The notes beneath the pieces are model-generated. The model did not search any database. It was not told where the DNA came from and saw nothing but the letters and a program-made list of their open reading frames with translations. This document shows positions 1-64,000 of a stretch of 64,000 nucleotides of DNA, piece by piece. Where the stretch lies: contig BCGQ01000006.1 of the NCBI GenBank assembly GCA_001599355.1, forward strand, positions 796,877 to 860,876, read 5' to 3'. This stretch comes from Nakazawaea peltata. Lineage: Eukaryota > Ascomycota > Pichiomycetes > Alaninales > Pachysolenaceae. Each line of letters begins with the position of its first letter. Position 1 is the stretch's first letter. Made by a program: the position numbers and the translations under genes.

Positions 1-1524
1 TAACAAAAGGTATCGAAATTTAGAATTCAGAAAACATATGGTGAAATTGTTACAACTATCTTCGTCTCCCTCACTCCTTCTCCCGTTCGCTGACAATGTT
101 GGTGCTATCTTCTCGAAATTCTCAGTTGGCAACGAAGTATCAAACTCTGATATTCTTATTTGAGAAGAGAGTTTCTGATAATGAGACACAAAATTGTCCA
201 ACTTGAAGATCTGCCACCAAAGTAACCTTTTACATTGGATACTTACCCTGTCAGTAGAATTAGGTCCATGAATTACTGGGTCATGATCAAATCTGAAAAA
301 CTGGGCAGCCCTTATCAACTTGGAGACTTCCAAGATATTCTCATTGAGTGTCAAATTACTGAACCAAAGTACAAGTATCTTCACCTGGAAAGAAACTAGT
401 ATCAAAGACTCTTCCTCTTTTAGTCTGAGATTATTTAAATCGTCGATCTTTAATAGTTCATGTAAAATATCAAATTGGTTCCTGAAGCGACTGGCTTCGA
501 TCACCAAATCAATAGGAGTTGGGCAGCTCAGTTGCTGTTTAAGAGCCACCAGTGACAGATATAATATCAGTGTATATAGAAACAAAAACTCATATAATGA
601 ATCAATGGAATCGAAATTCTCAAAATCCTGTGTCTGTAAGTACAAACTCCTGACATTGGACAGTAGGTTGAGTCCTTGCAGCCAAAACAGATCATAATTC
701 ACCTTGAAAGTGCAAATATCAACTAATGGAAGTATGATATTCACCGAGTTCACAAAAACCAATAGGTAATGATCGGAGCACTCTTTTGAAGGAAGGGCCA
801 GTACTGTCGACTCCATTGTACCGACTATATTTGGTAGACCACTCTTAGATGTGTGGATCTCTATTGAGGTATGAGGCGAGGATACAGACCTTGCATCTTT
901 GAAAGACTCTATATACATATAATCTGGAGAATGATTCTCATGAGATTCAGACTGTGATCTCACTCCATCTTGAGAGCTGAGATGATTTTCTGTATTTATC
1001 TCAATGTCTGGAATGATATAGTTTGACGGTGTCTCATGCTCCTCATCTTCTTTATCCTCATCTTCATCTTCATCTTCATCTTCATCTTCATCTTCACTCT
1101 CAACTTCACCTTCACTTTCATCTTCTCCGTCGCTTTCATTTTCACCTTCGCTTTCACTTTCATCTACACTTTCTGGTATACTGAGCTCCTTTAGTATTGA
1201 CCTGTTCCCATATTCTTCCATCTCTCCTTTCAGCGCCTGGTTTCCTTTGTCAAATACACGAACCTGTACTTCGGTGCTGTCCTCTGCCTCCCTCTTCTTC
1301 TTCAAATTACTCAATTTATCATTTATAAAATATTGACAAGGTAAGTTATTCCTCAAACAATGTTCACAAATCACTCCTCTACTACACTTTATCTTCCTCT
1401 GATGACAGGGAATACAACTTAAAATCCTCCTTTGCCTCACCTTCTGGATCTTATATACATTTCCATCATCCAATACTAAGGATTTCTTTTTCAACGTCTT
1501 ATTTAGCACAACTTGTCCTGTCAT
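1..1524 (-). CDS. Zn2Cys6 fungal transcription factor, 3' end outside window
   Basis: The frame is open from an ATG at 1524 to the left edge, giving the first 508 codons of a protein whose C-terminus lies outside the window. Cysteines at residues 37, 40, 47, 53, 56 and 63 follow the CX2CX6CX5CX2CX6C pattern of the fungal binuclear zinc cluster, with basic residues in the first loop (HQRKIK). A proline just before the last Cys is typical. Around residues 115-165 is an almost purely Glu/Asp/Ser tract built on a GAT/GAA hexamer repeat. The rest is weakly conserved and resembles the middle region of this family, but I cannot name the regulator. It lies downstream of the MFS transporter on the same strand, 478 bp away. 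This arrangement often means that the factor controls its neighbour; here that is only an inference. Confidence 0.88.
   Translation of the reverse strand, partial: MTGQVVLNKTLKKKSLVLDDGNVYKIQKVRQRRILSCIPCHQRKIKCSRGVICEHCLRNNLPCQYFINDKLSNLKKKREAEDSTEVQVRVFDKGNQALKGEMEEYGNRSILKELSIPESVDESESEGENESDGEDESEGEVESEDEDEDEDEDEDEDKEDEEHETPSNYIIPDIEINTENHLSSQDGVRSQSESHENHSPDYMYIESFKDARSVSSPHTSIEIHTSKSGLPNIVGTMESTVLALPSKECSDHYLLVFVNSVNIILPLVDICTFKVNYDLFWLQGLNLLSNVRSLYLQTQDFENFDSIDSLYEFLFLYTLILYLSLVALKQQLSCPTPIDLVIEASRFRNQFDILHELLKIDDLNNLRLKEEESLILVSFQVKILVLWFSNLTLNENILEVSKLIRAAQFFRFDHDPVIHGPNSTDRVSIQCKRLLWWQIFKLDNFVSHYQKLSSQIRISEFDTSLPTENFEKIAPTLSANGRRSEGDEDSCNNFTICFLNSKFRYLLL
1060..1095. repeat. ATCTTC hexanucleotide repeat inside the zinc-cluster gene
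   Basis: Six tandem copies of ATCTTC, read on the minus strand as GAAGAT, encode an acidic Glu/Asp run. Such in-frame hexamer repeats can vary in copy number between strains without breaking the gene. Confidence 0.8.
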
Positions 1525-2002
1525 ACTTATCAGCTAAATTTCCTATCCTTATATTTTCGGACCGACTCTCTCAAGTAAATGACCCTTCACTCCTTCTTTG
1601 AGTAGACTTCGCTGCAGATCTCACACCCCAACTGTGACTCGCTAAAAGCTTATTTAAAGTTAAGATCACGCATCAAAAGAAAATTTTACACCCGTTACCC
1701 GGCCTAGATAAGGTGGTTTCTGAAATCAAGCAGAATGACGTGGGGACTGCATTTATGATACTTATTGTGATATAAGATCATGACACTTAAGATATCATGT
1801 TAAATGAGATTGTTTTATGGATTTTTAGAGTTTAAATTTCAGCTGTATTTTCTCAATTTGAGCCATTTTCTGACACCCCCAGAATTACCCCCAATTTAAG
1901 AATTTAATTTTATTGTCTCCGAAAGAGAGAATCATCTATTCTATCATATAGTCATAATTGGATGCTCTATTAAGTATTATATATTGTAAATGTATCGAGT
2001 AA
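1525..2002. other. Intergenic: promoter of the transcription factor and 3' flank of the transporter
   Basis: AT-rich spacer between two minus-strand genes. I see no RNA gene and no clear operator. Confidence 0.6.
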
Positions 2003-3902
2003 TTAATTTGAAAGTGCAGATTGTGGTACGGACTGTGGTACAGATTGTGGCGCCGACTGTGGTGCAGACTGTGATGCAAGAGGTTGAGAATATTTATCTT
2101 CTTCGGTATCATCCTCTGGTGCTTCATCACTATCCAGACTATCTTCCTTCTCACCTTTCGGAGGATCCAACTCATCAATACAACGCAATCCGTGATCTTT
2201 GAGGAAAATAGTTAAGATCAAAGACACAGCCATATATGGGAACCACATATAGAAGATGTTTTTGATCAGATAGGTATAGTACCATTTGACAGTATCGATC
2301 TCGTCGGCTGGGAGAGTGGACAAATCAATTTTGGAGTAAAGGTTGTCCTTAATGGTCAGAATAGTAGCAGCTGAAAGCTTGGTGTCGTTGTTCAATTTAT
2401 TCAACAAAGTGTTGGAATAAATCAAAGAACAAATGGCTAAACCAAGGGCACCTCCAAGCGAACGCAAAACGTTTCTGGTCGAAATGACAACTGCTCTGTC
2501 TGCTACCTTGGCATGACTTTGCAGGGCCACCATTGTTGGTTGGAAAATACCACCATTTCCAGCTCCGATGATCAATAAACAAATCACACACACCAGAGGA
2601 TGGGTGTAAGGAGTCCACATCAACAAAAGACCAGTACCCAAAGTTGTCAAACAGTATGCAATTCTTACTACATGGATATAGTGACCTGTTCTCGAAATAA
2701 TTTGACCACTGATAACACTGAATGTCAGTTGGGTCATTAAAATCAGCATCGTATAACACGACAGGATCACCGGTGAATCTCCACGAACAATTTCAAAATA
2801 ATATGAGAAGAAATATGGCATGCCAAAGAATGTTCCACCAAAGAACAACGATTGTACAAATATGATATCAAGAGAGTAGGATTTGAAGAGACGAAGAGGG
2901 ATCATTGGAAGACGGGAAACCTTCCATTCGACAAACACAAAGATGATGAGACAAAGACCTCCCACGATGAACATGGAGATGACAAGTGGACTATCCCACA
3001 GGTAGGTGTTACCTCCACTATTGATAGGGATGAGGAAGAGAATGATACCTGCAGTGGAAAAAAAGAAGCCGATGAAATCAATGTTCTTAATCTTCTCTCT
3101 CTTGGAAATTGGAGATTTGGATCCAGGGACGATCTTGTAGACGATCAGAGCACCTACTAATAAGAAAGGTGTTAAAGTATGATAGAAATTACGCCAACTG
3201 GAATGCATGATGAAACCAGCGCAGATGAAGGGACCTAAACTATTTCCCAAGCCTACAAAACTACCCAAGATACCTTGGTATTTTCCTCTATCTTTCAAAG
3301 TGGTGATATCGGAAGTGATGACCATGGTCAAATTCTGAACACCTCCTTGACCGACACCACAGAAGGCTCTAAAAATGTAAAACATGACACCGTTGACAGA
3401 GAATCCACAAACGAGATCAGACAACAGCAAAACGATCAATGCCCCGATAAGTGTACTTTTACGTCCAAAGATATCGGAGAATCTTCCGAACATGACCTGA
3501 AAGACGGTATTAGCAATCAAATTAGCGGTGCCTCGCCCAAGATATTGTTCGCTGCAGGTTCAAAGACTCGGCAATAGAGGGCAACAGAATAGTGACACCA
3601 CTCTGGTCGGTGAAACTAAAGAAGATCAGCATAGCCATACCCAAGAAGACAGTAATCAACTTCTTACCCGTAAGACGGTTGATATGAGCCTCACTCAACT
3701 TCTCCTCAAGTGGTTTGGATATGTGCTTCTGAAGGGAAGGATGTTCGGATTGGACTGATACCAGCAGCAGCATCTCGATATCGACATCTCCGTTGTATGG
3801 CAGTGGAGTCAGGCCCTCAAGCTGGACGGGCAGGGGCAGCAGGGCAGATTCGATAGAATGCTCGGAGCTCCCCGACAGAGATTGAATAGAATGTACAGAC
3901 AT
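2003..3902 (-). CDS. MFS drug/H+ antiporter-like transporter, needs a +1 frameshift
   Basis: Major facilitator of the 14-helix DHA2 type. The first part (ATG at 3902, about 123 codons) holds a cytosolic N-terminus and the first helix with the family's FTDQSGVTI..LPSI region. The second part (3532 to 2003, 509 codons) holds helix 2 onward, including motif A (GRFSDIFGRK) and the G-rich helix motif near LGPFICAG. The two parts are in different frames and meet exactly at GCG-AGG-C. Skipping one base (3533) gives the expected W-A-G-T-A junction and a 632-residue protein; without it the protein ends after R-H-R. Everything after the junction is intact, which argues against an old pseudogene. The C-tail is acidic, then has SAPQ/SVPQ repeats. 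The substrate is unknown. Alternatives are a single-base sequencing error or a recent null allele. No ATG is found further upstream. Confidence 0.82.
3530..3536 (-). promoter_or_regulatory. Candidate programmed +1 frameshift heptamer GCG-AGG-C
   Basis: On the coding strand the zero-frame codons read TGG GCG AGG CAC CGC TAA. The P-site codon GCG is the one used by Ty3 (GCG-AGU-U). The A-site AGG followed by C is the one used by Ty1 and ABP140 (CUU-AGG-C). Moving +1 places GGC (Gly) in the A site, which restores the transporter. The zero-frame stop comes three codons later. Confidence 0.6.
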
Positions 3903-4329
3903 GACTTTGTATAGTGCGGCTTTGACGTGTGTGAAAATGGTCTGGATCTCAAGCAGGACGTGCAACCTTACCAACAGTGGGCATGCAACCTTATTTATAT
4001 TCAGGATCAAAGTCCTGCATCTTCTTGCCCGTTAGCTTAAGCCCCTAGCGGATGTCCACATATAATAGCCGGGCAAGCAGATGCAGGACGTTTTTTTCCC
4101 TCAATTGTGGGAGATATTTAGTCATCGAGGGGTAGAAAGGGCATGAAGGACTCATGGACAAGGTTTCCTACAGAAGAGATATAGCAGTTATAGTCAAAAG
4201 CTTAAATGAATGACTCTTTGAGATTACGTAACAAACATGTACGGCGCCGACCTTGTTATGTCATCGCTGTTACCCCCTTTTCTCTATTATCTTTCTTAAA
4301 ATAAGCTTTCGCTCAGTTGGAATAAAGTG

Positions 4330-4360
4330 CGGGCATAAGTCGGGTCGGTGTTTATGCCCG
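4330..4360. repeat. Inverted repeat CGGGCATAA-N13-TTATGCCCG in transporter promoter
   Basis: Perfect 9-base arms (4330-4338 and 4352-4360) flank a 13-base spacer that itself contains two direct CGG triplets. CGG half-sites are what Zn2Cys6 factors bind, and one is encoded next to the transporter. It lies about 430 bp upstream of the transporter start. It could be a dimer operator or a simple stem-loop. Confidence 0.6.
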
Positions 4361-5148
4361 ATTTGGAAACTCTGCGTACGCCGCTAGCAATTCACGAAAA
4401 ATTGATAGGGCAGGGAACGATGGAAGTCTTGGCTACAGTAGTAGATAAGCAGGGACGTGGGGAAGAGAGGAGTTCAGATGGGAGTTGATAGGAGGATGAG
4501 ATCACGGAACCGAGGACTCAGAATTGCTCTGGTCATCCATATGGATCATTTATCAAGACCACCCCTCTACCCCTCTTCTCTTCAGCTCGGCCCCTGTCAA
4601 TTCACGGCTCCGAAACTTTTTTCGACCCTTTTTGTACTACTTATTGCACACTTTTCTTTTTGCTCCACGCAGTTTAGTCATGCTCTGCGGTATTTAAATC
4701 TTGAGATTTGAAGGCTTGATAAGTAGCAGAGGGGAGCAGCTGCAGAAGGGTCCGAGCATTTCACTATGCCCATGCGTCATCCATCATTCGATGGTGCGGC
4801 TTTGAAGTCAACGGTCATCCCCTTTACTTTCGTTATTATGCAAGAACTTTCCGAAAATTTACGATCTCCTCGGGCTCTCCGTGATTTTACGACCCCTTTG
4901 AGCTTTTCTCTTCTTAGAGGTCATCTTCCATATCAAATAGATGATCTTTGTTATGTAATCATCCGTCTTTGTACGTATATACCTCAGATCTCTCTTCCTA
5001 TACAACTCTTGACGTCGAATCTCAGTTTTATTTCCCTTTTTACCCCTTTTTCTAGCTTTATTTTCGACCGATCCTTCACTCCTCTGAAACCCTCAAAATA
5101 AATCGTAATTTGCTAAATGCTATGTGGTTGATATTTTGCTGAATTTAT

Positions 5149-5154
5149 CACGTG
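5149..5154. promoter_or_regulatory. CACGTG E-box (Cbf1-type)
   Basis: The site reads TCACGTGAC, the preferred Cbf1 core with flanks, and lies 110 bp upstream of the start at 5264. Function is inferred from the motif only. Confidence 0.35.
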
Positions 5155-5263
5155 ACCTAATCCTCGAATCTTTGTTTACATTTTAAGCGAGTGAAAAATC
5201 CTCGCGATGGATCCCTTTCTTAATAGTTAAATCATTGAATAAACCATTAATAATTGACGGGAA

Positions 5264-6649
5264 ATGCTGTTACAAGAGATTTCCCTCAACTTGATTGATG
5301 TAGCCGATAAGGTGCTCCAAAAATCACAGCAATTGGTGCAGGGGAAGTCGGATCCTGTCACCTATTACAAGAGTAGTAGAAGCTACAGATTAGTTAGTGG
5401 AGGTAACAATAGTCATATTGTGGGCGGCTCACAGGGGCAATTGAAATCTGGAAGTTCTAGAGTTGTTAGCGATGGGAATAGAAATGAGATAGGAGGAGCT
5501 GGTGTTCAACCAGACGGTATTCATATTGGCGCTAGCACATCTTCAAATTCTACTACAACAGGCGCCGTTTATTTAGACAGGTTTGAAAGAATCAAAGACG
5601 ATGATAAGCATTTAATTGTCAGTCTTAATGGCACTCCACAACGAGATCTTGCCATTGTGTCATCATATCATATTTTAAAAACCCGTTTGGGCTCAGTCTT
5701 AACCGAGTATCCCGATTTATGTCTTAGTGTAATGGGGGTGGCCCGTGAGTTAGAATCTCATGGATGGTACGATCTCAATTCTTCTGTGACTTCATTGAGC
5801 AGTAGTTCATATGATCCAGAGCCTAGCCGTAAAGAGCTGCTTGAATTCGCCAAAAGAATCACCCCTGCACATATCAACAATGGTCTTCTAATTCTGTATT
5901 GTTGTAAAATCAATTTCTTCCATACAGATCATCTTTCTAGCTGCAAAATTGAGGGAATGTGTCTTTCTGGGTTAGTAAAAGAGCTTTATGGAGAAGATCT
6001 GCTTGTAAATAAAGATTTCATTAGCACCGTGGTCTGTTTCAGTTACTGGCCTAGCACAAGAGGGGTATTGCATAAATTGAATCTGCCTCTGTTATGGTTC
6101 GATGATGAGGCCATGATTGCATCTTATCGTCAATTCCCAGACCCACCCGAAATTTTCAAACAGCATCTTCTCAAAAGGTATCCTGCTGGAGCTTCCAAGT
6201 ACGATCTTGCCCAAAAATCATTGCTCCTGATAGCTAGCAGTCTGTACGGACCTCTTCTTGAACTCGACCAAGATATCGATTGGTTATTTGAGATCTGCTC
6301 CGATATCGAGTCCAACCCGTGTAAATATCATCTTCGTGCACTGACTAAGAACCTTTCTCGTTGTCCGGTTCAGTTGGCCAAATTGCCCTCACCAAAGCTG
6401 ATACTCGAGCTGTGTGCGGCAGTAATGCATGCGGCTTCGTTGGTTCCTGGGAATTGTCCAATTCCAGCTGCCCGCAAGTTCTTGGAATCCAATAAACTAC
6501 CTAGAAAAAATCAAGTCGACAAACATCCTTTGTTCGCAGCTACTAGGAGATTAAACCAGCTCCTGAAAAATGGAGATATCTCTCAGATGGTCCCACAAAA
6601 TCCCGCTAACTCATTTGCATCAAAAGTTCATAGCTACAAAAAGGTCTAA
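5264..6649 (+). CDS. Hypothetical protein, 461 aa
   Basis: I do not recognise this protein. The first 110 residues are a short helical start followed by a Ser/Gly/Asn-rich linker. From about residue 105 to the end it looks like a compact, mostly alpha-helical domain with several Cys and aromatic residues (for example the stretch around LPLLWFDDEAM near residue 275) and a basic C-terminus. There is no signal peptide and no membrane segment. The codon use, the length and the sharp stop close to the PAF1 3' end support a real gene. It has its own promoter shared with the transporter and converges on PAF1, leaving only 90 bp between stops. Its place beside housekeeping genes suggests an ordinary yeast gene that evolves fast rather than a recent arrival. 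Confidence 0.8.
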   Translation: MLLQEISLNLIDVADKVLQKSQQLVQGKSDPVTYYKSSRSYRLVSGGNNSHIVGGSQGQLKSGSSRVVSDGNRNEIGGAGVQPDGIHIGASTSSNSTTTGAVYLDRFERIKDDDKHLIVSLNGTPQRDLAIVSSYHILKTRLGSVLTEYPDLCLSVMGVARELESHGWYDLNSSVTSLSSSSYDPEPSRKELLEFAKRITPAHINNGLLILYCCKINFFHTDHLSSCKIEGMCLSGLVKELYGEDLLVNKDFISTVVCFSYWPSTRGVLHKLNLPLLWFDDEAMIASYRQFPDPPEIFKQHLLKRYPAGASKYDLAQKSLLLIASSLYGPLLELDQDIDWLFEICSDIESNPCKYHLRALTKNLSRCPVQLAKLPSPKLILELCAAVMHAASLVPGNCPIPAARKFLESNKLPRKNQVDKHPLFAATRRLNQLLKNGDISQMVPQNPANSFASKVHSYKKV

Positions 6650-6739
6650 ATATCCCAATATATAATTTATATCTCATAAAATATCAGCAAATTGTATCAG
6701 TTGTTGTGTATTATAGTATACATGTTAATTTTTATTACA

Positions 6740-8101
6740 TCAAGCAGCTTCTTGTTCCAGAATGTCCAGCTTTGGTTCGGGATCCAGCTCCAGTTCCTCT
6801 TCATCCTCAACAGTTTGTTCAATATAGTTGATAGGATCATATTTGGATCTAGCATTATCTCTCAGAATCAGCTCGGTGGTTGTTGGCTCTCTGATACTGA
6901 GCTCAATACGGTCTACGGTGTTATCACGGACTATTTTCTCCAACAGAGGGGTGACTCTACGTCTCTTCAAATCGATTCTTCCGGTAATGGAGGAGAAATA
7001 CAGAGTCTTGGAATCTTTATCAAAGGTGATAGCCAATTCACGCTCATTTTCGAAACGCTTGAAAGCTATATCATAATCACGAAGATGGTTGAATTGGTAC
7101 TGATGCAGTGAGTCGTCTAACAGTGACAGATCATCGATTGGAATGTTCTCTTTGGTGTCATCTAAACACAGACGTACATCACGAGCCACATCTTCGGATG
7201 CAGCATTGAAAAGAGAGATCCATTCTTCTCCGTGTTCGGTATTGACGGGTCTATAGATAGAAGAGCGGAACAGAAGAGGGAGAGAGCCATCACGTTTGGC
7301 ATAAGAACGAGAAATAGATGCACTACCATTGAATTTCATGCTGATGAAATTCTTATCGATAACGCTGACATCCGGCAAGAAATTCCATACCTTTGTCAGG
7401 CGTAACTTCTTCTTTGTTGGGTGTTTAATATCGGCAAGGTCGATCTCTTCAAGTTCTTGCAGCTTCTCGAAAGTCAGTTCTACAGCACGGATCTGAGCAA
7501 GAGCATTGGACTCAGCATTGGAACGTTTACGCAGAACAGCAATATCAGCTGAACTCAGAGAAGTAGCACCAGATCCAGCAGATCCACCTCCATTCTCTTT
7601 ACCTCCCTCTGCAATATATTGTGTTCTACGCAAGAAACTAACAGGTTGATTCAGCAGATCACCACTCAAGTATTGATCCAGCAGATTCTGCAGTTGTTGC
7701 TTCTGTTGTTGCTGTTGTTGTTTCATCTTGGCGTAATGTGCCAGATCGACCAATAACACCTGGTCATCTGGGTGTAAAGTGAATTGGTTACGTACTCCCA
7801 ACATCAATTTGTCGTCATTAGACTCGATCAAGCCTGGAATTTGTAAAAGATCCAAAGGCATGCCCATGGTTTTGTCCATTGGAAGCAAATGGGTGAAATT
7901 CTCACGACGGAACAGCGCCGTCAAAAGTTCAGGGTCACTAAGAGATCCATGAGTCTCAAAAGACGTATATTTCATGAGCTTTGGAGGGCAAGGTGGCGGA
8001 GGAAGGTCATTTTGGTACCTAACTTTACAAAGATAATCCTGTCTTTGCAGCGCTTGGGAAGGCTGACCTTGAGAAGATGTTTTGGAGTCTTCGGATGCCA
8101 T
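6740..8101 (-). CDS. PAF1: RNA polymerase II-associated factor 1 (Paf1 complex)
   Basis: Core subunit of the nuclear Paf1 complex, which travels with RNA polymerase II and is needed for H2B ubiquitination and for H3K4 and H3K36 methylation. The family signature is at the N-terminus: a DYLCKVRYQNDLPPPPCPPK stretch around residues 23-42, then the LLPMDKTMGMPLDLLQIPG region near residue 80. A Gln-rich insert near residues 128-139 is interrupted by CTG codons. The C-terminus is acidic, as in yeast Paf1. The length (453 aa) fits the yeast protein, and the ATG at 8101 precedes the conserved block directly. It converges on the unknown gene at 5264. In S. cerevisiae it is YBR279W, the first of a run of chromosome II/X orthologs here. 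Confidence 0.95.
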   Translation of the reverse strand: MASEDSKTSSQGQPSQALQRQDYLCKVRYQNDLPPPPCPPKLMKYTSFETHGSLSDPELLTALFRRENFTHLLPMDKTMGMPLDLLQIPGLIESNDDKLMLGVRNQFTLHPDDQVLLVDLAHYAKMKQQQQQQKQQLQNLLDQYLSGDLLNQPVSFLRRTQYIAEGGKENGGGSAGSGATSLSSADIAVLRKRSNAESNALAQIRAVELTFEKLQELEEIDLADIKHPTKKKLRLTKVWNFLPDVSVIDKNFISMKFNGSASISRSYAKRDGSLPLLFRSSIYRPVNTEHGEEWISLFNAASEDVARDVRLCLDDTKENIPIDDLSLLDDSLHQYQFNHLRDYDIAFKRFENERELAITFDKDSKTLYFSSITGRIDLKRRRVTPLLEKIVRDNTVDRIELSIREPTTTELILRDNARSKYDPINYIEQTVEDEEELELDPEPKLDILEQEAA

Positions 8102-8616
8102 TACTCAAGTCTCTTCTAGTGTTTGATTACCCACTTTCTTTCGGCTTCAATTGAACAAAGGGCTTTTTTTGGGAGCGTTTGGAGTGAATTTTCTTGTCGA
8201 GATTGGAAATTTCCTTAAATGGATTTTGGTGTGTACACTACTTTTAAGAGAATGGTCGTGCAGAGAGTGCAGATTGGAGAAGGGGGTACTCACCCCTAAT
8301 GGTTGGAGAGATATAGAGAGATATAGATGGAGTAGTGATAGGGATAATAGTTAGTTGGCATCTCATATTGAACTATGTTTCAATTAATTGAATTATTGCT
8401 ATGTGGGATTGGTGGAAGATTGGAGTGGATTTTTAACTCAGCATCATAGTAATGTTAGTCTAATATTACTGGAGTCTATAGTGAAATAAGTGTAGTATTA
8501 CTGGAGATATTGCTGGAGCCTATACTGAAATAAGTGTAATGTCATTGAGGTCTAATGATGATCTTCGTGTGGCCTTAAGATAGTCTATTAATATCACTAT
8601 ACATTCCATTATTTAC
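8102..8616. other. Intergenic: PAF1 promoter and DPB11 3' flank
   Basis: Holds a short imperfect direct repeat at 8465-8540. Nothing else is recognised. A 67-codon frame from 8151 has no supporting feature. Confidence 0.6.
8465..8540. repeat. Imperfect 32-bp direct repeat
   Basis: Copies at 8465-8496 and 8509-8540 match at 28 of 32 bases, with a partial third copy (ATTACTGGAGAT) between them. It lies just past the DPB11 stop and is probably a local tandem duplication. Confidence 0.75.
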
Positions 8617-10599
8617 CTACGATTCGTCTAAACCACGAACCAGTCTTCTTGTCACCATCCGTGATAAAGAATCTGTCGCATTATCTGCCTCTTCAATATT
8701 GTACGAGATCTGAGTTGACGTTTCGGTATTTCCAAGCGGATCATCTTCAACTTGCTCGATATTGAGACGTTTTGGAGGATCTGCTTTATCAAGCTGAGAT
8801 TCTTGGGCTTTACCTATGAGGCGCCCCCAATTACTCTTCTTCTTCCTAACTGGAGAGACTGTATTAGTGATCACAGGTATACTCGAAGGAGCTGCTGTTG
8901 TAGTTGCGGCGGTGACAGCCGATGACTGCAGAATATTCTGTTCTCCAACAGCTTCTGTGGTCGTTTGTCCTATAGAGCCGGAGAAAAGACACCATCTGGG
9001 GTCGTTTATCTCCGGTAATGTCTGAGAATCACTTGCCAGCAACATGTACTCAACAGATACAATTGGTAATCCCCACTTCTTGCAGGCACTGATTTTATTT
9101 TTAGTGGAGTTAATACCATTTTTATTGGATTCACAATCTGCACCCAAATTAAAGGTCAAAGCAGAAGTACTTGTTTCTTTTCGGATTCCAAGAAGACTAA
9201 GGTTGACTACTAACATATCACGATTTTTGGTGAGAACTTCACAGTATTCGAACCCAATTAATCCTATCAATTTCACCAAATGAAGAAGTTCAATTCCAGT
9301 GAAACCACTTATGCATACTTTTGGTTTCTTGACAAGAGCTTTAGATACGCTGAGATCAAATGGTTTACCCCACCGGTCATCTTTGATCTGGGAATAATGA
9401 AGACTTCTTTCGATGAACCACTCGGTGACCACGACTCCAGAAGACGACTTTGGCAAGACTTCTGGTTGATAAGATGGTACTACAACATAACGGTTGTTAT
9501 TTCTACTTTTACTAGTTACTATCTGACCACTATGAGACTGAACAACTTTGGTTAATTTTGCTTTCTTTGCCAGGTCAAATCCTACAATTTCAAATTCTAA
9601 AGTCTCAAAAAGCTTTGATGAGACGGGATTCAGCAGTAAATCCTCGGCATCCGGGGTGGTCTCAAGGTTGATCTTAGGAGCAGCAGTAGTATCAATGTCT
9701 ATAGATTGTTCATGAGAGTCAGGATTAACAGCTGCTGCATCCCATGCTGTATCTCTCTTCTCTGTATGCTTAACTTTTACCTGCCCCATAATATTTTTCC
9801 AAATAGTATCTTCTCTTTTACGGATTTTTACAGTACGTTCAGCAGCCAGATCCTCACTCGGAGAAGCAGACCTACTTCTTGCACCTGGTTTAGAAGATCT
9901 GGATCTCCCACGGTTCTTTCTTAGCTGCTGCAGACGTTCTCTTTCACTAAGAATCTTCTCCAATTCATCCCAACAAAGACATGCTCGACTCGGAGCCAGC
10001 TCTAGTTCTTGGTCAAGCCCATAAAATTTCATTTCTAAACACAGTCTACGCTTTACAGAATCAGATATCCACTGAGGTCTCACCACAGGTATCCCCCATT
10101 CAACAGCCTTTTCATATCTTTTCCCCGAACGTTCGGTCGCTATAACACAAGAATTATTTATAGTCAAGGAGTCAGTGACGACACCTCCATGTAATTTGAT
10201 ATCCTGAATAACAGATTTCTTCAATTGAGGATCACTTATCCTAGAAATACACACATTTAGCCCGTCAAATACCGGAAGAAGGTACTCCTCATCTAAGACA
10301 CAGGCCCTATCCTGGTTATAATCGGCACCATTTCCCAGGTATTCCAACATTTGAGGATCTCCTTCAAGCCACAAATTGTACACCGTATAAAGCAGTTTCG
10401 GTCTTACTAATCGAATATCTGCCCTGTTCTTCACCGTATACCGATATTTATCAGTATCCCTGTCCCCTACTATCAAGACATCGACATCACTCATTAAATG
10501 GCTGAAATGTTCACCTCCCATACTTTTAATTTTTGATATCAACTCCATGCGGATATCGGGTGGCACCGAAGTGGAACAGAATTTCACTCCTTTGAACAT
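8617..10599 (-). CDS. DPB11: Replication initiation and checkpoint scaffold Dpb11 (TopBP1/Cut5)
   Basis: Four BRCT domains in two pairs, the layout of Dpb11: roughly residues 1-85, 105-195, 325-405 and 425-530, with a basic Arg/Ser-rich linker between the pairs. The BRCT Trp/Gly signatures are visible (for example VRPQWISDS in the second domain and VVTEWFIERSL in the third). The family links CDK-phosphorylated Sld2 and Sld3 to start replication and activates Mec1 in the S-phase checkpoint. The product is about 660 aa, shorter than the 764 aa of S. cerevisiae. The start is the ATG at 10599; the frame is open 5 codons further upstream but without an ATG. It is divergent from MRPL37, with a 241-bp shared promoter. 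Confidence 0.92.
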   Translation of the reverse strand: MFKGVKFCSTSVPPDIRMELISKIKSMGGEHFSHLMSDVDVLIVGDRDTDKYRYTVKNRADIRLVRPKLLYTVYNLWLEGDPQMLEYLGNGADYNQDRACVLDEEYLLPVFDGLNVCISRISDPQLKKSVIQDIKLHGGVVTDSLTINNSCVIATERSGKRYEKAVEWGIPVVRPQWISDSVKRRLCLEMKFYGLDQELELAPSRACLCWDELEKILSERERLQQLRKNRGRSRSSKPGARSRSASPSEDLAAERTVKIRKREDTIWKNIMGQVKVKHTEKRDTAWDAAAVNPDSHEQSIDIDTTAAPKINLETTPDAEDLLLNPVSSKLFETLEFEIVGFDLAKKAKLTKVVQSHSGQIVTSKSRNNNRYVVVPSYQPEVLPKSSSGVVVTEWFIERSLHYSQIKDDRWGKPFDLSVSKALVKKPKVCISGFTGIELLHLVKLIGLIGFEYCEVLTKNRDMLVVNLSLLGIRKETSTSALTFNLGADCESNKNGINSTKNKISACKKWGLPIVSVEYMLLASDSQTLPEINDPRWCLFSGSIGQTTTEAVGEQNILQSSAVTAATTTAAPSSIPVITNTVSPVRKKKSNWGRLIGKAQESQLDKADPPKRLNIEQVEDDPLGNTETSTQISYNIEEADNATDSLSRMVTRRLVRGLDES

Positions 10600-10840
10600 T
10601 TTTAAGTCTCTCAATGCCTATCTGTACCCGGTGATGATCCAGACTCATCGTCTTCAAGCGCTAGACGCGGTTGATTTGTGCAAGTGGTGTTTGTCGTGTA
10701 AATAAATCTAAATACCCCAATTAGGAAATCATAAAATTTTTCAGCACCAAACGAAGACTGGAGAGAAAGTGAAGAGGGAGTTGGTTGGACAGCAGAGAGT
10801 CAGACTAGGCTTTGTCAGGGAAATTAAGTTGGTAGATTGC

Positions 10841-11128
10841 ATGATGTTGTCACGTTTTGGAATCAGATCGTTCTCGCAGCTGAGATTGCTCCAGCAATCA
10901 ATGTGCAAAGAGGGCACTGTATTGAACTTAAAGGTGAAGAAAACCGGTAAGGAACCGGTAGCATTACTGGACAGTGAATATCCGGAATGGTTATGGAAAT
11001 TGACAGACCCGGAACTGCAAAAGGCTAAATTAGATGCTGATCCTATTAGACGTGCACGTAAACTGCTTCGGAAGCTGAATGTTGCCAAGATCAAGCTGAA
11101 TAATTTCACTGCCAAATTGAATGGATGA
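10841..11128 (+). CDS. MRPL37: Mitochondrial large-subunit ribosomal protein mL54
   Basis: A 95-residue protein starting at the tandem ATG at 10841. It has a short basic, Ser-rich mitochondrial presequence followed by the mL54 core: Gly-Thr near the start of the mature part, then DSEYPEWLWKL, the family hallmark, and a basic helical C-terminus. It is a structural component of the mitoribosome large subunit. The frame is open further upstream (to 10769) but lacks an ATG there. A 124-codon open frame on the opposite strand is a shadow. In S. cerevisiae MRPL37 (YBR268W) sits between REI1 and SDH8. Both are close by here but NUP82 and LAS21 are interspersed. Confidence 0.92.
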   Translation: MMLSRFGIRSFSQLRLLQQSMCKEGTVLNLKVKKTGKEPVALLDSEYPEWLWKLTDPELQKAKLDADPIRRARKLLRKLNVAKIKLNNFTAKLNG

Positions 11129-11523
11129 GTTTTTATGTATATAGTTAAAATGAAGAATATTGAATTGAAGTTATGTAAGAGTATTGGTGAAGGGGATGAG
11201 TGGGCTCATCTTGAGTAGTCTCTACTTACACTCTCTTACCTTCTCCCTTACTTTACCTCTCTCTCTTGACCTCCATCCCCTCCCTGTTGAACCCCTCTCA
11301 ACCTCCATCAACCCATCTCATCATTCCCATCTGTATTTAGTCGTGTACCACCAAATTTCCCAATCAGGAAATCTCACCAAAAAAATAACAAAAATCCAAA
11401 GAAAAAACCTCAGAGAGCTTTGGGAGGTGATTTAAGACCAGACCAAGACGAGAAGGGCTCTGTTACCATACAGATTAGTAGGAATTGTGTCGTTTTTAAA
11501 GTCTCAGGTGCATTCCAAACCAA
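11129..11523. other. Intergenic: NUP82 promoter
   Basis: CT-rich stretch (about 11215-11330) followed by an A-rich stretch before the NUP82 ATG. No RNA gene or operator is recognised. Confidence 0.55.
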
Positions 11524-13686
11524 ATGTATACTGGAATTGAAAGTCATTTGGTCCAAAATCGACTCGCGGCCCGTGCTGGAGCCGAGCTCTTCAGTGCCTC
11601 TGCTAAATCGATTAAGTGCAAGAGTATTAACAGTCAGGAATACAAAGAATTGGTGGTTCTTCCGTTTGAAATCGATGGTATTCTTCTTAATAACGCTGGT
11701 ACCTTGTTAGCTGCCTATAGCGCCCATAATCTTGCTGTGATACTGCTCCCTTCTAGGGGCCTCATTGACAGAGCTGAGTATAAAGTCAAAATCTACTCAA
11801 TAGGAGAGTCATATTTCACAGAGAATGAGATATTGGACATATGTTGGCATCCTGTGGCTCTGTTTGACTCTACAATTGTGGTCTTAAGCTCAGATAATCA
11901 TCTCCGTTGTTTTGATTTGATGTTACTGTCTCTGCTGCCTTATTTAGAGCTTGATTTGGCTCATTCCAGTTCAAATCTGTTTGGATTGACTAATGTTGTC
12001 GTCGATCCGGTGTCTATATGTTTTGGGTCGAGTAATTCTGCTTCTTCCTCCATTGCATCTCCTTCTCTGTTGCTCACGCTTTATATATTGACTGCTGATG
12101 GAGACATTTACGCTTTATATCCGTTGATGCCTAACACTCTTTATATGAGGACCAGTTCTATAGAACGTATATTTGATCAAACCACCATGAGATTGAATCT
12201 GAGTGATGAAGGCTTGAGATCTCTGTTAGTGGATCAAATTCAGTTCATTTCAGGCTTTGTCGAGCTGCTGCAACTGCAAATGCTGCTGCAGAAACTGCCA
12301 CTTCATCTCCATTACAGCACCATTCCTGTGACTTCTGGTCTCCAACCGCAAGTCCAAGGTCCATTCAAGATCGCTCCATTTGTAAATACTCTCTATAACT
12401 ATGACGGATGCCAAATTCGTAGCATTCCATGCGGTGAATCGGGTGATATTTTAGTCACTACTTGGTCAAATGGAGGTATTATGATGATGATTCAAGATAC
12501 GGAGTTAATTATGAAATGGACTGGCTCGGCTAATGTTGAGTCGGAGCTGGTGGAACCGGAGCTCGTAGTCTCAACTTTGGAGTATATTCCTGTCACCTCT
12601 TGTAGCTCTCCATACGTTCTCAGTTCGGAGTTGCTGCCGTTCCAATTGATTTATAGCGGTGACAGTAAAGTCATTGCTATTGATTTTTCCAATTGGGGAT
12701 CCCGATTAGACAGATTATTGAGTACAGGTGATGATTCTTTAGCAGATGAAGACTTAGATTTCAAGTCTGAGGCCAAGTTAATACTTAATAACCTGGATAT
12801 CAATGGAGCTGCCGTTTTGAGGTCGGAAAATAAGGTACAACTCTTCATTTCCGAGTCTCATTCTGGACTGATCTTGAAAACTATCGAATCCAAGCATGAA
12901 GAACAACTGAATCCAGTTAAAGAAATCTCTTTGAAGAGTATTGTAAAGAAAGAAGAAGAGAAAATCCTGTATCAGGATGGGTACACTTGTAAATTAACCC
13001 CAGAGGAAGGAAATGTCGAGCCAGCACCTAAACTTACAGACTTTACACAAGTATCACTGAAATTCAGTACAAATAAATCGACTCCATTCGAATCTGAAGA
13101 CTCCCTCGCTGATGTCAACCTTCTTGTCCAAGATATGGTGAAGTCAAAGATTGCATCATTGAATAAAACAGCTTATCGTTTACTCAATAGAGTTAGACAG
13201 CAGCAGTTGGAGTTGAAAAGCCAACTCGAATTTGTGGACAACAACTGCTCTAATGATCTTCTCAGCCTGAATAAAGCTAAATTTGAGTCTCATCAACTGA
13301 GATTGGACCTGTTATCCCTGAGATCTAAACCGCTTGAGCTGCGTTTCAATGCCGTCCTTGGTCAACTAATGCAACTGAAACTCATCGGCACTCAAGACAA
13401 ATCAAGTGATCTGTTGTCAGCTGAAGAAAAGCTGTGGGTAGACGAGATCCTGCATAATAACGAGAAGGCTGAAAAATTACAACATCGTTACACCAAGCTC
13501 CAGGAGGACTTGAAATTTATTAAGGACATGGTATATACTGGGGGGATATCTCGGTCATTAGTTGTACCTGAAAATTCGTCGGTACAGACATTGAAGATTA
13601 AACTTGAGAGAGAGAAGAGATTCATTGATAAGGTTGGGATTGAGTTGGGAGACGAGATTTTAATGGCTGATAAGTTGATCAAGTGA
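11524..13686 (+). CDS. NUP82: Nucleoporin Nup82 (Nup88 homolog)
   Basis: Cytoplasmic-side nucleoporin that anchors Nup159 and Nsp1 for mRNA export. The first ~430 residues fit a beta-propeller (repeated hydrophobic strands such as ILDICWHP and LYILTADGDIYALYP). The last ~200 residues (from about residue 530) are Lys/Glu/Leu-rich coiled coil, as in Nup82. The length is 720 aa against 713 in S. cerevisiae. A cluster of CTG codons near residues 248-260 reads as Leu/Gln in the standard code but Ala/Gln under CUG=Ala. It is followed by SDH8, LAS21 and REI1. NUP82 and LAS21 are direct neighbours in S. cerevisiae (YJL061W, YJL062W). Identity rests on architecture plus synteny, because the sequence is poorly conserved. 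Confidence 0.85.
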   Translation: MYTGIESHLVQNRLAARAGAELFSASAKSIKCKSINSQEYKELVVLPFEIDGILLNNAGTLLAAYSAHNLAVILLPSRGLIDRAEYKVKIYSIGESYFTENEILDICWHPVALFDSTIVVLSSDNHLRCFDLMLLSLLPYLELDLAHSSSNLFGLTNVVVDPVSICFGSSNSASSSIASPSLLLTLYILTADGDIYALYPLMPNTLYMRTSSIERIFDQTTMRLNLSDEGLRSLLVDQIQFISGFVELLQLQMLLQKLPLHLHYSTIPVTSGLQPQVQGPFKIAPFVNTLYNYDGCQIRSIPCGESGDILVTTWSNGGIMMMIQDTELIMKWTGSANVESELVEPELVVSTLEYIPVTSCSSPYVLSSELLPFQLIYSGDSKVIAIDFSNWGSRLDRLLSTGDDSLADEDLDFKSEAKLILNNLDINGAAVLRSENKVQLFISESHSGLILKTIESKHEEQLNPVKEISLKSIVKKEEEKILYQDGYTCKLTPEEGNVEPAPKLTDFTQVSLKFSTNKSTPFESEDSLADVNLLVQDMVKSKIASLNKTAYRLLNRVRQQQLELKSQLEFVDNNCSNDLLSLNKAKFESHQLRLDLLSLRSKPLELRFNAVLGQLMQLKLIGTQDKSSDLLSAEEKLWVDEILHNNEKAEKLQHRYTKLQEDLKFIKDMVYTGGISRSLVVPENSSVQTLKIKLEREKRFIDKVGIELGDEILMADKLIK

Positions 13687-13787
13687 GACAGCCCCTGATT
13701 CACACCAGATTCACTCCAGGACTCCTACTAAATACATGCATTTTTTTTATTATTCTGTAGATTTTATTAGATGTCATTAAAAAAGCT

Positions 13788-14291
13788 TTAGAAGTCGGTA
13801 ACTCTACCGTTGAAGGACCAATCACCGTGTCTTAAAGGTTCCTGTTTAGGACCTCCTACTTCTCCAGTATTAGGGTTAGTGTCACCTTCGAATTCTGGGA
13901 TGGTCTTGAAGTAAGCAGGGGTGAATCCTCCAATATCATCAGCTGGAACTTGCCCCAGAGCCTCTTTCTCCAAAATATTCGGATCGGAATTGGTCGAAGA
14001 ATTAGCAACCGATGCGTTATATTCGTCTATGGCGGACTGAGAGTTGGCGATTCTTTGCAATCTTTCGAACTCCAGTTGCTCTTCATCAGGTAACTTTGGA
14101 GGTCCTGATTGTTGAGCCATGAAGGGGTTTCCGCCCTTTCCGCCATTACTTGGAGGGAACGACATGGCGTTGAAAGATTTCTTACCGCTGTCGTTGGAGG
14201 CGAGAAGCAAAGAGGAGCTGAAATTTCTAATTCCACCGATCTTTGCCACTCTGAAGTTATTAGATAACCTAACTAATTGTCTGGACATCAT
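13788..14291 (-). CDS. SDH8: Succinate dehydrogenase assembly factor 4
   Basis: A 167-residue mitochondrial protein. The first ~35 residues are a basic, Ser-rich presequence without acids. The C-terminus carries the SDHAF4 signature: Gly-Gly-Pro-Lys, then EPLRHGDWSFNGRVTDF ending the protein, where GDW and RVTDF are nearly invariant. SDHAF4 binds flavinylated Sdh1 in the matrix and protects it until it joins Sdh2. The middle is a Gly/Asn/Ser-rich linker longer than in other species. Tandem ATGs at 14291 and 14288 are both usable. It converges on NUP82 (101 bp between stops) and is divergent from LAS21. In S. cerevisiae it is YBR269C, next to MRPL37. Confidence 0.93.
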   Translation of the reverse strand: MMSRQLVRLSNNFRVAKIGGIRNFSSSLLLASNDSGKKSFNAMSFPPSNGGKGGNPFMAQQSGPPKLPDEEQLEFERLQRIANSQSAIDEYNASVANSSTNSDPNILEKEALGQVPADDIGGFTPAYFKTIPEFEGDTNPNTGEVGGPKQEPLRHGDWSFNGRVTDF

Positions 14292-14576
14292 ATCTATCCC
14301 TGAATTTAACAGTACTCCTTCTCTTCAAAAGAGCCCCTTTACAGGTCCGGTTATATCGTAGATTAAAAAGAGATGCGTCGTAGGATAGCGGAAGAGATGT
14401 AGATGGTAGTGTGTATTATTCTAAATTCCATATTAGGTAATAGTATTCGATGGAGTGAAAAGTAGTGCGCTAGTTACTCAATTACCTTTTTAGGAACCCA
14501 TATTCCAACGTGTCTTCGAGATGAAGATGAAGAGATCACGTATCCACAGGTAGAGAAGCGTGTATTTTGACTAGAT

Positions 14577-17381
14577 ATGAGCAGAAGACGTGGAAAAGGT
14601 CTGCGTTTATCGACAGGAGAGAATAGCAGTAAAATTGAGGTGGAACTGACCCCACAATTGCACCCTATTCCACCTCCACAAATCACCAAATCCAAATGGT
14701 TAGTGCTTGTTACATTGATCCTATTGCAGTTGAGTGGGTTCTTGTGTTTTAGTAAAGGTTTCTTCCCTAGTAAGGTTGTGATTCCTGGAGATGGTGAATG
14801 GCATGGCAATTCTATGTTGGAAGACTCTCAAAGTGGACCGGGTCTGGCCCAACCTCTGCCTCTGCACTATAATAAGCTTATTCTTATGGTGGTGGACCTG
14901 ATGAGATCAGATTTCATGTTCAGTGAAAATTCGAACATGGGATTTGTTCACCAATTGCTTCAAAATGGAAATGCTTTGGGTTTTACACTGTTCAGTAATC
15001 CGCCAACGGTCACTTTACCTCGTCTTAAAGGTATCACCACTGGTTCCACCCCCAACTTTTTGGATGCCATTTTGAATATTGCTGAAGACGACACTTCATC
15101 TACTTTAGGGGACCAAGATAGTTGGGTCAAGCAATTGTATAGACTGGGAAAGAAGATCCACATGTTCGGAGATGATACTTGGATCAAATTATTCCCAACT
15201 TATTTCTCAAAATATGAAGGAACTTCCAGCTTTTATGTGGCAGATTTTACAGAGGTCGATAATAATGTGACTAGACATCTTGGGGAACAACTTGGGGAAA
15301 TATCAGGCTCAGTAAACATCGGTCCAGCTTCTGAATGGGATTGTCTCATTCTCCATTACCTTGGGCTCGATCATATCGGCCATAAAGGTGGTCCTGAATC
15401 GATCCATATGCCTGCAAAACAGCTGGAGATGGATGAGATTATTAAACGGATCTATAATTCACCACTGATGACTAGCGATACATTGTTAGTCGTCATGGGA
15501 GATCATGGAATGAATGAGGTCGGTAATCATGGTGGTTCTTCCACCGGAGAGACTAGTGCCGGTTTATTAATGATCTCTAATCAATTTCAAGGAAAGGTAT
15601 CAAAATTATCCTCTGGCCAAACCAATGCTCCATTCCCTGTAAATGAAGAGTTTACCTACTACGAAAGGATTCAGCAAATTGATCTCGTACCAACATTGGC
15701 TATGTTATTAGGCTTCCCAATCCCTAAGAATAATTTGGGTGTCTTCATTGACAAACTTAAATGTTTATATACAGACCTGCAATATGAGAATGTTTTAGTC
15801 CAAAATGCTTTACAATTGAGACAATTGGTCGAGCATTCTTATGGCGGTAAACGTCTTAATGATGGAGCCGTAGGAGATGGAGAATTTAACCAATTGGCTA
15901 CTCTTTGGAATTCTGCTGCTACTGCTGGATCGGCCTCTAAGACTGAGTCTCTCCTTCTGTTCATCAAAGCAGCCCAATCCAAGCTTGCAGAATCCGCCAC
16001 TAATTATAACTATGATGATATTTATTTGGGGATCGCATTATTTGCAAGTACTGCCATTATAATCTCAGCCTGGTTTATATATGTAGTGTTGCTGAACGGC
16101 TTGATCAAGAGGGGTCCCCTTGGACCCTTAGCTTCGATCTTGGTTCTTTCTATGAGTATTTTGCTCCTGATCTCCAATTTTGGTTCTTCTTTAATCGAAG
16201 AAGAGTATCAGATTTGGTGGTTAGTTATCACTGTAGGTTCTGTACTGCTGCTGGGATCTCTTTGGCTGCTGGCTGGTAAAAAAGGTGCTCTTGTCTCACC
16301 TCTTTTCTTGCTTTTACTCTCATTAAGACTCATCAGAGGATGGAATAATTCGGGTCAGAAATTCAATTTACTGTCTAACTTGAAGATTTCTTCGTTGATT
16401 CAGTCCAAATGGACATCTACTTTACTTACGGTATTCTACTTCTGTTATTTATTCATGGTATTTAATCGTTTTGGACTCTTCCAGATGTTTGTCGATTTAC
16501 GTCCATTTATATTTGTACCTGTCTTCTCTCTTGTGACCATCAGTCTGTTGGGCAAATTTGTAGAGACAACAGTTGTGGTACAACAGGGAGACTCTGGTCT
16601 CTCTTTGCGTGTAAATTTACTTGCCCAAGAAATGTTAGCGTGGGTCAATGAGGTTTTGGATCATCCTACTCAACTCTACGTAATGTTTTATTGGATCTTA
16701 GCCCTGATGGTACTTGCTCGTATCGCCGTGGCTCTATTTTATCCTCACCAACGTGAGTTAAACCGCAAGACCTTTGCTGATGATCTTTGTAATCTCATTA
16801 CCATCTTCCTCTTCAACCAGAGCTCTGTCAATAACCTCATGATCTTTGGAGCTTTGCTTGTGTTGAGACAGGTAATGCTGTATTTAATTCAAAGGCTGCT
16901 GCTGAATCTGTTACTGAACAAAACTGATACCATTGCCTTATGGATTTTATACTCAGCTTTCCATCTTCTGGTCCAACACTTCACTTTCTTCTCCTTTGGT
17001 AATACCAACTCGTTATCAACAGTGGATTTGACAAATGCTTTCAATGGTTTGAAAGAGTACGATTTAGTATGGTGTGGGATATTAACTTTCAGTGCCAATT
17101 GGGCAGGTCCATTGTTCTGGACGTTAAGCTATCCTGTTGTAATGAGACCTGTGCTGAGTACCTCTTCTTCAGCATTACTTTTCTACAAAGCTCTTACGTT
17201 ATTCACATTTTACTCCATTGTAGGTTCACTGCTTCTTGTGGCATGTTTTTCACTCCGTTTCCATCTCTTCATTTGGACTGTCTTCAGTCCAAAGATCCTC
17301 TACTTTGCCAGCTGGTATGGATTTATGACAATAGGTTTTGATTTAGGTCTCACTGCACTTATAATGCTGCTCAATAAATAG
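14577..17381 (+). CDS. LAS21: GPI ethanolamine-phosphate transferase 2
   Basis: ER membrane enzyme (GPI7/PIG-G type) that adds ethanolamine phosphate to the second mannose of GPI anchors. One N-terminal membrane anchor (about 42-62) is followed by a lumenal alkaline-phosphatase-like domain (about 100-365) with the metal-site motifs VVDxMRSD, HYLGLDHIGHK and VMGDHGM. The C-terminal half (about 485-934) has many membrane helices. The length is 934 aa against about 830 in S. cerevisiae. The codon in VVDxMRSD (14898-14900) is CTG; family members have alanine there (DALRSDF), which is good evidence for CUG=Ala. Leucines of the adjacent conserved HYLGLDH motif are written CTT and CTC. Start ATG at 14577, 285 bp after the SDH8 start in divergent orientation. 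Confidence 0.95.
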   Translation: MSRRRGKGLRLSTGENSSKIEVELTPQLHPIPPPQITKSKWLVLVTLILLQLSGFLCFSKGFFPSKVVIPGDGEWHGNSMLEDSQSGPGLAQPLPLHYNKLILMVVDLMRSDFMFSENSNMGFVHQLLQNGNALGFTLFSNPPTVTLPRLKGITTGSTPNFLDAILNIAEDDTSSTLGDQDSWVKQLYRLGKKIHMFGDDTWIKLFPTYFSKYEGTSSFYVADFTEVDNNVTRHLGEQLGEISGSVNIGPASEWDCLILHYLGLDHIGHKGGPESIHMPAKQLEMDEIIKRIYNSPLMTSDTLLVVMGDHGMNEVGNHGGSSTGETSAGLLMISNQFQGKVSKLSSGQTNAPFPVNEEFTYYERIQQIDLVPTLAMLLGFPIPKNNLGVFIDKLKCLYTDLQYENVLVQNALQLRQLVEHSYGGKRLNDGAVGDGEFNQLATLWNSAATAGSASKTESLLLFIKAAQSKLAESATNYNYDDIYLGIALFASTAIIISAWFIYVVLLNGLIKRGPLGPLASILVLSMSILLLISNFGSSLIEEEYQIWWLVITVGSVLLLGSLWLLAGKKGALVSPLFLLLLSLRLIRGWNNSGQKFNLLSNLKISSLIQSKWTSTLLTVFYFCYLFMVFNRFGLFQMFVDLRPFIFVPVFSLVTISLLGKFVETTVVVQQGDSGLSLRVNLLAQEMLAWVNEVLDHPTQLYVMFYWILALMVLARIAVALFYPHQRELNRKTFADDLCNLITIFLFNQSSVNNLMIFGALLVLRQVMLYLIQRLLLNLLLNKTDTIALWILYSAFHLLVQHFTFFSFGNTNSLSTVDLTNAFNGLKEYDLVWCGILTFSANWAGPLFWTLSYPVVMRPVLSTSSSALLFYKALTLFTFYSIVGSLLLVACFSLRFHLFIWTVFSPKILYFASWYGFMTIGFDLGLTALIMLLNK

Positions 17382-17484
17382 AAAATATATACGTTTTACA
17401 TTCTTTTGACCGATCTTTATTAAATATACAACTGGACCATAACACCGAATATCCAGGTTGCAATGCACGCTGATTAGTTGCTGT

Positions 17485-18789
17485 CTATTGCAACAACTGG
17501 TCCCTATAATGTGGCTGGTTGTTAATGAATTTAGCAGCTCTTCTATCGTTGATGTCCTTAGATTTCAGTTCTCTCTTCCAAACTCTCTTTTGTAAGGCAA
17601 CCTCTTGTTTAGTGTAAACGTTAGCAGCCAAATGTCTGGTTTCGGCAGCAATGACAGTACCTTGACCTTCACTCAATACCTTCTCAGGAAGGACATGTTG
17701 ACGGTAGTAACGCATCAAAGATCTATGTCCCAATACAGCACCCGATGGTAAATGCAATTGAGTTCCGGTGTTGTACAAAATATCTTGAGGAAGCTCTTCG
17801 TCCTCTGATCCGAGTTCTTCACCTTCCTCTTCATCTCCAGAAACATCTTCCCAAGCATCTTCATCATTTTCATCTCCCTCAACAACAACAACAGTTGGCT
17901 CAGATTTTACTGGCTCAACATCAGCATATGTGGAACTGAAATCATAGAAGTCGGAGATCTCTAATCTCTCATCCTCACTTTCATAAGGAATTCTACAATG
18001 ACGCTTTGAGATCATGTGAGATCTAACAGCTTCCAAAGATCTACCAGCGTAGTTACAACAAAGACAAACGTTACCCAAACCGATTTTCTCCGCCAAATAA
18101 TCCACTAATCCCTTCTTATCAACCAAATATTTCTGTTCTGGAATATAGAAACCGTAGTTCTTGAACATGTAGTCCAAAGATTCATCGAAAGTCTCAAATT
18201 GTTTTCCCGAGAACAAACAGCTGTTATCGGGTATCTTTTGGTAGTTTTTAAGCTTCTCTTGCATAAGGGCCTCAAGTTCCTTCTCCTTTTGTTCTTGTTC
18301 TTGTTCTGGGGTTAAGGCTTCAGTTTCGGTTTCGGTTTGAGCCTCACTTTCTTCTGTTAAGGAAAGTTTTTCAAGACCAACATCAACTGCTGGAGTCTCC
18401 TCTTCCTTTGTTTCAGTGAGTTCTCCTGTGAAATGACCCTTGCTCAGCATCAGCTGTCTAGCTTGTTCCAACAATGCCAGTCTCTTCTCCAGAATCAGTT
18501 CTCTTTCTTTCTTTCTCTGTTCCTTCTTTGTCACAGTTCTCTGTTTGTCTTCACCATTCAGTTTCTTTCCATTCTTCTTCTTTCTACTCAGCTTCAAGTT
18601 CTCTTCCAGCTCCAGATCCAACTCCAGTTGCTTGATAGCAGCCAACTTCTCATTGAAATCCGCCTCCGACACAGGAGGGAGCTGAGCTACTCTTCTCTTC
18701 AAATTATATCTGTGCCATTCTGATTTCATATGACTGTGCTGTCCTTCCACAGTCTCGAATCCCAAACCACATGAATTACAGGTAAACAT
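17485..18789 (-). CDS. REI1: Cytoplasmic pre-60S subunit factor, zinc-finger protein
   Basis: Starts with a C2H2 finger (MFTCNSCGLGF...HMKSEWHRYNLKRRV), the Rei1/Reh1 signature. A second C2H2 finger is near residue 240 (CLCCNYAGRS...HMISKRH), and the conserved C-terminus has LPSGAVLGHRSLMRYYRQ. The acidic stretch before it is usual. Rei1 removes Arx1/Alb1 from cytoplasmic pre-60S particles and proofreads the peptide exit tunnel. At 434 aa it is close to S. cerevisiae Rei1 (393) and Reh1 (432); a pre-duplication yeast is expected to have a single gene. It is convergent with LAS21. In S. cerevisiae REI1 is YBR267W, beside MRPL37 and SDH8. Confidence 0.93.
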   Translation of the reverse strand: MFTCNSCGLGFETVEGQHSHMKSEWHRYNLKRRVAQLPPVSEADFNEKLAAIKQLELDLELEENLKLSRKKKNGKKLNGEDKQRTVTKKEQRKKERELILEKRLALLEQARQLMLSKGHFTGELTETKEEETPAVDVGLEKLSLTEESEAQTETETEALTPEQEQEQKEKELEALMQEKLKNYQKIPDNSCLFSGKQFETFDESLDYMFKNYGFYIPEQKYLVDKKGLVDYLAEKIGLGNVCLCCNYAGRSLEAVRSHMISKRHCRIPYESEDERLEISDFYDFSSTYADVEPVKSEPTVVVVEGDENDEDAWEDVSGDEEEGEELGSEDEELPQDILYNTGTQLHLPSGAVLGHRSLMRYYRQHVLPEKVLSEGQGTVIAAETRHLAANVYTKQEVALQKRVWKRELKSKDINDRRAAKFINNQPHYRDQLLQ

Positions 18790-18884
18790 GGTCGATATGA
18801 TGCTATTTCTGGTCTATAAACCTCTCTTCTTCTACACTCTCCTCTCTTCTTTATATGCACTTTACTAAGTAAATTTTTCTACTG

Positions 18885-18912
18885 AAAAAAAAAAATAAAA
18901 AGAAAAAAAAAA
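18885..18912. promoter_or_regulatory. Poly(dA:dT) tract in REI1 promoter
   Basis: A nearly uninterrupted run of A on the plus strand about 100 bp upstream of the REI1 ATG, followed by a T run. Such tracts exclude nucleosomes and are common in yeast ribosome-biogenesis promoters. Confidence 0.5.
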
Positions 18913-19034
18913 TTTTTTCCTCTTCTCTTCTCTCATAGTTAAGAGATGCGATGCTATTTATTTGTGAAATTGCACACTACTTTTATATAGTGGGGGTGGG
19001 GGGTGAGCGCGTAAAGGGGTTGATAATTAAATTA

Positions 19035-21443
19035 TCAACGCCTCTTGTCCCTGAAGGTGGAGGATTTACCTGAGTTCAATTTTTGAACCTTCTTTGGAGC
19101 CCGAGGACCTTCACTTGTTTGCGAGTAAGGATCGAACGAACGCTTCTTATCTTTCTTATCTTTCTTGGAGTTGCGGTCCCTTGGATTAGGCTGTTGTAAC
19201 ATCTTCTCAGCCTTAGTGTAGTCGAAGACTGGGGCATCATCATCTTGAGCCCCTTGTTTCTTTGTGTATTTTTGTTGTTGATGATTCTTTTTCTTTCTCA
19301 ATGTAATGATATCATTTTTGTGTTCTGTAGGAGTTTCTTCAATTTCCGGAGTAGATGACGCACGCACTTCGGGAAGAGTCTGGGTCTCTGGCTTGGTCTC
19401 AACAACTGGCAGAGTCGAGGATTCGCTTCCTAAACCTTGTTGTAATTCCTGAGTTATCTCGATGTTCTGTTGCTCAGCCTTGACGAACCTCTCCCTGATG
19501 GTTTGTTGTCTCTGTTCCATGGCATCGAAATCAATGTAATGAGCAGCCCCCTTCTTGTTGTAATCAACGGCGAAGCTTGTAACTTTGCCAAATCCTAAAG
19601 ACTCTGACACGACCTTGGCATCTTCAGTAGTAGACAGTTTGATAGCATCCATCTGTTGTATCTTTTCAATCAACATTTGGAAACTATCATGACTTTCTTG
19701 GACTGACTCCAGACTGAGGCCCTTGTCACCCTCTGTGTCTCCGCTTACGGAGATGCCCCCGATAGAACCTCCCCGGGCCCTATGAGAGTCATACAGATCA
19801 GACATCAGCAGAATGTCTTCAGCATCTGACTTTTTAATCAGTTCTTCAATCAAGCCGGCAATCTCTTTAGCTTTGATTCTTACAAAGTCTGGAGTGTAAT
19901 GACCTGTACTCAAGACGCCGTTAGCATCAGTTGGAGAATCGGCTACCAATGACATCAATAACTGGTTAGGCATAACATATCTGACAGACTCATCCTGTTC
20001 TCTGGCTAACTTGTCTCTCCATTCATACAATGCTATCAAGATAGGAATCTTGCTAACAGGCAAGTTGTACTGATAAATCAAAGGCTTCCATGGTTGTACT
20101 TTGTCATTCAAAGGAGAACACACAAGGGAGCTGCTTCCATTTCCGGAAGTGTTTGGTCTATATTTGGTGTACTCAAATCTTCTACGAGCCACTTTACGTG
20201 ACTCATAGAGAACATCTTGTAATTTACCTTCCAGTAAGAGCAGGTTTCTTAACTGATCATAGATGTTCAACAAAAAGTGAGTATCAGATCTGGCATACAG
20301 CATCATAGCCTCAGGCAAGGGTCTGATTCTCCAGTCAGCAAGCTGATACTTCTTGGATGTTTTGAAGTGGGCAAATCTCTCTAAAAGATACAGAAGACTA
20401 TGTTTAGGGAATCCCAACAATCTCGATGCATGGTACGTATCAAAAAGACTCACAATATAGAGACCTAAATCACGTTGGAGCCAAATGATGTCCATGAAAG
20501 CACCATGGAACACTTTGACAATCTGGGGGTTTGCAAATACAACGTTCAACTGCTCTAAATCTTCTCTCAACAGTAATGTATCCACTATCCAATCTTGTTC
20601 TCTATTACTGATTTGCATAAGACATACAATACCGTAGTATGTTCTGTAATCATGATGCTCTAAATCTATAGCTATTTCTGTGCTTTCCTTCAACTCTTCA
20701 ATCATTTGCTCCAATAATTCTATACTGTCCACCCAAATGGCCTCAGTCTCATTCCAATCCTGAGATGGAATTGGGTTCTGTCTCTGTAAAATCAGTTCAG
20801 GGTATTCTTGATTCTGAATTTCATAGTCATATGGATGATTATAGTGTGGTGGATCTACCTCCACATTTTCAGTGTCTTCTCCACTGGCAGTTGGTGTAAC
20901 CAACTCCATAGATTCTTCGAAAGACTTCAATGCATGAGGCTTGTAGCTGATTCTTGGTTTGAACGGTCCTTGTTCAGAGTTGTCTACTGGTGTTCTAAAC
21001 TTCAACTGTGGTTTGGTTATTCTCTTATTGCTGACACTTTGCGATGAAGGATTTGAGTTATCTTCCAAATATGTGAGAGAAGATCCATCTGAAGCAGTTG
21101 TGGTAGCACCATTGTTGGCTGATGGGCGCTTCTTATTGAGCTCGTCAAAAGCTATATCTGATTTCTCGAATAACCCATCCAATAAGTTTCCAATATCCTT
21201 CCATGAGTGTTCAACTGCATCTCTAGAGAATTCAATGTCTCCTTCCTCGCCTTCACGATCAATATTCTGCACTAATCCCTTGATTAACCCGAGAATACGG
21301 TCTGAGCTGGAGTCCAGTTGGTTGGAGATCTCTTTGTCGAGCGATTTGTAGAACTTGATGTCCTGGCCTGCAAGTCCCACAGACTGTCTCACAGTAGTGA
21401 GAATCTTCGGGAGTACCTCATCAATATCTTTCGTGCCTGACAT
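19035..21443 (-). CDS. RRP6: Nuclear exosome 3'-5' exonuclease Rrp6
   Basis: DEDD-Y exoribonuclease of the nuclear exosome, active in rRNA/snoRNA processing and RNA surveillance. Order of parts: an N-terminal PMC2NT domain (about 10-105, binds Rrp47), a linker, the exonuclease domain with AIDLE (D260 and E262) as ExoI, VFHGAFMDIIWLQRD as ExoII and a YARSDTHFLL ExoIII motif with its Tyr and Asp, an HRDC domain (about 455-535), and a basic, Lys/Gln-rich C-terminal lasso with nuclear-localisation-like clusters. The start is the ATG at 21443 (802 aa); the open frame 8 codons further upstream lacks an ATG. In S. cerevisiae it is YOR001W, the first gene on the right arm of chromosome XV beside CEN15. 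Here it borders the large gene-free stretch. Confidence 0.95.
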   Translation of the reverse strand: MSGTKDIDEVLPKILTTVRQSVGLAGQDIKFYKSLDKEISNQLDSSSDRILGLIKGLVQNIDREGEEGDIEFSRDAVEHSWKDIGNLLDGLFEKSDIAFDELNKKRPSANNGATTTASDGSSLTYLEDNSNPSSQSVSNKRITKPQLKFRTPVDNSEQGPFKPRISYKPHALKSFEESMELVTPTASGEDTENVEVDPPHYNHPYDYEIQNQEYPELILQRQNPIPSQDWNETEAIWVDSIELLEQMIEELKESTEIAIDLEHHDYRTYYGIVCLMQISNREQDWIVDTLLLREDLEQLNVVFANPQIVKVFHGAFMDIIWLQRDLGLYIVSLFDTYHASRLLGFPKHSLLYLLERFAHFKTSKKYQLADWRIRPLPEAMMLYARSDTHFLLNIYDQLRNLLLLEGKLQDVLYESRKVARRRFEYTKYRPNTSGNGSSSLVCSPLNDKVQPWKPLIYQYNLPVSKIPILIALYEWRDKLAREQDESVRYVMPNQLLMSLVADSPTDANGVLSTGHYTPDFVRIKAKEIAGLIEELIKKSDAEDILLMSDLYDSHRARGGSIGGISVSGDTEGDKGLSLESVQESHDSFQMLIEKIQQMDAIKLSTTEDAKVVSESLGFGKVTSFAVDYNKKGAAHYIDFDAMEQRQQTIRERFVKAEQQNIEITQELQQGLGSESSTLPVVETKPETQTLPEVRASSTPEIEETPTEHKNDIITLRKKKNHQQQKYTKKQGAQDDDAPVFDYTKAEKMLQQPNPRDRNSKKDKKDKKRSFDPYSQTSEGPRAPKKVQKLNSGKSSTFRDKRR

Positions 21444-22254
21444 TCCTGAACTAATCCTCTTAAACACAGGACTTTTTACTCTTATGTTTCTCTCTCTTGA
21501 ACTGCCTTAGAAAAAGATCTGCTTAAAAAAAAACTCCAAAAAAATTTTTTATCATGACAATTTGTAGAATGCTCAGATGAGATGGGCCTGAAGAAGCGAG
21601 GGGGGTTCATTGGTGAAGACAGTTGGTGGGTATTATAAAAGAAAGCAGGGCTGAATTGAGGTATCACTAACCTTGTTGGCATATTTAATGGAACTATGAT
21701 ATATTTCGAGCCAATAGAGAGAATACAAATCCATAATAAGTTTGGTTAGAACAACAATCTAATGTTATGATGCTTTCTAAGATAATTTTAATCTTTGATT
21801 TATATAAGATATATACTCAGAACATTAAGATGAATAGTAAACATATTAACATAAACTGAATAACAAGATGAAGATTCTGTGCAAAACCTCTTAGTTGTTT
21901 TCTGAGCCATTATTTAGGCTTTATTGGGGAATTCTATGCCCTGGAAAGCTTGAATTTTCAGATTTGACTCAGATTTTTGATTCTCGCTAAAGAAAAACAT
22001 GCACCCCTTTAATCTTTAGCTGCCTCTTACCTTCCCTAGAAATTTCAGGCTTAAAAAAATAGAAGCCTAAAGCGCTGAATCAGACCACAAATATTACTTT
22101 GAGAGAGTGAAGTGGTATCCACGACACTGTTAGGGGTCACGATAAAGTATAGAGAAGATGGAAGTTACTACTATAGTACTCTATATTCCTAACGATGCGC
22201 TAAGTGTTTCTAAGGAGCGAAAACGATGGTCAGCAAAAAAAAAAAAAATTAAAA
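21444..22254. other. Intergenic: RRP6 promoter to tRNA
   Basis: AT-rich. No gene is seen. A T-run on the minus strand just past the tRNA (plus-strand A-run around 22235-22250) can serve as the RNA polymerase III terminator. Confidence 0.6.
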
Positions 22255-22326
22255 CTCCGAAACGGGGAATTGAACCCCGATTGTCGCGATGAGAACGCGA
22301 AGTGATAGCCATTACACTATTTCGGA
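22255..22326 (-). tRNA. tRNA-Glu(CTC)
   Basis: The minus strand folds as a complete 72-nt cloverleaf without intron. The acceptor stem TCCGAAA pairs with TTTCGGA, the anticodon stem TCGCG pairs with CGCGA around the loop TTCTCAT (anticodon CTC, codon GAG), and the T arm is CGGGG-TTCAATT-CCCCG. A and B box sequences are present. The sequence closely resembles S. cerevisiae tRNA-Glu(CTC). A T-rich stretch follows. It stands alone in the gene-free region next to RRP6; tRNA genes are often found near yeast centromeres and attract LTR elements. Confidence 0.95.
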
Positions 22327-25300
22327 TTAACTTGTATGCTTTTTACATACATAAATATATGAGCTTAGTAGGGATTTTGACAGATAAAACCTGCGAGAAT
22401 TTGATGTTCTTGTTGTAACGGCTGGATTGGTCAAACAAACACCTTCATTAAATCTTTCTCAGTGTTCCATATTTTTCAATGACAGTAGAGAACTAACTGA
22501 ATTGAATCTTTGATCTTATGACAATGTACTTGCTAGACCCCCATATATATGTATCCAGCAAAATAATAGATCCACTAATCCTCAAGTACCCCAACCCGGA
22601 CATATACATACATAGTCTATAGCAGTTATATTTATATCACACAATCTCAGTGAAAATCAAAAGGGCAGGATATGCAGTAATGATCTGACCCTCGTTGCAA
22701 CAACAGATGCTGTTCAGGGTTGGTAGAATTCATTAGCTAATGGTGTACCTTTAGTCAATAGCAAAAAGCACATTACGAATTAAATAATCTGAGAGAACAA
22801 AAAAAAAGGTAAAATAAAATCAAAAAACGCAGGCCACACCTGCGAGAGAAAAAAAAAATGGTGTCTCCACATCTTTTTACAATTACGTACATAATAAAAC
22901 AATCTGAACTCAAGGCTTCTTGCTAATAATTAAGCACAGACCTTAAACTTCTAATACCCTAAGCAATCTCATGGAGTCCATCAGAATCAAGCACAGGGTG
23001 AAACGGAGCAATAGAGCTTTTAGTGACAAACAAAACTTTTCGAAACAGAATTTTTCATTATGGCAGACATAAAGACGTAGTAATATGATGATCCATCTGT
23101 AATTAATACCTCTGCTGGTCCTGTGAAAGCTGAACCCACTCCAGCGGCCACATCTTTGCCCCAAACATAAGAGATAACTAACAAACAAGACTTTGACAGC
23201 ACCTAGTCAGCATTTTGGTCGCCCTTTCCCTTCATCTTAGAGGAAAAGTCCTGTATAATAGTAATTGATGGCATGATCTGTCCTAGATGAACCACAATGT
23301 GATAAACATACGATTAGATGATGTTTGGTGCCTTCACAGCCTACACCCAAATGCTCTCCAGGAAGAACTTTCCAGATAACCTCCTGGCTTTAACCTAACA
23401 CAACGATTTCGAGCTATTGAGGCTTTAAAGTTTCGCACTAATGAAATCAAAGACTCACAACCACAAACTAAGAATCTTTTCATCAAAAACGGCGCTCATT
23501 CATCTAATTAGCTGTCGGCAGGGAGCAAAGCCCGTCACGATGAAGTAAAGTAGACGAAGCTGGAAGGATGTAGTATACTTAAGCCCCTGCCATGTAGTAA
23601 AACGATTAATTTTGGTAAAATAGAAGATAACGTACCAAGAAAATATAATAAACACGGATTTTTGGCTAATATTAACTTGTATATACCAAGTTGATAAACT
23701 AAAAGGCTTCGCAGACTGATACTCTTTGGCAACAGCTAAGCTGATCCCTCTATAGTACATCTTTAGCACCGTACCTACTGACTGATACTTTATTAGAAGC
23801 AATTAGACAAATTCATACATATCGCAAGAAGAAAAGAAGAAAAAAAGATACAATTAATTAACAAATCGACGTACAACTGCTGTTAGATCCTCGCGTGGAG
23901 GCTACATTGGTAAACAGACCCAATGAAGAGGGTCTAGTTGTATAACATCGTCTGGCACTATTGTAGCTTGCCAATTGATTCAAATCCAGTTATTCCTTTT
24001 CGAAGATGGTCATTATTTTGAAAAAACTTTAAATGACAGATCGATAAATTATATATACCGGATCAGAACTTCTTGGTCCTCAGTTAACACGCAAGAAGTC
24101 TTCCACGTCATTAACTGCGATAATAAGGTATTAAAGAATAGATGAGGGTGTTTCAGAGCTATGTCTTGTCCTATGTCGCACGATTTGTTGTGTTTATGAG
24201 TATAGGTTTGCATGTATTTGGAATATCTTAATGTTTGTTTGTGAAATGTAACGTAGAATGTCTTAATACGTCTCTAGCACGTTCTTCACAGAAGGATAAA
24301 CGTGCCATCAATCAGAACAATTTGTATTGAATCATTACAGGCCTGGCTGAGACTAGTTTTATCGATAAGATAGATATTTATTTGGAGTATTTAACCTATA
24401 TGGATCAAAATATTTTAATTAGACTCTTGTTTGACGCAGGCTGATACGCTAATGTCAGTTGAGCGGTGATATGATGGCGGTGGCAGCCATAAGTTTGATA
24501 GTTTGGGTGTTACACTTCTGTAGACAAATAAGCTTTAGTATACTCTATTGCAGTGATTGCTAGGCGGTGTCTCATCACGATTGAGGAGATTATTTTGAAT
24601 TCACCGTACCTAATTGTAGTTTTCCAGTGAGTTTGAGGCGTAATGGATGCTTAGTGGTGCAAGAGAAGCCTAAATTAAGAATTGGGGCGCTTTTGTGAAT
24701 GAGCGTCAAAGATATTGAACTATCCAACATGAAGGCCTTTTTATTTGGAGCATTTTGAAGGTTTTAAGACCATGTAGCGAAGCTTTGTCTTGCATTACCT
24801 ATGCTTCGTATAGCCCTGCCCTTTTGAACGGTATTAGCTTCTTTTATCTATGTATTTCTCTGCGCTTTGTAAGTTGCTGCTAGTAAGGCTTTGATTTACT
24901 CTCATATCTGGACTGGAAACTCAATCCCGGTATTTAGAAAGCCTTCCATCATAGCTTTATTTATATGTAGAAGAGGAATGAATCTCCTCCCAGTGTAAAT
25001 TGTTTGGTGACTTTTCCCAGAGATGCCTCCAAGGGCCATCAATACTAGTACCACCTATCACTTCCTCTCACAATGAGCATTTCTGCTGGAACTACTCAAT
25101 GGCAAAGCGCGTGGAGCTGCTGTCTTAAATCTAAATAAGACAGATCTTTCAGGGCCTCTCAGCTAGTAGTGAATGTAACCTACGACGACCACTAGAGGGT
25201 TGGAGCTTCCATAGTAACCCCCGAGGAGATAACTTAGCGGTTCTGGTTAAGTCAGTGACTCATGCCGTAGCCCCAAAGTTGAGTTTCTCGGAACATGTAC

Positions 25301-26291
25301 AACAGAAGCCACTTGTACACAGACAAGGCTAACATAGAGGCATATAACGATCAACAGTATCTATAGCTTGACCGTTTAAAGCATTTTGTGAAGTGTCAAT
25401 GCTAAACAACACTACTATTAGAAGAAGGGGTAGAAGGGGTAGAAGGGGGGTGTTTGCAGAATAAAATAAGACTTGAGCTTGGCATACTACAAGTTCCGGA
25501 AATCACACCCTTAGCACCAGCGATATTTGAATATTTGAATGTTTGAATACCCATCAAGATTTCTGCTAGTGTTCTCTGATATACATGCTACTACTTTTTA
25601 AGTTGACAACCCCCCTTCTCAGCACCCTTTTCGGATTTTTTATTTTCGTAATTTGCTAAATATCAGAAGAAATGGTTTAAGGGATGGATCGTAAGCTACA
25701 TGTTCGAAGAGGCATCATCAAGATTCAGCCTACTACTAGCAGAGTTTGATCATTTATAATCAAATGTAGAAGTGACATGGTATTAAATTCAGACAACTGG
25801 TATTATCCCAAGTTTGCCATTGAATTAGCTTTATTATTATCTAAGGAGTAGAATGAATATTCTATATTGAAAATTTCTAGATAGTATTGTGACCTTGAAA
25901 TTTAAAACATATATAAGTTATTTAAATGAAAAAAGGTAGGATTATGATTGAGGTAAAAGAACTAGGACATACCTTGCCTTATGGAACAAATCATTGAGTC
26001 TTTGTTTTCAGATAACGTAAGGCCTAGTAAACCAAAAAAGTAGTAAGCCGTGGTCTAGTTGTTGACTCTATGGTGATGGCTAAATATCTTACTGCGCAGA
26101 GAGGGAATATCACCATTTCACCCCCCAGCATCATTTGGAAAAAAAAAAAATGGGAATAAAAAAAACAGCAGTCCTGGAGTAAGAGAGATTGAGAAAATAA
26201 ATCTACAAATGGAATGAAAATGACTCTAGGCTAAGGGAAAGTATATCAGAATTAATATAGTACATTAAGGGGTGAATACACAGGAGCTAAT
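22327..26291. other. Gene-free stretch, candidate centromere region
   Basis: About 4 kb without a credible coding gene: the longest open frames are 60-100 codons, overlap one another and match nothing. It sits between RRP6 and SWC4, whose S. cerevisiae orthologs are the first and second genes from CEN15 and CEN7. I looked for a point centromere (CDEI/CDEIII) and for large inverted repeats and saw neither by eye. It also holds a possible LTR-like element at 22408-22705 and a small hairpin CGCAGG-CCACA-CCTGCG near 22829-22845. A non-coding RNA gene cannot be excluded. Confidence 0.45.
22408..22705. mobile_element. Possible solo LTR or small inverted-repeat element
   Basis: A 298-bp segment with 13-base imperfect inverted ends: TCTTGTTGTAACG at 22408-22420 and the complement of TGTTGTTGCAACG at 22693-22705 (11 of 13 match). 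It is flanked by GATGT (22403-22407) and GATGC (22706-22710), which could be a decayed 5-bp target duplication. It lies 82 bp upstream of the tRNA gene, where Ty1- and Ty3-like elements insert. The inner sequence has no coding capacity. This could still be chance; no second copy is in the window. Confidence 0.35.
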
Positions 26292-27865
26292 CTATGAATT
26301 TCTACTCTGCTGATCTTTGATCAACTTGATCTCTGACTCAAGCTTGTCACATTGTCTTTTAGTCTCCAAGAGCAAACTAATAGATTGCAACAAAGCATCA
26401 TGTTTCTCACAAGTTGCTGCAGTTGGCATAGTTGGCTTTGGTGGGATCTCCAACTCATTCAACAAGGCATTGACCTTGGCTTGTATTATAGGCTTGAAGG
26501 TAGTCAATCTCGTTGATCTCAAAGTGACACCAGGCAAAAGTTTCTCAACGTGGTCGGAAAGACCATACATCAGACGTTCATCTGGTGTGAGCTTTTGTGC
26601 CACAAGGGAGGCTGCCTGAGATGGGTTCTTTTTATTCTTATCTGCACCCAGTAACTGCGATACAGATCCATTACGAGAAGATGAAGCAAGAGGCTTATTA
26701 GTTCCACCCAGCAGCAGCTTCAGCAGCAGTCTTTGTTGCTGTAACAGCTGCTCTCTAGCATGAGCCTCTGCAATCAATGCAGAAGGAGTAGCAGCAGCAG
26801 GAGGAATTTGTGGAGGAACTGGAGGTTCCAGCTTTCTCTTTCTACTCTTATCGGTCACCATCAAGGCATTATAAAGTTGAGCCAAGCCTTGAGACGATTG
26901 ATATAATTGGATTGATCCAGTAGACTGAGGAGCATCGAGAATTCTCAATAACAGAGCTCTTTCAGAAAGAATCTTCTTCGAGGCCAATTCGAACTTTCTT
27001 GCCTCGATGACAAGACTCTCTTCTTCGGCAATCTCGGCCGGAGATCTTTTTAATAATTTCATCAAGTAATCCTTTCTATCCACTTCTTTCTGTTTCTCAA
27101 ATGACTTAAGAGCATTAATGAGTGTACTCGTTCTATCATCAGGTATTTCTGTAGAAGCCGTAAGTAATTTGAGAGCAACACTGTAGAATCTCTCTTTCAA
27201 GTCTTCTATTGTTCTGTCACTATCATATTGCCAACGGTCATGGATGACGACCCACTTCAATTCGTAATCATTGCAAAGTTCAAAAAGATGCTTAGTTTCT
27301 TCAAAGCCCCAGTCTTCGTCTTCTAAATCCTTCTCTCGATATTCTTCCTCAGTTTCAAACGTTGGTATCTCTAGGCTTGTGTTGAATTTAGCATACAGAT
27401 ATGATTGGTCTCTATTCACGTCAGCCGAACCTTTAGCCCAATGGTGCAATTTCAATGATTTATCTTCTCTGGCATCATTACTGAATTCAACCCAACTCCA
27501 TGGGGTTGGCTTGCTGTTAGAGTGTAATCTTTGCTTGAATTTAGTACCATTTTTATCTCCTAACATCACAGGAGGAGTATTAGGGCCAATCAAGTTCAGT
27601 AACTCACGACTTACTTTACCACTAGCTATTGAGCTTCAGTTAGTATATATAATCCCATTTTAAGAGAACAGATGTGGAAGTGAACTTTCAGATGGGCGGT
27701 GAAACACGTTCTTTCATCCCATTCCAATAGCCGAAGAACCCTTCCTCAAATAGTATGAATGATAATATGCCACTTACCCTTTGGCTTCTTGGCCTTAGGC
27801 GCCTTTTTCAGCACCTTATGCTCTTTGCTGATGTTGAACACATCTAAAATATCAGATGAAGACAT
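26292..27865 (-). CDS. SWC4: SWR1/NuA4 subunit Swc4 (DMAP1), one intron
   Basis: Shared subunit of the SWR1 (H2A.Z exchange) and NuA4 (histone acetylation) complexes. Exon 1 is 27865-27778 and exon 2 is 27625-26292. The 152-nt intron (27777-27626) has donor GTAAGT, branch TACTAAC and acceptor TAG. Exon 1 encodes MSSSDILDVFNI, matching the family's start. Exon 2 begins before the conserved RELxNLIGPNTPPV segment. Next come the DMAP1/SANT region (about 120-190) with HLFELCNDYELKWVVIHDRW, a Gln/CTG-rich linker, and a C-terminal domain ending in a coiled coil. The total is 473 aa, in frame across the junction, close to the S. cerevisiae protein. It is divergent from CUL3, exactly as YGR002C/YGR003W in S. 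cerevisiae. Confidence 0.93.
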
Positions 27866-28186
27866 GATCTAGACTACTTAATCAGGATAGATCGCTTCCA
27901 CTTCAATCTTCTCAGCTACTCTCTATATAAAATCTGTAGTAAAAAGCGTCCCTTTCAAAGGTATTTTTCTGGGAAATTTGTCGTCGATTTGATATTTTGA
28001 GCACGACCACAAGAATGTTTTGATCTAATTGCACGACTCCACGAAAATTACCCTCCTATCGTTTAATGGCAGGGAGGGCGGTTAATTTTTTTTCAGATTT
28101 GATACGAAGGCGATAGAGGAGAGATTATTTGAGATAACCGATTGTGGCCAATTGCGTTGGTGTGGGCAAGTTTATAGGCATACACA
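27866..28186. other. Divergent SWC4/CUL3 promoter
   Basis: A 321-bp spacer; no recognised operator. Confidence 0.6.
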
Positions 28187-30553
28187 ATGAACCAAAGTGG
28201 TAATAGTCTTAGGAGGACCAAGATCAGACCTCCTAAGAAAATCCTCTCCACTATGGAGGTGGATTTCGACAAGTCATGGGGCGTGTTGTCCTCTGCTATT
28301 GGTCAGATCCAGAAAAAGAACTCATCCAATTTGTCTTTTGAAGAGTTATATCGTACGTCTTACAAATTAGTGTTACGGAAATTCGGAAAGTCATTGTATA
28401 AAAATGTTAGGGAGGTGATCTCCAGTCATTTGACCGAGAATGTTCGGCCTCAAATTTTGGAACTGTACAGAGGAGCATCAGATAATAAGCAGGCCTTTTT
28501 AGTTCTGGTGAACCGCCATTGGCAGGACCATTTGCTCTCTATGAGGATGATAAGTGATGTGTTGATGTATTTGGACCGTGTCTATTCTAAGGAGAACCAT
28601 TTACCACTCATTTATGATGTGGGCATCAATCTTTTTTTGGAGAACATCATTAAGCTGAATGATAACGATATTGGAACTAAAGTGACATCAATAGTCCTCG
28701 AGGAAATCAACAAAAACAGAGATTATGGTATTTTGATCGATAAGTTCTTGATAAAGTCGGTGATATACATGTTTGAAACTTTAACACCTAGTGATAGTAG
28801 CAGCGTTGTAGGTGGACGTCCTTCAACTTCGTCTTCCGCCGCTGTACCTGCCGAGAACTACTACTTGGAGTATTTTGAACCGATATTGATCGAATCGTCT
28901 ACAGAATGCTACCAAAGGATCTCTGACGAAATCATGTCTTCCCTGAACGGTGTATTGTTCTTGGAGAAGACTGATTTATTCATCAAATCAGAGGAACAAA
29001 GAATTGTTCTTTACTTACCTGATAACACATTACCAAAGTTGATTGACTTGATGAATCAAATTTTAATAGCCTCCAATATAGATAAGATGATGAGCTTTGA
29101 GGTGAATGGTATCCATGGTCTTGTCAAATCTAAAAATTACTCTATGATGGAGAAAATTTACAAACTTCTCTCGAGATATGATGATGAACACACTGTGTTA
29201 GCAGTAAAATTGAATAAATTGATTGTAGATTTGGGTCTAGAGTTGATTGAACTGCTGAAACTGGAACACAATGGAAAGGATAAACTAGTCGCATTAGACT
29301 GGATAGAGAAAGTATTGGCATTGAAGGATCAACTTGGTCAATTACTTAAACTCAGTTTTAATATGGATACAGGACTCATGAAGTCAATTGAAAATCTGAT
29401 TATCGATTTCATTAATAAGAACTCAAAAGTTAGTGAATATTTGTCTCTTTTCATCGATGATCATATCAAGAAATCGGTCAAAGTCAAGTCCGATGAGCAG
29501 TATGAGGAGCTTTTTAATAATTCCATCATCATTTTCAGATACATCAAAGACAAGGACTTATTCGAGAAGTACTACAAGAACCATTTGGCTAAAAGATTGT
29601 TGAATCCTAAGGCATCCTCAATTGATTTAGAACGTATAATGATTAGCAAAATTAAGCTGGAGATTGGGCCTTCTTTGACTTCGAATTTGGAAGGAATGTT
29701 CAGAGATATAAAGATTTCTAGGGATATGATGGATGACTTCAAACAGCATATCCTGTCAATTGCTCCTCCTCTCGTTTCGGAGGAAAAGAAAAAACCTGCC
29801 TCTATCGATGTGAACATTCTCACCAGCACCTCATGGCCATTACCATTGACTAAGGATTTGGAGGTTGTGATCTACCCAGATGTAATGCAACAATTAAAAG
29901 AGCAATTCGAAAGTTTCTATTTATCGAAACATAATGCGAGGTCTTTACATTGGGCTCCTAATTTTGGTGCCGTCGATTTAAGAATTAGATTCAAGAAAAA
30001 ACTTTACGAAATTAACATGTCCACTTACGCTGCTATTATCATGATGTTATTTGACAACACAGAAGTGGGACACACATTTACCACCGAACAAATACATCAG
30101 TTGACACATATTCCAAAACCTGAATTAGCTAGACAGTTGCAGTCTTTGGCTGTGGCTCCAAGGACTAGACTTTTAACCAAGATACCAATGACCAAAGATA
30201 TTAAGGATTCAGATGTGTTCCTGATTAACGAAAGTTTTTCTTCCCCTTCGGTAAAAGTTAAAGTTTTCACCGTTTCAATGGCCAATAAAGTAGAGAATGA
30301 CTCGGAACGTCTGCTGACAATGGCTACTATCGATAAATCGAGGAAGCACGAGACAGATGCTGCAATTGTAAGAATCATGAAGGCCAGAAAGCAATTGAAG
30401 CATAACGAGTTAATTACAGAGACCATCAAGCAGCTTCAGCATAGATTTAAGCCACCACCTAGTTTGATCAAACAACGTATAGAACTGTTGCTCGAAAGAG
30501 AATATCTTGCAAGAGATGAGGATGATAAAACGGTATATCATTATTTAGCATAA
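28187..30553 (+). CDS. CUL3: Cullin 3, ubiquitin-ligase scaffold
   Basis: Scaffold of cullin-RING ligases that recruits BTB adaptors and Rbx1. The N-terminal KIRPPKK...W region and LSFEELYRTSYKLVLRKFGKSLY (about 48-70) are the cullin-3 signature. Cullin repeats follow, then the cullin homology domain (about 430-650, FRYIKDKDLFEKYYKNHLAKRLL) and the winged-helix neddylation domain with IVRIMKARKQLKHNELI, whose Lys is the Nedd8/Rub1 site. The C-terminus YLARDEDDKTVYHYLA is canonical. The length is 788 aa. A Ser-rich insert lies near residue 205. Promoter shared with SWC4. Confidence 0.94.
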   Translation: MNQSGNSLRRTKIRPPKKILSTMEVDFDKSWGVLSSAIGQIQKKNSSNLSFEELYRTSYKLVLRKFGKSLYKNVREVISSHLTENVRPQILELYRGASDNKQAFLVLVNRHWQDHLLSMRMISDVLMYLDRVYSKENHLPLIYDVGINLFLENIIKLNDNDIGTKVTSIVLEEINKNRDYGILIDKFLIKSVIYMFETLTPSDSSSVVGGRPSTSSSAAVPAENYYLEYFEPILIESSTECYQRISDEIMSSLNGVLFLEKTDLFIKSEEQRIVLYLPDNTLPKLIDLMNQILIASNIDKMMSFEVNGIHGLVKSKNYSMMEKIYKLLSRYDDEHTVLAVKLNKLIVDLGLELIELLKLEHNGKDKLVALDWIEKVLALKDQLGQLLKLSFNMDTGLMKSIENLIIDFINKNSKVSEYLSLFIDDHIKKSVKVKSDEQYEELFNNSIIIFRYIKDKDLFEKYYKNHLAKRLLNPKASSIDLERIMISKIKLEIGPSLTSNLEGMFRDIKISRDMMDDFKQHILSIAPPLVSEEKKKPASIDVNILTSTSWPLPLTKDLEVVIYPDVMQQLKEQFESFYLSKHNARSLHWAPNFGAVDLRIRFKKKLYEINMSTYAAIIMMLFDNTEVGHTFTTEQIHQLTHIPKPELARQLQSLAVAPRTRLLTKIPMTKDIKDSDVFLINESFSSPSVKVKVFTVSMANKVENDSERLLTMATIDKSRKHETDAAIVRIMKARKQLKHNELITETIKQLQHRFKPPPSLIKQRIELLLEREYLARDEDDKTVYHYLA

Positions 30554-30582
30554 GAAACGTCTTTAGAATAAGAATTTATGAT

Positions 30583-30627
30583 GACAAATTGTATGAGTAG
30601 ACGCCCTTTTTCTGTGACCAATTTGTC
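30583..30627. repeat. Inverted repeat in CUL3 3' flank
   Basis: Perfect 9-base arms GACAAATTG (30583-30591) and CAATTTGTC (30619-30627) with a 27-base loop, 30 bp past the CUL3 stop. It could be a 3'-UTR stem-loop. Confidence 0.5.
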
Positions 30628-30798
30628 TGACTCAACCCCGCTATTCGGGTCTCGCTTACACCTCCCTAGACTAACCCCCCCAGACGATAGCTGATAGCAC
30701 ATCTAATAAATTGCTCACTCCTGTGACGGAGGTTGTCAATGACAAACCTCTTTTCGCTGATTGGATTGAAATTGAGCGCCCCTATTTTCGTTAGTTCG

Positions 30799-30808
30799 CC
30801 GGTAGCGG
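30799..30808. promoter_or_regulatory. Leu3-type binding site CCGGTAGCGG
   Basis: Fits the everted CGG pattern CCG-N4-CGG recognised by Leu3, the alpha-isopropylmalate-sensing zinc-cluster regulator of leucine genes. It lies 263 bp upstream of the LEU1 ATG. The most common form is CCGGNNCCGG; this one differs at one base of the inner part. Confidence 0.55.
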
Positions 30809-31070
30809 GGAGTTGTGGCAAACTGAGGGCTATCATTTGATCGGGCCGGAGGGTAAAATCCTATTTTCAGTGAGTGTGCGCAACAGCAATTCCTCACCCA
30901 TAATAGCTCAGCGCCGTCTCCTAAAATCCTACTCTCACTGAGGAGAAGAGGATTCGATGAATCACCGAAAATTTTTCCCGCTCTCCCCTCAAACGGCTTT
31001 GCCTATAGATATATATATAGATAGTTGATCGCACGTCAGAAGCTCTTTGTTAGTATTTTTACGCCAGAAA

Positions 31071-33434
31071 ATGCCTGCTGCTACTACATCCGCACCAAAA
31101 ACCTTATACGATAAGGTTTTTGAAGACCATATCGTCCACAAAGATGATTCTGGTTCCTATTTATTATATATCGACCGTCATTTGGTTCATGAAGTCACCT
31201 CACCTCAAGCTTTCGAGGGTTTAAAGACTGCTGGCCGTAAGGTTAGAAGAACAGACTGTACTTTGCTGACTGTTGATCACAATATCCCAACCGACTCCAG
31301 AGCTGAATTGAAGTCCTTAGACACCTTCATTAAGCAAGATGATTCCAGATTGCAAGTCAAGACCTTGGAACAAAACGTCAAGGATTTCGGTGTCACCTAC
31401 TTCGGTATGGGTGATGCTCGTCAAGGTATTGTCCACGTTGTTGGTCCTGAGCAACTGTTCACCTTACCAGGTACTACTGTCGTCTGTGGTGATTCGCATA
31501 CTTCCACTCACGGTGCCTTTGGTGCTTTAGCCTTCGGTATCGGAACCTCTGAGGTTGAGCATGTCTTGGCTACTCAAACCATTATCCAAGCCAAATCCAA
31601 GAACATGAGAGTCAAGGTTGATGGTCAATTACTGCCAGGTATCACATCTAAGGATTTGATCTTACATATCATTGGTGTCATCGGAACCGCCGGTGGTACT
31701 GGAACCGTTATTGAGTTCTGTGGTGAGCTGATCGAGAAGCTTTCTATGGAGAGTAGAATGGCTATGTGTAATATGGCTATTGAGGGAGGTGCCAGAGCTG
31801 GTATGATCAAGCCAGATGAAACCACCTTCAAGTATTTGGAAGGTCGTCCTTTGGCTCCAAAGGGTGAGCAATGGACTAAGGCTGTCAACTACTGGAAGAC
31901 TTTATACAGTGATGAAGGTGCTCACTTCGATATCGATGTCTCTATCAAGGCTTCTGATGTCATTCCAACTATCACTTGGGGTAACTCTCCTCAAGATGCT
32001 CTTCCAATCACCGGAAAGGTTCCAGATCCTGCTAATGTCACCGACCCAGTCAAGAAGTCTGGTATGGAGCGTGCTTTGAAATACCAAGGTTTGACTCCAA
32101 ACACCCCATTGAAAGAATTGTACATTGACAAGCTGTTTATCGGTTCTTGTACCAACTCTCGTATCGAGGACTTGAGAGAGGCCGCTAAGGTTGCCAAGGG
32201 TAAGAAGAAGGCTGCCAATGTGAAGAGAGTCCTCGTTGTTCCAGGTTCTGGTTTGACCAAACTGCAGCTGGAGCGTGAGGGACTTGACAAGATCTTCATT
32301 GATGCTGGATTTGAATGGAGAGAAGCTGGTTGTTCCATGTGTCTTGGTATGAACCCAGATATCTTGGACCCACAAGAACGTTGTGCTTCCACCAGTAACA
32401 GAAACTTTGAGGGAAGACAAGGTGCCTTATCAAGAACTCATTTAATGTCCCCAGCCATGGCTGCTGCCGCTGCCATTTACGGTCATTTCGTAGATATCAG
32501 AGAAGTTGATTATGACAGATCTGATTTGGCTCAAGTTTCAATTGAACAAGAGCAAGATGACCAACTGTTACAAGATGCCATCTATGAACATGAGAAGGAG
32601 ATCTTGCCTAACGGTGAGACTGCTGAGGAATGGGAAAATGACAAGGTTTTGGATATCCCAGCTGATGACCATGCCGCTGCCGAAGCTGCCGAGAAGGAGG
32701 CTGCTGCCTCCAATACTCCAGCTTCTGCTCCGACTGGAATGGATCCTTTCCGTGTCCTTGAAGGTATCACTGCTCCATTGGATAAGGCTAACGTAGATAC
32801 CGACGCTATTATTCCAAAGCAATTCCTTAAGACTATTAAGAGAACTGGTTTACGTGTTGGTTTGTTCTATGAATTGAGATTCGAGAAGGATGCTAATGGA
32901 AAGGATGTCGAAACCGACTTCGTTCTTAATACTCCTCCTTACAGAGAAGCTGAAATTTTGTTGGTTACCGGAGACAACTTCGGTTGTGGTTCCTCTAGAG
33001 AACACGCTCCATGGGCCTTGAAGGACTTTGGTATCAAATCGATCATTGCTCCATCTTTCGGTGATATCTTCTACAACAACTCTTTCAAGAATGGTTTATT
33101 ACCTATCAGATTGGACCAAGAGGTGATCAGAAACGTCTTGTATCCTATTGCCAAGAGTGGTGAGAAGTTGATTATCGACTTGCCAAACCAACAAATCTTG
33201 GACTCTTCTAAGAAGGTTTTGGTCGACCACTTTGAGGTTGAGGCCTTCAGAAAGCATTGTTTGGTCAACGGTTTAGACGATATTGGAATCACCTTACAAA
33301 AGGAAGAATTCATCCAAAAGTACGAACTGATGAGAAGAGATAGATTCTCTTTCTTGGAAGGTGGATCTAAGTTGGTCAAGCCTATCAGAGGTACTAAGAG
33401 ATCACTCTATGGTGTTAAGGCTCCAGAGTGGTAA
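31071..33434 (+). CDS. LEU1: 3-isopropylmalate dehydratase (leucine synthesis)
   Basis: Fe-S enzyme that isomerises 2- to 3-isopropylmalate in the cytosol. It is a fusion of LeuC-like (about 14-500) and LeuD-like (about 560-787) domains, as in all fungi. Cluster ligands C360 (GSCTNSR), C421 and C424 ([10 protein letters not shown]) are visible, and the LeuD active loop is [13 protein letters not shown]. The length is 787 aa, against 779 in S. cerevisiae. The start is the ATG at 31071. Strong codon bias indicates high expression. CTG codons fall at positions where the family has Ala or a small residue, for example CTL-x-TVDHNIPT (31266), GE-x-IEKLSME and LxPGITSKD, while leucines use TTG/TTA/CTT. 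In S. cerevisiae LEU1 is YGL009C, tightly linked to CEN7. Confidence 0.97.
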
Positions 33435-33528
33435 GCCTGGTGTATACTATAGTTTTAGTTATTTTGTCATCAATATTTATTTATATACATACAATTCTCA
33501 TCTAGTCATTGCTGTAGGTACCTCATGA

Positions 33529-35785
33529 TCATTCCTTGATTAAAAGGTCAGTATGATCACCGTTATTCTCAATAACGAATCCATTCTCATTAGCCAAATG
33601 AAGAAGACAAATGAAACAAAAACTTGTCGACAAGTCATTCTTCAGCTCGGGTGTATATTTGGTAGATATATCTTGAATAAGATCTGTGAATTTAAATAGA
33701 GTTTTATCTTGTGTATCAGATTCGATTTCAGTGTCCTGATTGTCTTTATCTTTATCTTGTCCGATCTCTTCTATCTTCTCTTCATTTTCTTTCTCCATTT
33801 CTACAATATCATTTTCAGATACCAGAATTCTTCCTCTGATACTATTAAAGGAATCCCACAAATTGTCTTTTAATAATCTGACATCGACTCTTTTGGCAAC
33901 ACGAGCGAAATTGATTGTATTCGGCTGGAATCTTGAGAGTGTTTGCATGACCCCGGCGATTATTCCCCCATTTCCTGTAGACACAGGGCCAATTGCACTT
34001 CCATTACCCATCTCATCACCGAAACTCAGTCCTCCAGGACCAAATGCATCTCCGAATGATTGATGGATCTCCAGAAGGTCATTCTCCAACACAGCATCCA
34101 AACGTTTATTACGCCACAGCTCTGGTGAGTTCTCCATTTCATTTTTCTTGGCAGCTTCAGCAGCTGCATATTGCGTAGCATAGAAATTCTCGTCGATTCT
34201 CGAAGGATGTTCCTCGGTTCCAAATGTTGTCTTTCTAGAGCTGAACAATGCTGTGCTAATCAATTTGCGAGGTTTCAATGAGAGATAGATGAAATTTTTA
34301 GTAGTAAATTGTTGATCCTCAGGTAAAAGATTGTAAGATTCCGATTTCCAAAGTGATTTCGATTGGACAAGATTCTTTTTGGATCTCTTGAAGATCTCCT
34401 CATCAGGTAAGTAATCCAGATCTGAAAGAAAATCAATAATGAGCTCCTCATTCTGACGAGGTCTTCTTTTGGTAGTATTCACAGCTGAAGATGCAGCTGT
34501 TGAAGAAGGTGCAGGTGTTCCAGAAGCCGAATCCGGTTCACTAGCAACACCACCAGCCACCGTAGCTGCATCTTCTTGTCCCTTCAAATATTTCCTCAAA
34601 TTAGCTATTTTCCAATTCTCAGGACCAGCCCAAGATCTCATCTGTGTCACTACTCCATCAAAATATCCCATTAATGATAAATCCGGTTCATTGGAGTTCC
34701 TCAATAATGATTTCTCCAGGGAGTTATCATTGAAAAGCAGGAGCATCGTCTTATTTGGACCTTCATTGGAAACATTGTCCTCTCTATACATTGCCGAAAT
34801 ATCAAACATTTGAGTATTCCCTATTAAATCATCCTGCGCAGCGTCATCACCCCCCATATCGAAAAGATCTGCTCCTCCCCCAATATCAAAATCACCGGCT
34901 TCATCCTGCGCAGCCCCAGTGTCAAATGCAAATGGCTCCAGATTTTGAAGTTGTTCTAATATGTCTGCCAGAGAGTTACCTGATCCTGATCCAATCTGTT
35001 CAAGAGATTTCATGGATGGACACACTACAACATCATCGGTGGTGAAATTGAGCAAATTTCGTATTTGCCCCAAATTTATAACCCGATTTTTATGAGACTC
35101 AGGTTCTACGGGGTCTTGGTCCTTCTCTTGATTGTCTTTATCAGTCTGCGCAGCGGCTGCCGTATCGAACATGATCCTTCCATTACCATCAATATGAAGC
35201 ATATTCAAAAGGAAACTTTTGGCCCCTCCTTCATCGAATTCTTGTAAAGTTTTTTTAAACACCGGATCCAAGATCAATTGTCCATCTACTTTCTTAGCAC
35301 GGATAAATTTGAAAGATTTCAGTAAGGTGGTGGAACGTCGAAGCAGAGTTCGACTAGCACGGGAGGCCAGGGTTGCCTCACCGGAATCTTCATCTGCATT
35401 ACCTTCGCCATCTTCGCCATCTTCACCTTCTTCTTCATCATCATTATTCCTACTAGATAATCCACTAAGTAATCTACCTACTTCAGTAGCAGCAGAGTCG
35501 ATTCTGGAAGTGTAAATCTTCACACAACCATCTAAGGTGGCCGAGGCTCGCTGGAAATTGATACTATCTCCTTCACGAAGCACTGATAATTCATGAAAAT
35601 AGTCAATTAACGCCACATCCCAACTATTGGAGGCATTGATTTTCTGGTCATCTCTGTTAGTATGGTTATAAAGTGTACGAACCCCCCTAAATATCTAAAA
35701 TACTCACGTTATCAGTAGCTAATTTGATCCAGTTATCGAAATCTTCCTTCGAGGCACTGTTTAATGGTCCATCTATCGCCACCAT
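33529..35785 (-). CDS. BRN1: Condensin kleisin subunit Brn1, one intron
   Basis: Kleisin (barren/CAP-H) that bridges Smc2 and Smc4 in condensin for mitotic chromosome compaction. Exon 1 is 35785-35708 (26 codons, ending NWIKLATDN). The 64-nt intron 35707-35644 has a GTGAGT donor and a TACTAAC branch. Exon 2 is 35643-33529. Across the junction the protein reads KINASNSWDVALIDYFHE, which is the conserved Brn1 block, so the gene model is secure; 730 aa in total. Other conserved parts are GDSINFQRAS and TLDGCVKIYTSRIDS, and the C-terminal winged-helix region before the stop. Acidic linkers are typical. Convergent with LEU1, 94 bp between stops. Confidence 0.95.
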
Positions 35786-36017
35786 GATGTCTCACTCTCG
35801 CCTTCAATCCCCAAGTCGTCTCTTCTACTCATCTCTCATACTGTAAATAAAAAGGTAAACAAAAGATGAAATTGGGACGCGAAGTCGTGAATGAAATATC
35901 AAATACCGAATCCGGAAACTAACAAAAGTAGTGCAATCAGTCACAATTATCCCAATATGGAATCACTACAGGTATCCCCTTTTAATAGTTCAGTAAAGTA
36001 CATTCAAATTCATTTAT

Positions 36018-39000
36018 TTAGAAGCCGAAAGGATTATCGGCAGTTGCATTAGCCAAATTGGCACGACCAGTCTTTTGGGGTTGCAAACCAGCATTACCGA
36101 AACCAAATCCAGTAGGTTGGGCCAGTAAAGGTTGATCTGAACCTATTGGCTGTTGCATTTGCATTGGCTGGAAGGTTTGTTGAGGGAACATTTGACCAGC
36201 AGCAAACATATTTGGCAGTTGTTGCTGACCAAATTGAGGTTGCTGACCGAATTGAGGTTGACCAAACGACTGTTGACCAAATTGTTGTTGCTGTGGTTGA
36301 CCAAACTGTGGTTGTTGACCGAATTGTGGTTGACCAAAAGGTTGTTGACCAAATGAAGTTCCAGGGAACCCTCCAGTAACCAGTGGTGCTTGAGCAGGTG
36401 GTTGCGAAATAGAGGTGTTCAGGAACATGTTAGTCATTCCCGTCATGGCACTGCCAAATGGTTGCGAGCTTACAGGAACATTGGTATTAGTTTTCTGTGG
36501 TTGCAAAGGTTGGATTGAACCAGTTGGTTGGGCTCCAAATCCGAATGAAGTTGCTGGGATACCACCAGTTGGCAAGCCACCAGTAGGCATTGTAGCCAAA
36601 TTTCCACCGGTCTTTTGAACAAGCATCTGACCAAATGAAGTCTGAGGCATGAACCCTCCAGTCTTTTGTGGTCCACCAGTAGGAGCAGAAGCAAGAGGAT
36701 TAGCCCCAAAGGACAAAGCTGGCATAGCTCCAAAGGAAGTAGGTGGCATTGAAATTCCAGTAGGATTTGTGGTGATTGGAAGTTGACCAAAGGAAGTAGC
36801 CGGAATAGGCAAAGGAGCAGCAGCTCCAGTAGGCAAAGCAGCCAAACCAGCACCACCAGTAGCTTGTAATGGAACCAAACCAGCACCTCCAGTACGCTGT
36901 AATGGAACTAAGCCAGCACCACCAGTACGTTGTAATGGAACTAAACTAGCACCACCAGTGGCCTGTAAAGGTACGAATCCAGTAGGAGTCAGAGTGAGGA
37001 ATCCTCCTCCAGTCATTTGAATTGGTACAAAACCAGTAGGTTGAGCAGTCAATAAACCAGCACCTCCAGTGAATTGAGAGACCATAATAGAACCACTGGT
37101 CAATTGAGGGTTCAATGCGGTATAGTTCAGAGAACTAGAAGCAAGTCCAGCTCCAGGACCGGTCTTTAATGGTTCTAAAACAGGAGCAGAAGGCTTAGCA
37201 GGAGGTTGAGCAGAAGCTCCAACAGGACTCTTCGAATCAAACAGCTTGTCAATAGGTTTCAAACTAATAAGATCAGAGATGGAACCATTCAATTGCTGTT
37301 GAGATGGGAGTCTCGATGGAGTCTCAGGTAAAGTAAGATCCATTTGAGATGAGGTCTTAGCAGCAGGTTTGACAGCCCAAGCATCGTCTTCAAACGACGC
37401 ACCACCTGCTGGTGCTGAGTTAGAACCTGTCTTAACAGGACTCAACTTGGAAACATCGACCTTCTCTGGACTTACCAATCTATCTGTACTCAAGTTACCA
37501 TTCTTCAAGAAACCAGCTCCATTGGATTCACCTTCACCCTTCTTTCTATCGAATTTGTTATCCAAGAACTTCATAACCCTCAAGATATCTCCCTCTCTCA
37601 ACCCAAGAGTTCTAAGTAATGAAGGAGAAATATCCTCCAAGATATTCTCATCCATTTGTTCCTTGTTGAAATTGATTTGATAGCGTTGACAATTGTTAGG
37701 ATCGACACCACAACTGAGGAAAAATTCAAACCAATCATAACTTGGATCAGCAGCTTGAGGGATCTTAGCCGGTTTAGGAGCCTCTTCAACAACAGAAGGA
37801 CGCAGTGGAGCAGGTGGAGCAGCCTCTTCAACAGGAGCAGCAGCCTTTGGTTTCTGCTTATAATTGTCCAAAGACATTCCGGTGATTCTCTCGACATATT
37901 CCAAATCTTCAGTAGACAATTTAGGAGCTTGAACAGCGATCTTAACACCATTCAGTTTATGTAAATGAATCTTTCCATCGACACATCCCAAAAACTCCAG
38001 CTCCACTTTGAAAGATCCGGACCGATCGATCCAAGTGCGCACTCTATGAGGATTTGGCTTGGATTTGTCAGGAGAAGCCCCGGCACCACCAGCAGCTGCG
38101 GCATCCGAAGACGCGCGCTCACTTTCCCTCTTCAGACGCGCCTTCTCATCACGACGTCTAATTCTTTCCCTCTCTTCTCTGTTGCGCAATTCGCGATCTT
38201 TCTTCAGTAATCTGCGCCTCTCCTTTTCCAACTCTTTCTCTAATTCTTGCTCTCTTTTCAGATGCTCTGCGCGTAATTTTTCTTTTTCCCTTTCCTTTCT
38301 CTTCTTTTTGTTCGGATTGGCTACTCTTTGACTCACTTTGCTCAACAAGTTGGACGATGAAGATCTTCTCATTGTCTTGGTCAACTCAACGTAGTTCGAA
38401 GGAATCACACCTTTCAGCCCGGTATCGATGATCTCCACCATCCACCAGTCCTTGGATTTCTTATCGTTGATGATGTAAACCATATCATTTTCCTTAACAG
38501 TGAGCTCATCCTCTGATGCCGCTTCAAAATCAAAGATAATACGTCCGGTTTTGTATCCATTCAGCTTAGCAGGTGTCAGGGCCAGCTTCACCTCGTTCAA
38601 ACCTTTCATCGAGATGGCTCCCTTAACATCTCCTAAGATTGAGACAATCAGCTCGGCCGAATCTTTCGATCCTGCATGTAACTCAATGTTCAGATAAGGC
38701 TTTTCAAATTCTAAAAATACGTGCTTCTTTTCATTACTGAAGTTGAGTAAATTGGCGACCTTCCATTGTCTGGAGGTTCCACCAGTACTGGCATCTGGTG
38801 ACAAGTAAATAGTGGCATTTCCAATACCTAAAGTATTCTTGAGTTTCTTACCTTTAGAGTCAATTTCTTGTACTGGCCAGGTGAAGAAATCATCTTTGAC
38901 AAAATCGGCTGCTGCGTCTTCAGCATCATAATACTCGTCTTCATCGTTGTCTAAATCATTTGTATTCATAGTAGAAGCTCTAGATCTACCTTGGCCTGGA

Positions 39001-39689
39001 CGTGAAGGCATTGGAGGAGCTTCTTCATAATCGTCTTGAAGTTGCTGAGTTAACACAGCAGGAGCTGGGGCCGAAGGCTGAGGTTCATAACGTTGTTGAT
39101 ATTGATCTAATTGAGGAGAATTCTTCATTGGCAATGCAGGTGGTACTTCTTCTTGAGGCAGGAGATCCGGAACTGCAGGTGCAGAAACTGGTTCTGCAGC
39201 CGGTTGCTGATCAATTCTCTTAGGTGGAGGCAAGAAACTATTAGCCACCAGAGAAGATCCGTAAGTACCAGAAGCTGAAGCACCAGCAGGAGCAGACGCA
39301 GATGCACCAGCTCCCATCTCAATATAATTCGCAGGAACAAATCCGAAACTACCAGAAACACCAACTAAGATCCAGTCTTCATCTGACAAATCATAGACAT
39401 CGAAATTTGCTCCCTCAGAGAAGGACAACTCTTCATCAGTCTGCTTCTCATAATCATACAATGCCACAGCATGGTCAATTACAGGTGCCTGCTCAATATA
39501 ATTGGATGGAACCAAACCAACAGGCTCTTCCGCTTCAGCGCCTACCACTCTCTTCTTCACCTTCCACCAATCGTCGACATCCGAAGTCTCCAAGAGATAC
39601 AACAAGTCGTTCTCCGTCAAGGCCAATTCTTCCTCACCTTGAGGTTCATAATCGTAGAGCGCCTTGTAGACACCAATGAAAGTGGACAT
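36018..39689 (-). CDS. SLA1: Endocytic adaptor and actin regulator Sla1
   Basis: Clathrin adaptor at cortical actin patches; binds NPFxD cargo and Las17. It has two SH3 domains at about 5-65 and 70-125, a third at about 376-435, a highly charged Arg/Glu coiled region (455-530), SHD1 at about 545-605 (binds NPFxD), and a SAM-like SHD2 at about 648-710. A long C-terminal half follows with many LxxQxTG-type motifs (VPLQRTGG, LTAQPTGF, VPLQATGG), the sites phosphorylated by Prk1/Ark1. A QPQFGQ prion-like stretch is near the end, and the protein closes with DNPFGF, an EH-domain ligand. At 1223 aa it compares with 1244 in S. cerevisiae (YBL007C, near CEN2). Start ATG at 39689. Confidence 0.96.
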   Translation of the reverse strand: MSTFIGVYKALYDYEPQGEEELALTENDLLYLLETSDVDDWWKVKKRVVGAEAEEPVGLVPSNYIEQAPVIDHAVALYDYEKQTDEELSFSEGANFDVYDLSDEDWILVGVSGSFGFVPANYIEMGAGASASAPAGASASGTYGSSLVANSFLPPPKRIDQQPAAEPVSAPAVPDLLPQEEVPPALPMKNSPQLDQYQQRYEPQPSAPAPAVLTQQLQDDYEEAPPMPSRPGQGRSRASTMNTNDLDNDEDEYYDAEDAAADFVKDDFFTWPVQEIDSKGKKLKNTLGIGNATIYLSPDASTGGTSRQWKVANLLNFSNEKKHVFLEFEKPYLNIELHAGSKDSAELIVSILGDVKGAISMKGLNEVKLALTPAKLNGYKTGRIIFDFEAASEDELTVKENDMVYIINDKKSKDWWMVEIIDTGLKGVIPSNYVELTKTMRRSSSSNLLSKVSQRVANPNKKKRKEREKEKLRAEHLKREQELEKELEKERRRLLKKDRELRNREERERIRRRDEKARLKRESERASSDAAAAGGAGASPDKSKPNPHRVRTWIDRSGSFKVELEFLGCVDGKIHLHKLNGVKIAVQAPKLSTEDLEYVERITGMSLDNYKQKPKAAAPVEEAAPPAPLRPSVVEEAPKPAKIPQAADPSYDWFEFFLSCGVDPNNCQRYQINFNKEQMDENILEDISPSLLRTLGLREGDILRVMKFLDNKFDRKKGEGESNGAGFLKNGNLSTDRLVSPEKVDVSKLSPVKTGSNSAPAGGASFEDDAWAVKPAAKTSSQMDLTLPETPSRLPSQQQLNGSISDLISLKPIDKLFDSKSPVGASAQPPAKPSAPVLEPLKTGPGAGLASSSLNYTALNPQLTSGSIMVSQFTGGAGLLTAQPTGFVPIQMTGGGFLTLTPTGFVPLQATGGASLVPLQRTGGAGLVPLQRTGGAGLVPLQATGGAGLAALPTGAAAPLPIPATSFGQLPITTNPTGISMPPTSFGAMPALSFGANPLASAPTGGPQKTGGFMPQTSFGQMLVQKTGGNLATMPTGGLPTGGIPATSFGFGAQPTGSIQPLQPQKTNTNVPVSSQPFGSAMTGMTNMFLNTSISQPPAQAPLVTGGFPGTSFGQQPFGQPQFGQQPQFGQPQQQQFGQQSFGQPQFGQQPQFGQQQLPNMFAAGQMFPQQTFQPMQMQQPIGSDQPLLAQPTGFGFGNAGLQPQKTGRANLANATADNPFGF
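36220..36355. repeat. Repeats encoding FGQ/QPQFGQ units in SLA1
   Basis: Short degenerate direct repeats of a TTGACCAAA/TTGACCGAA unit (minus strand: FGQ codons). Length variation between strains is likely. Confidence 0.7.
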
Positions 39690-40197
39690 ACTACTTGATT
39701 CACTTGAAATTGATGATGGATCACCTCTCTGATCTCAACTTAAGATTTCATCTGGAAAACCCTCTCAGATTTCTTGCCAGCTTTTGGCGCTGGCCGCCAG
39801 CGCAGGAAAATTAGCAGCAGCGGAGGGGCTGCGGAAGGGGGGAGAGGAGTAAGCGAGATGGGAGAAAGGGTAAATGGAGAGAGGGGATATCAATGAAAAG
39901 CAAGGGAGACGTAAAGAACAGTCCGAGTTGTAACAAACAAGTTATAACAACGTACCCATCTACATTATTCTTTAAGTCATGATCATTCACTATACATAGT
40001 TAGGGCCCTTCTGGAATGATTACCTAATTAGGAAATCGGAATTTAAGGCAGGTGCGTTAAATTGGTCGTGCACTACTTTAACGGAAGGGTCGGCAAGCCT
40101 GGGGTAGGGATTGAGGATGGGGTAGGTCTTCTGGGATGGAATAATAAATAATGTTTGCACTAAAGTGATTAACTAACGCCGTCAATTCCAACCTTAT
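39690..40197. other. SLA1 promoter and MPO1 3' flank
   Basis: A 508-bp spacer with a 17-bp palindrome at 39787-39803 and a G-rich stretch after it. No RNA gene is seen. Confidence 0.6.
39787..39803. promoter_or_regulatory. GC-rich palindrome upstream of SLA1
   Basis: GCGCTGGC-C-GCCAGCGC: perfect 8-base arms around one base, about 100 bp upstream of the SLA1 ATG. It could be a symmetric protein-binding site or a 5'-UTR hairpin. I know no factor for it. Confidence 0.45.
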
Positions 40198-40797
40198 TTA
40201 CTGATTTTTCTTCAGTTTGTATGTACTGATCCTTTTAGCTGCCAAATTGTAGACCTTTTTCTTGAAATCTTGCTTTAAACCTAACAGGAATTGAGTCTCG
40301 TAGAATACAAAGAATGGAGCTAATACAAGCAGTTGTAAAAGATTGTCAAGTAACAGGGGAGCTCTTTTCTCGAACTTTCCATGTCCAATGAATTGAGCAA
40401 TCCAACCACTGACATGAGCAATTCCCGCCCATTTCAAAACAGTACCCATATCTTTGTCAAGGAACTGATTCTCCAACAAATACAGGACTGAGATGATAAT
40501 CGAGGAGAATAGAAGACCATTAGCAAAATCCAAAAGAACATAGAAAACTGAGAACCCTATAACCAAAATGGATCCCAAATTGAGGATATATTTGGAGACA
40601 AATGGGTCTGACAAAACCTCAAACTGCAGCAATTGTGGCACCTGCAAGATGTATTGACCCAAATCACAGTAACTCAATATTACCACTGCACTAAATAAAA
40701 TCGTCGGAATAAAAACCATATGAATCAGCGCATTTGTAGGATGCACATGGTACGACAAGTAAAAACTTATCTGATCTTCCAAATCTAAAACACCCAT
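40198..40797 (-). CDS. MPO1: 2-hydroxy fatty acid dioxygenase (phytosphingosine metabolism)
   Basis: ER membrane Fe(II) dioxygenase of the Mpo1/DUF962 family that shortens 2-hydroxypalmitate made from phytosphingosine. The start is the ATG at 40797 (MGVLDLEDQISFYLSYH), matching the family N-terminus; the frame is open 16 codons further upstream without an ATG. Conserved His motifs are YHVHPTNALIH near residue 15-25 and QFIGHGKFEKRAP near residue 145. Several membrane helices lie between them. The length is 199 aa, against 174 in S. cerevisiae (YGL010W, next to LEU1). It is divergent from IME4. Confidence 0.93.
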   Translation of the reverse strand: MGVLDLEDQISFYLSYHVHPTNALIHMVFIPTILFSAVVILSYCDLGQYILQVPQLLQFEVLSDPFVSKYILNLGSILVIGFSVFYVLLDFANGLLFSSIIISVLYLLENQFLDKDMGTVLKWAGIAHVSGWIAQFIGHGKFEKRAPLLLDNLLQLLVLAPFFVFYETQFLLGLKQDFKKKVYNLAAKRISTYKLKKNQ

Positions 40798-41414
40798 CGT
40801 ATAATGTTGATTCAACCTCTCCAAACAATTCTTGAGATGAGCCAATTTTTTAAGCTTTTAATTTTTTTTTCCCTTGTATTTTTTCCTCCCACCTTCTCCG
40901 CCTGTCTTCTTTTATATGAAGATAATGACACTGAAAATTAAAGATGAGGGGTCAATATGATCAAACTTGAATGCTGCGCAATACTTGATCGAGGAGGTAA
41001 GCACTGAGAATAAACAATCTTTTCTATTTACGTTCCCTGCATATTCAACCCAATATCCGCTCGTTGAATTTTTCCCCGCAATTCAACTGTTGGCCCGAAT
41101 AGATAGCACAGCAATAACAAGACATGTGCAAAGCAGTTTGAGGGATGATCATCCCTAACTTAATTTTCACCCATTTTATTCTAAGATTACACTCATGCAA
41201 GCTTGCATCATCACAAATTCTCTGTCTCCTTAATTTTTCCCTTAACTCATCGTAAAGGGGCTTCTCTTATCTATGTTTGTCTAAAGGGGCTAATTTCTTT
41301 ACGCATAAAATATTTTAACGCGGGTTGTAAAGGGGTGCCATAAAGGCGATCTGTAAAGGGGCTACGATATAAAAAGGGGGAGATTTGCCTTGAATGTATT
41401 AAATGTAATTCACC
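40798..41414. other. Divergent MPO1/IME4 promoter
   Basis: A 617-bp spacer with five AGGGG stress elements clustered next to IME4 (41256-41379). No other feature is recognised. Confidence 0.6.
41256..41379. promoter_or_regulatory. Cluster of five STRE (AGGGG) elements upstream of IME4
   Basis: AGGGG at 41256, 41285, 41331, 41357 and 41375, four of them within the same TAAAGGGG context, 36-159 bp upstream of the IME4 ATG. AGGGG is the Msn2/4 stress-response element, and IME4 expression depends on starvation in S. cerevisiae. Confidence 0.55.
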
Positions 41415-43115
41415 ATGAATCCTCTGTTTAATGTTGCTGATTTCTTTAATGACTGGGGTTACCAGTTATTGAAGGCTCCTATCCACGGGGACCTTTTCTT
41501 CGCTTACCAGCTCTTTCTGAAGAGTCAGTTTAATTATGATTACAGCTCCCAAGAGCGTTTAGTTGAAAGTTATGAAAAGTTCACAAGCCTTATTGAAAAT
41601 GATGCCATCATTGCGAATGCTTTGGAGTTTGACTCTGAAGGAAAGATCAAATGGATCGATAAATTGAGTCTCTTGTTTTATATGGACCAGATGGAGTCCC
41701 CTTGTGGATCCAATTTTGCGGTTTATAAAGCACCAAAGAGAACTCAAACTTCAAAGTCCGACTTGGAGTCGGAGTTGAAGGAATTCCTCGATTTCAATTG
41801 GGATTTTGACCCATCGGATCGATCTGTTTTCAATTGCACTTCTAAAAAGTATCAGTTTGAAGAAATAAAACAAATATTGAAAGCTCCTAGTGATATGAAT
41901 TCATTAAGGAGGGAGAAATTGAGATATACCACTCCTGTCAAGCCATTTTATAAAATATGTGAAGACCAGAGGCATATTCAGTTAGCGATACACCTGACAC
42001 TATCTCCTGGGATACAAAATCAACAGGTTCTCACTCAGGTTAACCAACAGCCAGCTCAGGTTAATAAGCTATTTTCCTGTTTGTCCAAAAAAATTCACTT
42101 CATTCCTTTGATTAGACTGCAGACAGATTTGAAGCTAGGAGATTGCTCATATTTGGATACCTGTCACAAATATAATACCTGTAGATATCTTCATTATAAG
42201 AGGACAAGTCCTCAGGATTTCGAGAGACAAAATGGATCTCAAGTAAATAAAGAGATCGAAAAATCATTGTTAATAAGTGATTTCACTTTTGGTGAATTTG
42301 TCAGTGAACTCTTATGTCCTCCGATGCCGGCTCAATGGATCAACTGTGATATTCGTAAATTGGATTTCTCTAAATTGGGGAAATTCAGCGCGATAATTGC
42401 TGACCCCCCTTGGAATATACACATGGTTTTGCCCTATGGAACTTGTAATGATTTTGAGTTATTGAATTTACCAATCAGTGAACTTCAAGACGGAGAAGAG
42501 AAGGGAGAAGATGGAGGTGGAATTTTGTTACTTTGGGTAACGGGAAGATCACTCGAAATAGGACGCCAGAGCCTACTCACTTGGGGTTACAAAATAGTCA
42601 ACGAAGTGATCTGGATCAAGACTAACCAATTGTCCAGAACAATTTGTACTGGTAGAACAGGGCATTGGCTCAATCACTCTAAGGAGCATCTTTTGGTTGG
42701 GTGAGTAAAATTAGTATCTTCTGAGGGAAATAAAGACTAACCAATTTCCATTATAGAGTCAAAGGAAATTGTAAATATATATCCAAGGGAATTGATATGG
42801 ATGCGATTGTCTCAATGACAAGAGAAACAAGCAGAAAACCAGATGAAGTAAGTACTCTCACATCCATTTCACGATTTATTCAAATACTAACAACAACCAA
42901 GGTGTATGATATGGTAGAAAGATTGGTCGGTAAAAGAGCCCGTAAATTAGAGATTTTTGGAAGAGATCACAACAGAAGAGAGGGATGGTTAAGTAAGTGC
43001 AAACTTATAGAAATTACAGCAACTTTATACTAACTTCACAAATAAAGCCATCGGAAACCAATTGAGTGGAAATCATATAATCGAAAATGATCTTCTGCGG
43101 AGATATAGAGAATGA
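41415..43115 (+). CDS. IME4: mRNA N6-adenosine methyltransferase Ime4 (METTL3), three introns
   Basis: Catalytic subunit of the m6A writer, needed for meiotic entry. Exons are 41415-42700, 42757-42847, 42902-42992 and 43048-43115; the introns are 56, 54 and 55 nt, all with GT(A/G)AGT donors and CTAAC branch sites. The joined frame gives 511 aa. It contains the Cys-rich [19 protein letters not shown] segment typical of METTL3, the catalytic D330-P-P-W (DPPWNIHM), [11 protein letters not shown] and [19 protein letters not shown]. Across the introns follow [23 protein letters not shown] and [13 protein letters not shown]. Reading into intron 1 gives a stop at once, so unspliced mRNA lacks the end of the catalytic domain. 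In S. cerevisiae it is YGL192W, also next to COX13. Confidence 0.95.
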
Positions 43116-43383
43116 TATAGAAAATGAGCTGTCCTACAATTATGGTAGATGGAATTTATAACTACACTATACTGTATCCCTCTTTTTCCCTCTCCATCGC
43201 AGCATAATACGAATATGTCTACATCCAATCAAATTTCTCGAAATTGTCCTCTCACCTTAAGTCGTGCAAAGTCCATATACCGCCCGGCGTGAGTCGTTCC
43301 AAAAAATTTTTCCCTCGTCCTAAAAAATAACACCATATTAATTGAGTTACTGTCGATAGATAAATAGATAGATTAATCAAACA

Positions 43384-43773
43384 ATGTTCGCTAGACAATC
43401 TCTGAAGAAGCTTTTCACTGTTGGTCGTCGTTTCGCCTCGACTACCGAGCCATTCTTGCCTCTGGACCCAGTTAAGGCTAAGCTGTTCAAGGACCACATG
43501 GTCCACTTGGAGGCTCACTCCAAGCAAACCACCGACTTATGGAGAAAGATCTCTTACTTCGTTCTGTTCCCAAGTATTGCTGTTACTGCTTACTTCATCT
43601 ACGGTATTGAGATGGAGCATGCTCACCACAGAGAGCACTTGCTGCATATTCCAGACTCCGAATGGAGAACTGACTACGACTACCAAAACATTAGAAAGAA
43701 GCCTTTCTTCTGGGGTAACGGTGACGAGACTATGTTCTGGAACCCAGTCATCAACAGACACATCACCGAGTAA
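43384..43773 (+). CDS. COX13: Cytochrome c oxidase subunit VIa
   Basis: Inner-membrane subunit of complex IV at the dimer interface. A basic presequence (about 1-20) is followed by the matrix-side segment, one membrane helix (about 57-77) and the conserved intermembrane part with EHAHHREHLLHIPDSEW, KPFFWGNGDETMFWNPVINRHI. The length is 129 aa. The codon at 43564 in YFVxFPSIAVTA is CTG and aligns with Ala of S. cerevisiae Cox13 (WVALPAIALTA), supporting CUG=Ala. Neighbours IME4 and CDC55 are the same as in S. cerevisiae (YGL190C-YGL192W). Confidence 0.96.
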   Translation: MFARQSLKKLFTVGRRFASTTEPFLPLDPVKAKLFKDHMVHLEAHSKQTTDLWRKISYFVLFPSIAVTAYFIYGIEMEHAHHREHLLHIPDSEWRTDYDYQNIRKKPFFWGNGDETMFWNPVINRHITE

Positions 43774-43992
43774 ATTCAATTTACCCAATCAACAAAAACA
43801 TAACACATTCATATAATTAAGTTATTAGACATATTACTGAGTAAGAAGTCAATGAATTTCCTTTTAATTTATTATTAATAATAACACACCTTTCTAACAA
43901 ATGTTTAGATAGGTGAGAAAAGATGTAGAAACGTGAATTATAAAATGTGAAAATAGCTTGAAGCAACGCATGAGGCAAACGTAACCACTCCT

Positions 43993-45492
43993 TCAAACAG
44001 TGCTGAAAATGTAAAGATTATTCGTCAGAGCAATGGCTACACTGTTTTCACGTGGATGCCAACTCAAATGCAAAATGCTCTTCTTGAAGTCAATCGTAGC
44101 AAAATCCATCTCCTTTTTCATCATGTTTAATCCGTTGCTATTGTTGTTATGACGCTTTCTAAATTGGTTATTCTTATTAGACTTGAAGGCCGATTTGTCC
44201 AGTTGTAACACAATCTCTTCTGGTTCTGCGGTAGAAACATTTGTGGCAGCAGAGGCAGCAGCAGAAGATTCACCAGCTCCGCCAGCTGACAGACCTCTTG
44301 TCACATCTGGATATATCATAAAGTTATTGTTGTATGAACCAGTCATGATGCTTCTATTGTCTCCACTGAATTGAACCTCAAACTTGTCAAAGATGGCATC
44401 GTTCTCATATGTGTCACATAATCTATCCCTCAAGGATTCATGGATGTTGATAGTCTTGATAGGCTCACGTTCCATGGCCAAATCCCAGATCTTGACCGTC
44501 ATGTAATCTCTGCTAACAATATACTTACCATCATTGCTGAATTTGACATCACTGATGCTCGAAGTAATTTCGGTGAAGAAATTGTGGTTCAGAGGGTCCA
44601 TATATTCCTCGTAGATCTTCAGGTGGTGATCACACAACGAGTTTTCTCTCATATCGGACAATTTGATGGTTCCTTTACTCGATGAGTACATGAACAAGTT
44701 ACAGTTGATCGGGTGGAACTCAGCACTAGTGATCACCTCTGTCAATTCCTCCATGTTCAGTGGTTTGATATCGACAATATTAAAAGATTGATCTGAAATA
44801 CCAAGATTCCATAAATTGATTCTCAAATCATCCGAAGAAATAAACGTCTCATCATCACTATTGATACTGATCGAGTTAATGTGGTACAGATGGGCATTAC
44901 CAAAGACTCTCTTTGGTTGAGCCAGAATGATCGTATCATGAAGAGTAAGTCTGGGGAGATGAAGAGATGCGAGAGAAAGTGGTTTGGATGAACCAGCAAT
45001 GGCAGAAGCCCCACCATTAGAAATTGCATCGACAGCAGCGGCAGCACTGCGCCCGCCGTCAAAACTGAAATTTCCAAAGGTTTCTTGGCCTACTGCGGCA
45101 GATTCATCTAAATTCATTTCAGAAACCATCTTAATTTGCTTCTCAAATACCTTCCATAACTTGATGGTCTTGTCGTTGGTAGACAACAAATAATTGGAAT
45201 CGTTGCTTCTTCTTAACCATTTTACCTTATTGATCTTCTCTTCGATTTCTAAACTCTTAAGGTAATCAAATTCCAGATCATGACTTTGAAACTCGGTGTA
45301 AAATTTGTATTCACAATTCTTCTTTGTTTGGTTTCTTTCAAATAATACCACTCTTCCACCACGGTCTCCCGTAGCTAAAAAGTCACCGGTATGATCGAAT
45401 TCAACGGTGGAGATAATGTCCAGCTCCGTTATGTTTTCAATGTCTCCTTTATCCCCAAAGCATTGGGAAAACTTCCACGTTTCCTGGTCCAT
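43993..45492 (-). CDS. CDC55: PP2A regulatory B subunit Cdc55
   Basis: B55-type WD40 propeller that directs PP2A in mitotic entry, spindle checkpoint and exit. The N-terminus [31 protein letters not shown] is cut here to its key parts: FGDKG and STVEFDHTG are the family signatures. [35 protein letters not shown] and [13 protein letters not shown] follow. A Ser/Ala insert (about 147-172) and another (about 400-420) are extra to animal B55 but usual in yeasts. 499 aa against 526 in S. cerevisiae. Convergent with COX13. Confidence 0.96.
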
Positions 45493-46761
45493 TGTAAAGT
45501 TGGATTGTGCAAGTTGAGTAACTTTGGATGAATGCTTGTCACTCTTCGTCTTTTTTATTACTTAATCACCTCAATTAATAGTAGTTGCAATTTATTGATC
45601 AATCAATCTATCAATGCTACCCTTCAAGTCTAGTTGGTACTATCTAGTCACTGTGGGCCCGCACTGTCGAATCTTCTTTCTCAATACTCAGATACCTCAG
45701 GATCTAATCTATCAGTCTCCATCTCCGTTAATCACATTGTCAAAATTACAGGAAAAAATTCTCGCCGCTGCTTGAGGGTGAGCATCCCAGGGAAATTGGG
45801 GGGAGTAAGTGAGCATATGCGCACGACTTTGTAGCAAGCATGGGATAAGCGAGAGAAGGGAGGATAAGAGGGAGGAGGGGGTGGCGGGGGGAACGAAGAA
45901 AGGGGTGGGAGGTAGAAATGCCAATGAGTAGTATGATGAGAGGATTGGGAATTGAGGTACTATAAATTTGAGGTACTTATGATCTGGATATTATACAAGA
46001 CGTAAGTCACCATATTAGCTGGCGCATACACAGTCAAAATAGAGAAGTAGTGAAGGAGAGAGCGAGTGCAGCGCAGTGTAGTGCAAACACAGCGCAGCAT
46101 AGCTCTCTGTTTCTTTTCTCTCGAAAGAAAAATATAACTGGGGCGCTACTAAGTTAGGGGAATATAAGTGGGCTACAAGCTTCAGGTGAGACGAATTGGT
46201 GAAGGTGGTGAATTATGGTGGATGATGGATAAAACTCAAATTCAGGCCCATATTCCAGGTGAATAGTCTGTTGAAGAGACATCTCTCATTTCGTAGTACT
46301 TCAATTCAATACCGAGGTACTGTACATTCTGTACTATATGCTCTGTACTTATACTCCATAGTCTACACTATATACTTTATTAAGTTCTTAACTATGGCAA
46401 TTCTCTTAAAAAGATTTACTATGTGCTTTTTTCAGTATGTGCTTTTTGCTTGCACCTTTTTTTTTTTGTGTGTCTTTATATGGGCACAATTTTTCATCTT
46501 CTGGATGTGGTAGCGAGACCTTAAGAATCATAGCAGTAGTCCTGAAGTTCAAGATTCGGATGAATGACTTTCACAAAGTATCACTGTAATCTTATTTCAC
46601 AATATCTTTCTCTTGCCTATCTTCTAAACTACCACCTTTGTCCCTTTTTATCACAAAACTTACCAGGCTGGATATGCCCATCTACATCAGTCAAATTTTA
46701 TATTTGCATCAATGACTCCATTGATCATTCATTATTATATGTCTTATATATATGAACCTAC
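45493..46761. other. Intergenic: CDC55 promoter, RPS26 3' flank
   Basis: A 1.27-kb spacer. It contains a purine-rich stretch (about 45840-45920), short CTGTACT repeats (about 46310-46350) and T-runs. I see no tRNA, snoRNA or credible reading frame. Confidence 0.55.
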
Positions 46762-47118
46762 TTAAGCCTTAGCAGCGGCAGCAGCTGGAGTAACCTTCTT
46801 CTCTCTGTTGAATCTTTGTCTTTGAGGTGGAGTTCTGATTCTTCTGTTCTCTCTAGATCTGACTCTGACAATTCTAGCGTGAATGGCACAAGAGATACAG
46901 TAGTGCAACTTGTTGTATAACTTTGGCAAAGCGTACTCAGAGTAGACAGAGGCCTCAGACAAATCTCTGACGGCAGCAGCCTCAACCATGTTTCTGATGG
47001 TGACACGCTTGATGGCCTTGTCCTTTGGAACACAACGAGCACAGTTGATACATCTAACTGGCTTAACGTGTCCTCTACCCTTCTTGTTTCTACCGTTGGA
47101 AGCTCTCTTCTTTGGCAT
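46762..47118 (-). CDS. RPS26: Small-subunit ribosomal protein eS26
   Basis: Cytosolic 40S protein near the mRNA exit. The N-terminus [19 protein letters not shown], the zinc-site [16 protein letters not shown] and a second Cys pair in [27 protein letters not shown] are all canonical. The length is 118 aa (119 in S. cerevisiae). It has strong codon bias without CTG codons and a typical alanine-rich tail. No intron. The position between CDC55 and COX4 is the same as S. cerevisiae YGL189C. Confidence 0.98.
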
Positions 47119-48087
47119 TTTTGCTATATTTATTTATAATGATTATTATAAACTATATGATTAAATGAATATAAAAGTTGAATAAGAATCGAAAGAAAAA
47201 AAAGATGAAAAAGTTTCTCAGTTGGAGCTGAAAATTTTTTTCCCTCCTTAACCTTAGAGGGAAATTGATCATTTTTACACGCAAAATTTGTAGAGGGAGC
47301 GAGGGGTTTGGGATCCAGCTGGTGGATCTATTGTAGCAGAATTAGTGGCTATAAAAGAATAAGTGACTTCTCTGTAGACACCAATGTGTGACTCAATGTG
47401 CTGACCATTTTTCTACATCCTTTGTAGATCTCCAAGTCTTCAATTCCTACTCCTATAACCTAGTATTATCATCCCATAGTTAAGCGAGAGAACTAATTGA
47501 CACAGAAAAAAGTGGCAGTTTATAGGGCTTAATTTTATCACGTGCGTTAGGGCTAAAGGTTACATCGCAACACCAAAATGTATCTCGTTCAAAAGTCGTA
47601 GACTTCCAATGGGTTTTAGATAGATGGTCAGTTTATAACAAAAGGGATATCAGAAGTGATAGTAGGACGGTGTACGGAGTATGTAATTCTTCAAATTGTG
47701 CAAATAACTGGATAGAGGAAACCCAATTGAGTTTTCCATGTAAAAGTAAAATGTTGACAATTTCCTTAGACTAAGCTGGTTCCACCTTTCAGGACCTTTT
47801 ACTTCCCCCATGATTATTGACTATCGCACGACACTCCCCAATATCTAACCCCTTATATCTTTAGGGAAGCCCATATCCCGAACGATAGTAACTAAAACGA
47901 TAAAGTGGGCTGGTAGCGTACTGTGTGAATTTTAGACAGTAATACACGACTTTTCAGCCAATCATACGATTTCGATTTCTTGCAATTTTTTCTTGTTAAA
48001 TTTGCAATTGGTATTTTTTATATACATACGATTTTTCTTATACCAACCGTCTCGATATCAACCAGATAGACTTTATTCCCATCAAAG
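47119..48087. other. Divergent RPS26/COX4 promoter
   Basis: A 969-bp spacer with an adjacent Cbf1-like and Tbf1-like site at 47539-47556. Otherwise nothing is recognised. Confidence 0.6.
47539..47556. promoter_or_regulatory. Adjacent CACGTG (Cbf1) and TTAGGGCTAA (Tbf1) sites
   Basis: CACGTG at 47539-47544 is followed two bases later by TTAGGGCTAA at 47547-47556. In Candida albicans Tbf1 together with Cbf1 drives ribosomal protein genes, in place of Rap1 used by S. cerevisiae. The pair is about 420 bp from RPS26 and 530 bp from COX4. Confidence 0.55.
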
Positions 48088-48546
48088 ATGTTCAGAGTTG
48101 TAGGCAGAAGATTCTTGAGCACTTCAAGACCATTATTCAATGCTCACGGTAGCAAGGCCCCAGCTGTTTTCAAGACCGCTAAGAGCTTGTCCGAAGTTGT
48201 CGACAGACACGATTTAATCGGTCCAGGTAAATCTGACCCATCCAAGATTCCAACTGATTTAGAACAAGCCACCGGTTTGGAGAGATTCGAATTGTTGGGT
48301 CAATTGGAAGGTGTTGAAGTTTTCGACAACCAACCTTTGGACTCTTCCAGAAAGGGTACCGTTGAAAACCCAATCTTGATTGACTCTTACGATGACTACC
48401 GTTACGTTGGATGTACTGGTGCTCCACTGGACTCTCACATTGTCCAATGGTTGAAGCCAACCACCCACAAGATCGCCAGATGTTGGGAGTGTGGTTCCGT
48501 CTACAAGTTGAACTACATCGGTGACCCATCTCTTGCACACCACTAA
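48088..48546 (+). CDS. COX4: Cytochrome c oxidase subunit IV (Vb), zinc protein
   Basis: Matrix-facing complex IV subunit. A basic presequence (about 1-25) is followed by the Vb core: TGLERFELLGQLEG, ENPILIDSYDDYRYVGCTG, and the zinc site with CTGAP...RCWECGSVYKLN. The length is 152 aa (155 in S. cerevisiae). Its only informative CTG (48427-48429, GAPxDSH) aligns with Ala of S. cerevisiae Cox4 (GSPAGSH), supporting CUG=Ala. Highly biased codon use. Confidence 0.97.
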   Translation: MFRVVGRRFLSTSRPLFNAHGSKAPAVFKTAKSLSEVVDRHDLIGPGKSDPSKIPTDLEQATGLERFELLGQLEGVEVFDNQPLDSSRKGTVENPILIDSYDDYRYVGCTGAPLDSHIVQWLKPTTHKIARCWECGSVYKLNYIGDPSLAHH

Positions 48547-48967
48547 GAATTTTTCAACTCATTATCACATAGCAAAATTCATCCCAACAACACACCATAT
48601 TATATCACTAATTTAGAAGATATCTCATTATAATTCGGATTGTCTTTTTTTTTTCCAATTGGGGTAAAAGAAAATAACTTATATATTATCATTTTACATA
48701 TAAGTATATGTATATGTACCATGTCAATATCGTATTTAACTTATTCATATTTAGACTTGAAAGTCGATTTTGTAGGCCCTTAGGCAGAGCCCAGCGCACT
48801 CTCCGCCTAATTTTCTCCCCTTGCTCTAGAGCCGCGCAGAGCCAAAGGGTCTCTTCAAAAAGAGGTGTAGATCTTATAGCTGTCAATTGGGCAAATACTT
48901 TTGAGAGGTTATACTTAGAGCTTAATAAACAGACAGTTGAAGGATAACATTTAATCGTATTTCAACA
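48547..48967. other. Intergenic: COX4 3' flank and dehydrogenase promoter
   Basis: A 421-bp spacer, AT-rich with a T-run near 48645. No RNA gene is recognised. Confidence 0.55.
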
Positions 48968-50125
48968 ATGAAATCAAAAGTATTATTCCTTGGGGATCTT
49001 AATACAGACCTTCCTGAATATCATCTGTTCAGTGAAAAATTCGAATGCATTGTAAGTAGTTGATTGAACCAGGTACTGAAATGGAGATAAAGAGCTTCGA
49101 CTAACAACTCAAAGGATCATAAGGTGACCACCAGGGAACAAATGATTGAGGATTTCAAGACGAAATTCCATGATATCGAAGCCATCTACGGAGCATGGAT
49201 GCTGTTCCACACAATTGGAGGGTTCAATGGTGATTTGCTTGAGAGTCTGCCTGCTGGGTTGAAGATCTTCACAGTTTGCAGTGCCGGTGTGGATAATTTA
49301 GATGTGAAACTGATGAATTCCCACGGCATTAAGTTGACCAATACTCCACATTTGGGATCTGAACATGTGCTGGATTTGGTTTTGTATGAACTGTTGAGAG
49401 CATTCAGATTCTTCCATTTGTTTGAGAATGAATTGAGAGAACACCACCATACAATTAAGACAAGAGTTCTGTTACAAACCAAGTATCTTGATCCTACTGA
49501 TGGTGTAGTCAAGGAGCAACCAGGAGACCCTGTATCAGCAGGATTTCTGTTCGGACACCGTATCGGTACAGAATTCCCTATAAGGGCTCCATATGGTAAG
49601 ACCCTGACTATCGTCGGGTTCGGTAGAATTGGTAAACTGATTCTGAAGAGATTACAACTGATCGGTATGAACATAAACTATCTTAAGAGACAGAGATTAT
49701 CTGAAGAGGAAGAAAAGACCAATAGATGGACTTTCTTCCCATCTTTGATCGAACTGCTGCCTCATTCCGACTTGGTTGTGATCCTGATCCCTGGTACTCC
49801 AGAGACTTCCAAAATGCTCAACCAAGATGTCATTGATAGATTGCCGTTAGGTTCAAGAATTATCAATATTGGTCGTGGATCTGTCATCGATGAGGAAGCA
49901 GTAATTGCTCTGTTGAAGTCGAAGAAGATCTCATTTTTCCTGTTAGATGTCTTCCCACAAGAACCCGCAGTCAACCCGGAATTACTTAACCGTGACGATG
50001 TCTCTGCTACTCCACATATCGGTAGTGCGACTATGGACAATTATGATCAGAGCGCAATCTACTGTCTTGAAAATATTGAAGCTTGTTTAGAGGGCAGAGA
50101 AGTGCAGAGCGAAATTATCCCATAG
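48968..50125 (+). CDS. 2-hydroxyacid dehydrogenase, YGL185C-like, one intron
   Basis: NAD(P)-dependent D-2-hydroxyacid dehydrogenase. Exon 1 is 48968-49051 (28 codons), the intron is 49052-49114 (63 nt, donor GTAAGT, branch CTAAC, acceptor AAG), and exon 2 is 49115-50125; 364 aa in total. The Rossmann motif is GFGRIGK (about residue 198). Catalytic elements are NIGRGSVID (Arg), LDVFPQEP (Glu) and ATPHIGSAT (His). Three CTG codons in GKxIxKRLQxIGM (49637, 49643, 49658) read as GKAIAKRLQAIGM under CUG=Ala, an almost textbook family sequence. S. cerevisiae YGL185C belongs to this family and lies two genes from COX4, so orthology is likely. The substrate is not known; it also resembles the glyoxylate reductase Gor1. 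Confidence 0.9.
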
Positions 50126-50571
50126 ACATTTTTCTTAGAAAATTACATACAATTATAAATTGAATATGATATTGATTAGAAGGAGGATAACGAATCAAGA
50201 ACACCTGTAGATCAATCTATTAGATGAGTACTTTACTATAGAATCTGATCTACATTGTGTAAGTATAGAACCAACTCTTCTATGCAAGCCATATTATTTT
50301 TTTTCTACCCTCTATATAACTTTCACCCTACTTTCACCATTTCTCACCACCTCTTCTTTCTTCCCATTCTCACCACTTCACCACCTCGCCACCTATCGTC
50401 AACTTCATTTTCACCTTTTATCCCTTTACCCCTTTACCCCTTTTTAGACCCTACCCAAGTTGACCGCGCAGTATACGCGCGATAAAAAAGAAAACAAAAC
50501 GAGAAAAAAAATAGACAAACAAACAACTTTAGGAGGGATCGCGAATAGGACCACGGAGAGTACCGAGAAAC
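50126..50571. other. Intergenic with two CCCCT elements
   Basis: A pyrimidine-rich stretch contains CCCCT at 50429 and 50437 (stress-element complement, in TTTACCCC units), then CGCGCAGTATACGCGCG at 50465-50481. It is upstream of the small gene at 50572. Confidence 0.5.
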
Positions 50572-50886
50572 ATGGGATTGACAGAGACGACGAATACAAA
50601 GACCCCCGATAGAGAGGCCAAAAGAGGTCTGCAGACCCCATTAACACCTGGATATGATTGGAGACAGAGAAGAAAGCTTGAGAATGTACAATCTCCTCCT
50701 AAATATGATCACCTGGTGATCACAAATATAGAGCAGTTGAGGAGCAGGGTTGATGTAAACACAATAAAGAACCAGCGGACATTCGAGAAACTGTTATTGA
50801 TGCCACTTGAGTTGAAAGAAACGAAGCTGCTATTACAATACATGGAACATGAGAGAAATCATGAAAGATCTACTACCCTTTCTTAA
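50572..50886 (+). CDS. Hypothetical small protein, 104 aa, with CDK-type sites
   Basis: I do not recognise it. The N-terminal half is basic and disordered with TPLTP and SPPKYD, minimal or full Cdk consensus sites, and a PGYDWRQRRK segment. The C-terminal half is predicted helical (EKLLLMPLELKETKLLLQYMEHE). The ATG at 50572 has a purine-rich context. The stop overlaps the stop of CAK1 (TTAA, 50883-50886). Its closeness to a Cdk-activating kinase is suggestive but may be chance. It could be spurious, but the intact frame and promoter-like upstream elements favour a gene. Confidence 0.55.
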   Translation: MGLTETTNTKTPDREAKRGLQTPLTPGYDWRQRRKLENVQSPPKYDHLVITNIEQLRSRVDVNTIKNQRTFEKLLLMPLELKETKLLLQYMEHERNHERSTTLS

Positions 50887-51863
50887 GTTGCCTCATTGGC
50901 CATAACGCTGCATTGACCTTTTACCTTTTGTATAATACTTTGAGCATCTGCCCTGTTGGAGGATTGCAATTGCATCATATCAATAAAGATATCATATATG
51001 AGATCTGAAGCCCTAGGCAATAACTTTGTCTTATTGTAGTTAGCGATGGGTGTAATTTGAAGCAGCTTGTAATTGGAAGTGTCATGAACATCAGTCCAAT
51101 TATCAAGCTGGCTTTGGGTAGCAAACAATCCAAAGATATTTCCTAATAATGACAAGTCATTATGATACAGCCCCAATGATCCAATTCCATCATATGAGTA
51201 TAGTTCCATCATGATTACACCTAGTGACCAGATATCAATTGAAGATGAATAATCTTGTACACCAAACAATAATTCCGGCAGTTTATAATTTCCAGTAGCA
51301 ACATCGACTATCATTGACCCTCTAGGTTCATCTTGTTTGCTAGGATCCCAAGAAATACCGAAGTCGCCCACGACAGCTTGCTGGTCGTCAAGGAATAGAA
51401 TATTCTCTGGCTTTATATCTCTATGGATTATTCCTTGGTCATGAATGAACAGAATCAGATCCAGCACTTGAACCACAATTGAATCTGCAAGATCTATATC
51501 CAATGAGTTTTTGCTAATGAATACCGGCACGTCCCCCATCAGCGTCAAATCGGGCCTTCTCTTACAATTTCTACTCATCAATTCTTTCAATGTATAGTCA
51601 TACCTCACCATTACCATGACCAATTCGAACCCAGCTGACTGTGTGTAATTGTCGATCAATTCTGTTACATATTTGTGATCCCCTTGCTTGTCATTCAATT
51701 TCTTCAATATCTCCAATTCTCTTCTGCTATTATGAGGTGCTCTATCGTCCAGCGGCTCAGTAATCTTCAACAGGACCACCAGATTATTGGAAACACATTC
51801 CAGTTCATACACATCACTACAAAGACCATGGCCGATGCGTCGAATTTGCTTATACTGTACCAT
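50883..51863 (-). CDS. CAK1: Cdk-activating kinase Cak1
   Basis: Monomeric kinase that phosphorylates the T-loop of Cdc28. Small kinase (326 aa) with an atypical glycine loop (GHGLCSDVY), the Lys in VVLLKI, a catalytic HRDIKPEN, DFGIS, and GNYKLPELLFGVQDYSSSIDIWSLGV, the Cak1-type activation segment. CTG codons before HRD give QVADAIAFIHDQGIIHRD under CUG=Ala, matching the usual DALAYIH helix. The start ATG is at 51863. Divergent from GYP8; in S. cerevisiae CAK1 (YFL029C) and GYP8 (YFL027C) are separated by one gene. Called CAK1 by motif and synteny. Confidence 0.85.
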   Translation of the reverse strand: MVQYKQIRRIGHGLCSDVYELECVSNNLVVLLKITEPLDDRAPHNSRRELEILKKLNDKQGDHKYVTELIDNYTQSAGFELVMVMVRYDYTLKELMSRNCKRRPDLTLMGDVPVFISKNSLDIDLADSIVVQVLDLILFIHDQGIIHRDIKPENILFLDDQQAVVGDFGISWDPSKQDEPRGSMIVDVATGNYKLPELLFGVQDYSSSIDIWSLGVIMMELYSYDGIGSLGLYHNDLSLLGNIFGLFATQSQLDNWTDVHDTSNYKLLQITPIANYNKTKLLPRASDLIYDIFIDMMQLQSSNRADAQSIIQKVKGQCSVMANEAT

Positions 51864-52045
51864 TGCGAGCGGTGGACCAGACTTAGCTTCTAACTCTCGC
51901 CTGTTTCTACTCTTCGAGTCTGTTCAACTTTCCCTCATCGACTTCGTTCCCTCTCTCTCCCAGCGTGCGCGATGACCCAGCGATTTTTCACGCTGTTAAA
52001 GATTCTTTGCTTAAAGAAGAACGCCGATAAGACAGAGAACTGAGG

Positions 52046-53245
52046 ATGACCGAAGAGATAAGAAGACGTAATTGGACACAGCTAATAAGCTCAAATATAC
52101 AACAGATCCCTGAGGATCATCATAAGGTTTCAAAAACAAGGATAAGAAACCGGAAATCCACACGTAAAAATGAGCTGTCAATCTCCACTGAACAGTTACC
52201 GCCGCATAAAGACGAGAATCAAGTCCAGTTGGATGTTAATAGAAGTTTCGTGAATTGGTCAGAATATTATTCCAAAGAGGGTGAAGATCCAGATGTGTCT
52301 CTCAAGAATGTGAGAAGTAGATTGAAGCACCTCATTGTCCAGGTCCTACGCTCACATCCAGACCTAAATTACTACCAAGGTTATCATGACATAGCATCTA
52401 TTTTTATGATGGTATTCGATGAGCTGGAGACTGATAAGACTTTAGAGTTACTTACTCAATTTACTTTACAAAGACTAAGAGATTATATGCTCCCCAGCCT
52501 AGATGAATCTCTACTGCAATTATCATTGATCCCTCAGTTAGTCCAACAGATAGAGACAGAATTCAAATTGGATTCTTCTATGGGTAGAATTCTCTCTCAA
52601 TTGGCTCCTTATTATGCTTTGCTGCCACTTATCACTTTATTTACCCATTCGTGTACTGATTTGTCCAAGATTTGCTTGATCTGGGACCAGATTCTCAAGG
52701 ATAATACCGGTAGTTTTATCCTCTACTTCATTTCTACATTGCTTATACAGTCCCATGAGGTATTAGTGACTTCTCTTAGAGAGATATCCGGAGTGACTGA
52801 TATTGGGTCCAATACATTCAAGGCTAATAAAGATATTGTACATTCCATCTTATCTAATGCTTTGATATCAAAAGTGGATCAACTGTCAGAGCAAGAACTT
52901 GACAATTTAATTTCACTCTCACAAAAATACCAAGCTTCAGTCCCAGTCAAAAGTTTACCAAACTTCCGCAAACTGATCTCTCGACACTCTACTCTCAATA
53001 CTTCGGCCCAACTGCATTCCTTGGAAGAGTTGGATCAACTCACAAGAGATCAAATCAAAGAATCCACTAAGAAACAAAAGATCACCAAATTACGTCGGAG
53101 ATTAAACTCACTTATCCATATGAACAAGACTCATACCAAGATCTTCGTCAGATTCGCTTTCACTATTGGTATATTGAGCATGATAATGAAATACTACAAC
53201 ATCCCAAGCTCTACGCATTCGATTTGGAAGTTTGTGGGTCTCTAA
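52046..53245 (+). CDS. GYP8: TBC-domain Rab GTPase-activating protein Gyp8
   Basis: RabGAP of the Gyp8/TBC1D20 type, acting on Ypt1 on ER/Golgi membranes. The TBC domain (about 65-270) has LDVNRSF with the arginine finger, HPDLNYYQGYHDI with the glutamine finger, and MLPSLDESL. A coiled region follows, with a single membrane helix at the C-terminus (about 365-388), as expected for a tail-anchored Gyp8. At 399 aa it is shorter than S. cerevisiae Gyp8 (497). Convergent with SPT8, 14 bp between stops. Confidence 0.9.
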   Translation: MTEEIRRRNWTQLISSNIQQIPEDHHKVSKTRIRNRKSTRKNELSISTEQLPPHKDENQVQLDVNRSFVNWSEYYSKEGEDPDVSLKNVRSRLKHLIVQVLRSHPDLNYYQGYHDIASIFMMVFDELETDKTLELLTQFTLQRLRDYMLPSLDESLLQLSLIPQLVQQIETEFKLDSSMGRILSQLAPYYALLPLITLFTHSCTDLSKICLIWDQILKDNTGSFILYFISTLLIQSHEVLVTSLREISGVTDIGSNTFKANKDIVHSILSNALISKVDQLSEQELDNLISLSQKYQASVPVKSLPNFRKLISRHSTLNTSAQLHSLEELDQLTRDQIKESTKKQKITKLRRRLNSLIHMNKTHTKIFVRFAFTIGILSMIMKYYNIPSSTHSIWKFVGL

Positions 53246-53259
53246 AATAACATATATAT

Positions 53260-55221
53260 TTACTGTTCTAAATTAATCTCATATATAAGAGCCAATTCTG
53301 TACATGAACCGTTCCATCCTCTATTACCTGAAGCACTAACCATGAATCTACATGTAGGGTCGACGTATAAATCACTCAAGACACCTCCATGATGACCTGG
53401 AATGATCATGAATGGGATTTTCAGTTTCTTTGGGTTCTTCTTTAACTCATCGTATAATCTCAAATCATACAATCTGATATTATCGTAACTTCCACATAAC
53501 AAATGGTTACCGTTCAGCATTGGTTTGACGACACTTACGGGACCACTAACACTTGGGAATTTCAATATTTTAGACAGAACTGAGGTGCTATGTGAGTGAC
53601 TGAATGGCATTCTAATCGAGAATTCTTCCACCGTACTATTTCTACGTCCCAGATAAATATAGTTTCCGTCGTTTGACCAACACAGAGACATACACCATGG
53701 TGGAGTAGAAGCAGGAACTGGGATTCTAATCACATTGGAATTCTGTAATCTTGTATCCCAAATATTAACAGAACCATCCATCGATGACGACATGAAGATA
53801 TTTTCATCGACAATGAGTTCTGAATTTGGGGTCCGGCCCAGTTGAGCATCTTTCACTTCTTCATGAAGCTTACTCTCGCCATTAATCTCATTATCTTCAT
53901 CCATTTTATCAGCATTCTCATCTTCATCTTCATCATTTCCACCAAATAACAGCTCCATATCGTCATCGTCATCATCACCCTCTTGTTCTTCGTCTTTTCT
54001 ACTTTTACTAATATTAGGTAATTGCAGAGGATCTGGTAAATCCATACCTCCTACAGGTCTGTACCAAATACTTGAGATCTGACTCGACAGATCCAAGTAA
54101 CTTTTAACTACTTTACCAGTATTCAAATCCCACTCCAAGATCTTACTATCCCATGAACCACTCAAGAATTTATCATTTGCTTGGTTAAGACGGAGTACAC
54201 TCACGGTATCATTATGAGAATGAGCGGAAAGATGAGATTGATCACCAAGAGCACCCTTGACTCCATGTTTGAAATAATGTTTAATAGTTCCTTCTTGATG
54301 TCTAACAGTTTGTAATGAGATTCCACCACTTTCCAACCCACTCAAGACCCAAAGAGAATCTTTCTGCAGAGCCAAAGAATAAACCGGTGACAATTTAGGC
54401 TCATAATGAGTTTGATTCAGTACCAGCAGCAGTTGCAGCAGCAGTTGTTGCAGCAGAGATTGCAGTTGTTGCAGCAGCAGCTGTTTCTTGGTTTGTCTCT
54501 TAGGTTGCAGTTGCAGAAGCAGTTGTTTCAGTAGATCATCTCTATAAATCGGCTGTTCGTTCTCCCAATATGAAGTCAACACACCTCCAAGAGACATAGT
54601 ATCTACTAAAGCATGTTTTTGCAGTACAGTCAAGGGCAAAGCTCCTTCTATCGACAGAGCAAAGTCATATTTCCTGATAAACCCATCTTCACCTCCGGTG
54701 AAAAGGTATTTAGGTCCCCTTGAAAGGGCAATCGAATGTACTGCCGACCCATACATAATCAGTACATAAGGTGATATGTCAAATCCTTTCAGTGTTCTAG
54801 CTTTATGGTACAATTCTTCGAGATAGGTTTTTGATTCATCTTGGGTTTGTTCAGTTGACTCGATTACAACTGGTTTGTCTTGATCCAGTTCTCCCTCTTT
54901 AGTCTCACCTTCTTTACTACCTTCATCTTCGGTCATTTTAACGTCTTTATCTTTAGATGATGACTTTGTACCATCATTATCGTCATCATCATCATCATCG
55001 TCTTCATCATCTTCTTCCTCCTCATCATCATCATCGTCATCTTCTTCTTCCTCGTCCTCATCCTCTTCTTCTTCCTCATCATCAACCTCTCCTTCTCCCC
55101 CTTCATCTCCCATATCATCCACTTGAGGTTGAGGGGTTTCATCTTCTTCATCTTCTTCCTCCTCCTCCTCCAAATCGCGCTCTAACGCATTCTCATCAAA
55201 GATATCGTTATCAATGTTCAT
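53260..55221 (-). CDS. SPT8: SAGA subunit Spt8 (WD40)
   Basis: WD40 protein of the SAGA co-activator that contacts TBP. The first ~120 residues are almost all Glu/Asp. Next is the Spt8 signature (YLEELYHKARTLKGFDISP, about 132-150), then the propeller: SAVHSIALSRGPKYLFTGGEDGFIRKYD, FLSGSWDSKILEWDLNTG, SSMDGSVNIWDTRL, HLLCGSYDNIRLYDLR, ending FMVSASGNRGWNGSCTELALIYEINLEQ in part. An acidic insert sits inside the propeller. The start is the ATG at 55221; an upstream open extension has none. A CTG-rich tract at 54418-54480 makes an Ala/Gln loop under CUG=Ala. 653 aa against 602 in S. cerevisiae. Confidence 0.94.
   Translation of the reverse strand: MNIDNDIFDENALERDLEEEEEEDEEDETPQPQVDDMGDEGGEGEVDDEEEEEDEDEEEEDDDDDDEEEEDDEDDDDDDDDNDGTKSSSKDKDVKMTEDEGSKEGETKEGELDQDKPVVIESTEQTQDESKTYLEELYHKARTLKGFDISPYVLIMYGSAVHSIALSRGPKYLFTGGEDGFIRKYDFALSIEGALPLTVLQKHALVDTMSLGGVLTSYWENEQPIYRDDLLKQLLLQLQPKRQTKKQLLLQQLQSLLQQLLLQLLLVLNQTHYEPKLSPVYSLALQKDSLWVLSGLESGGISLQTVRHQEGTIKHYFKHGVKGALGDQSHLSAHSHNDTVSVLRLNQANDKFLSGSWDSKILEWDLNTGKVVKSYLDLSSQISSIWYRPVGGMDLPDPLQLPNISKSRKDEEQEGDDDDDDMELLFGGNDEDEDENADKMDEDNEINGESKLHEEVKDAQLGRTPNSELIVDENIFMSSSMDGSVNIWDTRLQNSNVIRIPVPASTPPWCMSLCWSNDGNYIYLGRRNSTVEEFSIRMPFSHSHSTSVLSKILKFPSVSGPVSVVKPMLNGNHLLCGSYDNIRLYDLRLYDELKKNPKKLKIPFMIIPGHHGGVLSDLYVDPTCRFMVSASGNRGWNGSCTELALIYEINLEQ
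54418..54480 (-). repeat. CTG/CAA codon tract in SPT8
   Basis: Of 21 codons, 13 are CTG; the rest are mostly CAA. Under the standard code this is a hydrophobic Leu/Gln run inside a WD40 protein; under CUG=Ala it is an Ala/Gln linker, which suits a surface loop far better. Trinucleotide repeats of this kind are length-variable. Confidence 0.8.
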
Positions 55222-55439
55222 CTCAAACCAATTCACCCTCCTTCGAGTATCTCCTCGTCCTATCAACCGCTCAACTTTTGCTTCTCCTCCTAAAAAAACA
55301 CCTATTTTTCACTCCTACTTTTTCCTCACTTAAAACCTTTATTTTGCTTACTATACGAAAATCTGAAAGGGGATCAATTTGAGCATAAAATTGGGTATAT
55401 ACAGGGTAAATTATATGGGGGAGAGGGGGAGGGGGACGA

Positions 55440-56219
55440 TTAGACCGAGGTCAATTTCCGCATTTCATGAGTTTGAGCTTCTAAGAGCATTCTGTGACGA
55501 ATTTCTTCCAATTCATTTCCTATTATTGAGTCTTCGTAGTCATCATCATCCTCTTCTTCCATACTTTCACTTTCATCATCATAAAAGTCATTGATATTTT
55601 GCATTGGGCTAGGATTACGTATTATCATTTCAGGCAGAGACTGAAAAGAGGTTTCGCGATGTTTGAATGGATTACTGAACAGACCACTAGACCAAATCTT
55701 TTTACCATTACCTGAATCACTGGAGTTATGTCTGGCTATTCCTGTACCATTGGCAAGTAATATATGGGATCTCATCAGGGAGTCAGAATAATGTTCTCTG
55801 GTACCAAAATCTCCCGATGATCTACTACTATTAGTTCTGCTTTTCGATGAAAGACTCGCTTTATGGTTATTGGCCAAGGCAGAGTCCCATGAAGCATGTC
55901 TGGATAAAGGTGATGACACTTCTTCTGGATGATCCAATTGAATCAAATTATTAATCTGATTCACATAGTAGAATTCTCCCAACACCGGATCGAACCGGAC
56001 CTCCCAGCCATAAGGCACTTTGGGCACTTTGAGTCCATGAAATTCATTATATTCTCCAAACTCTTCAGAATTGGACAACTCGACTGGCTCATCCACTCTC
56101 ATCCCTATATCTGACAGAGGATTTTTCAACCCACCCTCTTTAGAAACAGACCTCGATGTATTCAACCGAGGAAGTTGCAGCAGGTGTAAAAGTTTCCTAG
56201 TATTTTCTAATAACAGCAT
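55440..56219 (-). CDS. WW-like domain protein, function unknown, 259 aa
   Basis: Not recognised as a named family. The ATG at 56219 is the first in frame; codons upstream are open but have no ATG. Around residues 67-99 is a WW-like segment: VPYGWEVRFDPVLGEFYYVNQ...LIQLDHPEE has the first Trp, the Tyr-Tyr pair, the Asn and the final Pro, but the second Trp is Leu (TTG). That Trp normally binds the proline ligand, so ligand binding may be altered. The rest is Ser-rich with RHASWDS and SSRSSGD type phospho-sites, then an acidic stretch and a short C-terminal helix. It is divergent from WWM1, another WW protein, across 795 bp. Confidence 0.75.
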   Translation of the reverse strand: MLLLENTRKLLHLLQLPRLNTSRSVSKEGGLKNPLSDIGMRVDEPVELSNSEEFGEYNEFHGLKVPKVPYGWEVRFDPVLGEFYYVNQINNLIQLDHPEEVSSPLSRHASWDSALANNHKASLSSKSRTNSSRSSGDFGTREHYSDSLMRSHILLANGTGIARHNSSDSGNGKKIWSSGLFSNPFKHRETSFQSLPEMIIRNPSPMQNINDFYDDESESMEEEDDDDYEDSIIGNELEEIRHRMLLEAQTHEMRKLTSV

Positions 56220-57014
56220 CACTATCAAATTATTTGACGTCGATGACCGAACAAAATATAGTTCGACTGGGCCACTAGTCAAATATATATTCAAAATTGA
56301 TTAGTTATTCTTTCTCCATTAAATCCTAGAATTACCCCCTTCTGGGACATCTCGGAACTTCAAGGGACCTCACTGAAAATGGGATCTACGCGCAAAGAGT
56401 CTCGTATCAAGCGCTTTTCTTACGCCCGTAACGGAAATACAGGAACAAAGATGGGATATTTCGGAGGCAAATTGCTTTTTTTTTACGATTTTTCCAGTAT
56501 TGTGCTCTCTTTCTCTTTCGTTCCGTACTTGTGTTTTTTTTTTTAATACCGAATCCTCGGAACGAACAAAAATTGTTTAGTAATTATATATTTTATATCT
56601 TCAGTGCGCAAAACACTCGAATAGGAAACGGATTTGATGTAAAAAAGTAGATATGATTTCACCCCTCAAGTAGGTGCAGTACCTCATCGCACCGTAGAGT
56701 TTGCATTACACGGTTACCGCCACCTTATGGGCAAGCTGTCGGCCATACTTTCGAGATCCTACTGTACAGTAACTAGGTCTGCAGGTGCATAGCACTAAGG
56801 ATTCATAGATGCATTTAAAAACTTCGACAGAGCATATTATCAATATACAATTGTGTGTGCCAACCTTGGCTGGAGTCATCTGTTTGTTCCACACAGCCCT
56901 TAAATTATCGCCTTCTGCGCAGCAAACAGCCCGCCCTATCTATTTCAGGACTGATCAAATATATAAAGAGCCTTATTACTGATTACTGGAAAGACCAAGA
57001 CATTATATTACAAT
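56220..57014. other. Divergent promoter of the two WW-domain genes
   Basis: A 795-bp spacer with T-runs near 56478 and 56536. No recognised operator. Confidence 0.55.
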
Positions 57015-57707
57015 ATGAGTGATAAGAATAATCCACCACGCGTTCCTGAGGGATGGAAGCTGGTATGGGATGAAGAATACAAAACATGGTTTTATGTGGA
57101 ATTGAAGACTAAGAAATCCCAATGGGAACATCCAAGCCCGGAAATGCTTGCCGATAACAACAGTAAGTCAAATAATAGTGATCCTCCAAGCTACGAACAG
57201 GATCAAAAGTCCCAAAAGCAAAAACAGAATTACCCTCAGCAACAGCAATATGCTCAACAACAACAGTATCCTCAACAGCAAGGCTATCAACAGCAGGGCT
57301 ACCCTCAACAAGGCTACGTTCAACAAGGTTATCCTCAACAAGGCTACTACCAACAGGGCTACCCACAGCAACAATATGTTCAGCAGTCTAATGGACGTAG
57401 GCACAACGGTTTGGGTACAGCAGGTGGTGCTCTTGCAGGTGGTGTAGGTGGTTTACTTTTGGGATCAGCTTTAACAAGTGCGATGATGCCCCACTACGGA
57501 ATGGGCATGGGAGGCATGGGCATGGGAGGCATGGGCATGGGCCCTCCACCGGGTGAATTTGGACCAGGTGGATTCGGTGGACCTGGTGACTTTGGTGGAC
57601 CCGGGGGAGACTTTGGTGGAGGAGGATTTGGCGGAGGAGGCTTTGGAGGAGGAGATTTTGGCGGCGGTGATTTTGGAGGAGGAGATTTTGGAGGTGGAGA
57701 TTTTTAA
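57015..57707 (+). CDS. WWM1: WW-domain protein Wwm1
   Basis: A complete WW domain at residues 8-42 (VPEGWKLVWDEEYKTWFYVE...SQWEHP) with both Trp. A Gln/Tyr/Pro repeat region follows (about 65-120, units QQGYPQQGY), then a Gly-rich segment with a short hydrophobic stretch (GLLLGSALTSAMM), GMGGMG repeats and C-terminal GGGDFGG repeats. The layout is the same as S. cerevisiae Wwm1, which interacts with the metacaspase Mca1. Residue 17 (GWKxVWDEEY) is CTG; S. cerevisiae has Ala there (GWKAVFDDEY). 230 aa. Confidence 0.92.
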   Translation: MSDKNNPPRVPEGWKLVWDEEYKTWFYVELKTKKSQWEHPSPEMLADNNSKSNNSDPPSYEQDQKSQKQKQNYPQQQQYAQQQQYPQQQGYQQQGYPQQGYVQQGYPQQGYYQQGYPQQQYVQQSNGRRHNGLGTAGGALAGGVGGLLLGSALTSAMMPHYGMGMGGMGMGGMGMGPPPGEFGPGGFGGPGDFGGPGGDFGGGGFGGGGFGGGDFGGGDFGGGDFGGGDF

Positions 57708-60700
57708 ATACCTGATTAATACATATCACATTAGCTTATGGAAGGGATGATTTCTACAAATAAAAAAAGTTCATTTTGCTCTTGTTGGGCGGTCTTCTCC
57801 GCCCCCCCCAGAAAATCGGTTGGAGCTTACCCCTAAAAATGGCCTGTACCCTGTAGGGTTCAGGTCTTTAATGCAATACATTCCTAGATAATCTTCAAAC
57901 TATTCTGTTTATTTTTTGTTCGCACGATCTTAATTACAGGGATCTTTCTCCCTTTTTGAATGATTTTCTGTCTGATTGGCGCTGACTTCGCGAGTCATTT
58001 TATGCAATAAAGTACACTCCGAGGTCGAAACCGTGAGACAGCCCCAAGGCATTCCAGACAGATGGGATGGTTGTATGAACATTCGAAAGGATCTTGCAAA
58101 GTGAATCATCGTCAATAACCCCATCGCTAACGATTCAGCCTCGTCTCACTTTGATGGATGACATGATTCTGCCGCTTATTTAGCCGACAGACATTGGCGC
58201 ACAACTAAATATACCCAATTAGGCTAACGTGCCAGCGTCTACGAAGTTTTTTTTTCTTTTACCGAGAATTCTATGCGCGACGACGAATTGTGTATTAGGC
58301 AGAGGCACAGAATATGACCCCTTTCTGTCAAAGAGAGGAGTTTAGATATAAGGGGGACAAAGGTATGACACGATATTTTGGTGACGAACTGGATGATCAT
58401 CTAAAATACACATACTCGATCTTTCGTGCTAACCCAACGGTAATAGTTTCTGTGGTATCCGAGGATCTCGACAATAACTCGACGCTTTATTTTTGTTCAA
58501 TAGCTTTTACAGTCCGCTGCTCCTCATACTTTTGAAAGGTAAGCTAACTAATTGTCCCCCGGAGTTCTTTCTTTCTTTGCCCTTTGTTTTGGATTTCTCG
58601 GACGTCGTATCTAAAATTTTGTACGACACGCATAAAATAATTTGCCTCAAACCAAATATAGACTTCTTTCAAACAAAAACCAGCAACCCTTCGGTTGCGA
58701 TTCCCTGTTAGACGTGAGGAATCCTCCCAATTCAGCGCGTGGAAATCATTAAACGTATTTAGCGTCTACTAGGTGGTGGTTCTGCCTGCTTTTTTCTACT
58801 CCCGTTTAGGAAGGCTTAAATTCGTATCTGCCCCATAGCACAGCTTTGTACATGTTGCATGCATAGAGACGCGCATGAACAAAAAATATTATTTATGTCT
58901 ATGTTAAAGCGCAAATGCGGTCGAACCCATGCAGTTTTTAAGTTTACGAAATTTTGAAGTTAAAAGAGATTACCGATAGCTGGGGGTTTAGGTAAAAAAG
59001 AGTTGCAAAATGTAATGGGATTTTTGACATGTGGCGGATAAAACGATATACTGTACTTTATATGGTGTGCGCTCTTAGGTTGCTTAATCTTTATGGTATT
59101 CAGAAAAATCATCTTACTGTAGCTCCATCTTGTAATCATCGATAATGTGAAGGGTATCATCTCATCATTGACGTCTATAACATTGTAGTGATCGAAGTCG
59201 AAATTTCATTGGAATTGTCTCGCTCCTTTTCCTCTACTGGGAGTGTCACTTCTGCAATGCATCTCTTTAGTTTTTGGAAAATCTAATTATAATACGCAGC
59301 CTAGTGGGGCATAAGTTAAAAGTTTAAAGTCTAAAGCATAAACTTTAGACTTCCTTTGTTGATATAATGTCAGTAAACAAGACCATAAACAATGCCACTT
59401 ATCATCTCAATAATGAACATTGTTTCCTACTATACTAGAGAATGAGCACAGGAAGAGCTACATCGTAACAAAGGAGTTCGGTAATTGGACCATGTGATTA
59501 ATCACCTCCGGACATTGAATATTTCAAACTATAAATTTAGGCAGAGCAGACGTATTGATACTAGAACTCCTTCAATTAAGGTTATTGGACTCGGGAATGA
59601 ATCGAACTGATTCGCGTCGTTTAGATTGCCAAACAACAACAATCACTTCTATATATAGGAACTTTGGAATCTGTTCTCATGGTCTAGTTACAGAGAGTGA
59701 AATTTACTGAAAGTTGAAAGTAGATCGATCTTTTTCTACGTATTTTTTCTTCATTATAAGGCCCATAAGGGTATTATTACAGTAGATACTATTGTGCAGA
59801 CCCTACAGGTAGACAAAGGTGATTGGCCTCTTGTAGTATTAACAAGGATTACCATGATTAAGGCAAGATCTATTGTAGTTGCTGCTACCATATTTATGTA
59901 AACCTTGGAGATCTCCTAAGATACTTATTAGCTTTAGGATGATCAACTACAATGCATGAGTGCGCACTTAGTACGGTTGAAAAGAAAAGAGCAAACAATA
60001 CATTTGATAAGCGGCACATATGCGAAGAGTCAATCATAGACCGTCTAGAGGCAGTCATCTCTTGTTGCTGGCTTCTATCTTGCAGCTATCATTCCTCCTT
60101 ATTGATTTGAAAGAAAAGGAAAAGGCTAGTTTCTCTTATAGTCCGTCAAGTAATAATCTCACCCAACAAGAGCTATTCAAATTAACAATAGCCAATTCTC
60201 GTTGACTGTAGATTTACATAGGTCTAGTACGTGCCGAACTATAGGCCTACACACACATTGACATGTCCAGCCTCATACCTGGCCCGTCCAAGAAATGTAT
60301 AGTCACTGGTGAAGCTTGAATACTAGAGCAAAATTTTGGAAGGAAAATTAACAAAAACCTAAGATGCAAACAAGACCTAAAGGAAAGAGTTATCTAGGTC
60401 CTTTACAGAACACAATTGAGGTCGTAATTTTCCCGTTCTTCGTAGGCCGCTCCAGCACAAGGATATAGGTTTTCTTTAGCTCACCAATTCTCACAACCAG
60501 CGAAGAACCTGGAATAGCTCTACTCATGTATGGGAACAATAAACAATGCCAATAAAATTTCACCTCGCAGACGCGTACTAAATGCTAATGTCTAGCTCTT
60601 GTTCTGCTAACAATAACCTTATTGTTTGAAGAGTTTCCTCCACCTTCCTTGTGCGCCGACTAAACCTCAGGAAAAATTTCCCCAATTGGACAACAGGGAA

Positions 60701-63310
60701 AAAATCCTCCATACATTTTACTAAGAGGCGCTAATCATATAAAGATCGTCTCCAATGTAAAACTTGATGGACGGTCCTATCCAACTTCAGAATTATATAG
60801 CATAAACGCATACATATGATTGGGATTTTCATACCTGTTTCCAATTTGGGTAGACCACGTACTTGCTTGTTTCAGGTCTAACAGTAGCTCTTTCATTGAC
60901 ATCTAAGGTTTAGCGGTATTCGATTTCGACCATGCTTGCTCTCAAACATTTTTCGGGGTTTTGCGCTTTAACTTTGTGTCCGGTCATAACATATTATTTC
61001 GTTAGTCTGCTTCTCTAATGATATTACGTCCAGGTCAGGGATTTCTCCGTATGCCTATTGTATTTTTTCTCTATACCAATTCGCGTCTAAAAAAGTGTGC
61101 TACATAAAAGAAGGTTTACTTTTTTAAGCGGCGAAGGGCAACTGTGCCCTTTCGTTTCAATCTATGCGTGTTCGGCTAGAATATGCGCATAGGTAACAAT
61201 TAGAGCTGATCGGATAACTCATTTTTCCAGTACTAACTTTTTATGCCTTAGAAGACATCAATTGATGTACAAGAGAGGCTGGTGAACATGTTGAAACTAT
61301 TGCTGCTTCTAATAAGGCACCAAGGATTGTAGGAGGACTCAATGCTCACTATATCAAGCTTGACCTATACTGCTATTTCAGGGTCTTCAAGTCATTAATA
61401 GAGACTGAAAGCTCATTAGTAGATCTGATCTATATCACCCAACTGATGGAGTCTCAAAATACGAGTTGTTGACAAAGCAGTCACTTCATCCAGCTCAAAA
61501 CTCTTGGGCTCTACTTCAAAATGTTCAATTCGCACAATATAGAATGAGCTACGTCGTTTCACGCTAATGTATGCCTCTAAAACGATCGCCCGATGGCCGC
61601 ATTCCAAAAGTGTTATTACTTAAGATCACCTACAGCTTTCCTGTTTGGGATTCTAGATTTCCATAAGGGGTAGTGCTTTGAAGGGATTTACCACTAAAGC
61701 TGAAGTACGATCTAACTTAGATAATATTTCCTCGATATATCCTGGGCAAGTTTGATTTTAGACGAATTTGATATTCAAACTTTGAAGCAATTGCTGGGGC
61801 ACAAAAGTGAGGCTAAATAAGCTGTCGCCAATCGAGATAATGTCTAGTGTAAACAAACGCGAACTCTATTAACAGTGTAAACTTGGTGATAGCAGGAAGA
61901 AGATTTTTTATTGAGGTCCGGCTCCTTTCAATCCAAGGCACAAGAAAACTAAACTATTTAAATACAAACTTTAGTGTAATGTTTCATACATTGAGCAAGA
62001 TAATCTCAATGAGAGCTTTCGAATCTAGCGAGAGTCAAATAATCGGAGAGTGTTTCGTATATGAGACATATTTCATAGTTTGAAGTCTCTTCTCTTTATT
62101 CATAGTTTCTATGCGGTTTGGCTTCTCTGCACTATGGAAGAAACGCAGATGTAATACATTTTGAGAAATTGCATGTAATATTTTTTCTGCCCCCGCTGTT
62201 ACAATTTACGAACACAGGATCGAAACTTTTTTTTACCCTAAAAAGAAACGTAGTTGGACAAGTTTTTAGAGATATTATGAAGAAAAAGTTGATTCCACAT
62301 ACCAGAAAGAGGAATATCTTCATAATAGCAAACAATAGAGCTAAGAATCTGATAAATAACACGCGCCCTTCGGTCAAATTCTTTCATATTATGTGACAAT
62401 AGCCAACGAACCTAAATCTTCCCTTCAATGTTCTTCAGTAGTCATCTTTGTGCTGTCACAAATTTCCGTCTATTTTGCTAAAACTCCCCACACAACAAAC
62501 CGTTAAGAGTGGGTTTCTTTCAGAATCTATCATATTCCTTCCAGTTCTTATGTAATCCAAAATAGGTTAGGTCAAGGGGTAAGCAAAATATTATTGGGGA
62601 CCTGCTTGCAATTTGAGCACTCCTTGCTTTCTCAAGTTCGCCCATCAGTGCAACTAGCAGAAGATCTTTGGGCATGAGCGATCGAGATTTTGTCTTTCGC
62701 GTACTCTCTACCTTAAAAGTCTGTTTCTCAATTGGGGCCTGGATGACAGCGGGTTGAAAGGTGAGTGATAGGAAAAATAATAGGGCTGGGCTGATTGTGG
62801 AAGGGCAGGAATTAACGCTAGACGCACAAAAATGCAGCTGCAGCTGCATGCAAGACTCTTAAAGTCAAACTGCGCATAGAATCCCTGAGGTGCATACATA
62901 GTGATGGCCCAGCTATTGTTTTGCTGTGAGAAGAGCGGATGAGGTATAGACAAGAAAAAAGGGAGAAAACTGAAATATCAATTAGATGATCTTCATTAAA
63001 GTTTAGATACTGCTGTGATGTAGTGATATGCATGCCATGTTGCGTTACATCTCTTGATGTGTCGAGTGCGTCTGCTCCCTTGCCATTTCTTTTTTGCATC
63101 CTTTTTTTCAGTTCTCGAATATATGGGTTCCCTGTCAACTCGCCCCCAAACCTTGAACCACGAATATAAAACTTAAAGGGTTCCCGCATCCTTACTGATT
63201 AGATCTTCTTCCTTCTTTCTTACCATATTGATTTCTTTCTGTTTTTTTTGGAGTAAAACGACTTTAGGTGGTCGGGATCATTTTCAGACTCTCATATAAA
63301 ATCAGAAGAA
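57708..63310. other. 5.6-kb gene-free stretch
   Basis: No reading frame above 92 codons and none with a recognisable domain. Two short hairpins follow WWM1 (57787-57864). A tRNA-like fragment near 59585-59650 does not fold. No repeat, tRNA or telomere motif is recognised. The last part must hold the promoter of the cell-wall gene at 63311. It could contain decayed genes, a long regulatory region as found upstream of FLO-type genes, or a non-coding RNA. Confidence 0.5.
57787..57864. terminator. Two hairpins downstream of WWM1
   Basis: GGGCGG-TCTTCT-CCGCCC (57787-57804) and CCTGTACCCT-GT-AGGGTTCAGG (57843-57864; 9 of 10 pairs), 80-157 bp past the WWM1 stop. Possibly 3'-UTR structure; a terminator role is only a guess. 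Confidence 0.25.
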
Positions 63311-64000
63311 ATGAGGTTCACGTCGCCGTTACTGCTCCTCTTTGTGTTCGCCAACACATTGTTGGCGGCAACAACATTCACTACAACTTCAACGGGACTT
63401 TTGACGACGCAAACTCTTGTTGAAGTCATTAGCACATACACTACCAGTGTTGGTATTGTTCCGGTCACAATAACCACAACATCTGTTATCTCTACTATAA
63501 GTTCGACTTCTAGTTCATCTATTGAATCGTCCACTGTCGTCTCTGATGCATACGAAACTTCAAGTACGATTACCTTTGATACGACTTTGACTTCTGTCTG
63601 TAGCGCCTTTTCGGCTACTGAAAGAAGCTCTTCGCTCAGTATCTACACTGGTCCAGACTACGAGGTTTACGAGTATATGCAAGATCTTGGAAATGGAGAA
63701 TACGAGGTATACTTCTACTTCAAGATCACTGAGACTATTTCTGACGGATCTTACACCTTGAACGGTATCACTTATACTCTTGAAGACTTTGATCTTATTG
63801 ATCTTTCGCTCACCTCTTCTGACTTCAATGCAGTTGTAGACTTGGATGACGGAATTATCTTCATTTCTTATGTTTTGACTGCTAACAACTTCTTAACATG
63901 TTACTTGAGAACTTGGTACTTCCAATTGACTGTTTCCAACACAGTCTTAAACGTTCCTGTTTACACTACATACACTTACTATGTCTCCAATGATGCTCTT
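63311..64000 (+). CDS. Secreted Ser/Thr-rich cell-wall or adhesin-like protein, 3' end outside window
   Basis: The frame is open from the ATG at 63311 to the right edge (230 codons, no stop). The first ~20 residues are a signal peptide (MRFTSPLL..LFVFANTLLA) with an Ala cleavage region. Residues about 21-85 are almost all Thr/Ser/Val/Ile with TTT and STSSSS runs, expected to be heavily O-mannosylated. A more ordinary domain (about 108-225) rich in Tyr/Asp/Thr has two or three Cys (for example TSVCSAF, FLTCYL). This layout fits fungal adhesins or GPI cell-wall proteins, but the usual C-terminal GPI signal or repeats cannot be seen. I cannot assign it to a known adhesin family. Confidence 0.82.
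   Translation, partial: MRFTSPLLLLFVFANTLLAATTFTTTSTGLLTTQTLVEVISTYTTSVGIVPVTITTTSVISTISSTSSSSIESSTVVSDAYETSSTITFDTTLTSVCSAFSATERSSSLSIYTGPDYEVYEYMQDLGNGEYEVYFYFKITETISDGSYTLNGITYTLEDFDLIDLSLTSSDFNAVVDLDDGIIFISYVLTANNFLTCYLRTWYFQLTVSNTVLNVPVYTTYTYYVSNDAL

What the first reader, a model, noticed from the sequence alone, without database searches (positions are those of the whole stretch)
3530..3536. Programmed +1 frameshift in an MFS transporter
Two open frames of one transporter meet exactly at GCG-AGG-C, combining the Ty3 P-site codon (GCG) with the Ty1/ABP140 A-site (AGG followed by C). A +1 shift gives the conserved W-A-G-T-A junction; the zero frame stops three codons later. The 509 codons after it are intact. 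Few cellular +1 frameshift genes are known in yeasts (OAZ1, EST3, ABP140), none to my knowledge a transporter. Frameshifting would set the dose of an efflux pump, and the alternative product is a 126-residue soluble fragment.
Basis: partly seen in the sequence, partly recalled or inferred. Interest (0 to 1): 0.85.

Follow-up and report, generated by a model that had tools for sequence, protein, structure and literature searches.

The report
One-base frame break in yeast transporter
A membrane-transporter gene in a yeast that appears to read the codon CUG as alanine is split into two overlapping reading frames at a sequence resembling known ribosomal frameshift sites, but the data at hand cannot tell a working frameshift signal from an ordinary one-base mutation or sequencing error.

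Summary
On the minus strand, ORF1 (3902-3522, 126 codons) and ORF2 (open from 3559; 509 codons after the junction; end 2003) overlap by 38 nt and meet at TGG GCG AGG CAC CGC TAA. Two weak profile matches join the pieces with no residue lost. The first ATG of ORF2 is at 3493, and the gene lacks the splice signals seen in five introns elsewhere in the window.

Corrections: the yeast most likely reads CUG as alanine (Pachysolen/Nakazawaea/Peterozyma clade), and the short product probably ends after the transporter's first helix, so it is not a soluble domain.

Programmed frameshifting is possible but unproven. GCG (P site) and AGG-C (A site) are each known from yeast +1 sites; their combination is not a natural site in the papers I saw. 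A random one-base insertion gives such a heptamer in about 0.05% (narrow set) to 2% (loosest set) of trials. No RNA structure supports it, no relatives or reads were available, and three of five known +1 genes need no shift in yeasts outside Saccharomycetaceae.

I favour an unprogrammed one-base lesion, genomic or in the assembly (0.62), over functional frameshifting (0.33). Orthologues and raw reads would settle it.

The parts
3522..3902 (-). ORF1: 126 codons from ATG, N-terminal tail plus the region of the first transmembrane helix of an MFS transporter; ends ARHR-stop
   Evidence: weak matches to OtrB, Tcr3 and SdrM profiles; no Pfam family at E 0.001; at E up to 10 none with the standard code and one with CUG=Ala, an ATP-synthase model at E 0.039, 14 bits, below its cut-off 29.5
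2003..3532 (-). ORF2: 509 codons in the +1 frame, the rest of the MFS transporter; first ATG only at 3493
   Evidence: MFS_1 130.0 bits, cut-off 33.4; best NCBIfam model EmrB/DHA2 109.2 bits, below its cut-off 230.2
3530..3536 (-). Heptamer GCG-AGG-C (zero frame) at the junction; candidate +1 shift site
   Evidence: compared with published sites
3522..3559 (-). 38-nt overlap of the two open frames, the only stretch where a +1 shift can join them

Best explanation
The gene is an MFS transporter gene of a DHA2-like kind that carries a single net one-base frame break just after its first transmembrane region. Most likely the break is not programmed: it is either a recent mutation in the sequenced strain (about 0.35) or an error of the deposited sequence (about 0.27), and its likeness to a +1 shift site is chance. 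If the break is real, most translation would give the 126-residue fragment and little transporter, with perhaps some leakage into ORF2. Shown: the two frames, their overlap, homology on both sides (weak for ORF1), absence of intron signals. Inferred: that the break is not maintained by selection; the split between mutation and error is judgement.
For: The rest of the gene is free of stops, as a recent lesion predicts: without constraint it would stay so with probability 0.05 up to about 4% neutral divergence and 0.5 at about 0.9% (uniform substitutions, no indels). Five overlapping stretches around the site fold no better than shuffles (z 0.42, 0.04, 1.85, 0.49, 1.42). EST3, ABP140 and YFS1 need no frameshifting in yeasts that branched before Saccharomycetaceae (sections read), and this yeast looks like one of the CUG-Ala clade. 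The +1 codon GGC is not a favoured glycine codon here (71 of 745) and AGG is not the rarest arginine codon (CGA 11, CGG 17, CGC 25, AGG 58 of 533). The short product has no evident use. That transporter genes often carry frame-broken alleles in yeasts is recalled, not tested.
Against: Random one-base insertions, judged at the codon with the insertion and the one before it as P site, gave exactly GCGAGGC in 14 of 400,000 trials, one of six natural-type combinations in 186, a broader P-site set in 834 and the loosest set in 8,436: a coincidence of about 1 in 2,000 to 1 in 50. The junction is not in a homopolymer longer than GGG, so a typical base-calling error is not obvious. No second frame lesion was met in the 21 of 25 other ORFs that were compared with a protein library, which argues against a generally poor assembly.
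Confidence: 0.62

Rival explanations
1. Functional +1 ribosomal frameshifting. With peptidyl-tRNA-Ala on GCG in the P site and the infrequent AGG in the A site, some ribosomes accept tRNA-Gly on the +1 codon GGC without P-site re-pairing, as proposed for Ty3 and OAZ1. ORF1-ORF2 then gives the full transporter at a reduced dose. It could be a selected control or a tolerated ('compensatory') shift.
For: Frames meet exactly at a heptamer made of a known P-site codon and a known A-site context. S. cerevisiae heptamer reporters gave about 10% for GCG_A.GU_U and 40% for CUU_A.GG_C, and 11 P-site codons support shifting. ORF2 homology reaches up to the junction with no ATG in the overlap. GCG is the rarest GCN codon (33 of 660) and AGG makes 58 of 533 arginine codons in 25 window ORFs; ORF2 has no AGG. 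A natural-type site at a random insertion has a chance of about 0.05%.
Against: No orthologue, footprint or reporter datum. Shiftiness depends on the tRNA set, unknown here. GCG_AGG_C is not among the natural sites in the papers seen. Published values for GCG sites disagree: a review gives an intrinsic 2% for GCG_AGU_U (passage). No structure near the site. Other heptamers of the broad set stand in frame in intact window ORFs (3 in 12,600 codons), so such a heptamer alone does not mark a shift. No transporter case in yeast appeared in the listing.
Confidence: 0.33
2. An intron spans the junction and splicing joins the frames.
For: This yeast has short introns, read from the sequence without RNA data: three in IME4 and one in the 2-hydroxyacid dehydrogenase gene and one in the condensin subunit gene, each with GTRAGT and CTAAC.
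Against: The gene has no GTAAGT, GTGAGT or GTATGT and no CTAAC in sense. The 13 loose candidates (GTRNGN to YAG, 40-600 nt, right length class) are 388-592 nt long and none has CTAAC or CTAAT in the last 60 nt; each would remove conserved sequence. Two weak profile matches leave no gap at the junction.
Confidence: 0.01
3. Two separate products, with ORF2 translated from its own ATG at 3493.
For: ORF2 has a 496-codon ATG frame.
Against: That product begins at about MFS_1 position 52 of 347 and lacks the first helix region; the stretch between junction and ATG adds 8.6 bits to the MFS_1 match and would be untranslated.
Confidence: 0.04

Closest known systems
Ty3 gag-pol +1 site (GCG_A.GU_U), S. 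cerevisiae
   Different: A-site AGU-U in place of AGG-C; retrotransposon. A review reports a 14-nt 3' stimulator (passage), whereas the 2025 reporter study saw no effect of its natural context, about 10%
Ty1, ABP140, YFS1, LLP1 (CUU_A.GG_C)
   Same: A-site AGG-C with +1 codon GGC
   Different: CUU P site that re-pairs to UUA; conserved in relatives; footprints and reporters exist
OAZ1 antizyme (GCG_U.GA_C)
   Same: GCG P-site codon in a chromosomal yeast gene
   Different: Stop codon in the A site, polyamine control
E. coli copA
   Same: Frameshifting in a transporter gene, short product from the 5' part
   Different: -1 shift, bacterial P-type ATPase, short product a putative chaperone (passage)
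Frame-broken transporter alleles and pseudogenes of yeasts
   Same: One net base, gene otherwise intact
   Different: No particular heptamer expected at the lesion (recalled; not searched)

Membership tests
Programmed +1 frameshift genes of yeasts | Two overlapping frames, ORF2 in +1, joined homology, no start codon for ORF2 in the overlap | tested here: met
   the ORF1 side of the homology is weak
Programmed +1 frameshift genes of yeasts | Shift-prone heptamer at the junction | tested here: inconclusive
   GCG and AGG-C are each known, the combination is not among natural sites seen; chance 0.05% to 2%
Programmed +1 frameshift genes of yeasts | Two-frame arrangement and heptamer conserved in relatives | not testable with these tools
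   no relatives found in one scan each of viral contigs and genome contigs, which do not aim at yeasts; own genome not held
Programmed +1 frameshift genes of yeasts | Footprints or reporter activity across the site | not testable with these tools
   no expression data available
Programmed +1 frameshift genes of yeasts | Near-cognate P-site tRNA and scarce A-site tRNA | not testable with these tools
   one tRNA gene found in the window (Glu); codon usage is only indirect
Major facilitator superfamily | MFS_1 profile above its cut-off | tested here: met
   ORF2 130.0 bits, cut-off 33.4
DHA2 (EmrB-type) transporters | TIGR00711 above its cut-off | tested here: not met
   best NCBIfam hit of ORF2 but 109.2 bits, cut-off 230.2; called DHA2-like only
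CUG-Ala yeast clade | CUG read as alanine | tested here: met
   summed bits Leu 2540.1, Ser 2587.9, Ala 2627.1 over 14 domains, Ala best or tied best in 10 (rows); the transporter's own domains do not favour Ala

The most novel reading that the evidence does not exclude
A lineage of CUG-Ala yeasts expresses a membrane transporter by +1 ribosomal frameshifting at a new natural heptamer, GCG_A.GG_C, by the no-re-pairing mechanism of Ty3 and OAZ1, so that the dose of the transporter depends on the supply of alanine and arginine tRNAs. It would be a transporter case, and a sense-codon +1 case outside Saccharomycetaceae.
Probability: 0.3. Interest if true: 0.75.

Novelty: new member of a known kind. 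Interest (0 to 1): 0.36.

Why it matters
If the site works, it adds an unexpected class of gene to the handful of chromosomal yeast genes that need +1 frameshifting, in a lineage whose alanine tRNAs changed with the genetic code; one could then ask whether that change made GCG or AGG shift-prone. If it is a lesion, it is an ordinary broken transporter allele and a caution: by the loosest definition used here, about 1 in 50 random insertions looks programmed.

Tried and rejected
Rejected: an intron at the junction; a nearby stimulator structure; a generally poor assembly. On the last point: of 25 other ORFs taken as genes (list), 21 were compared with a protein library; those at 13788, 43384, 48088 and 57015 were not. 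One of the 21 had no family (5264) and one only a WW match below its cut-off (55440). Three looked incomplete (IME4, 2-hydroxyacid dehydrogenase, condensin subunit), and each reads as a spliced gene by eye and motif. The Nup88-like ORF matches only part of its profile and was not pursued. Small lesions in poorly conserved parts could have been missed.

Relatives: one scan each of viral contigs and genome contigs with ORF2, six peptide patterns each, gave 38 and 101 pattern matches, none confirmed. A single-protein query reaches close relatives only and these collections hold no yeast genomes by design, so this absence says little. No metagenome scan was allowed; no structure was predicted.

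Literature: a search for the heptamer's letters gave 3 papers, unrelated by title (listing). A search for frameshifting with transporter terms gave 1,267 papers with at least three of four terms; the 12 listed show no frameshifted transporter by title and start of abstract. Papers seen: PMC12661321, abstract, sections 4 and 14, passages; PMC12719033, abstract, start of its introduction, sections 5 and 9; PMC5009743, passages; PMC5951914, passages.

The odds rest on my own rough priors for lesions and for programmed sites per gene, which are judgement. The ten-codon broad P-site set is recalled; the paper says 11 codons.

CUG tally: one row per main domain. Printed best counts are Leu 1 (PMC2NT), Ser 4, Ala 9; one of the four Ser (exonuclease) is a tie with Ala. 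Left out: the transporter's own hits (MFS_1 Leu 121.9, Ser 119.6, Ala 121.4; TRI12 36.1, 32.7, 33.0; also Sugar_tr with Leu only), which slightly favour Leu, and overlapping secondary hits (Metalloenzyme, NAD_binding_2, PK_Tyr_Ser-Thr, KARI_N, F420_oxidored).

Full report
What is there. The gene lies on the minus strand. ORF1 starts with ATG at 3902 and stops at 3522 (126 codons); ORF2 lies in the +1 frame, is open from 3559 and ends at 2003. The frames overlap by 38 nt. In the zero frame the overlap ends TGG GCG AGG CAC CGC TAA; in the +1 frame GGC ACC GCT AAT runs from 3532.

Is it one gene? With CUG as Ala, ORF2 scores 121.4 bits against MFS_1 from its first ATG and 130.0 bits from the junction, so the stretch between them looks coding. 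ORF1 scores nothing above a cut-off in Pfam. In NCBIfam it has three weak MFS hits (E 0.019, 0.078, 0.12). The first two place its end directly before the start of ORF2 on the same models; the third does not give that register. The gapless join thus rests on two weak matches. ORF2 is DHA2-like (EmrB model best, 109.2 bits) but below that model's cut-off of 230.2; TRI12 of Pfam is above its cut-off. The substrate is unknown, and 'efflux pump' is inference.

Which organism? No own genome is held. In the PP2A B-subunit and 3-isopropylmalate dehydratase genes, 15 of 19 CTG codons fall in printed alignments to a solved homologue. Read by eye, 8 of the 15 stand opposite Ala, Ser or Thr, one opposite Leu and six opposite other residues. 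Pfam scores with CTG read as Leu, Ser or Ala sum to 2540.1, 2587.9 and 2627.1 bits over 14 domains (rows); the kinase domain is clearest (116.7, 127.5, 136.0). The transporter's own domains do not favour Ala. This places the yeast most likely in the CUG-Ala clade, which holds Nakazawaea, Peterozyma and Pachysolen (passage of PMC5951914). That these yeasts are not known as pathogens is recalled. The reassigned codon does not touch the heptamer.

Chance. GCGAGGC occurs once in the window, 1.65 expected. No zero-frame copy of it, or of the other five natural-type combinations, stands in 12,600 codon positions of 26 sequences; three members of the broader set do. In 400,000 random single-base insertions into those sequences, judged at the codon with the insertion and the one before it as P site, the exact heptamer appeared in 14, one of six natural-type combinations in 186 (0.05%), a ten-codon P-site set with three A-site contexts in 834 (0.2%), and the loosest set in 8,436 (2.1%). 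The combination was judged after it was seen, so the fair figure lies between the second and the fourth.

Intron or bad assembly? Introns of this yeast were read in IME4 (three), a 2-hydroxyacid dehydrogenase (one) and the condensin subunit gene (one), each GTRAGT...CTAAC...AG; there are no RNA data. The transporter gene has no such 5' splice site and no CTAAC, and 13 loose candidates of suitable length have no branch-site match. Of 25 other ORFs, 21 were compared with a protein library and no second frame lesion was met; four were not compared, and none was aligned to orthologues.

For and against a programmed site. In S. cerevisiae, heptamer-only reporters gave about 40% for CUU_A.GG_C, 15% for CUU_A.GU_U, 10% for GCG_A.GU_U and 3% for GCG_U.GA_C (PMC12661321, section read). 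A review gives other intrinsic values for the GCG sites, 2% for GCG_AGU_U and 37% for GCG_UGA_C (PMC5009743, passage). The Ty3 and OAZ1 heptamers seem to act without re-pairing (passage), and several P-site codons work in AGU-U or AGG-C contexts (introduction read). GCG-AGG-C is thus a plausible site. Against it: five overlapping stretches around the site fold no better than shuffles. Shiftiness of GCG depends on the alanine tRNA set, unknown here. In codon use GCG is the rarest GCN codon (33 of 660), but AGG (58 of 533) is not the rarest arginine codon and GGC (71 of 745) is not a favoured glycine codon. EST3, ABP140 and YFS1 need no frameshifting in yeasts that branched before Saccharomycetaceae (PMC12719033, sections read). 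YFS1 shows what proof looks like: 52 of 81 homologues need the shift, three of them with a variant heptamer.

Weighing. The gene is otherwise free of stops, which fits both readings: without constraint it would be so with probability 0.05 up to about 4% neutral divergence. With rough priors of my own for frame lesions per gene and for unknown programmed +1 genes per genome, the chance figures leave the two readings within a factor of a few of each other. I put the lesion, genomic or in the assembly, at 0.62 and functional frameshifting at 0.33. No relatives were found in the two scans made; that comparison, in yeast genomes, would decide.

Corrections to the finding. The alternative product is probably not a soluble domain: by the weak homology it ends after the first transmembrane region, although the crude hydropathy scan did not flag that region at its threshold. 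The list of known cellular +1 genes in S. cerevisiae has grown to five.

Noticed in passing
window 1-64000: The yeast most likely reads CUG as alanine (NCBI code 26); standard-code translations put Leu at 307 CTG codons of 25 ORFs that would be Ala.
   Followed up: yes
42701-43047 (+): The IME4-like methyltransferase gene seems to continue after the ATG ORF through three short introns with CTAAC branch sites; the ORF list alone makes it look truncated.
   Followed up: partly
48968-50125 (+): A 2-hydroxyacid dehydrogenase gene seems to have a first exon from ATG at 48968 and an intron GTAAGT...GACTAAC...AAAG before the long ORF.
   Followed up: partly
35652-35707 (-): The condensin subunit (Pfam Cnd2) gene seems to have a short intron near its 5' end, 3' splice site at 35654 or 35652; the long frame opens at 35694 and a first exon lies upstream.
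   Followed up: partly
21507-26291 and 57708-62519: Two stretches of about 4.8 kb whose open frames reach at most about 100 codons (not searched for homology). The first holds a tRNA-Glu(CTC) at 22255-22326, the only Rfam match of the window.
   Followed up: no
1-1524 (-): Zn2Cys6 transcription factor gene (Zn_clus 30.1 bits; cut by the window end) downstream of the transporter on the same strand; a possible regulator-transporter pair.
   Followed up: no
3753-3902 (-): The first 150 nt of ORF1 are richer in G+C (0.54) than the rest of the gene in 150-nt steps (0.39-0.45); ORF1 has 12 CTG codons.
   Followed up: partly
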